NCBI GenBank assembly: GCA_937872225.1
Contig: CALMRZ010000044.1
Span: 1-46,787, forward strand
Reading direction: 5' to 3'
DNA: 46,787 nt
From: an uncultured Spirochaetota bacterium
GTDB lineage: Bacteria > Spirochaetota > UBA4802 > UBA5550
Shown: piece after piece, positions 1 to 46,787 of the stretch
How the letters are laid out: every line of letters begins with the position of its first letter
How positions within the stretch are numbered: the stretch's first letter is position 1
Notes under the pieces: generated by a model
Told to the model about the DNA's origin: nothing
The model's input: only the letters and a program-made list of their open reading frames with translations
The model's database searches: none
Program-made: the position numbers and the translations under genes

Positions 1-91
1 CCCGCTGGCAGGCGATGACCGTGACCGATCCCGGGGGGATTGCCACGATGACGCCCAGGATAAAGGCCGAGATGAAGTAGTTGATGGTCAT
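1..91 (-). CDS. LysE/RhtB-family exporter, N-terminal fragment (cut by window edge)
   Basis: Only the first 30 codons are inside the window, read leftwards from an ATG at 89-91. The peptide begins MTINYFISAFILGV and continues into a hydrophobic stretch ending AIPPGSVTVIACQR. The first-helix layout with a PPGS/PGP-type turn is typical of LysE/RhtB amino-acid exporters, which are inner-membrane proteins. A second, complete member of this family lies at 4682-5308. The gene is divergent from the flavoprotein at 307. Identification rests on 30 residues only, so the family call is moderate. Confidence 0.55.
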   Translation of the reverse strand, partial: MTINYFISAFILGVIVAIPPGSVTVIACQR

Positions 92-306
92 GTTTTACCC
101 GATTGCCGTTGTGTAATCAATCTGCAGGTACGGCGGTGATGTCAATTAATTATCGTGAAATTACACCGAAAGGAAGAGCATTTATGCCGGATTTGTTACT
201 AAACCGGCAGAGAGGCCATGGGAGTTATCAATCCAAAAAGCGCTGGACAGCGGCATCAAGGGGCTGTCTTTATTTAATAAATGTTAATACTCCCTGGAGG
301 TCCAAA

Positions 307-879
307 ATGAAGGTGCTCGGCATCATGGGAAGCCCGCGGGTCGGCGGCAACAGCGATGTTCTCCTTGACGATGCCCTGTCCGGCGCGGAAAAGGCGGGCG
401 CCGCGGTGGAAAAAATCATCCTGGATAGAATGAAGATCTTTGGATGTAAGGACTGCAAGAAATGCAACGAAACCGGCCTCTGCATCCTGAAAGACGACAT
501 GCCGGAGATTCACAAGAAGATAGTGGAGGCTGACGCCATAATCCACAGCGTGCCGGTCTATTTCTGGGCCATGACCGCGCAGATGAAGGCGTACCTGGAC
601 AGGTGGCACGCGCTCTTTGACGCTGAATGGAAATGGCAGAAGCAGTATTATCCCAGGATGAAGAACAAGGGCATCGGCCTGATCACGGTGTGTGGGGACG
701 CCAATGTCCATACCGCAGACCCGATAGTACACAGCTTCAAAACAACCGCGGAGTTCACGAACCTGCGCTGGCTCGGGGCGGTCATGGCCTCGGCCAACGA
801 CAAGGGAGACATCCTCAAGGACGAGAAGGCCAGGAAGAACGCCTTCGAACTGGGGGAAAAAGCGGCGGGTGCCCGATAG
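307..879 (+). CDS. NADPH-dependent FMN reductase / iron-sulfur flavoprotein-like protein
   Basis: This 190-residue flavodoxin-fold protein starts MKVLGIMGSPRVGGNSDVLL, the FMN-phosphate-binding loop (GSPRxxGNS) of the NADPH-dependent FMN reductase family. Around residues 43-55 it carries GCKDCKKCNETGLC, a compact CX2CX2CX5C motif like the one that binds a 4Fe-4S cluster in archaeal iron-sulfur flavoproteins (Isf). PVYFWAMTAQMKAYLDRW is the usual second flavin-contacting block. A small cytoplasmic electron-transfer flavoprotein is likely; its redox partner is unknown. The ATG at 307 is chosen over upstream in-frame starts because a good GGAGG lies just before it (about 296-300) and the family's first strand begins exactly here. 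The gene stands alone and converges on the C11 peptidase gene. Confidence 0.85.
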   Translation: MKVLGIMGSPRVGGNSDVLLDDALSGAEKAGAAVEKIILDRMKIFGCKDCKKCNETGLCILKDDMPEIHKKIVEADAIIHSVPVYFWAMTAQMKAYLDRWHALFDAEWKWQKQYYPRMKNKGIGLITVCGDANVHTADPIVHSFKTTAEFTNLRWLGAVMASANDKGDILKDEKARKNAFELGEKAAGAR

Positions 880-900
880 GGCCGGGTTTAAACCCGACCC
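879..900. terminator. Palindrome between two convergent genes, possible bidirectional terminator
   Basis: CGGGTTTAAACCCG at 883-896 is a perfect 14-bp palindrome, extended by flanking GGG/CCC. It begins right after the flavoprotein stop and lies before the converging peptidase gene. There is no strong T tract, so terminator function is only plausible. Confidence 0.3.
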
Positions 901-937
901 TGTCAGAACAAAATACCGGTCCGTCTCCGGATCACAA

Positions 938-2263
938 TCAGAATGCATAATCATTGGCCGGAAACTTCGCCCAGTTCAGGAACTCGTCCCACTGCGTGTC
1001 CGCGCAGAGGTCCAGCGCGCGGTAAACAGCGGTGGCGCTTTTAAGCGTGATGGCGGTGCCGGAGGCCGCGTCCTTCCATGCCGATCCGTGCCACTCCGAC
1101 ACCACGAGCTTCCCGCCCGCGATAAGGCCCATGCAGGAGCCCGCCTTTTCCCTGACAGCGGCGGCGACCTTTGAGGATCCCTGCACGGCTTTCAGATAAC
1201 CGTACAGGTCCTTGGTGAAATAGCAATTGCGGTCTCCATCGCTGTAAAATCCGAACATGGGGAGCCCCTTTGAAAGCGCGCGGTAGGTCGCGGCGGATGT
1301 GACGCCTGACCGCGCCGCTGCCGCAAAGTCTCCGAGGGAGCGGCCCAGCGGGCCGGCATACGCCAGGTACAGCACGGACATGGTCGCGTCCTCCTCCCCC
1401 TGCCTGACGTAATAATTTTTATAATAGGAGAGGGCCTGTATCGCAACACTCCTCGCAGAAAGGGACGGGTTTGCCTTGATCCTGGAAAGGAAGGCATAAT
1501 CCCATCCGTCGCCGGGTTCAGTCTGTTCGGAAGCCACCAGATAGGAAGCCACGTCCTTGTACTGGTATGCGGTTTCCGCCGTGGCCATGAGACAGGCGTC
1601 GAAGCCGACGATGTCGATCTTCTTTCCCGCCCTGCCTTTGAAGAACAGCATGATATCCTTCTGCTCGACTTCGGTGAGATGGTCGCCGCCGTCGGTGTCG
1701 TCCCAGCATATTCCCTTTGTCCGTGCCGCGCGGTCCACGGCGCCGCCATGGTTCCACCAGATCCAGAGATAATGCTCTGCGGGAAAATTTTTCACCGCGT
1801 GGGCGATGAAGTCCCGGGCGGTCCGGGGATCGCCCATGTTGACCTCGCCCGTGTCCCTGATGAGGGTCACGCCGCCGCGCTCAACGTAATAATAGCCGTG
1901 GCGCTCCGCCGTTCCCTGGACGTCCTGGGACGGATCGTTGTCCCAGAGGACGACGATATTCATGGCGCCGTCAGAACCGGAAGCCATCATCTCCTTTATA
2001 TCCTTCGATGAATAGCGCGAAAGGTTGTTGTCCCCGTCCATGTAGACAAGGACCGTCCATTTTTTCTTCTGCTGGGGCAGGGCCAGTTTCCGGTCTGTCA
2101 GGCTGAAGCGGGGAACGGGCGTATCGTCGGCAGGACCGCTCTCCGATGTAAGGCTGAGAAGGGATGACCGCTCCTCCTTGCTTGATCCTCCATTTTCATA
2201 CTGGCACGAGAGGAACAGCATTAATGCCAGCGCTGGAGAAAACATTTTCTTTATTTTGTTCAT
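938..2263 (-). CDS. Clostripain-family (C11) cysteine peptidase, lipoprotein
   Basis: The product has 441 residues. The N-terminus, MNKIKKMFSPALALMLFLSC, is a lipoprotein signal peptide with the lipidated Cys near residue 20, so the enzyme is probably anchored in the cell envelope. The body shows the clostripain/C11 core: KKWTVLVYMDGDNNLS near residue 70, the catalytic His in WIWWNHGGAVD, and the catalytic Cys in DIVGFDACLMATAET followed by YLVASEQTEPGDGW. C11 peptidases cleave after Arg or Lys and are normally secreted. The start has an excellent GGAGG five bases upstream. The leader just upstream (2284-2338) can form nested hairpins. It is a single gene, convergent with the flavoprotein gene. 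The substrate is unknown. Confidence 0.88.
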   Translation of the reverse strand: MNKIKKMFSPALALMLFLSCQYENGGSSKEERSSLLSLTSESGPADDTPVPRFSLTDRKLALPQQKKKWTVLVYMDGDNNLSRYSSKDIKEMMASGSDGAMNIVVLWDNDPSQDVQGTAERHGYYYVERGGVTLIRDTGEVNMGDPRTARDFIAHAVKNFPAEHYLWIWWNHGGAVDRAARTKGICWDDTDGGDHLTEVEQKDIMLFFKGRAGKKIDIVGFDACLMATAETAYQYKDVASYLVASEQTEPGDGWDYAFLSRIKANPSLSARSVAIQALSYYKNYYVRQGEEDATMSVLYLAYAGPLGRSLGDFAAAARSGVTSAATYRALSKGLPMFGFYSDGDRNCYFTKDLYGYLKAVQGSSKVAAAVREKAGSCMGLIAGGKLVVSEWHGSAWKDAASGTAITLKSATAVYRALDLCADTQWDEFLNWAKFPANDYAF

Positions 2264-2283
2264 GGTACCTCCAATTGTGTGAT

Positions 2284-2338
2284 GTTACCCCGGGCCGCGG
2301 CCCGGAGCGGCACGCCGGGGTGCCGTCATGGAGGTAAC
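2284..2338 (-). promoter_or_regulatory. Nested inverted repeats in the leader of the C11 peptidase gene
   Basis: GTTACC at 2284-2289 pairs with GGTAAC at 2333-2338. Between them lie a perfect 16-bp palindrome (2290-2305) and a second hairpin with arms CGGCAC/GTGCCG (2308-2313 and 2320-2325). Together they could form a three-way junction about 20-75 nt upstream of the start codon. It could be a regulatory leader, or a terminator left from the beta-helix relic upstream. No known riboswitch class is recognised. Confidence 0.35.
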
Positions 2339-2403
2339 GAAGGGCCGGTTTATTTCATGAAAGATTTTTTTTTCGGCAGGATAAAAAAATACGCCTCTAT
2401 CGA

Positions 2404-2545
2404 TTACTGCTCGTAGGCTCCCATGTCGGGGCCTCTGCCCTGAGGTCGGGGTGTCCTCTGCCGGGAATGGATAAGCCGGATATATTTAATACCGGGATCC
2501 GGTGAAACAAAACCGGGCTTTTTGTTGTCAAAGATAGTACCCGGC
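2404..2545 (-). pseudogene. C-terminal relic of a right-handed beta-helix surface protein
   Basis: Read on the minus strand, an open frame ends PRPQGRGPDMGAYEQ followed by TAA at 2404-2406. It is preceded by FDNKKPGFVSPDPGIKY. This is the characteristic last segment of choice-of-anchor-Q/parallel beta-helix proteins (GxPDxGAYE). No start codon and no beta-helix body are present, because the DUF6279 gene begins at 2591 on the other strand. The stretch is therefore the tail of a deleted gene. The match is to a C-terminal motif only. Confidence 0.5.
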
Positions 2546-2590
2546 CGGGGAGGAAGGACCGCCCCAGCCCGATGAAAGAGGGGTCACCGC

Positions 2591-3439
2591 ATGAAAAAAT
2601 ATATCATACCGCTGCTCATTATCCTTGTCACGGCCACCGGCTGTGAAGGCGCCCTGTACAAGTTCATCTACAATTCCATGGATTCCATCATATACCGCAT
2701 GGTGGCTGACTACACGGACCCGAAGCCGGAGCAGGAGCTTCTGCTCCGGCAGAAGATCGACGCCTTCATGAAATGGCACCGCGGCCGCGAGCTGCCGCGG
2801 TACGCCGCGACCCTCAGGGACCTGCGCCCGCGCATGGCCGCCGGCCTCCGGGAGGCTGACCTGGACTGGATGCGGCAGCGCTTTGAGCGCCACGGCGCCG
2901 ACATCTTCAACGCCACCTCCGGGGACGTGGTGGAATATCTTCTGTCCCTTGACCAGGGCCAGGTTGACCGCATGAAGCGCAGGTTCGATGAGAGCATCGT
3001 CAAAATGGAAAAGGAATCGGCAGTAAGCGATGAAAAGCGTTTCCGCGAGATGGAGCGGACCGCGGCGCGGATGATGGAGTTCCTGTACGGCACCCTGACG
3101 GAGAAGCAGAAGGACGAGATCGCCCGGGGCGTGCGCCAGGTCGACAACCTTGACCGCGACCGGATCCGCATGTACCGGGAGCGGCAGGCCGAGTTCATAA
3201 CCCTCCTCAGGGGGAGGCCTGGCCGGGAAACCCTCAGGGATTACATCAGGCGCATGACGATCGATTCGGAGCGGTCCTACCCGGACTACTACCGCGAGAG
3301 ATCTGAGCGCCGCGACCGGGCCATAGCCGGGGCGTTCCTCAGGTTTGACCGCGACCTGGTCACCCCCGTCCAGCGGGCAAATGCGGTGAAAAAGATCGAT
3401 ATGCTCATCCAGGTGCTGAACGAATTGAATAAGGGGTGA
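2591..3439 (+). CDS. DUF6279-family lipoprotein
   Basis: This 282-residue protein begins MKKYIIPLLIILVTATGCEG, a type II signal peptide with the acylated Cys at residue 18. Then follow YNSMDSIIYRMVADYTD and, a little later, KWHRGRELPRYAATLRDL. These are the two hallmark blocks of DUF6279 lipoproteins (YNxxDxxxYxxxDDY and WHRxxELPRY). The rest is highly charged and helical, rich in Arg and Glu. Function is not known; family members are predicted periplasm-facing lipoproteins of Gram-negative bacteria. A GAAAGAGGGG ribosome-binding site precedes the ATG. It converges with carA. Confidence 0.75.
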   Translation: MKKYIIPLLIILVTATGCEGALYKFIYNSMDSIIYRMVADYTDPKPEQELLLRQKIDAFMKWHRGRELPRYAATLRDLRPRMAAGLREADLDWMRQRFERHGADIFNATSGDVVEYLLSLDQGQVDRMKRRFDESIVKMEKESAVSDEKRFREMERTAARMMEFLYGTLTEKQKDEIARGVRQVDNLDRDRIRMYRERQAEFITLLRGRPGRETLRDYIRRMTIDSERSYPDYYRERSERRDRAIAGAFLRFDRDLVTPVQRANAVKKIDMLIQVLNELNKG

Positions 3440-3454
3440 GGCGCCGGGCGCGGC

Positions 3455-4540
3455 TCAGTCGCCGCACACCATCTTGTGGAACTGGCCGAAGAGGTAGTGC
3501 GAATCCTGGGGGCCCGGGCTCGCCTCCGGGTGGTACTGGACCGAGAAGATGGGAAGCTTTTTATGGCGCAGACCCTCCACGGTTTTGTCGTTCAGGTTGA
3601 TGTGGGTGATCTCTATGTCCGGATCGTGCTTCAGCGATTCATAGTCGACGGCGAAGCCGTGGTTCTGCGAGGATATCTCCACGCTACCGGTCAGCAGGTT
3701 CTTCACCGGCTGGTTGGCGCCGCGGTGGCCGAACTTGAGCTTGTAGGTCTTGCCCCCCAGCCCCAGGCCGAGGATCTGGTGCCCCAGGCAGATGCCGAAG
3801 GTGGGGACGCGCTTTTCCACTATGCCGCGCACCAGGTCCCGTCCGTATCCGACGGCGTCAGGATCGCCGGGGCCGTTGGAGAGAAATATTCCCTTCGCGC
3901 CATCCTTCATGATCGTATCAAGGGGCGTTGTCGACGGATACACCCGCACCGAAAATCCCGACTGGGACAGCAGGCGGAGGATGTTCGTTTTCACGCCGAA
4001 ATCGTACACGCCGATGAGGGGCCTGGATCTGTCGATGGTCCCGAAGTCATAGGGCTTTGTGCAGGAGACCCCCGAGGCCAGGTCGAGCCCTTCCATCAGG
4101 GGATGTGCGAGGAGCCTCTGGACGGCGTTTTTCCTGTCGAGGAATATGCCGCCGCGGAGGGCGCCCTTGTCGCGTATGTGCAGGGTGAGCTTCCTGGTGT
4201 CGATCCCCTCGATGGCGGGGATCTTCGCGTCGATGAGGTACTGCGCCAGGGAGCCCGTGGCGCGGAAGTTCGAATAGGTCTTGCTGTACTCCTTCACCAC
4301 GAAGCCCGCGACCTGGATGCGGTCCGATTCAACGTCTTCCGGGTTCACGCCGTAATTGCCGATCATCGGGTAGGTCATGGCAACGATCTGGCCGTTATAG
4401 GAAGGATCGGTGAGGACCTCCTGGTAGCCGCTCATGGAGGTGTTGAACACCACCTCGCCGATGGTCTCTCCCTCGTAGCCGAAGGCGACGCCTTCGAACT
4501 CGGAACCGTCTTCCAGGATAAGGTAGGCTCTGGCTGGCAT
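3455..4540 (-). CDS. carA: Carbamoyl-phosphate synthase small (glutaminase) subunit
   Basis: This 361-residue protein hydrolyses glutamine and channels ammonia to the large subunit CarB to make carbamoyl phosphate for arginine and pyrimidine synthesis. The N-terminal CPSase small-chain domain is clear (LILEDGSEFEGVAFG, FNTSMSGYQEVLTDPSYNGQ). The class I glutaminase domain has SNGPGDPD, the nucleophile Cys in GICLGHQ (about residue 249), and the His/Glu pair in QYHPEASPGP. All catalytic residues are present and the length is normal. carB is not in this window. The gene is monocistronic here and converges with the DUF6279 gene. Confidence 0.97.
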   Translation of the reverse strand: MPARAYLILEDGSEFEGVAFGYEGETIGEVVFNTSMSGYQEVLTDPSYNGQIVAMTYPMIGNYGVNPEDVESDRIQVAGFVVKEYSKTYSNFRATGSLAQYLIDAKIPAIEGIDTRKLTLHIRDKGALRGGIFLDRKNAVQRLLAHPLMEGLDLASGVSCTKPYDFGTIDRSRPLIGVYDFGVKTNILRLLSQSGFSVRVYPSTTPLDTIMKDGAKGIFLSNGPGDPDAVGYGRDLVRGIVEKRVPTFGICLGHQILGLGLGGKTYKLKFGHRGANQPVKNLLTGSVEISSQNHGFAVDYESLKHDPDIEITHINLNDKTVEGLRHKKLPIFSVQYHPEASPGPQDSHYLFGQFHKMVCGD

Positions 4541-4681
4541 GGGGTTGCGCTGCTCCTCGTAAAGTTACCCGTGGTTAATTCGATACCCCTATATTGTCAA
4601 TAGTAATAATTTTGCAAGGATAAAATTTATGCCATGTATCATGGCCCTGCCGCCGGTGCACTGCCATAAAGTTTAGTGCTG

Positions 4682-5308
4682 CTAAAAAAATATCAATAAT
4701 CCCAGGATAATGAAGAGAACCCCCGTCGCTTTTTCCAGGTAATGGACGGCGTTACTGCTCCGCCGCAGCCTTTCCGAGATCAGGGAGGAGCATGCCGCGA
4801 TCATGAGGCACCAGACAGTGCCTGTCGCCAGGAAAATGCTTCCCAGGAACAGGAAGGATATGAAGCCGTAGTTGTTTACCGGATCGACAAACTGGGGCAG
4901 GAACGAGAGGAAAAAGAGCGCCACCTTCGGGTTGAAGAGGTTCGTCAGCACTCCCTGCCGGTATATCTGGAGGCCGGACTGGCGAGCCAGATAGGTATCG
5001 GTGTTCATTTCATCGTTACGTTTCCCGCCGAGGAGGCACCGGATGCCAAGGTACACCAGGTAGAGCGCGCCGGCTGTCCGCACGAACTGAAAAGCCCGGG
5101 GTGATGCGAGCAGGATCGACGACAGGCCTATGCCCGCGAGAAGGGTGTGGCACAGGCCGCCGGTGCTTATCCCCAGGGCGGACAGTATCCCCGCCCGCTT
5201 TCCCTGGGATAGGCTGCGGCTGATGATGTACATTGTGTCGGGACCGGGGTACAGGTTCAGGCCGATGCCGGTGACGATGAAGGTGGCGAGGTTTATGGTT
5301 CCGAGCAT
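4682..5308 (-). CDS. LysE/RhtB-family amino-acid exporter
   Basis: A 208-residue integral membrane protein with about six hydrophobic segments. The N-terminal NLATFIVTGIGLNLYPGPDT contains the PGP turn of LysE/RhtB exporters. GISTGGLCHTLLAGIGLS and ALYLVYLGIRCLLGGK are the other conserved blocks, and NLFNPKVALFFLSFLPQFV is a near-perfect family signature. It likely effluxes an amino acid or related metabolite across the inner membrane; the substrate cannot be told from sequence. It is the last gene of a closely spaced minus-strand run, 12 bp after the DUF3592 gene. Confidence 0.9.
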   Translation of the reverse strand: MLGTINLATFIVTGIGLNLYPGPDTMYIISRSLSQGKRAGILSALGISTGGLCHTLLAGIGLSSILLASPRAFQFVRTAGALYLVYLGIRCLLGGKRNDEMNTDTYLARQSGLQIYRQGVLTNLFNPKVALFFLSFLPQFVDPVNNYGFISFLFLGSIFLATGTVWCLMIAACSSLISERLRRSSNAVHYLEKATGVLFIILGLLIFF

Positions 5309-5320
5309 GGTGCGGGGCCC

Positions 5321-5887
5321 TTATACCTGTATGAAGCCGGCAAGGGCAAGGGAGAACACGGCAAGCGTTATGGCAAATGTGAACAGGCCGATAATAATGA
5401 ACAACAGGCCTTTTCTCTCTAGGAAGGCTTGTTCGGGCCGTGAAGGGTCATAATAGACCTGGACGGTTTTTCCTGCAGGGTACCTGCTAACCGTTTTTAA
5501 TGCAATAGAGGGAAAGGATGAGCTCCAGCTTCCGGTAGGATAGATGCTGGTGGAGGAATACTCCATTACGCCGACATGATATGTATAGGAAATCTGCGGC
5601 TGGTATTGTACTCCCTCGGAATCGTCGATTTCGTTCACCTGAGAAGCGGTGATTATTGCCCGGGTGGCGTTCCAGCCGTATGATCGCAGGTAGCGGATCA
5701 AGTTTCTTAAGAAATAGGCCAGCCCGCACAGCGAGAAGATGATCCCTCCGGCGTGAAAATAGCGGCCGGGCAGTTCCGGGATGGTGATTTTATTTTTTGT
5801 TATTCCTATGGCAAGGCCGAGAAAGCCGATGACGACCAGGATGTTCCACGGCCTGAAAACAATAGTTTTGATTTTCTTTTTGTTCAT
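5321..5887 (-). CDS. DUF3592-family membrane protein
   Basis: This 188-residue protein has an N-terminal basic stretch (MNKKKIKT), two hydrophobic helices at about 15-30 and 40-60, a beta-rich middle, and a C-terminal helix pair. The middle block (QISYTYHVGVMEYSSTSIYP ... YPAGKTVQVYYDPSRPEQAFLE) is the DUF3592 signature, where YYDP-P is nearly invariant. Function is unknown. I chose the ATG at 5885-5887 over the one six bases upstream because the AAGG then sits at normal spacing (8 nt). Further upstream in-frame starts would overlap the SRPBCC gene. Confidence 0.75.
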   Translation of the reverse strand: MNKKKIKTIVFRPWNILVVIGFLGLAIGITKNKITIPELPGRYFHAGGIIFSLCGLAYFLRNLIRYLRSYGWNATRAIITASQVNEIDDSEGVQYQPQISYTYHVGVMEYSSTSIYPTGSWSSSFPSIALKTVSRYPAGKTVQVYYDPSRPEQAFLERKGLLFIIIGLFTFAITLAVFSLALAGFIQV

Positions 5888-5909
5888 GGCCATTACCTTG
5901 GTGAAACCA

Positions 5910-6422
5910 TCAGGATTTATCCTTGGCGCCTGTTTTCGATTCCACGCCCGTCTTGATGTTCCCGAGGACAATCCTTGCGAGAATATAATGAACGGGCATG
6001 ATCGCATGTATCCACGCGATTTGAAATGCCTTTGTGGTGTCGGTGCAGAGATCAAAATGGAGGATGGTACCCTTTGCGCCGGGAACGATCTTGTACCCTG
6101 TCACGCCCTCGAAGAAAAACGAGTTCAATGAAAAATAGTATTTCTCCGGCTTCTTTGCTTCTATGAAGGTGAAGGGGCCGAAGGTTGAGCCGATCTTGAG
6201 GGGCTCCGCTTCTTTATTCATCCTGTCCTGCCAATATGAGTCATCCCGGATAACCTTCAGGGCGGATTTCATCCCGTCCACCATCGCTATCCTGAGGAAC
6301 AGCAGGGGCTTTGTATCGAAGAGCCTGAAGGTGGGGAACTTGTCCGGCATGGTCTCGATGTATTCATAGACCTGCTCCGGCGTCGCGCGTATCTCGATTG
6401 TCCGGTCGTGGGTTATCTTCAT
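5910..6422 (-). CDS. SRPBCC (START/Bet v 1-like) protein
   Basis: A 170-residue protein beginning MKITHDRTIEIRATPEQVYE, the usual first strand and first helix of SRPBCC hydrophobic-ligand-binding proteins. The rest alternates strands and ends with a long helix (AWIHAIMPVHYILARIVLGN), as in polyketide-cyclase-like members. No catalytic residues can be assigned. The start overlaps the stop of the preceding TIGR04076-like gene as ATGA (6419-6422), so the two are translationally coupled. Longer in-frame starts upstream would run through that gene and are rejected. Confidence 0.65.
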   Translation of the reverse strand: MKITHDRTIEIRATPEQVYEYIETMPDKFPTFRLFDTKPLLFLRIAMVDGMKSALKVIRDDSYWQDRMNKEAEPLKIGSTFGPFTFIEAKKPEKYYFSLNSFFFEGVTGYKIVPGAKGTILHFDLCTDTTKAFQIAWIHAIMPVHYILARIVLGNIKTGVESKTGAKDKS

Positions 6423-6750
6423 ATCTTTTTCATCTCCCACACGGTCCCCTTCGGGTCCGGGCAGTGGAGCTTGTAGATCTTCCGGTTTTCGCTGTTCCAT
6501 GACGGGAACCCGAGGGTAACCCGCCAGGTGTAAAGCTTCAATGCATGCATCAGGGCCTCGCACACGCCCTGCGGTTCCTGATAGGGATTTTTGAATATGA
6601 ACACATCGCCCACGTTGTGCGGGCATTCCTCGTTTTTTCAACGCACCGGACCTCGATCGCGCCGACCCTGTTCCAAAAATCCCCGTATTCCGCATGGTTG
6701 CGGATCTTCTCCATGTCCACATGGAGGTCCAGCTTTTCCGCGTCTTTCAT
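6419..6750 (-). CDS. TIGR04076-family protein, interrupted by a -1 frameshift
   Basis: Two overlapping frames together encode one small protein. The first runs MKDAEKLDLHVDMEKIRNH to GAIEVRCVEK. The second continues NEECPHNVGDVFIF and ends LHCPDPKGTVWEMKKI. Joined, they give about 108 residues with the TIGR04076 pattern: CP-GxxF/VGDxF, a P-G-CxA-xHAL block, and a final CPDPxGxVxxEMxxI. The frames meet at a six-A run (6633-6638 as T on the plus strand); one extra A restores a single frame. It may be a true mutation, slippage or a sequence error. Family function is unknown. It overlaps the SRPBCC gene by four bases. Confidence 0.6.
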
Positions 6751-6766
6751 GATACTCCCCCGTTTG

Positions 6767-7528
6767 TTACTTCACGGCTATGACCAGCATCTCGAAATCC
6801 TCCGTGGTCAGCCGGTCGTTTCTGCTGAAAGCGCCCAGCTTCGCGCCGTAGATGTCTATCGTTCTGAATCCGAGCGATTTGAGGAGCCAGGTGATCTCCG
6901 ACGGTACGTAGTACCGCTCGTTGCACTGCAGCTCCTTCCTGTTCCCCGAATCATCCTCAATGATTGTAGTATTGTGGTCGCGGAAGGTCATCAGGTCGAA
7001 GGAATGTCCGTCATAGGCCGCGTTCCCTTCTTTCGATGCAGAGGCGAGAAAATCCTTCACGGAATGAAACAGGGGGAAGAGACCATTGAGAGTCGTAAAA
7101 ATGAGCTTCCCCTCAGGCTTCAGGCTTTTAGCGGCACTCTGCAGTATCCGGAAATTCATCTCGTCCGTTTCCATGAGGGGGAACGCCCCCTCGCAGAGCA
7201 TGATGGCCAGGTCGAACTGGCCGCTGAAGGGCAGGTCCCGCGCATCATGTTTCCGGAAGTCGATCTTCAGGTTTTCCTCAAGGGCCTTTTCCCTGGCCCT
7301 GGCCAGCTGGGATTCCGACAGGTCCACGCCGGTGACCTTGTAGCCCCGCTTCGAGAGCTCGATTGAGTGCCTCCCGGTGCCGCACCCGATGTCAAGGATC
7401 TCCTTTGTCTTGTTGTAGCCGATTTCTTTCTCTATGAAATCGCATTCGCCCATCGTTCCCTGGACAAAGCATTCTTCATCGTATTTTCTGGCGTAATTTT
7501 CAAATAGCGATTCATACCACTGTTTCAT
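6767..7528 (-). CDS. Class I SAM-dependent methyltransferase
   Basis: A 253-residue cytoplasmic enzyme. Motif I is EILDIGCGTGRHSIELSKRG (residues 45-64), followed by the acidic motif GVDLSESQLARAREKA and the motif II region RDLPFSGQFDLAIMLCEGAF. This is a Rossmann-fold Methyltransf_11/25-type protein. The C-terminal half (YYVPSEITWLLKSLGFRTID) resembles small-molecule methyltransferases, but the substrate is unknown. It is second in a six-gene minus-strand run, 22 bp after the DUF4019 gene and 16 bp before the TIGR04076 gene. Confidence 0.85.
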   Translation of the reverse strand: MKQWYESLFENYARKYDEECFVQGTMGECDFIEKEIGYNKTKEILDIGCGTGRHSIELSKRGYKVTGVDLSESQLARAREKALEENLKIDFRKHDARDLPFSGQFDLAIMLCEGAFPLMETDEMNFRILQSAAKSLKPEGKLIFTTLNGLFPLFHSVKDFLASASKEGNAAYDGHSFDLMTFRDHNTTIIEDDSGNRKELQCNERYYVPSEITWLLKSLGFRTIDIYGAKLGAFSRNDRLTTEDFEMLVIAVK

Positions 7529-7550
7529 TTCATTGCTCTTGCTCAGTGTA

Positions 7551-7985
7551 TTATTTCATATAATAACCGGAAACTCTCCATTTTCCGTCAGTGTCCTTCA
7601 TGGGGGTGACGGTTTCTATGGATTGTTTCCTGTTCCGGAATGCTGTCCTGAAGGCGATGACCACGTACTCTCCGTCCGGTGCCCCGGGGAGGGACGTCAT
7701 GTATACCCTGGAATCAAGCGTCCGGGTAATGGTCTCCCCGAAGGGTTTTCGCGTTGAAGTCATGGTCCTGACCCATGTATCGCGGGATGCCGCATTCCGG
7801 AAAATGCCGGCGGACTCGTCCCAGCTCTGTGCGTATTTTTTGTCATCAATCAAATGGACCCATCCGGTGGCGATTGCCACGGCCTCCTTTTCCTGCTTCG
7901 AGAAATCCCCCTTCCGGCACGCCGGCGCCGCGATAATCGTGGCGATAATCATAATGGCGCCGAATGCCCTCGTGATTGATTTCAT
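7551..7985 (-). CDS. DUF4019-family lipoprotein or secreted protein
   Basis: A 144-residue protein with the signal peptide MKSITRAFGAIMIIATIIAA and a Cys at residue 23 (APACRKGD), consistent with lipidation. The mature part reads AIATGWVHLIDDKKYAQSWDE ... VVIAFRTAFRNRKQSIETVT ... DGKWRVSGYYM, the DUF4019 pattern (a W...lD..Y..SW block and a terminal WRV.GYY). Function is unknown; the fold is probably a small alpha+beta periplasmic domain. It heads the minus-strand run that ends with the LysE exporter. No strong ribosome-binding site is visible. Confidence 0.7.
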   Translation of the reverse strand: MKSITRAFGAIMIIATIIAAPACRKGDFSKQEKEAVAIATGWVHLIDDKKYAQSWDESAGIFRNAASRDTWVRTMTSTRKPFGETITRTLDSRVYMTSLPGAPDGEYVVIAFRTAFRNRKQSIETVTPMKDTDGKWRVSGYYMK

Positions 7986-8162
7986 GGGCCAGTACTGTAA
8001 TGATAATGGTAATAGATAAACCTGTTACATAGCTTTAAGAAAGGATTTGTCAAACAATAATTTCATTGTCAACGAATTACAGCTTTGGTGTCCAGGGCCC
8101 TGTCTCTGAAAAAGAATTGCAATATACAACAGCGCGTTGTACTATACGCCCGAGGTGGCTAT

Positions 8163-8345
8163 ATGGATGAATTCAGGATGTGCCCGTCGTGCGAGTATAC
8201 CCGCGGTTTCCACGCGGCCTTCAGGAAGGACCCGGAGGGGATACGGATCGTCTTCATCTGCCCCGAGTGCGGCGCTTCCTTTGACATCGGCATCGTCGAC
8301 AGCCTGATTAACGACCTGAAGCCGAAGCGCGGGGCGGATTACTGA
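8163..8345 (+). CDS. Small zinc-ribbon protein
   Basis: A 60-residue protein starting MDEFRMCPSCEYTRGFHAAF and containing a second pair, VFICPECGASFDIG. The two CPxC knuckles about 28 residues apart make a plausible zinc ribbon. The ATG at 8163 is preceded by GAGGTGG at a good distance; an upstream in-frame start at 8085 has no support. No known family is recognised. It lies alone between the divergent DUF4019 gene and trkA. Confidence 0.6.
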   Translation: MDEFRMCPSCEYTRGFHAAFRKDPEGIRIVFICPECGASFDIGIVDSLINDLKPKRGADY

Positions 8346-8559
8346 TTCTGACGGCCGTGGTTTTCTCGGACGGCCGGACATAAAAGCCGTCGCGCGCTCC
8401 TTCGGAACGCTCTACGGCGTTTTTTCACGGGAAATCCCCGCTTTCAATATTTTTTACCTCGCGCGGCCCCCCTTTCAATTTCTTGACAGTAATTGCCATG
8501 CATGCTTTAATGTAATCAGACGTTTTTTCATAACCTATCATGATTTGGGTGCTGTACTT

Positions 8560-9903
8560 ATGCGCGCAGTGATACTCGGCGCCGGGGTCGTGGGGGTGCA
8601 GATCGCAACCCAGCTGATCTCCGAGGGCAAGGATGTCGTGATAATCGAGAAAGACCCGGAACGGGCCAAATACGTCGCGGGCAGGCTCGACTGCATCGTG
8701 GTGAACGAGGAGGGCGCCGGGATCTCGGCGCTGAGGCACGCCGGCCTGGATGAATCCTCCATTTTCATCAGCGTCACCAATTCCGACGAGGTCAACATGA
8801 TCGCCTGCGGCCTGGTGGCGAGCGAATTCAACGCGCCGGTGAAAATAGCCCGGGTGAGGAACCTCGACTATTCCCGGGCCAAGATCATGGAAAAGTCTTT
8901 TCTCGGGATTGATTATATCGTCAATTCCGAGGTGGAGACGGCGCGGCAGATCGCCAATACCATAGCCCTGGGCGCCGACAGCGACGTGATGCTCTTCGAG
9001 AACACCGATCTCCAGATGAGGAACGTCGTGGTCAGCATGGCGTCTTATTTCGCCAACAAGGCCGTGAAGGACATCCGCCACGGCATAAAGGAGCCCTTCC
9101 TCATGGCGGGCATCGTGCGCGACAACGAATTCATAATTCCGACGGGAGACACCGTCATCAGGGAGCATGACAACATCTACCTCCTGGCCACGCAGAAGGA
9201 CTTCACGCGGATATTCATCCAGGCGGGAAAGCGGCAGGAGACGATAGACCGCATCGCCATCGTGGGGGGCGGCCGCATCGGCGAGCTGGCCTGCCAGTAC
9301 CTGATCAGGACCGGGAGGAACATGACCATCATCGAGACGAATTACGACCGCTGCAAGGTCCTCTCGGACCGGTTCCCCGACGCCCTGGTGCTGAACGCCG
9401 ACATATCGGACGAAACCATTTTCGAGGAGGAGGACCTCGGCAGCCGCGACCTGATGGTGGCCGTCACGGACAACCAGGAACTCAACATGCTGGCGAGCCT
9501 CTACGCCAAGATCATGGGGGTCAAGCGGACCATCGCCCTGGTGACCAACGCGGGGTACCTCTCCATCGCGTCGCGCCTCGACATCGACGTGGCCATCAGC
9601 CCTAAAAACAGCACCGTCGACGCCATCATGAAGTACATCAGGCGGGGGAACATCAAAAGCCTCCACAGCATCTTCGGCGGCAAGGCGGAGGTCATCGAGT
9701 TCCTCGCTAACGAAAAAAGCGGCATGGTGGGCAGGCGCCTCAGGGACCTCGAGTTCCCGAAGCAGTCCCTCATCCTGTCCGTGGTCCGCGGCGAGAAGAA
9801 CATCCTCCCCCACGGCAACATGGCTGTTGAACCGGGGGACCTGGTCCTCATGGTGGCGGCCAAGGATTCGATCGCCGAAATCGAACGGTTCATCCAGGAC
9901 TGA
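8560..9903 (+). CDS. trkA: Trk potassium uptake system regulatory subunit TrkA
   Basis: A 447-residue cytoplasmic protein made of two RCK modules, each an N-terminal nucleotide-binding Rossmann domain plus a TrkA-C domain. The first begins MRAVILGAGVVGVQIATQL with GxGxxG. The second begins near residue 230 with IAIVGGGRIGELACQYLI. TrkA binds NAD(H)/ATP and gates the TrkH channel. Length matches full-length TrkA. The ATG at 8560 fits the family N-terminus; a TTG five codons upstream is possible but unneeded. trkH follows 13 bp downstream, so the pair is an operon. Confidence 0.95.
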   Translation: MRAVILGAGVVGVQIATQLISEGKDVVIIEKDPERAKYVAGRLDCIVVNEEGAGISALRHAGLDESSIFISVTNSDEVNMIACGLVASEFNAPVKIARVRNLDYSRAKIMEKSFLGIDYIVNSEVETARQIANTIALGADSDVMLFENTDLQMRNVVVSMASYFANKAVKDIRHGIKEPFLMAGIVRDNEFIIPTGDTVIREHDNIYLLATQKDFTRIFIQAGKRQETIDRIAIVGGGRIGELACQYLIRTGRNMTIIETNYDRCKVLSDRFPDALVLNADISDETIFEEEDLGSRDLMVAVTDNQELNMLASLYAKIMGVKRTIALVTNAGYLSIASRLDIDVAISPKNSTVDAIMKYIRRGNIKSLHSIFGGKAEVIEFLANEKSGMVGRRLRDLEFPKQSLILSVVRGEKNILPHGNMAVEPGDLVLMVAAKDSIAEIERFIQD

Positions 9904-9916
9904 CGGGCGGAGCGCC

Positions 9917-11368
9917 ATGAATCCCCTTGTACTTGCAAAAATAATTTCAATACTCCTCATAATCATTTCCTGCTTCATGGCGGTACCGGCGGGGATCGCC
10001 CTCTACTGCGGCGAGGAACGTTCCTTTGCCGCCTTTGCGGCGACCATTGCCGTCACCGCGGCCTGTTCTGCCGCGGTATTTTTTATACTGAGAAAGAAGA
10101 GGGCCGGGTCACTGTCGACCCGGGACGGGTTCCTCATGGTCACCCTGAGCTGGGTGCTGGCGTCACTCATCGGCGCCATGCCCTTTTACCTTTCGGGGAG
10201 CATCCCCTCCTTTACGGACGCCTTTTTCGAGACCATATCGGGATTCACCACGACCGGCGCGTCCATTCTAACCGACATCGAGTCGCTCCCCCGGTCCATG
10301 CTCTTCTGGCGCTCCCTCACCCACTGGCTGGGGGGGATGGGGATCGTCGTCCTCACGGTGGCCATCCTGCCCCTCATGGGCGTCGGGGGACTGCAGCTCA
10401 TCCAGGCGGAAGCGCCGGGCCCCACGGTGGACAGGCTCACGCCCCGCATCGCCGGAACCGCGAAGCTCCTCTGGTTCATCTATGTCGGTTTTACCGTGGC
10501 GGAAACGCTCCTCCTTGTGCTGGGGGGTATGGACCTCTTCGACGCCCTGACCCATACCTTCGGCACCCTGGCGACCGGTGGGTTTTCGGTGAAAAACGCC
10601 GGCGTGGGTCACTACAAATCAGCCTATATAGACGGAGTCATCACGGTGTTCATGCTTCTCGCCGGCATCAACTTCACCCTGCATTTCCGGTTCATCACCG
10701 GCAGGTTCAAGCCGATATTGAGGGACACGGAATTAAAAGCGTATTTGCTGATATTCGCTACAGCAACCGCTGTGGCGGCCTTTTCTCTTTACGGGAATAT
10801 TCACCATACGGTGGGAGAGTGTATCAGGTATGCCTCATTCCAGACGGCCAGCATATTGACTTCAACCGGGTTTGCTTCAGAGGATTTTGAACAATGGCCG
10901 CTCCTCGGCCAGATCATTCTCTTCATGCTCATGTTTGTCGGGGGTTGCACCGGTTCAACATCGGGCGGCATCAAGGTGATGCGAATCGTCGTGCTCTTCA
11001 AACAGGCTGTCAATGAAATGAAGCTCCTGTTACATCCGCGGGGAGTGTTTACCCTGAAGCTGAGCGGCGGTATGGTTAAAAAGGATATTGTCTATTCCGT
11101 TTCAGGGTTCTTTTTTCTTTATATCGCTGTGCTGCTCACGGTAACGGCAATCGTGGCTTCGGCCGGGCATGATATAACCACGTCTTTTACGGCAGTCTTG
11201 ACAACGCTGGGGGGAATCGGGCCCGGCTTCGGCAAGGTTGGGCCGATGGACAATTATTCTTTTCTGGAGGATTACGTCAAGTGGGCCCTTTCCTTCGCCA
11301 TGCTGGCGGGCCGCCTGGAACTCTACACGGTCCTCGTTATCTTTCTGCCCGGTTTCTGGCGCCGGTGA
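9917..11368 (+). CDS. trkH: Trk potassium uptake transmembrane subunit TrkH
   Basis: A 483-residue membrane protein, the usual length for TrkH. It has four membrane-pore-membrane repeats whose selectivity-filter segments are visible: GFTTTGAS, LATGGFSVKN, LTSTGFASEDF and LGGIGPGFGKVG. The repeated Ser/Thr-Gly at each filter fits a K+ channel-like transporter. The N-terminus MNPLVLAKIISILLIIIS forms the first helix. The ATG at 9917 has GGCGGAG upstream and directly follows trkA. Together they make a complete Trk system for K+ uptake. Confidence 0.95.
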   Translation: MNPLVLAKIISILLIIISCFMAVPAGIALYCGEERSFAAFAATIAVTAACSAAVFFILRKKRAGSLSTRDGFLMVTLSWVLASLIGAMPFYLSGSIPSFTDAFFETISGFTTTGASILTDIESLPRSMLFWRSLTHWLGGMGIVVLTVAILPLMGVGGLQLIQAEAPGPTVDRLTPRIAGTAKLLWFIYVGFTVAETLLLVLGGMDLFDALTHTFGTLATGGFSVKNAGVGHYKSAYIDGVITVFMLLAGINFTLHFRFITGRFKPILRDTELKAYLLIFATATAVAAFSLYGNIHHTVGECIRYASFQTASILTSTGFASEDFEQWPLLGQIILFMLMFVGGCTGSTSGGIKVMRIVVLFKQAVNEMKLLLHPRGVFTLKLSGGMVKKDIVYSVSGFFFLYIAVLLTVTAIVASAGHDITTSFTAVLTTLGGIGPGFGKVGPMDNYSFLEDYVKWALSFAMLAGRLELYTVLVIFLPGFWRR

Positions 11369-11384
11369 CGGTTTACTCCGTTCC

Positions 11385-11412
11385 GCCCCCTCAATCCCCC
11401 AGGGGGGGACCT
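11385..11412. repeat. Degenerate copy of the 28-bp GC-rich repeat
   Basis: GCCCCCTCAATCCCCC at the start of this stretch, followed by a G run and GACCT, matches the 28-bp unit at 11452-11479 with a few changes. It lies just after trkH in the same orientation as that copy. Confidence 0.5.
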
Positions 11413-11451
11413 GGAAAACCGGAACCAGCCAATAAAGGGGCCGTCCTACAA

Positions 11452-11479
11452 GCCCCCTAAATCCCCCGGAGGGGGACTT
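11452..11479 (+). repeat. 28-bp dispersed repeat, copy 1
   Basis: The unit begins GCCCCCTAAATCCCCC and ends GGAGGGGGACTT; its inner part is self-complementary. An identical 28-base copy lies in opposite orientation at 15574-15601. Both are intergenic, at the 3' ends or leaders of genes. The type is unknown; it may act as a hairpin. Confidence 0.75.
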
Positions 11480-11558
11480 GTTTGTAGAGTGCTTGCCTTA
11501 AAAGCCTTCCTCTGGTGGGTCGGAGGGTGTTATGAGACACACCCATGCTCCCCTGAAC

Positions 11559-12863
11559 CTACGATTCCTCGAAGCGCACCCTGACCGATCCGCCGTGCTT
11601 GTCCTGGAAGCCTTCCACTTCCGACATGGCGCCCACCGGGCCGCGGGCATGGGCCAGGGCCTGGGGCGACACGAGCTGGTAGGTGGTGCGGCGCATGAAG
11701 GTCTCCACGGACGTGCCCGAGGAGAAGCGCGCGGCGCCCCCCGTGGGCAGTATGTGGTTCGTGCCGGAGAAGTAGTCCCCCACGGCCACCGGCGCGTAGT
11801 CCCCCAGGAAGAGGGAGCCCACGTTCCTGATCCGTTCCAGCCACTCCATCGGCTTCTCCACCATGACCTCCATGTGCTCCGGGCCGTAGCGGTTGGAGAA
11901 CTCGACCGCTTCCGCGATGTCCTCGACGAGCAGGATGAGGCCGCTCTTGTCAATCGATGCTTTCTTTATGGCGTGCCTGCCGACCCCCGACGCCAGGTCT
12001 TTTTCAATTTCATCGCGCACCTTCTCCGCCAGATCCCGGGAGGGTGTGAGGAGGATGGCGATGGCCATTTCGTCGTGCTCGGCCTGGGAGAGCAGGTCCC
12101 AGGCGACCCATCGGGGGTTGGCCCGGCCGTCGGCGATGATGAGGACCTCGCTGGGGCCCGCCATGGAATCGATCTGGACCGCCCCCAGGCTGAAGAGGTA
12201 GGTCTTGGCCGCGGTCACGTAAATGTTCCCCGGCCCCACGATGATGTCGGCCTTGCGTACGCTCTCCGTGCCGAGGCCGGCCGCCGCTATTCCCTGGGCG
12301 CCGCCCGATTTGACCACGGCGGTGACGTTGAGCATGCTGCAGACGGCGCCGACAATGTCCGGGAGCCGCCCGTTTTTCGCCGGCGGGGTGATGAGGGTGA
12401 TGTTCCCGACGCCGGCGATCTGCGCCGGGATGACGCCCATGAGCACCGACGAGGGGTAGGAGGCCTTGCCGCCGGGCACGTAGACCGCGGCGCTTTCGAT
12501 GGCCTCGTACTTGACGCCCAGGACCGAGCCATCGCTCCGCTCCTGGCGGATGTTGTCCCTGACCTGGAGCCGGTGGAATTCCTCTATGTTGCGCTTTGCC
12601 TCCAGGAAGGCGCTGTAGAGTTCCTGGGGGGTGTTCCTCCGGCCCGCCTCGATCTCCTCGGGGGCGGCGATGATTGAATCGAGCTTCACGCCGTCGAATT
12701 TTTCGGTGTACCCGGCCACGGCGCGGTCTCCGTTCTTCCGCACGTCGTTGATGATCGGTATGACCGTGTCGATCATGACGGAGGTGAAGTCCTCGCCGAA
12801 GCGGTTGAAGAGACGGTTAAGCTCGGCGGTGGTGAGGTCGCTCAATGTTCTGATGGGGATCAT
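11559..12863 (-). CDS. hisD: Histidinol dehydrogenase
   Basis: This 434-residue zinc enzyme performs the last two steps of histidine synthesis, oxidising L-histidinol to L-histidine with two NAD+. Family signatures are plain: YVPGGKASYPSSVLMGVIP, GGAQGIAAAGLGTES, GPGNIYVTAAK, DSMAGPSEVLIIADG, LLSQAEHDE (zinc-ligand region), SNRYGPEHMEV (catalytic Glu-His) and GTNHILPTGGAARF. Length is normal. GGAGGAG precedes the ATG. No other his gene is nearby, so it is a detached biosynthetic gene. It converges with trkH. Confidence 0.97.
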   Translation of the reverse strand: MIPIRTLSDLTTAELNRLFNRFGEDFTSVMIDTVIPIINDVRKNGDRAVAGYTEKFDGVKLDSIIAAPEEIEAGRRNTPQELYSAFLEAKRNIEEFHRLQVRDNIRQERSDGSVLGVKYEAIESAAVYVPGGKASYPSSVLMGVIPAQIAGVGNITLITPPAKNGRLPDIVGAVCSMLNVTAVVKSGGAQGIAAAGLGTESVRKADIIVGPGNIYVTAAKTYLFSLGAVQIDSMAGPSEVLIIADGRANPRWVAWDLLSQAEHDEMAIAILLTPSRDLAEKVRDEIEKDLASGVGRHAIKKASIDKSGLILLVEDIAEAVEFSNRYGPEHMEVMVEKPMEWLERIRNVGSLFLGDYAPVAVGDYFSGTNHILPTGGAARFSSGTSVETFMRRTTYQLVSPQALAHARGPVGAMSEVEGFQDKHGGSVRVRFEES

Positions 12864-13167
12864 CCGTAATCTCCTCCGGGTGCTATGCGTTTTTAAACTA
12901 TTTCCGGCTCCTGATCATTATATCACAGCCGGCGTCTTCCATGTCAATACTAATAAGAATTGAATAAAAAGGGTGGCGCAACGGGAGGAGTTTTTATCTT
13001 CCTCCTCCCATTGAACGCCGGGGGGGTTATGAGGTTGTTTTAGAAGATTTGCTTTGCTTGATCAATGGTAATATACCGCATCCCTGATCGCCTGACAATA
13101 ACGGAGTCCCGTGTTTTATCGGCTACGGCTCACGTTATCCCGCCGTCATGGATTCCATGACGGCGTG
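12864..13167. other. Intergenic region with two inverted repeats
   Basis: This 304-bp gap separates hisD from the PAS kinase gene. It holds a hairpin with arms GGGAGGAG (12983-12990) and CTCCTCCC (13002-13009) and a stronger inverted repeat at 13141-13165. I see no coding potential or RNA gene in it. The hisD promoter should be in its left half, but no convincing -35/-10 pair stands out. Confidence 0.5.
13141..13165 (-). terminator. Perfect 12-bp inverted repeat after the PAS kinase gene
   Basis: CGCCGTCATGGA (13141-13152) is repeated in inverse at 13154-13165 with one base between. It starts only a few bases after the kinase stop codon (13168). The position suggests a terminator or 3'-end stabilising hairpin, although no T run follows. 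Confidence 0.5.
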
Positions 13168-14718
13168 TCAGGCGGCGCCCGACACGGAATTTCCCCTGAA
13201 CCGTATGGTGTAGGCCGTGCCGCCGTCGGAAACGACGGTAACGCTCCCCTTGATCTGCTTGGTCAGCTCCCGTATCAGCTCCATTCCCAGGGTTGCGGCG
13301 CTTTCCAGGTCTATTCCGCCGGGGAGCCCGATGCCGTTATCCGCTATCGTCAGCGTGTATGTTCCCCGGCCGCTCCGCTTGAACCGGATGGTGACCTTGC
13401 CGGTCTTTTCCCCCGGAAAGGCGTATTTCATGGCGTTGCTCAGGATCTCGGTCATGAGGAGTCCGCAGGGTATCGCTTCCTTGATGCCGAGGAAGATGTC
13501 ATCGATGTCGGTGACTATCGACACCCGGCCGTTTTTCCCGTGGGAATTGAGCATTTCCGACGCCAGCTCGGCGGTATATTCGTGGAAGTTGATATGGGAG
13601 GGATTTTCCGACGTTGAGAGCTTCTCGTGCACCTTGGACATCGAGCTGATCCGCTCCCGGCACTGCTCGAACATCCTGGCGACGTTCCTGTCTTCCACCT
13701 GGGACGACTGGAGGTTTATCAGGCACGAGATCGCCTGCATGTTGTTCTTGACCCGGTGGTGGATTTCCCTGAGCAGGGTTTCCTTTTCACCGAGCGATGC
13801 CGTTGCCCAGGCGGCCGCGTCTGCGAGTTCCCGTTTTTCCGCCTCATGGCGCTCGCGCTCCCGGGCGAGGAGCTCCGCCGCTTCACGCTCCCGGCGCTCC
13901 ATTTCTTTTTTCATGTCAGCCACGGCCTGTTCGGCTTTCTTCTGGGCCGTGATGTCCCGGGTAAGGACCATGAGCCGCTCGACCTTTTTCTCTTCGCCCG
14001 CCACGGGGGTGATGTCCACGTCCAGCCAAACCGGTTCCGGCCCCGCGAGTGACCCCTGGAAGTTGCCGCCCATGCCCCTGGCCGCCAGCTGGATCGCCAT
14101 GTCGATGGCGGTCTTTTCAAGGCCGTTGAAATACTCGGCGAACTTACTGTGCAGCGCGTCGTCCATGCCGGCGACGCCCATCAGCCTGCATGCCGTCTTG
14201 TTCATGTAGAGGATTTTTCCTTCGGTGTCAAGGAACAGGATGCAGTCGTTGTTGTTGCTGATGAAATGGGTGAAGAGCCGGTTGTAATCGCGGACGGCTT
14301 CGTCCGCGGCGATGGCCGCCGTGAGGTCTTCCATGATGAGTATCCAGCAGACCGGTCCGGTTTCGCGGTCTTTCATGAGGTGGAACCAGAAACGGCCGCG
14401 GCGTATGGTGCCGTTCTTGCGGATGTAATCGGTCTCTATCTGGGTGCCCGCTCCTATTTCAAGGTCCGGGCCCTTGAACTGGCTGTTCGCGCCGGAGTCG
14501 GGGATCAGGATATCCTGCAGGGTCAGGCTTATGAGGTCTATTTCATTGTATCCGGTCAGCCGTGTGAAGGCGCGGTTGGCCCGCATGATGCGCCGGTCCA
14601 GGCTTACAATGGCCTGCGGCGCGGCGGAGAGGTCGAAGGCGGTATGGTATATTTCCTTGCTCTTCAGGATTGTGTCGAGCGATACGCTTGATGTTTTTAC
14701 TAATGTTTTCACCCGCAT
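13168..14718 (-). CDS. PAS-domain sensor histidine kinase (HisKA_2 type)
   Basis: About 516 residues, with no membrane segment, so a cytoplasmic sensor. Order: PAS 1 (YHTAFDLSAAPQAIVSLDRR ... FTRLTGYNEIDL), PAS 2 (NDCILFLDTEGKILYMNKTA), a charged coiled coil (EMERREREAAELLARERERH), then HisKA_2 with LLREIHHRVKNNMQAISCL (phospho-His near residue 320) and a C-terminal HATPase (ILSNAMKYAF N-box, TIADNGIGLPGG G1 box). HisKA_2 kinases often pair with separate response regulators; a NarL-type regulator gene lies immediately upstream at 14834-15499. Start uncertain: ATG at 14718 has GAGG close by, while in-frame ATGs at 14745 and 14772 are possible. Confidence 0.85.
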   Translation of the reverse strand: MRVKTLVKTSSVSLDTILKSKEIYHTAFDLSAAPQAIVSLDRRIMRANRAFTRLTGYNEIDLISLTLQDILIPDSGANSQFKGPDLEIGAGTQIETDYIRKNGTIRRGRFWFHLMKDRETGPVCWILIMEDLTAAIAADEAVRDYNRLFTHFISNNNDCILFLDTEGKILYMNKTACRLMGVAGMDDALHSKFAEYFNGLEKTAIDMAIQLAARGMGGNFQGSLAGPEPVWLDVDITPVAGEEKKVERLMVLTRDITAQKKAEQAVADMKKEMERREREAAELLARERERHEAEKRELADAAAWATASLGEKETLLREIHHRVKNNMQAISCLINLQSSQVEDRNVARMFEQCRERISSMSKVHEKLSTSENPSHINFHEYTAELASEMLNSHGKNGRVSIVTDIDDIFLGIKEAIPCGLLMTEILSNAMKYAFPGEKTGKVTIRFKRSGRGTYTLTIADNGIGLPGGIDLESAATLGMELIRELTKQIKGSVTVVSDGGTAYTIRFRGNSVSGAA

Positions 14719-14833
14719 CCGCCTCGTGATGGCTACAATATACATCCGGCCGGCATCTGAGGACAATAGCATATAAGGCGGTTTTGGCCTTCAGAATCTG
14801 TTAGGGGTGGTGGTGGAACCCGTTACGGTGCCG

Positions 14834-15499
14834 TCAGGTCTGCTGGGACGAAACCCACTGGACCGCGGCCTTGACGAGCTCCGAGCCCTTCTGGATGCCC
14901 AGCTTGTCCTTTATTTTTTTCCGGTGGCTTTCTATGGTGTTCACGCTGATATTGAGCTTTTTCGCTATGTCGCCGGTGCTCATGCCGGTGCCGATCATGC
15001 GGAATATCTCGAGCTCGCGGTCGGAGAGGACTTCGGGCATCGATTCGGCGCCCCCCTCCTTTCCCTGGAACAGGCGGTCGATGATCTTCATGGATATCCT
15101 GCTGCTCAGGTACAGCTCGCCCTTCATGACCACGCGGATCGCCTCTATGATGACCGCGGGAGCCTCCTTCTTGGCCACATAGCCGCGGGCCCCGGCTTTG
15201 AGGGCGCGCTCGGCGTAGACGTTCTCGTCATGCATGGACAGCACCAGGGTCTTGATGCGGGCGTAGCGGTCGCGGAGGGCCTTGATCAGGTCGATGCCGC
15301 TCACCTCGCTTTCCAGCGAAATGTCAACGATGGCGAGATCGGGCTCCTCCTGGCTGATATTGCGGATCGCTTCCTCGGCGCTCCCCGCTTCGCTTATGAC
15401 CGTGAGGTCCTGTTCCCGCTCGATGACTTTTTTCATGCCCTGGCGGACCAGGGGATGGTCGTCGACTATCATAATTTTTATGCTGTTTTTATCCGCCAT
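14834..15499 (-). CDS. NarL/LuxR-family response regulator
   Basis: A 221-residue two-domain regulator. The receiver domain covers residues 7-125: IVDDHPLVRQGM, phospho-acceptor Asp about residue 59 in DLAIVDIS, LVLSMHDE with the switch Ser, and GYVAKKEAP with the conserved Lys. The C-terminal LuxR HTH (LSDRELEIFRMIGTGMSTGD and NTIESHRKKIKDKLGI) binds DNA. It lies between two histidine kinase genes on the same strand. The HisKA_3 kinase upstream (15706-18984) is of the class that normally phosphorylates NarL-type regulators, so it is the likeliest partner (inference). Confidence 0.92.
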   Translation of the reverse strand: MADKNSIKIMIVDDHPLVRQGMKKVIEREQDLTVISEAGSAEEAIRNISQEEPDLAIVDISLESEVSGIDLIKALRDRYARIKTLVLSMHDENVYAERALKAGARGYVAKKEAPAVIIEAIRVVMKGELYLSSRISMKIIDRLFQGKEGGAESMPEVLSDRELEIFRMIGTGMSTGDIAKKLNISVNTIESHRKKIKDKLGIQKGSELVKAAVQWVSSQQT

Positions 15500-15533
15500 A
15501 GCGCGTTTTAACCCTCCATGGGTTCATTCACAC

Positions 15534-15554
15534 CACCCCTGCCCCGGAGGGGTG
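15534..15554. repeat. GC-rich hairpin upstream of the response regulator gene
   Basis: CACCCCT (15534-15540) pairs with AGGGGTG (15548-15554). It lies between the regulator start and the 28-bp repeat copy at 15574-15601. It may terminate transcription from the kinase gene upstream. Confidence 0.35.
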
Positions 15555-15573
15555 TGCGTACCGATGAACACTA

Positions 15574-15601
15574 AAGTCCCCCTCCGGGGGATTTAGGGGG
15601 C
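15574..15601 (-). repeat. 28-bp dispersed repeat, copy 2 (inverted)
   Basis: All 28 bases equal the reverse complement of 11452-11479. The copy begins AAGTCCCCCTCCGGGGG and ends ATTTAGGGGGC. It lies in the gap between kinase and regulator genes. Confidence 0.75.
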
Positions 15602-15705
15602 AATGGGGTTTGCCTTATATATTATAATAGTAAACATTTAGATTATCTGTCAATAATGAATCAGGGGATTTAGGGAATAACAGATTCCGCTATGGCTTGC
15701 TCCGT

Positions 15706-18700
15706 CTACAGGTAGTTTTCAATATATTCCTTTTTAACGGCCACGCGGACGATGAACCCGCCCGGGGTGTTCTCAAATGAGCAGGTCCCCCCGATTATCC
15801 CCGCGCGGTACTGCATGATCCGCAAACCGATGCCGGTTTTTTTCATGAAGGTCTCCGGAGCCCCTGTGCCGTTGTCCCGGATCTCGAGGTAAATGAATTC
15901 CGCGTCGTCCGAAAGGGTCAGGCCGATCATTTCGGCGCCTCCGTGCTTGATGGCGTTGTTGATCGATTCGCGGCTGATAAAGTAGAGGTTTATCACCACC
16001 TGGCTGTTGACGATCGGTTCCTTCGTGTTGTTCTCAAGACGGCAGGTTATGCCGAAGAGGATCTCGGTGTCATCGGCCAGCTCGCGCAGCGCCTTCTCGG
16101 CGTCATACGATTCAAGGCGGGTCGTCCAGAGCCCGCTCGATATCTTGCGCGCGTGGTCGATGGATTCGGCGATGTTGGTCGATATCTCCTCGATGTCCTC
16201 CAGCTCGGGGTAGCCCTTCTCCTTCATGGAGCCCTTCAACGCTTCCGCCAGAAAGGCGATGCCGGTCAGCTTCTGGCCGAGGCCGTCGTGAAGGTCCTGG
16301 CCGATCCGCTGGCGTTCCAGTTCGCTGATCGCCATGATGTCCTTCTGGAGCCTCCTGGTCTCGGTGATGTCATGGGCGAAGACGGCCAGTCTGGTTATGG
16401 CCCCCTGATGGTCGGGCACGGGGTAGATGACCGTGTCGTACCAGCTGCCGCCCAGCTGGTTCTCAAAGCGGAGGGCCTTGCCGGCGCTGATGACGAACTC
16501 CATCTTTTCTTTATAGCGGGCGGCGCTGGCCCGGTCTATGAACCCGAACATCGGTTTTCCGATGATGTCCTTCTTCGGCCGGCGCAGCCTCATTTCAAGC
16601 TCGGCGTTGGCGTCCAGGATGGTGCCGTCAGTCGACACGAGGAAGACCGGCTCGCTGGGCGAGTTGATGAGGGCCCGCGCCAGCTCTTCCCCTTCCCGGA
16701 GCTTGATCTCGGCCTTCACGCGCTCGTCGATCTCGTTGACGAGTTTCTTGGTGCGCTCGCGCACCCGCTGTTCAAGCAGTTCATTGGCCTGCTGGAGTTC
16801 GCTCTCGAACCGGAGGCGCTGCAGGGCCATGGCGTACAGGTCGGCGAGGCGGCCCACGGTTTCCAGGTCGCGGTCCGTGTAACCGTTCGGAGCGTTCGCG
16901 AGGGAAATCTGGCCCAGGAGCGTGTTTCCCGCCACGGCGGGCACCGAGAGAAAATTGTTGAGGGGCACGTGGCCCGGGGGCACGTCCTTTGACGAGGGGT
17001 GCTCCCGCGGGGCGTTGGAGTAAAAGGGCCTCAGGGTGTTGAGGGAATAGCCCCAGAGTGCGTCGTAACCGCCCTTGCGGTTCACCGGGAAAATGATCTT
17101 CTGCGACTTACCGGCGACATCGCACTCCTTCCCCATCATGGCGGTCAGGGTGTGGCAGACAAGGGATTTCGTCCGGGGTTCTATGAAGCCGACGTAGCCG
17201 TGGGCGCTGCCGGTGACGCGCTTGGCGTGCTCGAGCACTTCGCTGCCCATGTCCTCGATGGTGATCTCCGGCCGAATGATCGTTTCGGAGAGACGGGCAA
17301 GGGCCGCGTTCACCGTGAGCTCCCACTGGAGGTTTTGCTCCAGCCTCTTGCGCGCCGATATGTCGCGGGCAATTATCTGGAATCCGGCAATGCGCCCGTT
17401 TTTCATGAGTGGGGAGATGAAAATTTCCACGAACATCCTGTTTCCGTTGCGGTGGATGATGGGCAGCTCCATCCGGTGCAGCTGGTGAGTCTTCAGTATT
17501 TCGCGGTACATGGCGACGTAATCGGGCATGTTCCGCCTGTCGAGGACGGGAAGGTCGGCCAGGTTGAGCCCCATGGTCTCATCCCGGGAATAGCCGGTAT
17601 GGGACTGGTACGCCGGGTTTACGTTGAGGACGAGGCCGTCGATGCTGAAGATGATGATCGGCTCCGGCGATTCCTCGAAGAGGGCCCGGTAGCGCTCCTC
17701 GCTTTCGCGGAGGGCGTCGTCGGCCCGTTTGCGCTCGATGATCTTCCAGATGTCCTCGGCCAGGAGCTCAAGCATGTTCACGTCGCTCTCGTCGTAATCG
17801 GTCGCCTTGTTCCCCACGCCGATGATCATGATGATCCTGTCCTGGTCGGCCACCGGCACGGACAGGTGGCGGGACACGGGCGTGTGCCCCTCCGGGAGCC
17901 CCCGTTTCCATTCCGCGGCTTCGTAATTGTTATGGATGGCGGGCTTCCCGGTCTTCGCGCAGTCGGCCCAGATGCCGGCCCGGTCAAGGGGGTAGTGGGT
18001 CCCGGCGGCTGCGGTGCAGGTCCGCAGGGCCTCCTGCGACCAGGCGTAATACTCCACCATCTTCTGGTCAGGGCTGATGAAATGGAGGTAGGCGATTCTG
18101 CTCCGGGTAAGGCGGACCGCTTCCTCCAGGCCCAGGTCGATGATCTCACGCTCGGACAGCTGCGCGGCCTTCTGCCCCAGGCTGATAAGGGCCTGCAGGC
18201 GCGTCTGGTTCAGCTGGAGCGCCGCCTCCGCCTCCTTCTGCCGGGAGATGTCCCGGAAAATCCCCTGGACCACGGTCTTTTCCTCCATGCGGGTGACCGC
18301 GGTGTTGATCGTGACGATCTTTTCCGCGCCGGTCTTCGTTATGATGCGGACCTCGACCGGCTCCACGCTTCCTCCGGCCTTTTCCGCGAAAATGTTCCTG
18401 ATCGGTTCCTCGAAGTCCGGAGGGTGGAGCATGGTGAAGTGCCGGCCGATGATCTCGTCGCGCCGCATCTCGAAAAGCCATTCCGCCGACCGGTTGCAGT
18501 CAATCAGGATGCCGGTCTCCGCGTCGGCCCAGAGCATGGCGTCCATGGCGTTCTCAAAGGCGAGGCGGAACCTGATCTCGCTGATGCGCAGCTTCCGCTC
18601 GAGGTCGCTCCGTTTCAACGCCGTCTCGATCGTCGTGTAGAGGTCGTCCATGCTGACCGGTTTGACCAGGTAGCCGTAGGGGTTCGTATCGAGGGCGCGC

Positions 18701-18984
18701 TTGAACATGTCCGGAGAACTGTAGGCGGTGAAATAGATCACCGGTATGTCCAGGCTCTTCTGAATGCGGTGCACGGTGTCGATGCCGTCCAGGTCTCCTT
18801 CAAGGGAGATGTCGGTGATGATGAGGTCCGGCTTCTGCTCCATCACCTTCGCCACCGCCTCGGCGCCGGAGGCCACGGGGTCAAGGACCTGGTAGCCGAT
18901 GCGGCGGAGTGTGTTGCGGAGGTCCAGGGCGGTGAGGCGGTCGTCCTCGATGATGAATATCCGTTTTTCCCGCTTGTCCGGCAT
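15706..18984 (-). CDS. REC-PAS-GAF-PAS-GAF-PAS histidine kinase (HisKA_3 type)
   Basis: A 1092-residue cytoplasmic sensor. An N-terminal receiver (FIIEDDRLTALDLR, Asp 58 in LIITDIS, Lys in YGYLVKPVS) is followed by PAS (about 135-250), GAF (about 265-415, with GKPAIHNNYEAAEWKRGLPE), PAS (about 425-545), GAF (about 560-715) and a coiled coil (ELLEQRVRERTKKLVNEIDE). A last PAS (about 760-880) leads to HisKA_3 with the phospho-His in ERQRIGQDLHDGLGQKLTGI and a HATPase (SRESINNAIKHGGAE, IRDNGTGAP). An N-terminal receiver means another kinase may feed into it. It starts 13 bp after nadE, likely co-transcribed, and probably acts on the NarL-type regulator downstream. Confidence 0.93.
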   Translation of the reverse strand: MPDKREKRIFIIEDDRLTALDLRNTLRRIGYQVLDPVASGAEAVAKVMEQKPDLIITDISLEGDLDGIDTVHRIQKSLDIPVIYFTAYSSPDMFKRALDTNPYGYLVKPVSMDDLYTTIETALKRSDLERKLRISEIRFRLAFENAMDAMLWADAETGILIDCNRSAEWLFEMRRDEIIGRHFTMLHPPDFEEPIRNIFAEKAGGSVEPVEVRIITKTGAEKIVTINTAVTRMEEKTVVQGIFRDISRQKEAEAALQLNQTRLQALISLGQKAAQLSEREIIDLGLEEAVRLTRSRIAYLHFISPDQKMVEYYAWSQEALRTCTAAAGTHYPLDRAGIWADCAKTGKPAIHNNYEAAEWKRGLPEGHTPVSRHLSVPVADQDRIIMIIGVGNKATDYDESDVNMLELLAEDIWKIIERKRADDALRESEERYRALFEESPEPIIIFSIDGLVLNVNPAYQSHTGYSRDETMGLNLADLPVLDRRNMPDYVAMYREILKTHQLHRMELPIIHRNGNRMFVEIFISPLMKNGRIAGFQIIARDISARKRLEQNLQWELTVNAALARLSETIIRPEITIEDMGSEVLEHAKRVTGSAHGYVGFIEPRTKSLVCHTLTAMMGKECDVAGKSQKIIFPVNRKGGYDALWGYSLNTLRPFYSNAPREHPSSKDVPPGHVPLNNFLSVPAVAGNTLLGQISLANAPNGYTDRDLETVGRLADLYAMALQRLRFESELQQANELLEQRVRERTKKLVNEIDERVKAEIKLREGEELARALINSPSEPVFLVSTDGTILDANAELEMRLRRPKKDIIGKPMFGFIDRASAARYKEKMEFVISAGKALRFENQLGGSWYDTVIYPVPDHQGAITRLAVFAHDITETRRLQKDIMAISELERQRIGQDLHDGLGQKLTGIAFLAEALKGSMKEKGYPELEDIEEISTNIAESIDHARKISSGLWTTRLESYDAEKALRELADDTEILFGITCRLENNTKEPIVNSQVVINLYFISRESINNAIKHGGAEMIGLTLSDDAEFIYLEIRDNGTGAPETFMKKTGIGLRIMQYRAGIIGGTCSFENTPGGFIVRVAVKKEYIENYL

Positions 18985-18997
18985 ACGCTACCTGTTA

Positions 18998-20668
18998 TCA
19001 GGGCCTGAAGCGCTGGGCCAGGGGAATGCGCCGCCCGACGCCGAAGGCCTTCGCGGTCACCTTGATGCCCGGCGCCGCCTGGCGCCGCTTGTATTCATTG
19101 ATGTTGACGGTGTGGAGGACCGAGCGCACCGTGTCGCCGGGGAAGCCGTGGGCGATGATCTCGTCCGCGGACAGGCGGTCCTCGATGTACAGCTCAAGGA
19201 TCCGGTCCAGCACCTCGTAGGGCGGAAGCGAGTCCTGGTCTTTCTGGCCGGGCCTAAGCTCGGCCGAAGGGGGTTTGGTGATGGAGGCTTCAGGTATGAT
19301 CGCGCGGTCGCGGTTGATGTGGCGCGACAGTTCGTAGACCAGGGTCTTGGGAAGGTCCGAGATCACCGCGAGGCCCCCGGACATGTCGCCGTAGAGGGTG
19401 CAGTACCCCATGGCCAGCTCCGACTTGTTCCCGGTCGAGAGGACAAGGCTCTTCTCCTTGTTGCTCACCGCCATGAGGATGTTGCCCCGGATCCGGGCCT
19501 GGATGTTCTCCTCGGTCACGTCCTCGGGCCTGCCGCGGAAGATCTCCGCGAGGGTATGCCGGTACTTGTCGAAGAGAAACCGGATCGGCACCGTCTCGAA
19601 ACGGATGCCCAGGTTCTCCGCGAGGACGCGTGAGTCGTCGACGCTCCCGGCGGAGGAGTAGACCGACGGCATGGTGATGCCGGTGACGTTTTCCGGGCCC
19701 AGGGCCTCGACCGCCAGGGCCGCCGTCAGGGCCGAGTCGATGCCGCCGGAGAGGCCGATCACCACGCTCCTGAAGCCGCACTTACGCACGTAGTCGCGGA
19801 TGCCCAGGACCAGGGCGCGCCGTATCTCCTCGATGTCGCTGTCCGTTATCTCGATGGCGGTTCCGGCCTCGACGTCCACGATGGCCAGGTCCTCCTCGAA
19901 GGCCCTGCCCCGGCCGACGATGAGTCCCCGGCTGTTGAAGGCGATGCTGTTGCCGTCAAAGACCAGGCTGTCGTTGCCCCCTACCTGGTTGACATAGATC
20001 ACCGGCACCGCGTGGTGCCTGGCGATATCGCCGATCATCATTCTTTTGAAGGCGTTTTTCCCCCGGGTGAAGGGAGACGCCGAGATGTTGACCACCAGGT
20101 CAGCCTTCAGGGAGGCCAGCTTCTGGATCGGGTCTATGTCATAGCGGCGCCGGTAGTCGTATTTCTCAAGCGAGCCGGCCTGCGCCCGCCCCTCGGAATA
20201 AAAATCAAGGTCGTTCCAGATGTCTTCGCAGATGGTTATGCCGATGCGGCGGCCCATGAATTCGACGACGGAAAGTTCCCGCGCCCGGGAGAAATACCGG
20301 AGCTCGTCGAAGACGTCATACGTGGGGAGGAGGGTCTTGAAGTGGCGCGACACGATCCTGCCTTTTTCCATGAAGGCGGCGGCGTTGAAGAGGAGGGGAT
20401 GGTTTTCCGGGTCCTGGTCAACGTACCCGCAGATGACCGCGGCCCCCGTGCAGTGGCGCGCTATCTCCTCGATTGAGGCAAGGTTGTCATGGATGAGCTT
20501 CCGGTTTTCCAGCAGGTCCATGGGAGGGTACCCGATGGTGGCCATTTCGGGAAAGATAACCAGGTCGGCGCCCCGTGCCGCGCCGTCCCGTATGAATGAA
20601 ATAATCTTTTCCCTGTTGCCGCTGATGTCGGCTATGGTCGGGTTTATCTGCGCCATGGCGATCTTCAT
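18998..20668 (-). CDS. nadE: Glutamine-dependent NAD+ synthetase
   Basis: A 556-residue two-domain enzyme converting deamido-NAD+ to NAD+ with glutamine and ATP. The N-terminal nitrilase-like glutaminase has the full triad: Glu 41 (LVIFPEMATIGYPP), Lys 111 (HFKTLLPTYDVF) and Cys 147 (GITICEDIWND). The C-terminal synthetase has the PP-loop VVIGLSGGIDSALTAALAVE and later STGNKSELAMGYCTLYGDM. The ATG at 20668 is chosen because MKIAMAQINPTI is the family start and GGAGGATGGG precedes it; an earlier in-frame start lacks support. The large kinase gene follows after 13 bp. Confidence 0.95.
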   Translation of the reverse strand: MKIAMAQINPTIADISGNREKIISFIRDGAARGADLVIFPEMATIGYPPMDLLENRKLIHDNLASIEEIARHCTGAAVICGYVDQDPENHPLLFNAAAFMEKGRIVSRHFKTLLPTYDVFDELRYFSRARELSVVEFMGRRIGITICEDIWNDLDFYSEGRAQAGSLEKYDYRRRYDIDPIQKLASLKADLVVNISASPFTRGKNAFKRMMIGDIARHHAVPVIYVNQVGGNDSLVFDGNSIAFNSRGLIVGRGRAFEEDLAIVDVEAGTAIEITDSDIEEIRRALVLGIRDYVRKCGFRSVVIGLSGGIDSALTAALAVEALGPENVTGITMPSVYSSAGSVDDSRVLAENLGIRFETVPIRFLFDKYRHTLAEIFRGRPEDVTEENIQARIRGNILMAVSNKEKSLVLSTGNKSELAMGYCTLYGDMSGGLAVISDLPKTLVYELSRHINRDRAIIPEASITKPPSAELRPGQKDQDSLPPYEVLDRILELYIEDRLSADEIIAHGFPGDTVRSVLHTVNINEYKRRQAAPGIKVTAKAFGVGRRIPLAQRFRP

Positions 20669-20888
20669 GTCCCATCCTCCGGAAAAACGTTTCAAGGATA
20701 CAGGCGGGGAGGATTTTATCAATTCATATTTTTACTACCTCATGCCTGCCCTGCCTCAACCCCCCGATCCCCTCTCCATAAAATGGGAAGGGGTTCGTAG
20801 ACATTCAGTCTGATACGTTGAATGAGGTTTGGAATTTAAGGATTTGCGTAAAGTGTCAGTGGTAGGTTTTGATTAGCTCCTTATGGTG

Positions 20889-20899
20889 GGGGTCAGAGC
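20889..20899 (+). repeat. REP-like motif GGGGTCAGAGC
   Basis: Exact copy of the 11-base motif found beside the RAYT transposase gene (24487, 25231) and at 43428 and 43457. It sits alone here at the edge of an AT-rich intergenic stretch. Confidence 0.6.
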
Positions 20900-21103
20900 A
20901 AAATAATTTGTCCGATTGTCTTAATTTTAATTTGTATATATGTCATGCAAAAAATATAAACATGAAATTGTTAAATGATAATTTTTAATCTGAACATATT
21001 TTAAAATTGTATAACTAAAAGCATAAAACCGACGATCATCTGTTTCATGTCAATTTTTGATTATGTCTAGTGAGAGTTTTCAAAAATCGTGCATCCTTTT
21101 TTA

Positions 21104-21131
21104 TTGACTTTTTTCCCCTGCGCCGTAATAT
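21104..21131 (+). promoter_or_regulatory. Sigma70-type promoter of the MarC-family gene
   Basis: TTGACT (21104-21109) and TAATAT (21126-21131) are 16 bp apart. Transcription would start near 21138, about 28 nt before the ATG at 21166. Pattern match only. Confidence 0.55.
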
Positions 21132-21165
21132 GTTTTTTAACCCAGGCACGGTCCCGAGGTCATAC

Positions 21166-21798
21166 ATGGATGTATATTACATCCCCACGGTTTTTTTTAC
21201 TCTTTTTTTTGTGGTGGATCCGCTCGGACTGATACCGGTTTTTCTGGTCTATCTGGCTGGATACCGTGACCACAAAAGAAAAAGGATAATAATACGGTCC
21301 ATTGTGATTTCAATTGCAGTTTCCGTGTTCTTTATCCTCTTGGGAAGATATCTCCTCGGGTTTCTGGGGATTTCAACAGGATCCTTCCTGGTAGCAGGGG
21401 GGATCCTGCTTTTTATTATCTCCATGGAAATGCTGCTCGGCCAGCCCTCGCGGGTCAAAATGCGCGACATCGGCGACCATAACCAGCCTGAAGAGGAGCG
21501 GGACGTGTCGGTGTTCCCCCTGGCGATCCCGATGCTCTGCGGACCGGGCAATATCGCAGCCCTGGTCATGTTCAGCACCCAGGCCTCGGACGATCCGCTG
21601 AAGCTTCTTGTCATCACGGGACTTTCAATTGCGGTGTTCCTTCTGGCGATGGTTGTCATGTTCTTATCGGCGTATATCAGCAATGCCCTTGGCTCCACGG
21701 GGATCTCAATATTTCAAAAGCTGATGGGTCTCATCCTTTCCGCCATGTCCGTGCAGTTTATACGGAACGGGCTTTTTGAACTGGGAATAATCAGGTGA
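21166..21798 (+). CDS. MarC-family integral membrane protein
   Basis: A 210-residue protein with about six transmembrane helices. FFTLFFVVDPLGLIPVFLVY is the MarC signature (xFxVxDPLGxIPxFL). GSFLVAGGILLFIISMEML and PLAIPMLCGPGNIAALVMF are the two other conserved blocks. Family function is uncertain; the original link to multiple antibiotic resistance was withdrawn. The ATG at 21166 is chosen because GAGG lies upstream and the first helix starts here; longer in-frame starts at 21070 precede the predicted promoter. Confidence 0.88.
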   Translation: MDVYYIPTVFFTLFFVVDPLGLIPVFLVYLAGYRDHKRKRIIIRSIVISIAVSVFFILLGRYLLGFLGISTGSFLVAGGILLFIISMEMLLGQPSRVKMRDIGDHNQPEEERDVSVFPLAIPMLCGPGNIAALVMFSTQASDDPLKLLVITGLSIAVFLLAMVVMFLSAYISNALGSTGISIFQKLMGLILSAMSVQFIRNGLFELGIIR

Positions 21799-21855
21799 CC
21801 CTCCGGGAGCCCCGCCGACGGCGGCAGGCCTCCCCGGGGGCCGCCGCGTATAATT

Positions 21856-23544
21856 ATGACACAACACGTAAAAAAAGTCTTCACATACATCCTCTGCGTA
21901 GCCATTGCCGCGCTGTATCTGGCCGTCAGGGCCGTTGACGACATCAACTATTCCCTGAACTTCAGGCCGGTAAAGAACATCCTGGTGCGCTATCTCCAGA
22001 GCAAGATAAAAGCCGGTGTCGGTGTCGGCGAGCTCCACGTTGCCCTCTTCCAGGAGCCGGGCATCACCTTTTCCAGCGTCATGATCGGCACGCCGGGCGG
22101 TTCCCCCGTTTCAGCCAATGAGGTCACCCTGTTCTTTTCATTCATCCAGAGGGTCAATGAAGGGGACTGGCTGAAGCGGATCCGCATCGACCGCCTTCGC
22201 CTGGATAGTACCGCACAATCGCTCTCCGGTGATACGGCCATGCCTCAATTCTCCCTCCCGGAAATCGAGCTCCGCCATCCGGACGTCACCATCCGTTTCG
22301 GGAACAGCGTGATGTCCTTCAGCGGAGCGATGACGGGCTACGCCAGGGTCAGTTCGAACGGGAGCATATCGATCGTGGGCGAGCTCAGGTTCGACAACAC
22401 GCAGCTGCGCTTCAACGATGACATTATCAAGCTGAACGGCACCGTCGTCATGAAGGGGCGCGATATATACTCGCCGGGCCTTGACTTTATATCGGAGCCC
22501 CTGGTGGTATCCGCCACAGGGACCTACACGGGGGGAGACCACCGGACATTTCACGGCAGGGTCCACATCAAGAACCTGGCGATCGGCGGCGGACGCGGCG
22601 GCGGGAGCCCCATCCTGGGCGTCATCCTGGACAAGCTCAACGGCGGGGCCGACTTTTCCATATCCGACATGACCCTGTACGGCATTCCCATCGACACTGT
22701 CTATTGCCAGGGCGTGGCAAAGGATGGCTCCCTCATCCTGAACGGCCTGAAGGCGCGGGGCGCCTTCATGAACGGCGCCGGCAGCGTCATCATGACGCCG
22801 GGGCAGAATACCGCCTTCGATGTCGCCTTCACGCTGAAGGGCTTCGACATCAGGCGGGTCCTGGACACCGTGTTCCCGGGAAAGCAGTCGTGGGTCGACG
22901 GGGCCATGAACCTGGAGGGGAGGGTCTGGGGAAACAGCGGCTCCATCTTCGGCGACCTGCTGTTTTCTTCGTTCAACGGCAGGCTCATGAAGTTCGAGGC
23001 CCTGTCAAAGATGTTCGGCGCCTTCAATTTCTACAAGATGGCCCTGAACCGCAACCCGGACATGCGGACGAAGGGGTTCCCCTATAATTCGATACTGTCC
23101 CGGATCACCGTCAGGGAGAGCGTGGTCTCCTTCGACAGCTTCTATCTCGACAGCAATTCGATACAGCTTTCGGCGAACGGGACCTATTCCATGAAGAATG
23201 ACCGCCTTGACGCGCTCCTGGGGATCAGGCCGCTGGAGACCCTTGACCGCGCCGTGGGCCTGATCCCGGTCATCGGGTGGCTCCTGGTGGGGGCGAACGA
23301 AGGGATGTTCGTGATCTACTGCCGGATGACCGGGAGCTTTGACGATCTCAGGGTGGTGCCGGCGCCCATGATAACCATAGCCCGCGGCATCGGCGATACG
23401 CTGCTGCGGACCCTGACCCTTCCTTATACTATCTTCACCAGGCCACAGAAGCTGATCCCGGGTCTCGCCGGCAGGCCCGACAACGAGCCAAAACGCGGAG
23501 CCGGCCCGTCCCGATCCTCTGTCAGAAGGTATACGCCGCGGTAA
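21856..23544 (+). CDS. AsmA-like protein (AsmA/YhdP superfamily)
   Basis: A 562-residue protein with one N-terminal membrane anchor (VFTYILCVAIAALYLAVRAV) and a long beta-rich periplasmic part. Repeated patterns such as LPEIELRHPDVTIRFGNSVM and FNGRLMKFEALSKMFGAFNF are typical of AsmA/DUF3971 proteins. The C-terminal YDP-like end (ALLGIRPLETLDRAVGLIPV ... GSFDDLRVVPAP) is the AsmA C-terminal signature. Such proteins form bridge-like channels moving phospholipid between membranes. Its 3' end overlaps the converging barrel gene by 23 bp (23522-23544). Confidence 0.75.
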   Translation: MTQHVKKVFTYILCVAIAALYLAVRAVDDINYSLNFRPVKNILVRYLQSKIKAGVGVGELHVALFQEPGITFSSVMIGTPGGSPVSANEVTLFFSFIQRVNEGDWLKRIRIDRLRLDSTAQSLSGDTAMPQFSLPEIELRHPDVTIRFGNSVMSFSGAMTGYARVSSNGSISIVGELRFDNTQLRFNDDIIKLNGTVVMKGRDIYSPGLDFISEPLVVSATGTYTGGDHRTFHGRVHIKNLAIGGGRGGGSPILGVILDKLNGGADFSISDMTLYGIPIDTVYCQGVAKDGSLILNGLKARGAFMNGAGSVIMTPGQNTAFDVAFTLKGFDIRRVLDTVFPGKQSWVDGAMNLEGRVWGNSGSIFGDLLFSSFNGRLMKFEALSKMFGAFNFYKMALNRNPDMRTKGFPYNSILSRITVRESVVSFDSFYLDSNSIQLSANGTYSMKNDRLDALLGIRPLETLDRAVGLIPVIGWLLVGANEGMFVIYCRMTGSFDDLRVVPAPMITIARGIGDTLLRTLTLPYTIFTRPQKLIPGLAGRPDNEPKRGAGPSRSSVRRYTPR

Positions 23545-24397
23545 CGATAATCCCGCCGAGCTGGTCGAATTTCGTCGTGTAGTTCTTGAAAAATTCCCGC
23601 GGCGACGCGCTCATCAGGGCAAAGGTCATGGCGTGGTATCTGCCGCCGATGGAGATCGTTGTCCGCGCCCCTTCGATATAATACGAAAGCAGAACCTCCT
23701 CGACGCTCTTGAAGGCCATGTGCGTGTTGACCTTCCTCTTCTCGAACTGTATGTATCTCTGCAGGGTGCCCCCCATGACATAGAGGGAGAGCCGTATCTG
23801 CGCCGTCAGGTTCTTCGCAAGCTCGAACGTCAGGTTCAGCCCCACGCCGGGGCCGCAGTCGTACTGGAAGGAGCGGAGCGAGCCCTGCAGGGGGATCGTG
23901 ACGGGGAGGACGGGAGTGAGGTTGATCAATACCCGGTAATCGCCGAAAAACTTGTCCGCCTCCATGTTGACGGCGATGAAGACGCCGGCGTATTTCGAGG
24001 CCCGGTAATAGGCGCGCAGGTCCGCGTCGTACTTGTTGACCCGGTCGATCTCTGTCCTGGCGAGGTGCAGGCCGTCCAGGGCCGCAGTGGCGTTGTATGA
24101 TCCCGCCGAGTACTGGTTGTGGAGCGCCGTGAGGAGGGTGAACGAGAGGTTCCACGTTTCGGATATTTTGTATCCCAGCACCGGTCCGTACAGCGCGCTC
24201 GAGTTCTCCATGAAGAAGGTGGTCTTGACAGGATATTTCCTGTCGAGCTGCTGCAGATAATTGGCCGCGAAGGGCTTCCACCAGCCATACATGACTGCGG
24301 CGCCGACGCTGAATTCGCCGGCCCTCACCGTGGTGCCTCCGGCGATTATTGATATGGCTACAAGGAGAATGAGAACGAGACGGAATTTTTTGTTCAT
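23522..24397 (-). CDS. Predicted outer-membrane beta-barrel protein
   Basis: A 291-residue protein with a Sec signal peptide (MNKKFRLVLILLVAISIIAG, then VRAGEF). The mature part is alternating amphipathic strands, for example TWNLSFTLLTALHNQYSAGS, FIAVNMEADKFFGDYRVLIN and TTISIGGRYHAMTFALM. It ends in Phe (IIVTAAYTF), the C-terminal aromatic expected for BAM-assembled barrels. No family is recognised. ATG at 24397 is preferred over one six bases upstream because AAGGGGG then has normal spacing. It overlaps the AsmA-like gene tail to tail by 23 bp. Confidence 0.65.
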   Translation of the reverse strand: MNKKFRLVLILLVAISIIAGGTTVRAGEFSVGAAVMYGWWKPFAANYLQQLDRKYPVKTTFFMENSSALYGPVLGYKISETWNLSFTLLTALHNQYSAGSYNATAALDGLHLARTEIDRVNKYDADLRAYYRASKYAGVFIAVNMEADKFFGDYRVLINLTPVLPVTIPLQGSLRSFQYDCGPGVGLNLTFELAKNLTAQIRLSLYVMGGTLQRYIQFEKRKVNTHMAFKSVEEVLLSYYIEGARTTISIGGRYHAMTFALMSASPREFFKNYTTKFDQLGGIIVTAAYTF

Positions 24398-24420
24398 GAT
24401 CATGCCCCCTTGAGTTCGAT

Positions 24421-24430
24421 GCTCTGACCC
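24421..24430 (-). repeat. REP-like motif (inverted copy)
   Basis: GCTCTGACCC is the reverse complement of GGGTCAGAGC. It lies just upstream of the barrel gene, 57 bp left of the direct copy at 24487. Confidence 0.5.
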
Positions 24431-24486
24431 TACCATGGATAGATGGATAAATCAAGTTATATTCCGATCCGGGGGCAGAGATGCAG

Positions 24487-24533
24487 GGGGTCAGAGCAAA
24501 AAGGTGCAAGAAAATAACAAAAACTCTGTCCCC
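24487..24533 (+). repeat. 47-bp REP-like element beside the RAYT gene
   Basis: GGGGTCAGAG (24487-24496) and CTCTGTCCCC (24524-24533) are 10-base inverted ends with one mismatch, spanning 47 bp. The loop is A-rich. Together with the copy at 25231 the motif brackets the transposase gene, as REP sequences do in RAYT systems. Confidence 0.6.
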
Positions 24534-24628
24534 ACTGTCCCACTTTGAAAAAAACAGTCCAGCATAAATTTTTTCAAATAATCAATTCTCATTCGTTATT
24601 ATTCATAAACACGAAAAAGGAGAATTAT

Positions 24629-25222
24629 ATGCCTCGACCATTAAGAAATATTGCACAGGGATCAACCCATCACATTTTCAGCCGATGCCATGGCCGAAGA
24701 AACCTTCTTCAGGGTAAATATGGGAAAATATATTTCATTGAGGCCATCAACATGTGCCAGGAAAAATATGATTTTGAGTTAATTGCCGCAGAAATAGTGG
24801 CAAATCACATACACCTTATCATTAAAACATGTGAAGGAAAGGAAACAATTTCCCGCATCATGCAATATACTAAGGCAAGAATTGCAGAAAAATACAACAG
24901 GGCCATGGGAACAACCGGGGCTTTTTGGAATGAGCGTTTCGGATCGACCGTGATTGAAGAGGCGGACAATCCTGAAGAATATTTTTTATGGCTGTTGTGG
25001 TACATTGGGTATAATCCAGTGAGGAAAGGACTGTCGCGGGATCCGCGTAAAAATGATATTGGATTTATTAACTGTTATCTTGATAAAAATTACAAACCTC
25101 TTATCAAGATTACACTACATAATTATTTTCTCAAGCTAGGAAAAACCTTTGATGAATGCGTTAAGGCTTTTCTCTTTTATGAAGAGGCTTACCGTAAGAG
25201 GCTGGCTGTGTATTATAAATAA
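24629..25222 (+). CDS. REP-associated tyrosine transposase (RAYT, IS200-like Y1)
   Basis: A 197-residue Y1 transposase. It begins MPRPLRNIAQGSTHHIFSRC and has the metal-binding HxH as NHIHLII (His 60 and 62). A tyrosine-bearing helix follows near residues 118-128 (EEYFLWLLWYIGYNPVRKGL), matching the YI..NPVRAGL block of RAYT proteins. These enzymes bind and cut short palindromic REP sequences as single strands. Motifs GGGGTCAGAGC flank the gene on both sides. GC content is clearly lower than in neighbouring genes, suggesting acquisition. AAAAAGGAG precedes the ATG. The gene looks intact. Confidence 0.85.
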   Translation: MPRPLRNIAQGSTHHIFSRCHGRRNLLQGKYGKIYFIEAINMCQEKYDFELIAAEIVANHIHLIIKTCEGKETISRIMQYTKARIAEKYNRAMGTTGAFWNERFGSTVIEEADNPEEYFLWLLWYIGYNPVRKGLSRDPRKNDIGFINCYLDKNYKPLIKITLHNYFLKLGKTFDECVKAFLFYEEAYRKRLAVYYK

Positions 25223-25230
25223 GATTATCA

Positions 25231-25241
25231 GGGGTCAGAGC
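25231..25241 (+). repeat. REP-like motif GGGGTCAGAGC downstream of the RAYT gene
   Basis: Exact copy, same orientation as the one at 24487, nine bases after the transposase stop. The two define a cassette of about 755 bp. Confidence 0.65.
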
Positions 25242-25319
25242 CTCGAAGGAAGCCTGGAATAAAGCCACACCTCTAACACCTCCCCGGCCAGGTGGGGAGA
25301 GGCCGTATGGGGCACAGGT

Positions 25320-27425
25320 TTATTGCACCCCGCCATAATAACCGCTTTTGCCGGCCGCGCCGGGATTGCCGGCTGAAGCGCCTCCTGCCCCCCCGGAACC
25401 GTGATTTAGCGTAGGAGTTGAACCGGACAATATAATTCCGGAAGACCAACCGCCTTTATATATCGTAAAAGAGGGTCCTCCGGCGCCGCCGCCGCCGTGA
25501 CCGCCGGTGCCGCCCTTTCCGCCATGGCCGCCATGGCCGCCGGCTCCGACTTCATCAGTATCAGCATTCCCGCCATTGCCGCCTTCACCGCCATCGCCGC
25601 CTTCACCGCCGTTGCTGCCTTCACCGCCGCCACCGCCGCTGCCACTGGTAATTGTGCAGTTTGTTATTGTTACAACCGAATCATTTAAAAAAATGCCGAA
25701 GGACGCGCCACCGCCGCCGCCGCCGTGACCGCCGGTCCCACCTGTGCCGCCGGCTCCGCCGCCGCCGCCGTTGCCAATACCATAATATTCAAATATAGGC
25801 AGCGAACCCGTAATAGGAACAGGTGTAGTCCATACCTGTTGCCCGCCTCCGGCGCCTCCACCGCCCCCGCCACGTCCATGCTGGCCATTCCCTCCATTAA
25901 CACCGATCGATGTAAACCAGAGGCTGCCGGTGATTGACCCTCCTGAGCCACCGGTGCCATTGGTGCCAACGGAGCCGTTCAATCCATCACTTCCCGGAGA
26001 GCCATCGGTAGCGCTTTGCAATTCAATTACTTGAGTATATCCATATGTCCCTCCGGCACCTCCGCCCCCTCCCAGGGTAAGGGATCCAACCAATCCATTA
26101 TTACCGGCAGAACCGTTTTCACCATTGATGCCATTTCCTCCATTGCCGCCTCCTGATCCGATACCAGATGCGCTACCGGCTCCTCCTGCAACATATTCAT
26201 TGCAATCCCCGCTTATAACATCTGCAAGTGAGCAGCCACAATCATCAATTCCATCCGCTCCTGTCCCACCTTGTCCGCCATTACCGGCCTTCTCAATAGT
26301 TGATCCATTCAATCCAGCAGCGCCATTCCCGGCTGTTATAATGCAATTTTTCAATTCCACCGTGCTGTTTATCAGCCTTACCCCATAGGAGCCATCCCCT
26401 CCCGTCGTGGCATTGGCGCTGGTGATGGTTAATCCATCGACGACAATGCCATTAACGGCGTTACCATCAACCGCGATGGTTCCGCCCTGAATAGTGGTCG
26501 TATATAAGGGAGTTACTGAGGACTTAAAAGTGTCCCGTTCCCATGTGGATGGATCAAAACCTCCGAAGAGGCTTACACCGTCGGCCAATGTCACGCTTTC
26601 ATTATATGAACCCGCGCTCACGTACACATCGCTTCCGGCAGACCGGGCAGCGATCATGGCCGCACCAATGGTCTTCAAAGGCCTGGCGTGGGTGCCTTCG
26701 TGGGTGTCATCGCCCGTTGTCGCCACATAGATCCCGGCCCCGCCTTTTTTCATGACAAAAATATATACGCGGTCGGCAAAGCTGTCGCCGGAACCGTCAT
26801 CGACCCGCAGATCATAGGCGATCGTGCATACCTCCAGCGGAGCGGTGATGGAGGGATTGCTCCCGGTAAGGATGCCGGTCCCGATCGTAGGACCGTATAT
26901 CTGGGTCCAGGTGTACGTCAGTATGTCATTTTCAAGATCTGAGCTGCCGCTCCCGTCCAGTGTCAGGGTATCGCCGATGGTCACCTCCCGGTCGACGCCG
27001 GCATCGGCCGTGGGTCCGTTATTGACGGCAACGTCCACGGTCACCGTATCAGTGGCGGAAGCAGACCCGTCATTGACGGTTAGCAGTATCTCATAGGTCC
27101 CGGCCGTGTCAAAGGTGAAGGACGTGGCCGCGCCGGACGGTTGTGAGAATGAAAAATTGCTCCCTGTTGGCTGATATCTCACCGTCCATGAATAGGCGAG
27201 ATCCTTTCCTTCGGGATCGCTGCTCTCCGATCCATCCAGGTCGACGCTACCCTTCAATATGCTGACCCTCTGGTCGGGGCCGGCATCGGCGACCGGCGTG
27301 GCATTTCCTCCAAGCAATGACGGAATCAGGACCAGGCCTTGGCTCTTTTTTTCATTATCGCATTCTGTAACAATGCCGCAGGCTATGATCAACGCCAGTG
27401 TTGTGAGTTTTTTTCCGTAATTCAT
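25320..27425 (-). CDS. Glycine-rich PKD/DUF1565 beta-helix lipoprotein, paralogue 3
   Basis: A 701-residue protein. The signal peptide MNYGKKLTTLALIIACGIVT leads to a Cys at residue 22, aligned with Cys 22 in its two paralogues. Two PKD-like domains follow (ADAGPDQRVSILKGSVDLDG and ADAGVDREVTIGDTLTLDGS; about 45-215). Then comes a DUF1565-type beta-helix entry (GIYVATTGDDTHEGTHARPL ... VYVSAGSYNESVTLADGVSL) and a C-terminal half in which beta-helix rungs (VVTITNCTITSGSG) are separated by long GGxGG blocks. The architecture suggests a surface-displayed adhesin or scaffold; the function is unknown. It is the last gene of three tandem paralogues, 26 bp after the second. Confidence 0.85.
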   Translation of the reverse strand: MNYGKKLTTLALIIACGIVTECDNEKKSQGLVLIPSLLGGNATPVADAGPDQRVSILKGSVDLDGSESSDPEGKDLAYSWTVRYQPTGSNFSFSQPSGAATSFTFDTAGTYEILLTVNDGSASATDTVTVDVAVNNGPTADAGVDREVTIGDTLTLDGSGSSDLENDILTYTWTQIYGPTIGTGILTGSNPSITAPLEVCTIAYDLRVDDGSGDSFADRVYIFVMKKGGAGIYVATTGDDTHEGTHARPLKTIGAAMIAARSAGSDVYVSAGSYNESVTLADGVSLFGGFDPSTWERDTFKSSVTPLYTTTIQGGTIAVDGNAVNGIVVDGLTITSANATTGGDGSYGVRLINSTVELKNCIITAGNGAAGLNGSTIEKAGNGGQGGTGADGIDDCGCSLADVISGDCNEYVAGGAGSASGIGSGGGNGGNGINGENGSAGNNGLVGSLTLGGGGGAGGTYGYTQVIELQSATDGSPGSDGLNGSVGTNGTGGSGGSITGSLWFTSIGVNGGNGQHGRGGGGGGAGGGQQVWTTPVPITGSLPIFEYYGIGNGGGGGAGGTGGTGGHGGGGGGASFGIFLNDSVVTITNCTITSGSGGGGGEGSNGGEGGDGGEGGNGGNADTDEVGAGGHGGHGGKGGTGGHGGGGAGGPSFTIYKGGWSSGIILSGSTPTLNHGSGGAGGASAGNPGAAGKSGYYGGVQ

Positions 27426-27451
27426 AGGGTTTTCCCCTTATTCTGTTCCCA

Positions 27452-29482
27452 TTATCCGCCATGCTGGCCGGAATCACCGGCATCGCCCGCGTTGCCCGAC
27501 GACGCGCCCCCTGACCCCATGGATCCATAGTTCAATGTTGTGTTATCAGTATTAATTACCGCAAACCACCCTACTTTATATATAGAGAAGGAGGGGCCTC
27601 CGGCGCCGCCGCCGCCGTGTCCGCCACGGCCGCCTGTCCCGCCTGCGCCTCCAGCTCCGGCTCTGCCAAGATTTTCATAGTCATCACCCGTTCTATCGCC
27701 GCCGGCGCCGCCTCCTCCGCCTGGTCCGCCAGGGCCGCCATTGCCGCCTTTCCCGCCATTGCCGCTTGAGATGGTGCAGTGAGTGACCGTTACGATGGAT
27801 TCGATCATGAAAAGACCGAAAGACGCGCCGCCGCCGGCTCCTCCGGGAGCGCCGCCTCCGCCGCCTCCGCCGGCGCCTCCTCCTCCTCCGGGACCTTTCT
27901 CATAACCGCCCTGAGTGCTCCCGCCGCCTCCTCCGCCGCCGCCTCCGCCCTGGCCCGGACCGCCGTCTTCTCCCGCGGAACCGACTGATGAAATCCATTT
28001 ACCGTTTATCACCGAGCCCGATGATCCGCCCGCGCCGTTAGTGCCCGCCGGTCCGGTTGCGCCGGTGTTCCCATTGTTGCCGTCCTCGCCGTCATGGTCA
28101 TAAAAATAATCGGACCTGCCTCCCGTACCGCCCAGGCCTTGGCCCATGGATTCGAGGAGACCTGTTTTACCGTTATTTCCGTTATAAATGTCGCCATACC
28201 CGCCGATTCCTCCCTTGCCGCCGGTTCTTCCCACGTCAGATACGCCGCCGGCTCCACCCCAGCCCCATTCGGTGTCGTTCTCGCCATAGTCAAAATAACC
28301 GCCGTCATTGCCCGGCCCGCCTTTGCTTCCTGCGGCGCCGGTTGCTCCCGGAGCGGTGATATTCGCTCCATCACGGCCCGGTGCTCCATTTCCCGCCGTG
28401 ATGGCGCAATCGTTGATCGCAACGGTGCTGTATTTCAGGCGCACCGCGTATGAACCCTCTCCATAACCGACGGCGTCGGCGCTATTGATAACGATACCAT
28501 CGAGTACGAGATTGCCGACCCCGTTTCCATCAACGGCCGTGGTTCCGCCATGTATCGTCGACTGATATGACGATGTATCGCGTTCCCATGTCCCATGAAG
28601 AAAACCGCCGTATATGCTCACGCCATTGGCAAGCGCCACGCTTTCCCCGTAGTCCCCGTCGCTCACGTACACATCATATCCCGCCGCATTGGCCGCGGTT
28701 ATCGCCCCCTGGATCGTCTTCTTGGGAGCCGTCCGTGTCATTCCATCGTTGGCATCGTCTCCAATAGCTGTTGACGCGTATATGCCGGCGCCGCCCTTTT
28801 CCATGACATAAATATATACGCGGTCCGGAGCGGAGTTACCACCGCCGTCATCGACCTGGAGATCATAGACGATGGTGCAGACTCCCGATGGCGCGGTAAA
28901 TGTCGGGGTTGCGCCGGTCAGCGTGCCCGTGCCGATGGCGGGACCGCTGACCTGGGTCCAGGTATAGGCAAGGGTATTGTTTTCTGGATCGGTGCTGCCG
29001 CTGCCGTCCAGGGTCACGACATTGCCGGCGGTAACCTCCTGATCGGCTCCCGCGTCGGCGGCAGCGGCGACATTGGTCCCGACGTTGACGGTCACCAGGT
29101 CCGACGCGGAGCGCGAACCGTCATTCACGGTAAGCCTGATTTCGTAGGTGCCCTCGAGATCGAAGCTAAGGGTCGTCGTTGCTCCGGCACTGTTCGAAAA
29201 AGAAGCGGCGCTTCCCGCGGGCTGAAATACCAGGGTCCACGCGTAGGTGAGGTCCTTGCCTTCGGGGTCATGGCTCCCCGATCCATCGAGATCGACGCTT
29301 CCGGAGGTCCCTGAAAACAGATATGTCGTCCGGTCAGCGCCCGCGTCGGCTACGGGCGCCTGGTTGGGTATAAATTGATTCAAACCCAGCATCAATCCAC
29401 GATAATCACGCTCACCGCAATAAGCCATGAAGAAACTGGCTGCTATTACGGCGATTGCGGCGCACAATTTCCTGAATTTCAT
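27452..29482 (-). CDS. Glycine-rich PKD/DUF1565 beta-helix lipoprotein, paralogue 2
   Basis: A 676-residue protein with the same plan as its neighbours: signal peptide MKFRKLCAAIAVIAASFFMA with Cys 22, PKD-like 1 (ADAGADRTTYLFSGTSGSVD), PKD-like 2 (ADAGADQEVTAGNVVTLDGS), DUF1565-type segment (VYVSDGDYGESVALANGVSI, YGGFLHGTWERD), then interleaved beta-helix rungs and glycine blocks (GGAGGGGGGGAPGG). It ends SSGNAGDAGDSGQHGG. ATG at 29482 is chosen since the signal peptide begins here and GGGGAA lies eight bases upstream; a longer in-frame start would overlap paralogue 1. Nearly every spacer codon is GGN, giving GGC/GCC-rich DNA. Confidence 0.85.
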   Translation of the reverse strand: MKFRKLCAAIAVIAASFFMAYCGERDYRGLMLGLNQFIPNQAPVADAGADRTTYLFSGTSGSVDLDGSGSHDPEGKDLTYAWTLVFQPAGSAASFSNSAGATTTLSFDLEGTYEIRLTVNDGSRSASDLVTVNVGTNVAAAADAGADQEVTAGNVVTLDGSGSTDPENNTLAYTWTQVSGPAIGTGTLTGATPTFTAPSGVCTIVYDLQVDDGGGNSAPDRVYIYVMEKGGAGIYASTAIGDDANDGMTRTAPKKTIQGAITAANAAGYDVYVSDGDYGESVALANGVSIYGGFLHGTWERDTSSYQSTIHGGTTAVDGNGVGNLVLDGIVINSADAVGYGEGSYAVRLKYSTVAINDCAITAGNGAPGRDGANITAPGATGAAGSKGGPGNDGGYFDYGENDTEWGWGGAGGVSDVGRTGGKGGIGGYGDIYNGNNGKTGLLESMGQGLGGTGGRSDYFYDHDGEDGNNGNTGATGPAGTNGAGGSSGSVINGKWISSVGSAGEDGGPGQGGGGGGGGGGSTQGGYEKGPGGGGGAGGGGGGGAPGGAGGGASFGLFMIESIVTVTHCTISSGNGGKGGNGGPGGPGGGGGAGGDRTGDDYENLGRAGAGGAGGTGGRGGHGGGGAGGPSFSIYKVGWFAVINTDNTTLNYGSMGSGGASSGNAGDAGDSGQHGG

Positions 29483-29498
29483 CGCATGTTCCCCGGTT

Positions 29499-31388
29499 TT
29501 AATTACTGTCACCGCAATAACCGTCATGGCCCTGGTTTCCGGCTGAGCTTCCCCCCGTCCCTCCGGATCCGGGATTTACCCTTGTGATTGTAATAATTGC
29601 TATAGATGTTCCGTTTTTATATGTCACTATTGACGGGCCTCCGGCGCCCCCGCCGCCATGGCCGCCGGCGCCACCATTCCCTCCGGCGCCGCCATTGCCG
29701 CCGCTGCCGCTCGTAAGATCGCAATTTGTAACAGTTACTACCGAATCGATCAGGAGCAGGCAGATAGAGGCTCCGCCGCCGCCGCCGAGGCTGCCGCCTT
29801 TTCCTCCGGCGCCTCCACTACCACCACCACCGCCGCCATTGCCTGTGCCATCAACGGCGGCATGGATTCCTGGCCACACGTTTTGACCGCCGCCACCGCC
29901 GCCTCCGTTTCCCGGTTCGCCATCAATTCCGGCACCACCGGGAGTTGAAACCCATAGATTGCTGATAATTGACCCTGAAGATCCTCCTGATCCACTGGAG
30001 CCATTGGTGCCTTTGGCTCCAGGGCTGCCGGCATACCCCGTTCTCCCCCTGGAAGTCGAGGCGCCTCCGTCCCCTCCCGGTGTTACAGGACTGCCGCTGC
30101 CATTGAGTCCGTAACTGCCGTCATTGCCGTTATTTTCGTCGTATCCGCCGGCTCCGCCGTTGCCACCATTACTGCCCGCCGGGGACGCGCCGCCTGCTCC
30201 GCCATAGGCATCTATCTCGCTATCCTCCCGTCCTTCTCCGCCCTGCGATCCGGCGGAACCATTGGCGCCGGCGGCGCCGTCCGCTCCATTCTGGCCCGGA
30301 GCGCCGTTGCCGGCCGTGACAATGCAATCATTAAACACGACGTTGCTGTTTATCAGGCGTACTCCATAGGAGCCTCCGCCCGCCGCCGTGGCGTTGGCAC
30401 TGGTGACGGAGAGGCCGTCGATAACACAATTATTCACGGCATTGCCGTCAACGGCGATGGTCCCTCCCTGCACGCTGCTACGGAACGATGTGATGTCACG
30501 CTCCCACGTGGTATGGAGAAAGCCGCCGTAGATGCTTACCCCGTTCGCCAGGGTCAGGCTTTCCCCGTAGTCCCCGTCGCTCACGTACACGTCGGCGCCC
30601 GCCGCCAGGGCAGCGGTAATGCCAGCCTGGATCGTTTTTTTGGGGGCTGCGCGAGTCATGCCGTCATTGGCGAAGTCGTCGCCGGTTGTCGATACGTATA
30701 TGCCGGCACCCGACTTTTTCATAACGAAAATATACACCCGATCAGACAGGCTGTTTCCCGATCCGTCATTTACGGAAAGATCATAGACGATGGTGCAGGC
30801 TTCCGATGGGGCGGCAAAGGTGGGATTGGCGCCGGTGAGGGTCCCGGCGCCGACGGCCGGACCGCTTACCTGGGTCCAGGTGTAGGTGAGAGAATCGCCT
30901 TCCGGGTCCGTGCTTGCGCTCCCGTCCAGCACCACGATATCGCCGAAACCGACTTCCTGGTCCGGCCCGGCGTTTGCCGCGGCGTCGGTGTTGTCCCCCA
31001 CGTTCACGGTCACCAGGTCAGAGGCCGTGCGCGAACCGTCGCTCACGGTGAGCATGATCTCGTAGGTTCCCGCGGTGTCAAAGGTCAGAGTCGTCTTGAC
31101 ATTGGCCGGGTCGGAAAATGAAGCGGCGCTTCCCGACGGCCGGTGGACTATTTCCCATGAATAGGAGAGGTCCTTCCCTTCAGGATCAAAGCTTTTTGAT
31201 CCGTCCAGGTCGGCGCTCCCGGTATAGAGGTAAATATTTTTATCGGCCCCGGCTTTTGCTACCGGCAGCTGGTTGATTGACATGACGGGTCCCTGCAGCA
31301 ATCCCTGCTTCTTGTCCGCGCCGCATTGGACCAGTATCCCGCAGGCCATGACGGCCGCGATCACTATGAGTTTATAACGGTATTTCAT
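29499..31388 (-). CDS. Glycine-rich PKD/DUF1565 beta-helix lipoprotein, paralogue 1
   Basis: A 629-residue protein, the first of the three in transcription order. Signal peptide MKYRYKLIVIAAVMACGILV with candidate lipidated Cys 22 (Cys 16 is also possible). PKD-like domains begin at AKAGADKNIYLYTGSADLDG and NAGPDQEVGFGDIVVLDGSA. The DUF1565-type block (GIYVSTTGDDFANDGMTRAA, VYVSDGDYGESLTLANGVSI) and glycine-interrupted beta-helix follow. It is nearly collinear with paralogue 2 through residue 330 and diverges in the glycine part. No clear ribosome-binding site precedes the ATG (an A-rich stretch is there). It lies 63 bp after the frame that continues the barrel gene, so one operon is likely. 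Confidence 0.85.
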   Translation of the reverse strand: MKYRYKLIVIAAVMACGILVQCGADKKQGLLQGPVMSINQLPVAKAGADKNIYLYTGSADLDGSKSFDPEGKDLSYSWEIVHRPSGSAASFSDPANVKTTLTFDTAGTYEIMLTVSDGSRTASDLVTVNVGDNTDAAANAGPDQEVGFGDIVVLDGSASTDPEGDSLTYTWTQVSGPAVGAGTLTGANPTFAAPSEACTIVYDLSVNDGSGNSLSDRVYIFVMKKSGAGIYVSTTGDDFANDGMTRAAPKKTIQAGITAALAAGADVYVSDGDYGESLTLANGVSIYGGFLHTTWERDITSFRSSVQGGTIAVDGNAVNNCVIDGLSVTSANATAAGGGSYGVRLINSNVVFNDCIVTAGNGAPGQNGADGAAGANGSAGSQGGEGREDSEIDAYGGAGGASPAGSNGGNGGAGGYDENNGNDGSYGLNGSGSPVTPGGDGGASTSRGRTGYAGSPGAKGTNGSSGSGGSSGSIISNLWVSTPGGAGIDGEPGNGGGGGGGQNVWPGIHAAVDGTGNGGGGGGSGGAGGKGGSLGGGGGASICLLLIDSVVTVTNCDLTSGSGGNGGAGGNGGAGGHGGGGAGGPSIVTYKNGTSIAIITITRVNPGSGGTGGSSAGNQGHDGYCGDSN

Positions 31389-31451
31389 GGCGTTTTTTTT
31401 GAATGTGCTTAATCATTCTGCCACAGTGCCGTAAAAAATTCACCCGCATTC

Positions 31452-31640
31452 TCACAGGTCATTGTCCCGTTTCAAATTTTCCTTTTTCAGAACTTCCTCT
31501 TTAAGGGTTTCCTTTTCATTTTTATCATCATGACTCCGCAGCATGACATTCGTTCTGGACTTTTCCAGCCTGTACATCACTCCGACGGACAGATATCCCG
31601 CAAGTGAATTCATGTAATCAAGCCTGTGGCGCGGTACAGA
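31452..31640 (-). pseudogene. In-frame 3' continuation of the barrel gene after an internal TGA
   Basis: Directly after the TGA at 31641-31643 the same frame stays open for 62 codons to a TGA at 31452-31454. It reads SVPRHRLDYMNSLAGY, then LSVGVMYRLEK, a clear amphipathic membrane strand, and a charged tail (KEEVLKKENLKRDNDL). This looks like the missing last barrel strand plus a periplasmic tail. The ancestral gene was therefore probably 62 codons longer. Confidence 0.55.
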
Positions 31641-32216
31641 TCATTCATAGAACATCCCCCCTTCGAAAATAAAGGACAGTGTTTCCATTACATGGTAATT
31701 CAATCCCAGGACGATTCCGGGAGAAAAGAGGCGCGGGATCACAATGTTGATATCCCTGCTCCAGAGGTTGTTCGGATAATAGACCGATGATATGCTGACT
31801 CCGGCCCAGGCGCGGACCGACCTGTTGCGGAAGAAGGCGAATCCCACTGTATTTTTGAGGCTCAGGCGGAAGGCGTGTCCGTGGGTCAGGGGAGGCACGT
31901 AGTTATATTCCGCCCAGATGATGTCGGGCGGCCGGGGATATCTGAATTCGTCGAATCCCACCTGGAGCCTGTAATTTACCAGGGAATCGCCGCCGGGGCA
32001 GGTATCGAATACCAGCCCGGCGCCGTAGAGATAATTCATGCCCCTGAAATAGAAATCCAGGTACACGGGGGCGGACGCGTACAGGTAATATTTCTTTAAC
32101 CGCGATTCCCCGATTCCGCCGTTGAAATAGACGCCGAGGCCGTAGGCGGATAGGGGCTGCGAAGAGACAAGCAGTATAAAAAAAGCGAGTGGAGTCAGTA
32201 AAAGTTTATTCCGCAC
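31641..32216 (-). CDS. Outer-membrane beta-barrel-like protein, ended by an in-frame TGA
   Basis: A 191-residue product with a signal peptide (VRNKLLLTPLAFFILLVSSQ, then PLSAYG) and short amphipathic strands (AYGLGVYFNGGIGESRLKKY, FRLSLKNTVGFAFFRNRSV, VLGLNYHVMETLSFIFEGGM). A GTG at 32216 with AGGGGTG upstream is the likely start; an ATG at 32366 would add a segment lying at the predicted transcription start. The frame stops at TGA 31641-31643 but the code continues beyond (see 31452-31640). The family is unknown. It lies downstream of a LytTR-type operator and promoter and upstream of the three lipoprotein genes. Confidence 0.6.
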   Translation of the reverse strand: MRNKLLLTPLAFFILLVSSQPLSAYGLGVYFNGGIGESRLKKYYLYASAPVYLDFYFRGMNYLYGAGLVFDTCPGGDSLVNYRLQVGFDEFRYPRPPDIIWAEYNYVPPLTHGHAFRLSLKNTVGFAFFRNRSVRAWAGVSISSVYYPNNLWSRDINIVIPRLFSPGIVLGLNYHVMETLSFIFEGGMFYE

Positions 32217-32372
32217 AATGGCACCCCTGCTCTGAGTTCTAGGCTCCCTTGACAGATATGCCCCATCGTGAGGACTGAACAGACCTCCTCCTTTTTCGGA
32301 TAATACAGGGAAGTTGCAATAGAGCATGCATAATGTTATGAAAAATTTGACAAAGCCCACCCACAAGGGCCT

Positions 32373-32402
32373 ATTATAATTAAGCTACAATAGGTATTCC
32401 AA
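32373..32402 (-). promoter_or_regulatory. Sigma70-type promoter of the barrel/lipoprotein operon
   Basis: On the minus strand, TTGGAA (32402-32397) and TATAAT (32378-32373) are 18 bp apart. The -10 is a perfect consensus while the -35 is weak, as expected for an activated promoter. The predicted start near 32366 leaves a leader of about 150 nt. Confidence 0.55.
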
Positions 32403-32416
32403 TAAATCAATAGGCC

Positions 32417-32452
32417 GGGAATGAACGGTGCTTCAGGGGGAATGAATGGTGC
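32417..32452 (-). promoter_or_regulatory. Candidate LytTR operator: two direct repeats with 21-bp period
   Basis: GGGAATGAACGGTGC (32417-32431) and GGGAATGAATGGTGC (32438-32452) differ at one base and start 21 bp apart, two helical turns. Read on the minus strand the core is ACCGTTCAT, which fits the general LytTR half-site pattern [TA][AC][CA]GTTN[AG][TG], and ACCATTCAT, one mismatch. The site ends 14 bp before the -35 box of the promoter at 32373-32402. It lies 5 bp after the stop of a kinase gene that ends in a LytTR domain. Confidence 0.6.
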
Positions 32453-32456
32453 GTGT

Positions 32457-33796
32457 TTATTGCATTTTTTTTCTCAGGGAATCCAGGAAAGCCGCTCCCA
32501 CCGGGAGCTCTGTTTCGTCATCGTCCCTGAGGCGTACGCGGTAACGGCCTGAAATCATGTGGGAAAGGCTGTGGATGTATCGCAGATTTATTACATGGCT
32601 TTTATGGATCCTGCCAAAGAGGTCCGGCGGGAGGCGGTCTATGATATCCTTTATAAGAACGGGAACCTCTGTATCCCCTTCCACGGTGTGGAGCACGCAG
32701 TTTTTTGAATGGGACGTGATATATATTATTTCTTTAAATATAAAGGAATAGACCCTGTCCCGGCCGCGGATGGTGATGCCCTCCGTGGCGGATTTCCGTA
32801 TGCTTCTGATCTTCAGCATGGTGCCCACGCGCGCACGGAGCTCGCTTACCCGGAAGGGCTTCACGATGTAATCGTTGGCCCCGGCATTGAAGGCCGCGTT
32901 GATGTCGGCCATCATGTTCTTCGCCGTGAGCATTATCACGGGAAGCTCTTCCGGGGGCCGGCTGAGGCGTATCCTCCTGCACACGTCATACCCGGACATG
33001 ACCGGCATCATGATGTCCAGGAGGACCAGGTCGACGGGCTCTCCGCTCTCGATGATGTTGAGGGCGTTGACGCCGTCCAGGGCGGTTTTCACGACGCATC
33101 GCTTTGCTTCAAAATAATTCTGTACGACCCTGACGCAGACCGGATCATCATCAACAACGAGAATCACCGGGTTATCGGTAAAGGCGCCGTTACTCGCTCC
33201 GGCGGAAAGCCCGACCGGCGTACCGTCCGGCGTCGCCGCGGCCAGATCGGCGATTATCTCGATCTCCTCCGTTTCGGGGGCCGCCTCCTTCGACGCCGGC
33301 AGGGTGAAAATGAATACCGATCCCCCATCCCGGCCCGGTTCCACCTGTATGGCGCCGTTATGGAGCTCGATGATCTGCTTTGCTATGGCAAGGCCCAGGC
33401 CGGTGCCGGGATACAGGCGGGTATCGTTTCCATCAACCTGCCGGTAGGGTTCGAATATTTTCTCCCGGTATTCCTCCGGGACCCCGATGCCCGTGTCCGA
33501 TACGCGCACTTCGATCATGGTCCCGTCTTCATCTTCGCCGCCGGTCCCGTGGATGATGCGGGCCGACAATTCAATCGTCCCGCTGATCGTGAACTTGACG
33601 GCATTCCCGACCAGATTGCACAGCACCTGCCGGATGCGGTCTTCATCTGCGTGCGCGGCGGGGATATCCGGCCTGATGCTGTTTATTAAGGCCAGGTGCT
33701 TCCCGGCGGTCAGGGGCATCGAAAGCCTGATCACCATCTCGGCCAGGGAATGCAGGTTCACCGGCTTCTGGTTAAGGCTCAGTCCCTCGTCCTGGA
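32457..33796 (-). CDS. Hybrid histidine kinase, C-terminal part: HATPase-REC-LytTR (after frameshift)
   Basis: This frame continues the kinase at 33779-35314 and has no start of its own. Its first residues (KIQDEGLSLNQKPVNLHSLAE) are the normal link from HisKA to HATPase. The ATPase has NLVGNAVKFT (N box) and TGIGVPEEY / TGLGLAIAKQ (G boxes). The receiver has ILVVDDDPVCVRVVQ and the phospho-Asp in DLVLLDIMMPVMSGYD. The last 100 residues are a LytTR DNA-binding domain (IIYITSHSKNCVLHTVEGDT, FGRIHKSHVINLRYI). Kinase, receiver and DNA-binding output thus lie in one chain. The candidate operator lies 5 bp after its stop codon. Confidence 0.85.
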
Positions 33797-35314
33797 TTTT
33801 CGCCAGTCAAGGATGTCATTGACCATGTTCGCAAGGCGATGTCCGCTCGAGGCGATGAGGGAGAGGTTTTCACGCGCTTCAGGGGACATGCTGCCGGCGG
33901 CGCCTTCCAGCATGGACTCCGACAGGCCTATCATGCCGTGGAGGGGAGTGCGCAGCTCGTGGGACGTGGTGGCGAGGAACTGGTCCTTGAGCCGGTCCAG
34001 GTTCCGGAGGGTGATGTTCTTTTCGGCGAGGTCCTTCGACAGCTCCTCGACCCGCCAGAGGGCCCTGGAATACCTCCGCGAGATGACGATGGTGATGACG
34101 ATGCTGAGCATGACGACCCCGTACTGGGTAAGCGTCGTGGTGTTGACGACCCACATGGCGTACAGTATATCATTGACAGCCCCGATGAACACGGGCGTGA
34201 AACCAAAGATAAACAGTATGGCATCTTCCCTCCGCTTTATTATTACTTTGGCCAGCACATAGGCATTGTATATAATAAGGATGAAGCCCAGGAAATAATA
34301 GACTTTTATCAACTCTTCCGCCGTTTTGAAATCCACAAAAAGAAGCACGGGAACATGCAGGACGGCCACGATCTGATAAAACCTGACGAAATATATCGAC
34401 ATGTCATCGGGAAACAATGACTTGACGGTCATCAGGATAAAAGGGACGTAGATGACGATAGTAATATAATTCAGATAATAGGGGTACCGTGGAATAGTCA
34501 GGCCATCGGGCAGCAGGGGGAATTGGTGATTGAGCGTATTAATGGCCAGGATAAGACAATACGTCCCAAAATAAAGGGAGGCCGAATCCTGGCGACGAAA
34601 AAAATATGACAGTATATTGATGACGGACGCGAAGATAAGCAGGCCGAAAAGGACCATGTCGATTGTGTAACTTCGCTTCATGTTTTGCTCGAAGTTCGCG
34701 TTATTTTCCAGCAGGATGGACCGGTCGATGCCACCCGATCCGTAATCGCGGTTGAACACCTGGATGATGATCTCGTTCGTTCCTTCGTTCATCGTGAAGG
34801 AGGAATTTCTTTTATTATGAATGAATATATAATTCTCCGGGACTTTCGAGGTCTCGTCGATCGATCCCCGTTCGTCGACCAGCTTCTTGTTGATCCAGAG
34901 CCGGTACGCCGAGTAAACGCGCTGGATGGTCACGGTTTTCAGCGTCGCATCCCCACCGCCGAGAATCCGCAGGCGATAAGTCGCCTGTCCATCGCCCGGC
35001 AGTGCGGCGCCCTTCACGATGCGGTTTTTCCATAATCCGGGTACGGTCATGTACCCGCAATCTTCCCGGGCAGCTGACGGGGTGATATCAGAGGGCTTGA
35101 GAAGCCTGTTCCAGTAGAATTCCCACTCGCCGTCAAGGGTGACGCCGCCGTCTTTGTTAAAGTCCCATCCCCTGAGATCGATGACGCCCCGGTGCGCAAC
35201 GGGTCTCGTTTTCCCCGCCGGATTATAGCCGCATCCGGTCATGGCCCCGGATGCCAGGCAAAAAAGGAGGCACAGGTAAGGAAGAATCCTTGCTGGCGAA
35301 ACGGAAGAATCCAT
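33779..35314 (-). CDS. 7TM (DISM-like) hybrid histidine kinase, N-terminal part (frameshifted)
   Basis: The frame codes for about 511 residues. A signal peptide with a lipobox-like MTGCG (near residue 25) leads to an extracytoplasmic jelly-roll-like domain (GVTLDGEWEFYWNRLLKPSD, TYRLRILGG, RLWINKKLVDERG) as in 7TMR-DISM receptors, then seven hydrophobic segments (about 245-430). The HisKA domain has LATTSHELRTPLHGMIG (phospho-His about 451) and stops at DILDWRKSRTRD. A single A lost from the A run (T 33797-33800 on the plus strand) explains the stop: with one more A the chain reads DILDWRKIQDEGLSLN into the next frame. The start ATG (35314) is the best fit to the signal peptide but has a weak ribosome-binding site. 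Confidence 0.8.
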   Translation of the reverse strand: MDSSVSPARILPYLCLLFCLASGAMTGCGYNPAGKTRPVAHRGVIDLRGWDFNKDGGVTLDGEWEFYWNRLLKPSDITPSAAREDCGYMTVPGLWKNRIVKGAALPGDGQATYRLRILGGGDATLKTVTIQRVYSAYRLWINKKLVDERGSIDETSKVPENYIFIHNKRNSSFTMNEGTNEIIIQVFNRDYGSGGIDRSILLENNANFEQNMKRSYTIDMVLFGLLIFASVINILSYFFRRQDSASLYFGTYCLILAINTLNHQFPLLPDGLTIPRYPYYLNYITIVIYVPFILMTVKSLFPDDMSIYFVRFYQIVAVLHVPVLLFVDFKTAEELIKVYYFLGFILIIYNAYVLAKVIIKRREDAILFIFGFTPVFIGAVNDILYAMWVVNTTTLTQYGVVMLSIVITIVISRRYSRALWRVEELSKDLAEKNITLRNLDRLKDQFLATTSHELRTPLHGMIGLSESMLEGAAGSMSPEARENLSLIASSGHRLANMVNDILDWRKSRTRD

Positions 35315-35540
35315 ACAATGATGAAAAAATGAAAGAGCAGGGGTGTCAAGACATTTCAGACAGTGAGCATGGCCGTGTCGTGCCCCCTTCTCTCTGTATC
35401 GTCCTCCGGCGGCAAGGACTTTCAACTCAGAAATGCAGAGAGCGCCGAAGGATCCGAAAACTCAGTGTTTCTCCGCGTCCTCCGCGGCTGTGTATTGATT
35501 AGAAGAAATCAGTATTGTGAGGGATTTTGCCGGTATTTAT

Positions 35541-35569
35541 TTAAGACATAATCCGTAAAGATATATATT
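35541..35569 (+). promoter_or_regulatory. Promoter candidate for the rpsF operon
   Basis: TTAAGA (35541-35546) and TATATT (35564-35569) are 17 bp apart in an AT-rich stretch. The start would be near 35576, giving a leader of about 125 nt containing the hairpin at 35621-35683. Pattern match only. Confidence 0.35.
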
Positions 35570-35620
35570 AATAGATAAAACAAGAATTTTTCTTGAAATA
35601 AATACGCCCTCTGTGACTAT

Positions 35621-35683
35621 TGGTTCACCTTTCTGCTGAAAGCGGGCGCCTCCCGGCGCCGGGCATTTCAGCTACAATAACCA
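35621..35683 (+). promoter_or_regulatory. Structured rpsF leader, candidate S6:S18 autoregulatory element
   Basis: Nested stems: TGGTT (35621-35625) with AACCA (35679-35683), GCTGAAA (35635-35641) with TTTCAGC (35666-35672), and GGCGCC (35645-35650) with GGCGCC (35655-35660). The structure ends just before the Shine-Dalgarno GGGAGGAG (35686-35693). Many bacteria carry an S6:S18-binding leader upstream of rpsF; location and two-stem shape fit, but I did not verify the conserved protein-binding bases. Confidence 0.45.
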
Positions 35684-35701
35684 GAGGGAGGAGCACATCA
35701 T

Positions 35702-35989
35702 ATGGTAACCTATGAGCTCACGGTCATTCTCAGAAATAAGGAGACGGAGTCCCTTATCGAGAAGACCAAGGAAATCCTGACCAAGCACGGTACGCAGGTC
35801 ATCAGCGACAATTCACTGGGCATCAAGAAGCTGGCATACCAGATAGACGGGGAAACCCAGGGCTATTATCTCTTCATGAATGTCCAGATACCGCCTGAGT
35901 CGGTGAAAAAGATCATCAGTGAATTCAGGCTGAACAGCGACATCTTAAGATATCTCTTCGTCAAGATCAACAAGGCGGCGACCGCCTAA
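35702..35989 (+). CDS. rpsF: 30S ribosomal protein S6
   Basis: A 95-residue protein of the 30S platform that pairs with S18. It begins MVTYELTVILRNKETESL and has LGIKKLAYQIDGETQGYYLF, the usual S6 central block; the end RYLFVKINKAATA is short, so no long acidic tail. GGGAGGAG lies eight bases upstream of the ATG. It is the first gene of an operon with ssb, rpsR, DUF2232, rplI, dnaB, mlaE and pcm. Confidence 0.97.
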   Translation: MVTYELTVILRNKETESLIEKTKEILTKHGTQVISDNSLGIKKLAYQIDGETQGYYLFMNVQIPPESVKKIISEFRLNSDILRYLFVKINKAATA

Positions 35990-36004
35990 ACAAGGAGGCA
36001 TTCC

Positions 36005-36439
36005 ATGGCCAGTGATCTGAACAAGGCGATACTCATTGGAAGGCTCACCAGGGACCCGGAGCTCCGGTACACCCAGAGCGGAACGTCGGTGTGCAGCTTT
36101 TCCATCGCCAACAACAGGACCTACGTCGCCGGCGGCGAAAAGAAGGAGCAGGTTTCGTATTTCAACTGCGTCGCCTGGGCGAAGACCGGCGAGGTCATCG
36201 CCGAGTACTGCAAGAAGGGAAAGCGCATCGGCATCGAGGGGCGGCTCCAGCAGCGGTCCTATGACGACAAGGACGGAAACAAGCGGCAGATCGTGGAGAT
36301 CGTCGTGGATAATTTCCAGTTCCTGGACGCGCCCGGCGGAGGCGGCAAGGAGGCTCCCATGGACATGCCTTCGTCGTCCAGCGAGCCTTCATCGAGCAAC
36401 ACGGACAATCCGTTTTCCGACGAGGACATCCCGTTTTAG
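36005..36439 (+). CDS. ssb: Single-stranded DNA-binding protein
   Basis: A 144-residue protein with an OB fold at the N-terminus (LNKAILIGRLTRDPELRYTQ, FSIANNRTYVAG, VSYFNCVAWAKTGEVIAEYC, KGKRIGIEGRLQQRSYDD). A disordered Ser/Pro-rich linker follows. It ends DNPFSDEDIPF, the acidic tip that recruits replication and repair partners. It binds single-stranded DNA during replication. It lies 15 bp after rpsF with AAGGAGG in front. Confidence 0.97.
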   Translation: MASDLNKAILIGRLTRDPELRYTQSGTSVCSFSIANNRTYVAGGEKKEQVSYFNCVAWAKTGEVIAEYCKKGKRIGIEGRLQQRSYDDKDGNKRQIVEIVVDNFQFLDAPGGGGKEAPMDMPSSSSEPSSSNTDNPFSDEDIPF

Positions 36440-36485
36440 TGCTGTAGAAATAATCATCCATCATAATAATTGAGAGGAATACATC

Positions 36486-36929
36486 ATGTCAGACACCATA
36501 GATAACGAAAAGACCGAAGGTCAAACAACTGAAGCGCCGGCAGAGCAGGCCGCACCGGCAGCTGAAGCGGCACCGGCAGCACCGGAGAGACCGGCGGGCG
36601 ACAGGCCGCAGAGGGATTCCCGCGAGCGTGGCGACCGTCCTCCCCGCAGGGGCCGGTTCGGCGACGGCGAGCGCGGCGACCGCGAAGGCGGCTCTCCTGA
36701 AGGCGGGATGCGGGTTCCCCGTTTCAAAAAGAAGGTGTGCATCTTCTGCCAGGACAAGAACGCCTCCATTGATTACAAGCGGCCTGACATCCTCGAGCGG
36801 TTCATTACCGACCGGGGCAAGATACTGCCGCGGCGGGTCACCGGCACCTGCGCCAAGCACCAGCGGATCGTGGCGCGCGAAATCAAGCGCGGGCGGGCCA
36901 TAGCCCTTCTGCCCTTCGTGGAGCAATAA
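36486..36929 (+). CDS. rpsR: 30S ribosomal protein S18 with long N-terminal extension
   Basis: A 147-residue protein, about twice the usual S18 length (roughly 75). The last 75 residues are canonical S18 ([47 protein letters not shown]). CxxC and CxxH suggest a zinc-binding form. The first 70 residues are low complexity: an Ala/Pro/Glu part ([20 protein letters not shown]) then an Arg/Gly/Asp part ([20 protein letters not shown]). The ATG at 36486 has GAGAGGAA upstream, and no better internal start is seen before the core. The extension is probably real and disordered. Confidence 0.93.
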
Positions 36930-36934
36930 GTTCC

Positions 36935-37819
36935 GTGATTGCGGTTCTGGCTGCCGCGGTCGGGGCCCTGATGCTGATGGTCGGCTCCGCGTACCTGTAT
37001 TACCGGCTCGAATGGATATCGCTGGTCATATTCGTGGTCCTCATCGTATCGATGGTGCTGATTTCCGGCAGGGTGGCGGACCTGCCCCTGGTGGTGGCCC
37101 CCTTCCTGCTTGGCGGCGTCGGCGGCTATACCTTTAAGAACGGTAAGAGTTTCGAGTTTTACATTTTGACGACGTCCATCGTTCTTTCAGTTGTCGTGAG
37201 CGGTTTTTTCTATTACCTGACCTTCTACCAGAATGTCGATTTTATCGGCCTCCTGAGGGTCGAGCTGGTGAGGGTCCTGGAGATGGGCGGCGCTCCTGCT
37301 GACATCAAGCGGCAGTTCATGGCGGAGTTCGACGCTTCGCGTAACGATATACTGGCCCGGGTTCCCTTTTCATCATTCCTGAACGTGATGGTGATATCCG
37401 GAATCGGGTTCCTGGTAATGGGACGCTTTCTGACGCGGACGGCGCAGGCCGCGGCGGTGGAGGGCCTGGAATCGTTCCGGCTGAACGATTATTTCATATT
37501 CGCGCTGATAGGGGGCCTGGCGGCCTATTTACTTATTGACAAAAGCGAATATTTGATACTCCATAGTGCCGGTCTGAACATCGCGCTCATCGCCGCGCTG
37601 CTCTATTTCGTGCAGGCGCTTGGACTGATAAAATTTTTTCTGATACAACGGGGACTGCCCGGCTACTTCCTTCCCCTGGGGCTGACGGTAATGCTGCTCA
37701 CGGGGATATGGGTCGCGCTCTTCCTGTTCATCATGCTCGCCGGGCTCGGCGCGCTGGATGTCTGGGCCGATTTCAGGAAGCGGATAACCGCCGGTCCCGG
37801 CAACAAGGACATTGAATAA
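36935..37819 (+). CDS. DUF2232 (YybS-like) membrane protein
   Basis: A 294-residue protein with about eight hydrophobic helices, for example YLYYRLEWISLVIFVVLIVS and FFYYLTFYQNVDFIGLL. The pattern and the place between rpsR and rplI match DUF2232/YybS proteins, which sit in this ribosomal-replication operon in several phyla. Function is unknown. The likely start is the GTG at 36935, five bases after rpsR, so translational coupling is likely. The soluble stretch at residues 105-145 has ELVRVLEMGGAPADIKRQFM. Confidence 0.75.
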   Translation: MIAVLAAAVGALMLMVGSAYLYYRLEWISLVIFVVLIVSMVLISGRVADLPLVVAPFLLGGVGGYTFKNGKSFEFYILTTSIVLSVVVSGFFYYLTFYQNVDFIGLLRVELVRVLEMGGAPADIKRQFMAEFDASRNDILARVPFSSFLNVMVISGIGFLVMGRFLTRTAQAAAVEGLESFRLNDYFIFALIGGLAAYLLIDKSEYLILHSAGLNIALIAALLYFVQALGLIKFFLIQRGLPGYFLPLGLTVMLLTGIWVALFLFIMLAGLGALDVWADFRKRITAGPGNKDIE

Positions 37820-37845
37820 GAATTTTCACATACAAGGAGCATGAA

Positions 37846-38289
37846 ATGAAGGTCATATTACAAAAAGATATACCCAACCTGGGCGACGCGGGCGACATCA
37901 AGGAAGTGTCCCCCGGCTACGCGAGGAACTATCTCCTGCCGAGGAAACTGGTCATCGAGGCCAACGAATCGAGCAGGCGCGCGATTGACCATCAGAAGAA
38001 GCTGGTCAAGATCAAGAAGGAGAAGCGGAAGAAGGAGAGCGAAAAGCTCGCCGGTAACATCAACGGCCTTGAGCTGCAGATCGCGGTGCAGGTCGGGGAA
38101 GAGGGAAAGCTCTTCGGTTCCGTCACCGCCATGGACATCGCCAAAAAACTGAAGGAGAAGGGGTACGAGATCGACAAGAGGAAGATCGTGATCGAGAACC
38201 CCATCAAGCAGGAAGGGGAATACACGGTAAAAATCAAACTGGACGAAGGGCAGGCTCCCACGATAAAAGTCATCGTGTGCAAGGAGTAA
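37846..38289 (+). CDS. rplI: 50S ribosomal protein L9
   Basis: A 147-residue protein of normal length. The N-terminal 23S-binding domain is canonical (MKVILQKDIPNLGDAGDIKE, VSPGYARNYLLPRKLV). A long connecting helix rich in Lys follows (KKLVKIKKEKRKKESEKLAG), then the C-terminal domain (GEEGKLFGSVTAMDIAKKLK). AAGGAG precedes the ATG. dnaB begins three bases after its stop. Confidence 0.97.
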   Translation: MKVILQKDIPNLGDAGDIKEVSPGYARNYLLPRKLVIEANESSRRAIDHQKKLVKIKKEKRKKESEKLAGNINGLELQIAVQVGEEGKLFGSVTAMDIAKKLKEKGYEIDKRKIVIENPIKQEGEYTVKIKLDEGQAPTIKVIVCKE

Positions 38290-38292
38290 TGC

Positions 38293-39657
38293 ATGCTCGC
38301 CGAAAAGCTTCCCCCGCAGGATGTTGAAACAGAAACAGCCTGTCTGGCATCGGTACTGCTGAGCAGGGAAGCCCTCTACAAGGTAATTGAAATCCTCCAG
38401 CCGGAGGATTTTTACCTCGATAAACACCGCATCATCTTCGGGGCGGTCGCGGAACTGCTCCAGAAGGACCTTCCGGTCGACCTCACCACCGTGAAGCAGC
38501 GCCTCGTGGACCGCGGCGTGTTCGAGAAAATAGGGGGCGACCCCGCCCTGGTCGAGCTTTACCGGGCCGTGTCCACGTCGGCGAACGCCGAGTTCTACGC
38601 CAGGCGCATCAAGGAGCTCTCCCTGCGTCGGCGCCTCATCGAGGTTTCGTCGGAAGCGGTCGAGAAGTGCTACGATATGTCCCTGGAGACCGAGGAACTG
38701 GTTGACCAGATCGAGCGCGACATCTTCGATGTCACGGAAAGGCGCATCACCGCGGACTTCAGGCCGATCGAGGACGTGCTCCACGAGACCATGAACAATA
38801 TCGGGAACTGGTACGAGACCAAACGCGTCGTCACCGGCGTCGGCTCCGGGTTCCGCAAGCTCGATGAAATGCTCACCGGCTTCCACGCCGCGGAGCTCAT
38901 CATCATCGCGGCCCGCCCCGGCATGGGCAAGACCGCCCTGGCCCTCAATATCCTCAACCACATTGCCTTAAAAGAGAAGAGGCCCGTGCTCTTTTTTTCC
39001 CTTGAAATGCCCGCGACCCAGCTGGGCATGCGGATGCTCTGCATCGAGACCATGATCGACTCGCAGCTGGTGCGTACCGGGTACATCAAGTCCGAGGACA
39101 TGCACAAGCTCATCGAGACCACGAGCAGGCTCTCGAAGGCGTCCATCTTCATTGACGATTCGCCCTCGTCGACGGTTCTCCAGATGCGGGCCAAGGCGCG
39201 GCGCCTGGCGCAGAAGCACAAGAACCTGGGCGTCATCATCGTCGATTACCTCCAGCTCATCACCGGCACCAACCCCCGGGTCGACCGCCACCTCCAGATA
39301 GCGGAGATATCGCGCTTCCTGAAGCAGCTGGCCCGCGACCTGGAAGTGCCGGTGATCGCCCTCTCCCAGCTTTCCCGGCAGGTGGAGCACCGCACCGACC
39401 AGCGGCCCACCCTGGCGGACCTCCGCGAATCGGGCGCCATCGAGCAGGACGCCGACGTGGTCATGTTCATCTACCGCGAGGAGAAGGTGAAGAAGGAAAC
39501 GGAGCGGCGCGGCATCGCCGATGTCATTGTCGCCAAGCAGCGCAACGGCCCCGTGGGCGAGGTGCCCCTGATGTTCTGGGAGAAGCACACCCGCTTCGGC
39601 GACCTCGAAGAGGTGCACAAATACGAACCGGTGGGCCCGGACTATGAAGTTCAGTGA
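38293..39657 (+). CDS. dnaB: Replicative DNA helicase DnaB
   Basis: A 454-residue hexameric helicase that unwinds DNA ahead of the replication fork. The N-terminal DnaB_N domain (PPQDVETETACLASVLLS, FYLDKHRIIFGAV) is followed by the RecA-like ATPase core: Walker A in ARPGMGKTALALNIL, Walker B in VIIVDYLQLI, then DLRESGAIEQDADVVMFIYR and VAKQRNGPVGEV. No intein is present. Its end overlaps the mlaE start by 14 bp. Confidence 0.97.
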   Translation: MLAEKLPPQDVETETACLASVLLSREALYKVIEILQPEDFYLDKHRIIFGAVAELLQKDLPVDLTTVKQRLVDRGVFEKIGGDPALVELYRAVSTSANAEFYARRIKELSLRRRLIEVSSEAVEKCYDMSLETEELVDQIERDIFDVTERRITADFRPIEDVLHETMNNIGNWYETKRVVTGVGSGFRKLDEMLTGFHAAELIIIAARPGMGKTALALNILNHIALKEKRPVLFFSLEMPATQLGMRMLCIETMIDSQLVRTGYIKSEDMHKLIETTSRLSKASIFIDDSPSSTVLQMRAKARRLAQKHKNLGVIIVDYLQLITGTNPRVDRHLQIAEISRFLKQLARDLEVPVIALSQLSRQVEHRTDQRPTLADLRESGAIEQDADVVMFIYREEKVKKETERRGIADVIVAKQRNGPVGEVPLMFWEKHTRFGDLEEVHKYEPVGPDYEVQ

Positions 39658-40423
39658 CGCCAGGGAAGCGGCCCTCACTCTGTTCGAGGGCCTGGGACGC
39701 TACGGCCTTTTTTTCCGCGACACCATCATGTGGATGTTCCGGCCCCCCTTTGACGCGAAGAACATCATCATCCAGATGGTGGAGATAGGGTACAAGTCGA
39801 TACCGGTCACGGCGATCACCCTTTTCTTCACCGGCATGGTCATGGCCTTTCAGCTGGGACGGGTCATGGATTCGCTCATGTCCGGATCCTCGATCTTCGT
39901 CGGGAGCGGCGTCACCATCTCCATGTTCCGCGAGCTCTGCCCGGTCCTCACGGGCCTCCTGCTGGCGGGGAGGGTGGGGTCCTCCATAGCGGCGGAGATC
40001 GGGACCATGAAGGTCACCGAGCAGATAGACGCCCTGCGGACCCTGGCGGCGGAGCCGGTCCAGTACCTGTCGGTGCCGCGCTTCATAGCCTGTCTGGTGA
40101 TGACGCCGGTGCTCACCTTCATAACGGACGTCGTGGGCGTGCTGGGGGGCGCCTTCATCGCCTTCTTTTCCCTCGGCATTACCGCGGACAAGTACGTGGA
40201 CAACATCCTCCAGTACACCAGCCTGAGCGACCTCACCACGGGCCTGGTCAAGTCGGTCTTCTTCGGCATGGAGATAGCCATCATATCCTGCTACGAGGGG
40301 TTCCACACCACGGGAGGCGCGGAGGGAGTCGGCAGATCCACCATCCAGGCGGTGGTCAAGTCGTCGATGGCGATCCTTATTTCCGACTATTTTCTCACCT
40401 ACCTCATCAGGTTTTTCGAATAG
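39644..40423 (+). CDS. mlaE: MlaE-family ABC transporter permease
   Basis: A 259-residue inner-membrane protein with about five helices. The MlaE signature is clear: SIPVTAITLFFTGMVMAFQL, GSGVTISMFRELCPVLTGLL, AGRVGSSIAAEIGTMKVTEQ (with EQIDAL) and FISCYEG-type end ISCYEGFHTTGGAEGVGRST. It moves phospholipids or related lipids between membranes together with an ATPase (MlaF) and an MCE protein (MlaD); neither is in the window. It overlaps the end of dnaB by 14 bp, so translation is probably coupled. Confidence 0.92.
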   Translation: MKFSDAREAALTLFEGLGRYGLFFRDTIMWMFRPPFDAKNIIIQMVEIGYKSIPVTAITLFFTGMVMAFQLGRVMDSLMSGSSIFVGSGVTISMFRELCPVLTGLLLAGRVGSSIAAEIGTMKVTEQIDALRTLAAEPVQYLSVPRFIACLVMTPVLTFITDVVGVLGGAFIAFFSLGITADKYVDNILQYTSLSDLTTGLVKSVFFGMEIAIISCYEGFHTTGGAEGVGRSTIQAVVKSSMAILISDYFLTYLIRFFE

Positions 40424-40437
40424 GGCGGGGGATTTTC

Positions 40438-41142
40438 ATGAAGGATAAGAGCAGGTACCTGAAGCTGTTGAAGGAGGCGGGGATCGGGGAAACGGTCATG
40501 GACGCCATTGAGTCCGTGGACAAGCCCCGGTTCTTCGACAGGATTTTTGCGGAACAGGTCTATACCCTTGACCGGATCCCCATAGGCGCCGGCCAGAAGA
40601 GCGACGACCCGGTCGCCATGGCCCGGATGATCGGCCATCTCGATATCAAAAAGGGAACGCGCGTCCTCGAGGTGGGCACCGGCTCGGGCTATTCGACCGC
40701 CGTGCTGGCGACGCTGGCGAAGGAGGTCGTGACCATCGAGTTCCACGAGGACCTGGCGCGCCTGGCCAAGGAACGCGTGATCGGCGAAGGACACCGCGGG
40801 GTGAGGTTCTACGCCGGGGACGCCACGGACTTCGACGGCCCCCTGGGGGACTTTGACGCGGTCATCGTCTTTGCGGCATGCATGCGCACACCCTACTTCC
40901 TGATAAACACCGTGAAGCCGGGCGGTGTCGCCGTGTACCCGATGGGACCGGCGCACCAGCAGCAGATCGCGTGCTTCACCAACAACGAGGAGGCGCGGAA
41001 GGTTTCCGATAATTTCAGATTTTACGAGATGTGCTCCTTTGATTCGATCCGCGGCGTGTACGGGTGGGTCGACCAGGGCGAGCCCGTGCCAGACCATGAA
41101 CCGGAAGAGCGGGGAGTGCCGGAAAAGTCGGAAGAACAATAA
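40438..41142 (+). CDS. pcm: Protein-L-isoaspartate O-methyltransferase
   Basis: A 234-residue SAM-dependent repair enzyme that methylates isoaspartyl residues in damaged proteins. The PCMT entry (FFDRIFAEQVYTLDRIPIGA then GQKSDDPVAMARMI) and motif I (TRVLEVGTGSGYSTAVLATL) are present, with FHEDLARLAKER after it. The substrate-binding loop normally reads GQTISxP; here it is GQKSDDP, keeping the Ser/Pro but altered. The last 20 residues are a charged tail. It starts 14 bp after mlaE and ends the operon, convergent with the next gene. Confidence 0.88.
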   Translation: MKDKSRYLKLLKEAGIGETVMDAIESVDKPRFFDRIFAEQVYTLDRIPIGAGQKSDDPVAMARMIGHLDIKKGTRVLEVGTGSGYSTAVLATLAKEVVTIEFHEDLARLAKERVIGEGHRGVRFYAGDATDFDGPLGDFDAVIVFAACMRTPYFLINTVKPGGVAVYPMGPAHQQQIACFTNNEEARKVSDNFRFYEMCSFDSIRGVYGWVDQGEPVPDHEPEERGVPEKSEEQ

Positions 41143-41148
41143 TGCCGG

Positions 41149-42222
41149 TCAGTACCTGCCCCAGCGGCGGGGGAACTGGAACCTGTTGACGTTGAGGGTG
41201 TCTTCCTCCATTTTTATTATGCCGGCGTTGGCGCCGAAGTATTTTTTACGCGCTTCGTCGAGCTTCCGCTCGCGCTCGGCTCCGGTGTGGTTCGCCACGA
41301 TCTCGCTCCGCTCCCTGGTGTAGGCGGGGGCGTTCTCCCACATCCGGTCCATGGCCGCGTCAACTTCCGCCATCTTCCGGACAACGTCTTCCTTCATGCC
41401 CATCGACTGCCGCAGGTCCTTCAGGAACCGGGCCCGTTCATCAGGCGCCATGCTGCCCAGGTCGGACTGCACCGATTCCATCTCGAGGAAGTTGTTGACC
41501 AGCTCGTAATTCCGGACCATGATCTCGTCGTCGCTTTTCCCGGAGGATATGTCCGACGATTCGGGGTACAGGCTTTTCGCGAAGGCGCTGAAGGCGCGCA
41601 TCTTGTCGTACGGCGACAGGTCGCTCCTGCCGTCAAGCCTGCCGAGCATGTCGGATATCTTCCCGGCGGTAATCTCCCGGTCCCATATCTCCTCGTACTC
41701 GGGGCCGAAGATCTCCCGCCTTTTGGACATCATCGCCTCCTTCCGGTCATCGGGGCCCATGGCCTGGAGCTCGCCCCGGTGCTCCTTCAGGTAGTTGTTG
41801 AATTCATCGAGCTTTTCGATCTTTTCCATGAGCTCCGTCGAATATTCAGAAAATTCCGCGGCAATGACCGCCCTGATCCGATCCTTCCAGTCATAGGGGT
41901 TTTTCCTTTTCAGGTGCCGTATCAGCCCGCCTACCAGGCGGATCTGCATCCTCTTGTCGGAGAGTTTCTTCCCATACCGCTCCTTCATCATGCCGATGAT
42001 CATTTCAATTTCAGGATCATCCGCTATGACCCGCTTCAGGTCCATATCCTCCCTGAAGATAGAAGTTAGTCCAAAAAAGTCCGGCAGTGACACGCCCTTG
42101 TCCGGTTTCCCGGGCCTTCCCGGGTCGCCGCCTGCAGGGGTAAAGGCGACCCTGGTCACCACGACAAGGACGGCGGTGATCCCGATGATCGTAATCGAGA
42201 TGAGCAGCTTTTTTTTATTCAC
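41149..42222 (-). CDS. Membrane-anchored helical protein, possibly LifO (lipase chaperone)-like
   Basis: A 357-residue protein with an N-terminal anchor (VNKKKLLISITIIGITAVLV), a Gly/Pro linker (GGDPGRPGKPDKG) and then almost entirely charged helix. The plan of membrane anchor, Pro-rich linker and helical body, plus REIFGPEYEEIWDREI followed by DLSPYDKMRAFSAFAKS, resembles lipase-specific foldases (LifO/LimK). The likeness is weak and by eye. The upstream gene on the same strand is an SGNH hydrolase, which adds some support. Start is GTG at 42222 with GAGGAG six bases upstream. Confidence 0.45.
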   Translation of the reverse strand: MNKKKLLISITIIGITAVLVVVTRVAFTPAGGDPGRPGKPDKGVSLPDFFGLTSIFREDMDLKRVIADDPEIEMIIGMMKERYGKKLSDKRMQIRLVGGLIRHLKRKNPYDWKDRIRAVIAAEFSEYSTELMEKIEKLDEFNNYLKEHRGELQAMGPDDRKEAMMSKRREIFGPEYEEIWDREITAGKISDMLGRLDGRSDLSPYDKMRAFSAFAKSLYPESSDISSGKSDDEIMVRNYELVNNFLEMESVQSDLGSMAPDERARFLKDLRQSMGMKEDVVRKMAEVDAAMDRMWENAPAYTRERSEIVANHTGAERERKLDEARKKYFGANAGIIKMEEDTLNVNRFQFPRRWGRY

Positions 42223-42409
42223 GTTCGTCTCCTCGAAATTTACCGTTTCATGCCGTAACGTCCCGCCGGGGGCCATCCGGCAAGTCTCTCTATCACGCCC
42301 CGGGTGATATGTCAATATATATCGGCCATGGAATCCGACGCGACCGGGGAGAAACTATTGCGGGGCATGTATGGCCGGTTATGGTACTACCCCGTCGTGG
42401 TTAAACGAA

Positions 42410-42431
42410 GGGGGCTGCCAGAGCAGCCCCC
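42410..42431 (-). terminator. Hairpin terminator after the SGNH hydrolase gene
   Basis: A nine-base stem (GGGGGCTGC / GCAGCCCCC) with a four-base loop lies 16 bp after the hydrolase stop codon on the minus strand, followed there by TTCGTTT. Good intrinsic terminator candidate. Confidence 0.7.
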
Positions 42432-42446
42432 GTTGCAGCACGTGCC

Positions 42447-43163
42447 TTACTTGTATGCTCCCACCGCTTTCATCTTGTTGTATATCTTGGTGGCGAGGAC
42501 CTTGCCGCCTTCGTTGGTGGGATGTATGCCGTCGGATTTTATATAGGTGGATTCCTTCCCGAGGAAATCAGCGCGAGGATCGATGAACCAGCACTCGGCC
42601 GGGGAAACGGCGCACGCGGCGGCAAGCTGGTCGTCGGCATAGACCACGGCCGGGTTCAGCTTGGTGCCGCCGTACAGGAGGGTCGTCAACACCCCCGCTT
42701 TCAGACGGTAGTAGCCGAGGTGGAATATGTTGTCAACGCCGTCATTGTTCATATCTTCCCAGAGCGCCTCGTCCTGGTCAAGAACGCTGTTGATGTAGGC
42801 CTTGCAGGCTGAAGATATGGTCGAAGTCGCCTGGCACGCCTGGCTCCAGTACACGTCCATCAGGATGTCGTTGCCGCCGCCATCCATGATGATGGTCTTG
42901 ATGGTCGGCCGTGCGGCTATGGCCTTGTTGTACTGCTTTGTTATGTACGCCACGGTGTCGCCGCTGCTTGAATAGTCCTTGTACGATTTACCCGAAAGGG
43001 TTTTTAAATTGCTGTGGATAAAACCGTCCAGGTCAAAGATCGAGTCTCCCACTATGACTACGTCGAATTCGTTCGCAGTCGGGTTGGTCATGTTAGCTAT
43101 GCCGCAGCCAAGAACCGCTAAAAAAAGACCGACTATGCATAATGCCACTACAAGCTTCTTCAT
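42447..43163 (-). CDS. SGNH/GDSL-family hydrolase, lipoprotein
   Basis: A 238-residue protein. Signal peptide MKKLVVALCIVGLFLAVLGC with lipobox LAVLGC makes Cys 20 the acyl site. The SGNH blocks are visible: block I VVIVGDSIFDLDG (nucleophile Ser), block III MDGGGNDILMDV, and block V KSDGIHPTNEGG (Asp-His). Such enzymes are esterases or lipases acting on ester-linked substrates; the exact substrate is unknown. A strong ribosome-binding site (AAGGAGG) and a promoter (43242-43270) precede it, and a terminator follows. Confidence 0.87.
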   Translation of the reverse strand: MKKLVVALCIVGLFLAVLGCGIANMTNPTANEFDVVIVGDSIFDLDGFIHSNLKTLSGKSYKDYSSSGDTVAYITKQYNKAIAARPTIKTIIMDGGGNDILMDVYWSQACQATSTISSACKAYINSVLDQDEALWEDMNNDGVDNIFHLGYYRLKAGVLTTLLYGGTKLNPAVVYADDQLAAACAVSPAECWFIDPRADFLGKESTYIKSDGIHPTNEGGKVLATKIYNKMKAVGAYK

Positions 43164-43241
43164 GAAAAGTCCTCCTTATTGAGAGTAAATATGGGTTAAT
43201 TCAAAGCACCATCATAAAAAACGTCCAGACGGTATATTATT

Positions 43242-43270
43242 ATTATAGGGATTTTAATTTTAGACTGCAA
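43242..43270 (-). promoter_or_regulatory. Sigma70-type promoter of the SGNH hydrolase gene
   Basis: On the minus strand, TTGCAG (43270-43265) and TATAAT (43247-43242) are 17 bp apart. The -10 is perfect consensus. The leader is about 70 nt. Confidence 0.65.
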
Positions 43271-43339
43271 GACATAATCAAATATTGTTGAAATTGTCCA
43301 CTGTATACTGTCTTTATTAGACATTTTATGGTCTTTCAG

Positions 43340-43438
43340 GGGGCCAGAGCAGATAGATACTGAAAATCCAGATTTTAGAGGGAACCTGATCTATCGGGAT
43401 TTGGATATTAGGGAATTAATACAAGTTGCTCTGACCCC
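43340..43438. repeat. 99-bp REP/MITE-like element with 12-bp inverted ends
   Basis: It begins GGGGCCAGAGCA and ends TGCTCTGACCCC, inverted ends with one mismatch. The ends are the same motif that flanks the RAYT gene. No coding capacity. It is probably a non-autonomous element mobilised by a RAYT enzyme such as the one at 24629. Confidence 0.6.
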
Positions 43439-43456
43439 AGGTCTTTCCGGGTCTTT

Positions 43457-43467
43457 GCTCTGACCCC
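43457..43467 (-). repeat. REP-like motif (additional inverted copy)
   Basis: GCTCTGACCCC, exact reverse complement of GGGGTCAGAGC, 18 bp beyond the end of the 99-bp element. Confidence 0.55.
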
Positions 43468-43541
43468 TGTTAAACATGAACAATTGTTTACCGATAACGG
43501 CTGTAAAACGATAACAATCGGTAGTATGGTTTTCCCTGCCG

Positions 43542-44999
43542 TTAATTTCTTTCCGATTTCCTGTATTCCTGGGGGGTCATGGAGAGGTTTTTGCTAAAGG
43601 CGCGGTTGAAGGTGCGCAGGTTGTTGAAACCGACCTCAAAGGCGATATCGATAACCTGGCGGTCCGTGTCTCGGAGGAGCTTCACGGCCTCGTCGATCCT
43701 GAGGTCGATGATGTAGTCGTTCATCTTTTTCCCGGTGTATTCCGCGAAGAGCTTGCCGAAATAGTTGGGGCTGATGTCCAGGTGCGACGCCAGGCCGTCC
43801 CGGGAAATGTCCGAGGTGAAGTTTTCCCTGATATAGGCAACGGCCTTCTCGATCTTCTCCACGGCCGAGGCGGTGAGCACGGTTTTTTCCTCCCTGCCGT
43901 TTCCGGACGGTCCTCCATGGAGAGGGGAATGCGACAGTACGTCGGCGGAGCGGGAAAGGATCTCCCTGATCACGGCCATTTCCCGGTCGGGGATCTCGCC
44001 GATCATGGCTGGCTGTATCAGGCAGCACACGCCGGCGGAACCCCGGTTCGCCTCGAAGACTATGCAGAAGGGCGCGTCAATGTTCTGCGCGGGGTCCTCC
44101 GCCGCTTCATCGGTGCCGCCGTCCTGCCGGTCATGCCCTTTAAGGCCCATGGCAAGGGCGGCGGTTCGCTCAACGTCATCGAGGTCCACGCTGTCTTTTT
44201 CCAGTTTCGAGAACACCAGGTCCAGCTGGCGATGTTCCTGATCCAGGACGAAAAGGCACCCGCCCTCGGCGCCGCAGTATTCGAAGACCAGGTTCACCAT
44301 GTAGAGGGCATCATGGAGCGTGTCGCCGCCGCCGTCGGCCGTCTTGCGGATGACCTTCCAGATGACGTCGCGGGCCGCCGCTGCCTGGACCCGGGCCTGA
44401 CGGATCTTCTCGCGCTGGCGGTCGTACTCTCCCGCGAGAAAGCTGATGAAAATGGCCGCGGTGAAAAAACAGAGGATATACAGGAGCTCCTTGACCAGGG
44501 AGCCGGGCTGGTTCGCGTACAGGAGCGCGTACACTGAAACCGACGCCTGGACCACGGCTATGGACGCGGCCAGCAGGTACGACTCGAAGAGGTTCGAGTT
44601 GGGCAGCAGGAACGCCATGGCCATGAGGGCGAAGAGGAGGCCCGCGGAGCGTATCGTGCCGATCTGGTAGGTCCAGACCGCGTAGGTGGCGAGCCACACG
44701 ATGAACTGGCCGGTGTAATGGCTCCGGGCGAAGCGGGGTGTGACCGTATCACGGGCACGGGCGATGGCGGCGAACACGACGGTAACGATGGTGACCCAGA
44801 GAAAAAGCCAGGCCAGAGCTGCGAACGATACCGCTGTGAGCTCTATATACCGCGCCAGCACGGTGATGAGGATCGATATGGTGTAGGCCGAGTAGACGTA
44901 CAGGGTGTCCTTGACAATGATGCCCCTGCGCCGCCGGTTCCTGTCCGCCGCCGGCTCGTCGCCGGGAACCGGTATTTTCATCAGAAGGTTATCGAACAT
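43542..44999 (-). CDS. Membrane-bound AraC-family transcriptional regulator
   Basis: A 485-residue protein. The N-terminal 200 residues hold about six hydrophobic helices (YVYSAYTISILITVLARYIE, LAWLFLWVTIVTVVFAAI, GLLFALMAMAFLLPNSNLFE, LLYILCFFTAAIFISFL). A coiled linker (REKIRQARVQAAAARDVIWK) leads to a GAF-like middle (EYCGAEGGCLFVLDQEHRQL). The last 100 residues are a double HTH (SDISRDGLASHLDISPNYFG, VIDIAFEVGFNNLRTFNRAF, MTPQEYRKSE), an AraC domain. DNA binding from the inner membrane would place the target near the envelope. The ATG has GAGGTTGG in front. No obvious target is marked. Confidence 0.85.
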   Translation of the reverse strand: MFDNLLMKIPVPGDEPAADRNRRRRGIIVKDTLYVYSAYTISILITVLARYIELTAVSFAALAWLFLWVTIVTVVFAAIARARDTVTPRFARSHYTGQFIVWLATYAVWTYQIGTIRSAGLLFALMAMAFLLPNSNLFESYLLAASIAVVQASVSVYALLYANQPGSLVKELLYILCFFTAAIFISFLAGEYDRQREKIRQARVQAAAARDVIWKVIRKTADGGGDTLHDALYMVNLVFEYCGAEGGCLFVLDQEHRQLDLVFSKLEKDSVDLDDVERTAALAMGLKGHDRQDGGTDEAAEDPAQNIDAPFCIVFEANRGSAGVCCLIQPAMIGEIPDREMAVIREILSRSADVLSHSPLHGGPSGNGREEKTVLTASAVEKIEKAVAYIRENFTSDISRDGLASHLDISPNYFGKLFAEYTGKKMNDYIIDLRIDEAVKLLRDTDRQVIDIAFEVGFNNLRTFNRAFSKNLSMTPQEYRKSERN

Positions 45000-45017
45000 T
45001 CCAACCTCGAGAACGGG

Positions 45018-45351
45018 TCATTTAAGAATTGAAGAGCAGGCGTCGCGCAGTTGAGCCAGTTTGTTCTCCACAACATCCCATATTATCTTGTTGTTGATAC
45101 CGAAGTACTGATGTGCCAGTATGTTCCGCAATCCCCTGATTTTATCCCATTCTATTTGCGGAAGTCTGTTTATGATTTCGTCCGGTAGTTTTTTGGCTGC
45201 CTCACCGATTATTTCCAGGTTTATGACGACAGCATCGATTTTTTTTATCATCATTGACAAAGGAAGTATAATCCATATCGCGGGTATATTTGAGGATTTT
45301 CGCAATTGCATCCAGTATATCGTCGGTGTATAGTTTATAATCCCTGGGCAA
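45018..45351 (-). CDS. hepT: HepT-type toxin (DUF86/HEPN), split by a frameshift in an A8 run
   Basis: Two frames join to one HepT protein of about 110 residues. The first begins at a TTG (45351) as PRDYKLYTDDILDAIAKI and runs to SFVNDD; the second continues KKIDAVVINLEIIGEAAKKL to the end. The join is an A8 run (T 45239-45246 on the plus strand); seven As would give one frame. The HEPN RNase motif RX4HXY is intact (RNILAHQY). In HepT/MntA (type VII) systems the MntA nucleotidyltransferase adds AMP to the tyrosine of this motif and silences the toxin. It overlaps mntA by 17 bp. Confidence 0.75.
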
Positions 45352-45646
45352 ACCGGACCTCGTCCATGATATAGGGCTTCATGCGCGGTTTTATTGAATC
45401 AAACAGCACCAGGTCAACGGGATGGTTATATAATTTTTCAAGATAGAATTTCAGGTCCATATAATGGTCGAAAGATGCCTCGCTGAACTGCACCAGTATA
45501 TCAATATCGCTGTTTTCCGATTGGTCATCTCTCGCGTAAGATCCAAAAAGCCCGATTTTTTCAACTCCGAATCTGATTTTTAAATCTTCTGCGTTGTTTT
45601 GCAGGACCGATAGAATCTGGTATGATGATAATAGTTGAACGCTCAT
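45335..45646 (-). CDS. mntA: MntA-type nucleotidyltransferase antitoxin
   Basis: A 103-residue minimal nucleotidyltransferase. The motif GLFGSYARDDQSENSDIDIL (GSYAR at 35-39, Asp 48 and Asp 50) is the GSx10DxD signature of MNT proteins, and PVDLVLFD carries the third acidic residue. In type VII toxin-antitoxin pairs it AMPylates HepT. It is upstream of hepT and overlaps its start. Local GC content is lower than around it, consistent with acquisition. Confidence 0.85.
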   Translation of the reverse strand: MSVQLLSSYQILSVLQNNAEDLKIRFGVEKIGLFGSYARDDQSENSDIDILVQFSEASFDHYMDLKFYLEKLYNHPVDLVLFDSIKPRMKPYIMDEVRFAQGL

Positions 45647-45725
45647 TTTGATTCTCGCATCATATTATTGTCATAATCATAAAGCCATTGCAAGGTTACG
45701 TCAATTATTTTTCTGATGCGGGATG

Positions 45726-46787
45726 TCAGGCCCCAGGCCCGTCAGTTCTCCTGACCGCGATGAAGGTCACGTCGTCGCTCACGATCCGCTTTTTCCCTCC
45801 GAAGAGCTTCAGGAGCTCCGCGCCGCCCTCCTCAAGGCCGCGGCCCGCGTAGGCGCGGGGTATCTTTTCCATGAGAAGGTCACGCTCGACCATGTTCCCG
45901 GGGCGCGATTTCGCCTCCTCCATCTCCTGGAGGCCGTCCGTGGCGAGAAAGAGCATGTCGCACGGGTTGAAGGGATACGAGATTTCGCGAACCTGGCTTT
46001 TGTCCGACAGGCCCACGATGGGGTTCATGGGCTCTATCGGTGTCGCAATTCCATCGCGGAGCAGGTACTGCGGGGGAAGACCGGCGGTGGCGATCCTGAC
46101 CGTTCCGGATTTCAGGTCGATGTCTGCAACGGCGCAGGCGAACACGATCTGCTGGCGGCCCCGCTCCGCGATGAAGCGCCGGTTAAGATAGCTGATGACA
46201 GCAGCGGGGGTGTCCATGACCTCCTTGACCGAGGCGTATTCAGAGAGGATCTTCACCGTGTTGAGGGACGCGGTGATGCCGTGGCCGGTGGCGTCGGCGA
46301 GAAACACCCGCATGACGCCGCCGCGGGGCTCGAAGATGTCGTACACGTCGCCGCCTATCTCCATCAGGGGCAGGTAGGTGACGCTTGTTTCAAGGCCGGC
46401 CGTCTTACCCGCGCCGGACATGAGCTTCGCCTGGAAGGCCCGGGCGATGGCCAGGTCGTCCTTGATGATCTTTTCCCATTCCGCCATCCTGAGCGCAGAT
46501 TCCTTCAGGTCCACGCTGCGCTGGAACATGTTGCTGATGGCGTCCTTTTCCTTCCGGAGGCCGTTGACCACGGTCTTCTCCATGTCGAGCATCTGCTTGA
46601 TGGCCAGCTGGTTCTCGATGCGCATCACCAGTTCATTGCGGTTGAAGGGCTTGGTCACGTAGTCGTTGGCGCCGGTCTTGAAGCCCCGGGCCATGTGGCC
46701 CGTCTGGTCAAGGGCCGTGACCATGATGACCGGGATGTAGCGGCCCACTTCCATCCCGCGGATGCGCTGGCACACCTCGTAGCCGCT
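45726..46787 (-). CDS. Response regulator with PP2C (SpoIIE/RsbU) phosphatase output, 5' end outside window
   Basis: At least 353 residues are present, and the frame runs off the right edge. The visible N-terminus SGYEVCQRIRGME is the middle of a receiver domain, with VTALDQTGHMARGFKTGAND and the conserved Lys in YVTKPFNRNELV. A coiled coil (EKEKTVV-like, residues 65-110) leads to a PP2C/SpoIIE domain: LPLMEIGGDVYDIFE, LADATGHGITASLN, LATDGLQEMEEA and DDVTFIAVR, with metal-binding Asp residues intact. Such proteins dephosphorylate anti-anti-sigma factors in partner-switching stress or signalling circuits. No partner is in the window. Confidence 0.9.
   Translation of the reverse strand, partial: SGYEVCQRIRGMEVGRYIPVIMVTALDQTGHMARGFKTGANDYVTKPFNRNELVMRIENQLAIKQMLDMEKTVVNGLRKEKDAISNMFQRSVDLKESALRMAEWEKIIKDDLAIARAFQAKLMSGAGKTAGLETSVTYLPLMEIGGDVYDIFEPRGGVMRVFLADATGHGITASLNTVKILSEYASVKEVMDTPAAVISYLNRRFIAERGRQQIVFACAVADIDLKSGTVRIATAGLPPQYLLRDGIATPIEPMNPIVGLSDKSQVREISYPFNPCDMLFLATDGLQEMEEAKSRPGNMVERDLLMEKIPRAYAGRGLEEGGAELLKLFGGKKRIVSDDVTFIAVRRTDGPGA

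Follow-up and report, generated by a model that had tools for sequence, protein, structure and literature searches.

A tandem array of putative surface lipoproteins in an uncultured Spirochaetota bacterium may combine a glycine-block framework with variable binding segments

What are the three adjacent glycine-rich proteins encoded on contig CALMRZ010000044.1 of an uncultured Spirochaetota bacterium, and how did their C-terminal halves come to differ? The window analysed here is the whole 46,787-nucleotide stretch of this contig. Three tandem paralogous genes had been proposed from the sequence, and they are indeed present on the minus strand, each with a matching gene at locus L028 of a congener (G004). 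The array and its parts are as follows.

29499..31388, minus strand: copy 1, a probable lipoprotein of 629 aa with PKD-PKD-entry domain-glycine-block layout; orthologue L028:11203-13188
30717..31268, minus strand: two PKD domains of copy 1 (residues 41-224), matched by PF22352 in two stretches (6e-27)
30309..30716, minus strand: DUF1565-like entry domain of copy 1 together with what are probably the first beta-helix rungs (residues 225-360), with an HMM match to the DUF1565 intermediate L033 and low-confidence strand triplets
29502..30308, minus strand: glycine-block half of copy 1 (residues 361-629), in which residues 540-560 and 585-605 are rung-like
27452..29482, minus strand: copy 2, 676 aa, starting at an internal ATG at 29482; positional partner L028:9149-11182
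27455..28390, minus strand: glycine-block half of copy 2
25320..27425, minus strand: copy 3, 701 aa; positional partner L028:6944-9127
25323..26327, minus strand: glycine-block half of copy 3

The middle open reading frame was listed as 27452-29527 (691 aa). Its ATG at 29482 aligns with the other copies, and only from this start does copy 2 carry a cysteine at position 22. Relative to copy 1, copies 2 and 3 show 61% and 58% identity, respectively. With gaps of just about 17 and 26 bp between the copies, the three genes are probably one operon. The dN/dS of the array genes against G004 was about 0.12-0.31, indicating that the reading frames are real.

Every copy has a hydrophobic leader with Cys22, and an entry domain of ~135 residues follows the PKD pair. 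The original prediction placed a cysteine at this position in each protein. We found that, with copy 2 read from its internal ATG, Cys22 is the sole leader cysteine common to all six aligned proteins, and that it is also present in the start of a copy in G015, a genome from another genus of the family. Cys16 occurs additionally in five of the six. The residues at -1 of Cys22 are Q, Y, T and E, and S in G015, which is partly unusual for a lipobox. A Pfam scan of the three window proteins returned PF22352 in two stretches per protein (E 8e-25 to 9e-27), confirming the predicted pair of PKD-like domains. The DUF1565-type entry had a more indirect outcome. The Pfam model PF07602 gave no match to any of the three proteins at a threshold as loose as E 10, and none in the whole genome at E 1. 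A profile of the array matched residues about 156-262 of L033 (genome G022) at E 2.7e-15, and Pfam calls this same stretch DUF1565 at E 4.5e-7. The DUF1565-like label thus holds by homology through an intermediate and not by a direct match.

Glycine makes up 37-40% of the residues after position 360 in the three window proteins, with a clear periodicity: given a glycine at position i, the probability of another at i+3 was 0.66-0.70, compared with a base rate of 0.37-0.40. When the copy-1 proteins of the window and G004 were compared outside shared glycines, identity was 83% over residues 1-360 and 35% thereafter. The N-terminal halves are therefore close and the glycine halves different, as had been predicted for the paralogues, and this is true between species too. 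In the six-protein alignment, stretches of invariant glycine alternate with segments of variable length (for example 8-21, 6-19, 8-20 and 14-28 residues). The glycine stretches were defined as ungapped, so that their constant length arises by construction and the segmentation is partly circular; independent support comes from the shuffle test described below. Aromatic residues account for 1.4% of the glycine motifs versus 7.6% of the variable segments, the latter including rung-like stretches.

Structure prediction had been suggested as a check on the proposed beta-helix, and it gave a confident answer for one domain. AlphaFold reached a pLDDT of 43 with the three paralogues as a shallow alignment, and 35 for the single sequence of the copy 2 C-terminal part without paralogues. 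Confidence was confined to the first PKD domain, where 10-residue block means were mostly 76-91. In the three-paralogue model, low-confidence strand triplets appeared at residues 309-329, 339-358, 540-559 and 585-605, as would be expected if glycine excursions separated the rungs of a beta-helix.

Sequence searches of the PDB returned collagen matches that reflect composition, PKD domains or nothing, and for the C-terminal half the collagen matches were the only ones. The alternative is that the glycine halves assemble into triple helices like those of collagen, or into an extended fibre, which would make the products filamentous surface or matrix proteins rather than monomeric polyglycine-II (PGII) sandwiches. 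The first glycine block indeed has a G-x-x pattern (GAPGxxGxxGxxG), and the profile matches collagen chains with E-values down to 1.6e-18. However, the matches are limited to profile positions about 125-323 and are driven by composition. The blocks measure just 4-19 residues, with variable segments and rung-like stretches lying between them, and many of them are GGx or poly-G, a better fit to PGII. We therefore regard a collagen-like fibre as unlikely.

The arrangement of the glycine half recurs in distant relatives. In a profile search of the phylum, covering a collection with one genome per species, long glycine-block proteins turned up in families f22, f34 and others (genomes G161, G188, G199, G207, G095, G107, G167, G176, G089 and G179), and in them entry domain, glycine blocks and rungs follow each other in the array's order. 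An HMM of the glycine part scored ten distant proteins at 162-242 bits, compared with a maximum of 141 for shuffles of the same sequences in 3-residue and 15-residue blocks. Furthermore, a tree of the entry domain, from which the glycine columns had been trimmed, placed the array and the other glycine-block proteins on one side of a branch supported at 85/96. Since the layout scores beyond shuffles and the entry-domain tree groups the glycine-block proteins, the order and placement of the blocks are inherited, which favours a specific fold. What is conserved in the glycine half is a fold-like architecture and not loose low-complexity sequence. The distant proteins differ from the array in that no PKD pair was seen in them, their N-terminal regions are of other kinds and they are single copies at the loci listed; some are 1300-1575 aa long. 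Searches of plasmids, phages and viral contigs found no relative.

The copies also carry traces of a mosaic history. Background divergence between the window genome (G000) and G004 corresponded to a dS of about 0.5-1.0, after one value (ORF 8425-9978) was discarded because the ORF is probably an antisense shadow of a plus-strand gene. The N-terminal half of the copy-1 pair lies at this background (dS 0.49-0.61, identity 81-88% by domain), and its glycine half reached a dS of 1.5-2.1. At four-fold sites, the N-terminal half differed at 29% and the glycine half at 58% (p 7e-7), against 62% for a random pairing of glycine codons. The synonymous jump was also present in the reliably aligned C-terminal rungs of copy 1, indicating that it is not only a product of misalignment. 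Either the glycine half of copy 1 was replaced or its N-terminal half was homogenised.

Trees of copy 2 pointed in the same direction. Over residues 225-360, copy 2 of the window grouped with copy 1 (support 100/99), and pairing with its positional partner in G004 was rejected (p-AU 0.004). From residue 533 to the end, the copies grouped by position, and a grouping of G004 copy 2 with window copy 3 was rejected (p-AU 0.016). Some of the tested groups were picked after the identities had been viewed, which makes these p-values somewhat optimistic. Together, the conflict between the two halves of copy 2 and the synonymous step at the glycine border of copy 1 support recombination, as read from the sequences, between the copies or into them from unseen alleles. 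Length change by slippage or by recombination between the copies had been predicted from GGC/GCC repeats in the DNA. Recombination gained support in this way, and slippage was rejected as the main source of variation: the longest perfect tandem tracts measure only 18-23 bp within imperfect arrays, and where the glycine region is aligned, most indels are not multiples of three residues. Pairwise dN/dS ranged from 0.08 to 0.34 and was below 1 everywhere, giving no sign of positive selection in these comparisons.

These data also bear on the idea that the glycine half is a weakly constrained, fast-drifting low-complexity spacer, varying under relaxed constraint and playing no part in binding. Such a spacer would suit the finding that, outside glycine, positional partners are almost as dissimilar as paralogues, and similar Gly-rich domains tolerate indels (PMC10216338). 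Against this, distant families retain the invariant glycine register, the rungs and the order of the blocks at scores above those of all shuffles, and dN/dS in the glycine half is about 0.13-0.34. The synonymous sites of copy 1 are moreover saturated in the glycine half only, pointing to replacement and not drift. A drifting spacer is thus improbable, and a constrained framework with exchanged segments is the reading that we carry forward.

Two genes neighbouring the array are relevant.

31455..32228, minus strand: putative outer-membrane beta-barrel gene that accompanies the array in three genomes and is interrupted here by an in-frame TGA at 31641-31643
32457..35425, minus strand: 7TMR-DISM histidine kinase-receiver-LytTR gene, here broken in two by a frameshift near 33761-33779

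In G004 all three genes recur in the same order, and in G015 the leader and beginning of a single copy lie at the edge of a contig. The array is absent from four other congeners, indicating that it is dispensable. In all three genomes that carry it (G000, G004 and G015), the putative outer-membrane protein gene lies upstream; its product is 84% identical to the G004 version in G000 and 51% in G015. Traces of the kinase 3'-end adjoin this gene in G015 and G004, and the window holds the whole, frameshifted kinase gene. The flanks of the window map to contig C11 of G004, where the array is on C13, and the sequences flanking the G004 array correspond to contigs C16 and C59 of G000, which have no array there. 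Thus, the cassette occupies different chromosomal places in the two genomes.

Linkage to an outer-membrane protein gene would also suit periplasmic or surface carbohydrate-active proteins, that is, beta-helices that bind polysaccharides or resemble lyases and that would help in taking up nutrients through the adjacent barrel. Many right-handed beta-helices act on polysaccharides, and PKD-like domains occur in cellulose-binding proteins (a match to Sde0182_C). However, Pfam, NCBIfam and PDB searches found no catalytic family, and the immediate neighbours that were scanned included no recognisable carbohydrate-active gene. A role of this kind seems doubtful to us. Springtail antifreeze proteins are known to fold as bundles of GGx helices in the PGII form; an ice-binding lipoprotein acting like those of snow fleas is nevertheless very hard to credit here, as the fast-evolving variable segments would disrupt a regular ice-binding face.

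Collectively, we favour, at a probability of about one half, the reading that the array encodes three binding lipoproteins anchored in the outer membrane, each with a beta-helix/PGII head bearing variable loops, diversified by recombination and carried in a relocating cassette. The presumably lipid-anchored N-terminus and the two PKD domains would serve as the stalk of a protein presumably exposed at the surface. The C-terminal half would form a right-handed beta-helix, its rungs broken at one corner by glycine blocks that may pack as PGII helices. The conserved layout and the analogy to gp38 crystal structures (PMC12892980) make such PGII layers on a beta-helix plausible. The loops between the blocks, which change fast in sequence and length over a fixed glycine framework, would provide the binding surface, and the lipoproteins may act as adhesins or ligand receptors. 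Their diversity would stem from segments passing between the tandem copies and to or from divergent alleles. The putative outer-membrane protein gene and the three lipoprotein genes may have moved around the chromosome as a unit. Weighing against this reading are the low confidence of the models beyond the first PKD domain, the partly unusual residues at -1 of Cys22, the array's absence from four congeners, and the stop and the frameshift in the two neighbouring genes of this genome.

Three known systems invite comparison. The first is the Leptospira DUF1565 or LIC10774-LIC10365 proteins (PF07602, NF047854), which have an entry domain homologous to that of the array through intermediates, as well as a lipoprotein context. 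Members of the LIC10774-LIC10365 group are described as host-component-binding surface proteins, to which the window proteins are only distant relatives: NF047854 (equivalog cut-off 380 bits) matched none of them and gave relatives only 24-42 bits. DUF1565-like proteins of the same order and family as the array lack glycine blocks, unlike the array itself, and the array's family links DUF1565 surface proteins to the glycine-block architecture. The second system is the mycobacterial PE_PGRS proteins, whose domains have been modelled as PGII sandwiches (PMC9436101, PMC10216338) and are rich in GGx, as is the array. The original prediction called the glycine blocks PE_PGRS-like, a label that we do not retain. 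The Pfam scan gave only PKD-like domains and no PE domain, and the array has short glycine blocks and rungs, in an order conserved across distant families, instead of a long uniform repeat.

The third system is the gp38 tail-fibre adhesins of T2-type phages such as S16 and PP01, in which glycine-rich motifs flank hypervariable segments, an alternation also present in the array. In gp38 crystals, a beta-helix domain and a PGII sandwich are seen together with receptor loops that vary (PMC12892980). The array differs in being bacterial, with a lipoprotein-like leader, two PKD domains and no tail-fibre context. A phage tblastn and the gp38 PHROG gave no match, and weak PHROG matches fell in the PKD and entry regions only. 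It is rather unlikely that the array is a bacterial-surface counterpart of gp38 in the full sense: a tandem array diversifying a receptor-binding PGII/beta-helix head by segment exchange, with the head kept across the phylum and the cassette relocating with its partner outer-membrane protein. Phage adhesins are known to have PGII scaffolds that bear variable loops, and such scaffolds have been modelled for mycobacterial PE_PGRS proteins. If our reading is correct, this homologous family would offer another system for testing how PGII scaffolds carry variable binding sites.

The spot occupied by the array differs in gene content between the window species and its congener G004, since the counterpart of the site in G004 (L123, G004:C11:101500-111000) carries other genes, namely those for a P-type cation ATPase, an acyltransferase and a Listeria-Bacteroides-repeat protein. 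Two genes flank the array in the window:

24545-25222, plus strand: IS200-like (Y1_Tnp) transposase, directly beyond the array
31455-32228, minus strand: gene for a putative outer-membrane protein, on the upstream side of the array

The transposase is similar to REP-associated transposases. The putative outer-membrane protein gene is broken by an in-frame TGA at 31641-31643, and its orthologues in G004 and G015 (another genus of the same family) have no interruption. A frameshift at 33761-33779 splits a 7TMR-DISM kinase-receiver-LytTR gene, whose G004 homologue (L124:744-3617) is a single 957-aa frame; this frameshift may be genuine decay or an assembly error.

Within the array, copy 1 lacks a 32-residue glycine/loop block at residues 564-566 (about 29691-29699). 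The block is present in all five other aligned proteins and includes a TDExGAGG-like sequence in most of them. Glycine blocks are absent from a DUF1565-like pair in G010, of the same family, where the lipoboxes look canonical:

L030:7479-9362 and 9758-11596, plus strand: tandem DUF1565-like beta-helix-type lipoproteins

Elsewhere in the window, palindromic words of about 30 bp and of the CCCCCTCCGGGGG type were found at 11440-11500 and 15560-15620. Words of this type recur at many sites across related genomes, which suggests that they form a REP-like element family.

Follow-up and report, generated by a model that had tools for sequence, protein, structure and literature searches.

Two 15-bp direct repeats immediately behind a gene for a LytTR-ended hybrid kinase very probably form the cognate operator of that kinase, through which it would switch on the downstream operon. 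The sequence-only reading had placed a LytTR activator-type operator beside a LytTR gene. Comparison of sequences strongly supports this proposal, as position, 21-bp spacing and sequence of the site are kept behind orthologous kinases.

The repeat pair in the window

We analyzed a 46.8-kb stretch of DNA (the window) from genome G000. On its - strand, alignment with 12 orthologous sites delimited a distal 15-bp repeat, GCACCATTCATTCCC (32438..32452), and a proximal one, GCACCGTTCATTCCC (32417..32431); their forward-strand letters are GGGAATGAATGGTGC (32438-32452) and GGGAATGAACGGTGC (32417-32431), respectively. The two 15-mers were identical at 14 of 15 positions and made up a site of 36 bp in all. 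The earlier claims that the repeats start exactly 21 bp apart (32417 vs 32438), and that one core matches the LytTR pattern fully and the other with a single mismatch, were both borne out. The proximal 9-bp core ACCGTTCAT (32421-32429, - strand) was a full match to the LytTR half-site pattern, the distal core ACCATTCAT (32442-32450, - strand) had one mismatch to the general pattern, and 12 bp lay between the two. Read along the - strand, the stop of the LytTR gene (32457-32459) is followed by 4 bp, GCACCATTCATTCCC, 6 bp, GCACCGTTCATTCCC, 6 bp and TTGATT; the gap after the stop had been given as 5 bp and is corrected here to 4 bp.

No second pair of 15-mers with at most one mismatch at a spacing of 20–23 was present in the 46.8-kb window, and the same held for pairs of LytTR-pattern half-sites within these limits. 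Across all 4.69 Mb of the genome, CACCRTTCATTCCC was matched exactly by the two half-sites of the pair and nowhere else. A half-site on its own was not rare once three mismatches were tolerated; thus, pairing and spacing carry the weight. The site has the features by which LytTR activator-type operators are recognized in sequence: direct 9-bp repeats, a gap of 11–13 bp, and a nearby −35.

Conservation of the pair behind orthologous kinases

We scored the window LytTR protein's locus together with those of its 17 closest relatives (56–69% identity) and six more distant ones (41–44%). The 250 bp after each stop were scored for the repeat pair with spacing free at 19–23, and 100 dinucleotide shuffles of each sequence served as its control. 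Results showed a pair after the kinase stop in 12 of the 17 close orthologues (13/18 with the window included), every one at 21 bp, with the same 12 bp between the 9-bp cores in 12/12 orthologous sites. These pairs were 4–77 bp from the stop and scored 23–30 of 30, each exceeding the maximum of its own 100 shuffles. The close orthologues come from MAGs of related spirochaetes and are intact hybrid kinases with the order 7TMR-DISM–HisKA–HATPase–REC–LytTR; the closest named relative was a Spirochaetes MAG (L046). No site was found beside the gene of close orthologue G010a, and no recognizable site downstream of the more distant kinases G027b, G027c and G018b. For the distant G021, a diverged candidate with 21/42 geometry was seen by eye and did not rise above the shuffles.

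A sequence-only model of the sites beside kinases, including the −35 (model R1), was run on 38 genomes. Matches at E <= 0.01 occurred in 12 of the 38, all 12 of which have such a kinase, and the window operator scored top of all sites (42.7 bits). Within G000 the model returned no further operators at E <= 1, leaving the given site as the only one. Several kinases that lacked a downstream copy had a match just upstream and divergent, namely the close kinases of G024 and G010b and the more distant ones of G018 and G019. The match of G004b lay 3.8 kb upstream of the kinase, before three lipoprotein genes running into the kinase gene, and only there was the kinase downstream of the site in the same direction. 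In G015d the match was 1.2 kb downstream of the kinase, and in G039 a LytTR gene directly precedes the site. A weaker site (E 0.06) was located in G007 at the stop of a PNPOx-LytTR (pyridoxamine-oxidase-LytTR) gene, which is kin by its LytTR domain only. At this locus (L125; G007 contig 19, about 205535-205576), the one-component PNPOx-LytTR protein and the site are followed by a gene that looked flavodoxin-like by eye.

Most matches precede genes for lipoproteins or exported proteins. An intergenic position with a co-directional gene within 450 bp was found for 5% of random positions in these loci versus nearly all sites; the exceptions were G015y and also G020x, where gene calls are unclear.

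The kinase gene and the surface-protein operon

The gene beside the site is split in two. Its 3' part (32457..33761, - strand; 434 aa) encodes HATPase_c, receiver and LytTR DNA-binding domains, and its 5' part (33779..35425, - strand) a 7TMR-DISM membrane sensor and HisKA, all assigned by Pfam. The LytTR domain matched PF04397 at E 2.3e-17; searched as a single sequence against the PDB it gave no match, and its family profile matched the AgrA LytTR structure (3bs1) at E 7e-8. The LytTR domain read earlier in the adjacent gene is there, but it belongs to no plain response regulator and forms the C-terminal end of a membrane-bound 7TMR-DISM hybrid kinase. One base missing between about 33779 and 33806, in the HisKA-HATPase linker, splits the frame in G000, and the window's genome has no single intact kinase frame. 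In close relatives the kinase is a single open frame of 956–1058 aa, intact at this linker. The G004 orthologue, to which the window's 3' part is 69% identical, carries 7TMR-DISM, HisKA, HATPase_c, Response_reg and LytTR in one 957-aa chain; that is, the domain set of a hybrid transmembrane regulator, from transmembrane sensor to DNA-binding domain in one chain, is present in the relatives. The break in G000 is either a real mutation or an assembly error.

The first gene downstream of the site (31641..32366, - strand) encodes a predicted exported outer-membrane-type protein, and its true start probably lies inside this ORF. It ends at a TGA (31641-31643) where the G004 and G015 orthologues keep Trp, and about 60 homologous codons continue in frame after the TGA. 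Three PKD-domain predicted lipoproteins follow on the - strand: a glycine-rich one (29499..31388; Pfam) with an orthologue in the operator-bearing G004 operon, a second (27452..29527) and a third (25320..27425), the latter two assigned by Pfam and by comparison with the G004 operon. A copy of the same operator in G004 precedes this orthologous operon; its outer-membrane protein shares 86% identity with that of the window, its PKD proteins share up to 76%, and there is no kinase nearby. G015 has an operator before the orthologous outer-membrane protein, with only a LytTR remnant upstream. Beyond the operon, a 225-aa + strand ORF at 24545-25222 resembled a REP-associated transposase (Y1_Tnp type) by eye, and similar 224-aa ORFs adjoin G015 operator loci.

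The locus in G000 could be a relic, in which a decaying kinase gene and a stop in the first target gene mark a circuit gone out of use. We consider this unlikely, while giving it some weight. The frameshift and the TGA in place of a conserved Trp would both fit such decay, as would the G015 operator with its mere LytTR remnant. However, apart from these defects the frames of the three PKD genes and of HATPase-REC-LytTR remain open, the window operator has the highest score of all sites, and assembly errors can occur in a MAG. Either the G000 locus is at the start of decay, or these are errors in the MAG.

Promoter position

A −35 box, TTGATT (32405..32410, - strand), sits at the conserved position, 10 bp past the proximal 9-bp core and 6 bp past the 15-mer, and is TTGAC-like in relatives. 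Its 10-bp distance from the repeats is inside the published range of 4–11 bp (mostly 10). In eight of the 13 sites that had been detected from the repeats only, a TTGA begins precisely at +42, counted from the first base of repeat 1; one other was at 43, and no further offset was shared by more than one site. A TTGA at +42 means that repeat 1, repeat 2 and the −35 are evenly placed at 21 bp, or two helical turns. Because R1 was trained beside kinases and with the −35, counts of the −35 from model hits are partly circular, whereas the 8/13 count is not. At two loci, L126 (G015y) and L124 (G004y), the best −35 candidate was displaced downstream of its usual place, by 21 and about 11 bp, respectively. 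These shifts of two turns and one turn suggest that helical phase may be kept.

The accompanying −10 candidate in G000, TAGCTT (32382..32387, - strand), is weak, with 3/6 consensus matches at a 17-bp spacer from TTGATT. TTGATT-17-TAGCTT thus scores 7/12, and promoters at this conserved offset are stronger in relatives, up to 11/12 in G009 and G015x. The sequence-only reading had instead chosen TTGGAA-18-TATAAT (32373..32402, - strand), 14 bp from the 15-mer. This promoter is present as described and is a good consensus match (10/12), but it is not kept in relatives, which have a TTGAC-like −35 at +42. We rejected it as the conserved promoter, since its offset was not that of the best promoter in the other canonical-pair sites and TTGAC at +42 was kept. 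The G000 −10, poor at the conserved position and TATAAT only at a non-conserved spacing, counts against our best explanation, as do the split kinase frame, the early stop in the first target gene and the lack of a site beside G010a; the weakness of the promoter at the conserved offset may be compatible with activator dependence.

Just past the promoter, a small hairpin AGGCCC-TTGTGGGT-GGGCTT with a T-rich tail was observed at 32353-32372 (- strand), which is a possible leader attenuator. At the same position, about 83 bp past where repeat 1 begins, three G027 loci have better hairpins with T runs; G004a and G004y contain weaker look-alikes, as G000 does. We rejected the idea that the module generally includes a terminator close to the promoter: a strict hairpin-plus-T test was passed by three of 28 sites, against 0.5 expected, and all three were from G027.

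A LytTR operator might also serve repression, the regulator blocking the promoter until a signal frees it. CoxC, a membrane-bound LytTR protein, is indeed a repressor (PMC11347149). Its operator overlaps the −35, however, whereas the window repeats end 6–10 bp upstream of the conserved −35 in an activator layout, and the −10 box is poor in many of these promoters. We regard repression as improbable.

Operator variants and orphan sites

Several genomes carry more than one version of the site. In G004, the site of kinase a and that of one orphan operon have GCGCCGTTCATGCTT in common, and the site of kinase b and that of a second orphan are both of the TGGCCGTTCATTCC type. Each variant was present twice, with 4/36 positions differing within a class and 10–12/36 between classes. 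G027 has three sites with the odd half-site ACATCTTG and one close kinase. As far as sequences can tell, this pattern is the trace that dedicated regulator-operator pairs would be expected to leave. Duplication of whole operons could be the source of part of the similarity between sites, because G027a and G027x also have homologous target genes. An expanded locus was observed on G020 contig 17 (L070 and L071): there a unit made up of a hybrid kinase gene, an operator and a gene for a large, repeat-rich lipoprotein occurs four times in tandem, and the operator variant differs from unit to unit.

Orphan copies without an adjacent kinase (G027x, G027y, G004y, G010x), and the similar site beside the PNPOx-LytTR protein of G007, raise the alternative that a different LytTR protein uses the operator in trans. 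The orphan copies of G027 argue against it: they match the unusual half-site of the kinase-adjacent copy in a genome with one close kinase, and are thus best explained as extra targets of that same kinase. Use in trans is, in our judgement, very improbable. A chance or mobile repeat has practically nothing left to recommend it and was rejected as refuted by the comparative data, since exact spacing and position are kept in >20 loci with different flanks, the genome holds no further copies, and the motif scan earlier suggested as a check for such a repeat placed the relatives' matches 5' of genes, beside LytTR kinases or ahead of homologous surface-protein operons.

Returning to the operator as the cognate site of the adjacent kinase, we tentatively consider a broader possibility, to which we give rather less than even chances: that spirochaetes have a family of membrane-bound LytTR hybrid kinases whose paralogue-specific operators move with duplicated lipoprotein operons as address labels. 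If this were true, one cell would hold several insulated sensor-to-surface-protein channels.

Proposed mechanism and relation to known systems

Activator sites described for LytTR proteins consist of 9-bp direct repeats with a 12-bp gap, and in most cases 10 bp separate them from the −35 downstream (PMC6193735). The window layout, ACCATTCAT-12-ACCGTTCAT-10-TTGATT, matches these activators, from which we infer an activator site for the LytTR domain of the adjacent kinase. Most LytTR proteins act as activators from a position upstream of the −35, with CoxC overlapping it and repressing (PMC11347149), and two monomers of YpdB bind cooperatively (PMC4847170). In the mechanism that we propose, the receiver-activated protein would occupy the site as two copies, each placing its LytTR domain on one of the two direct repeats, and both domains would sit on the same face of the helix at a distance of two turns. 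From there they would touch RNA polymerase at a promoter with its −35 exactly two further turns downstream, and the operon for the outer-membrane protein and PKD lipoproteins would be switched on. Binding, activation rather than repression, and dependence on phosphorylation are presumed in this scheme, and the protein in contact with the DNA would be the membrane-bound kinase and no separate regulator.

This work assigns a predicted regulator, operator and target operon in uncultured spirochaetes, for which we found no transcription data, and connects families of large surface lipoproteins with a 7TM sensor. The two to four paralogous kinases with differing operators in several genomes offer a natural experiment on change in LytTR specificity; the same set informs how signalling channels stay insulated, and the paralogue-specific operators are the part of specialist interest. 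The sites also furnish natural, independent data on the 9-12-9-10 layout published for LytTR activators. We found no description of 7TMR-DISM kinases ending in LytTR, or of their operators, in the open-access literature, which is weak evidence of novelty.

The activator sites of LRS operons (HdrR, BrsR and relatives) resemble the window site in having two 9-bp direct repeats (ACCRCTTAT type), a 12-bp gap and 10 bp to the −35 (PMC6193735). The LRS regulator is a small LytTR protein, restrained by an inhibitor in the membrane, and targets its own operon, whereas the window regulator is a 7TM hybrid histidine kinase, its repeat unit is conserved over 15 bp, and its target would be a surface-protein operon (PMC6193735). 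No LRS-like regulator with a separate transmembrane inhibitor was seen in the window, nor LRS-like autoregulation, the sole G000 site being behind the kinase gene. YpdB of E. coli at PyhjX is likewise a LytTR response regulator with a direct repeat (GGCATTTCAT) and a single target promoter (PMC4847170). YpdB binds cooperatively to two sites, a feature that the window system would share; its kinase and regulator are separate, unlike the window system, which is fused in one membrane protein (PMC4847170). CoxC and RcoM share a direct-repeat LytTR operator with repeats two helical turns apart, and 7 TM helices anchor CoxC in the membrane; they differ from the window in having three repeats, another consensus, and no kinase or receiver domains, and the CoxC operator overlaps the −35 and represses (PMC11347149).

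The operator type is already known. Bacteroides hybrid two-component systems have an AraC-type output domain with a periplasmic sensor. The window family is like them in that a single membrane protein carries the sensor, the kinase, the receiver and the domain for DNA binding (PMC10269533), and unlike them it has a LytTR output domain and a 7TMR-DISM sensor. Such kinase-receiver-DNA-binding membrane fusions are known as hybrid transmembrane regulators and are common in Bacteroides (PMC10269533). The new aspect of this known design, judging from the loci compared, is a regulator-plus-site module that appears to have been duplicated and diversified across many surface-protein operons.
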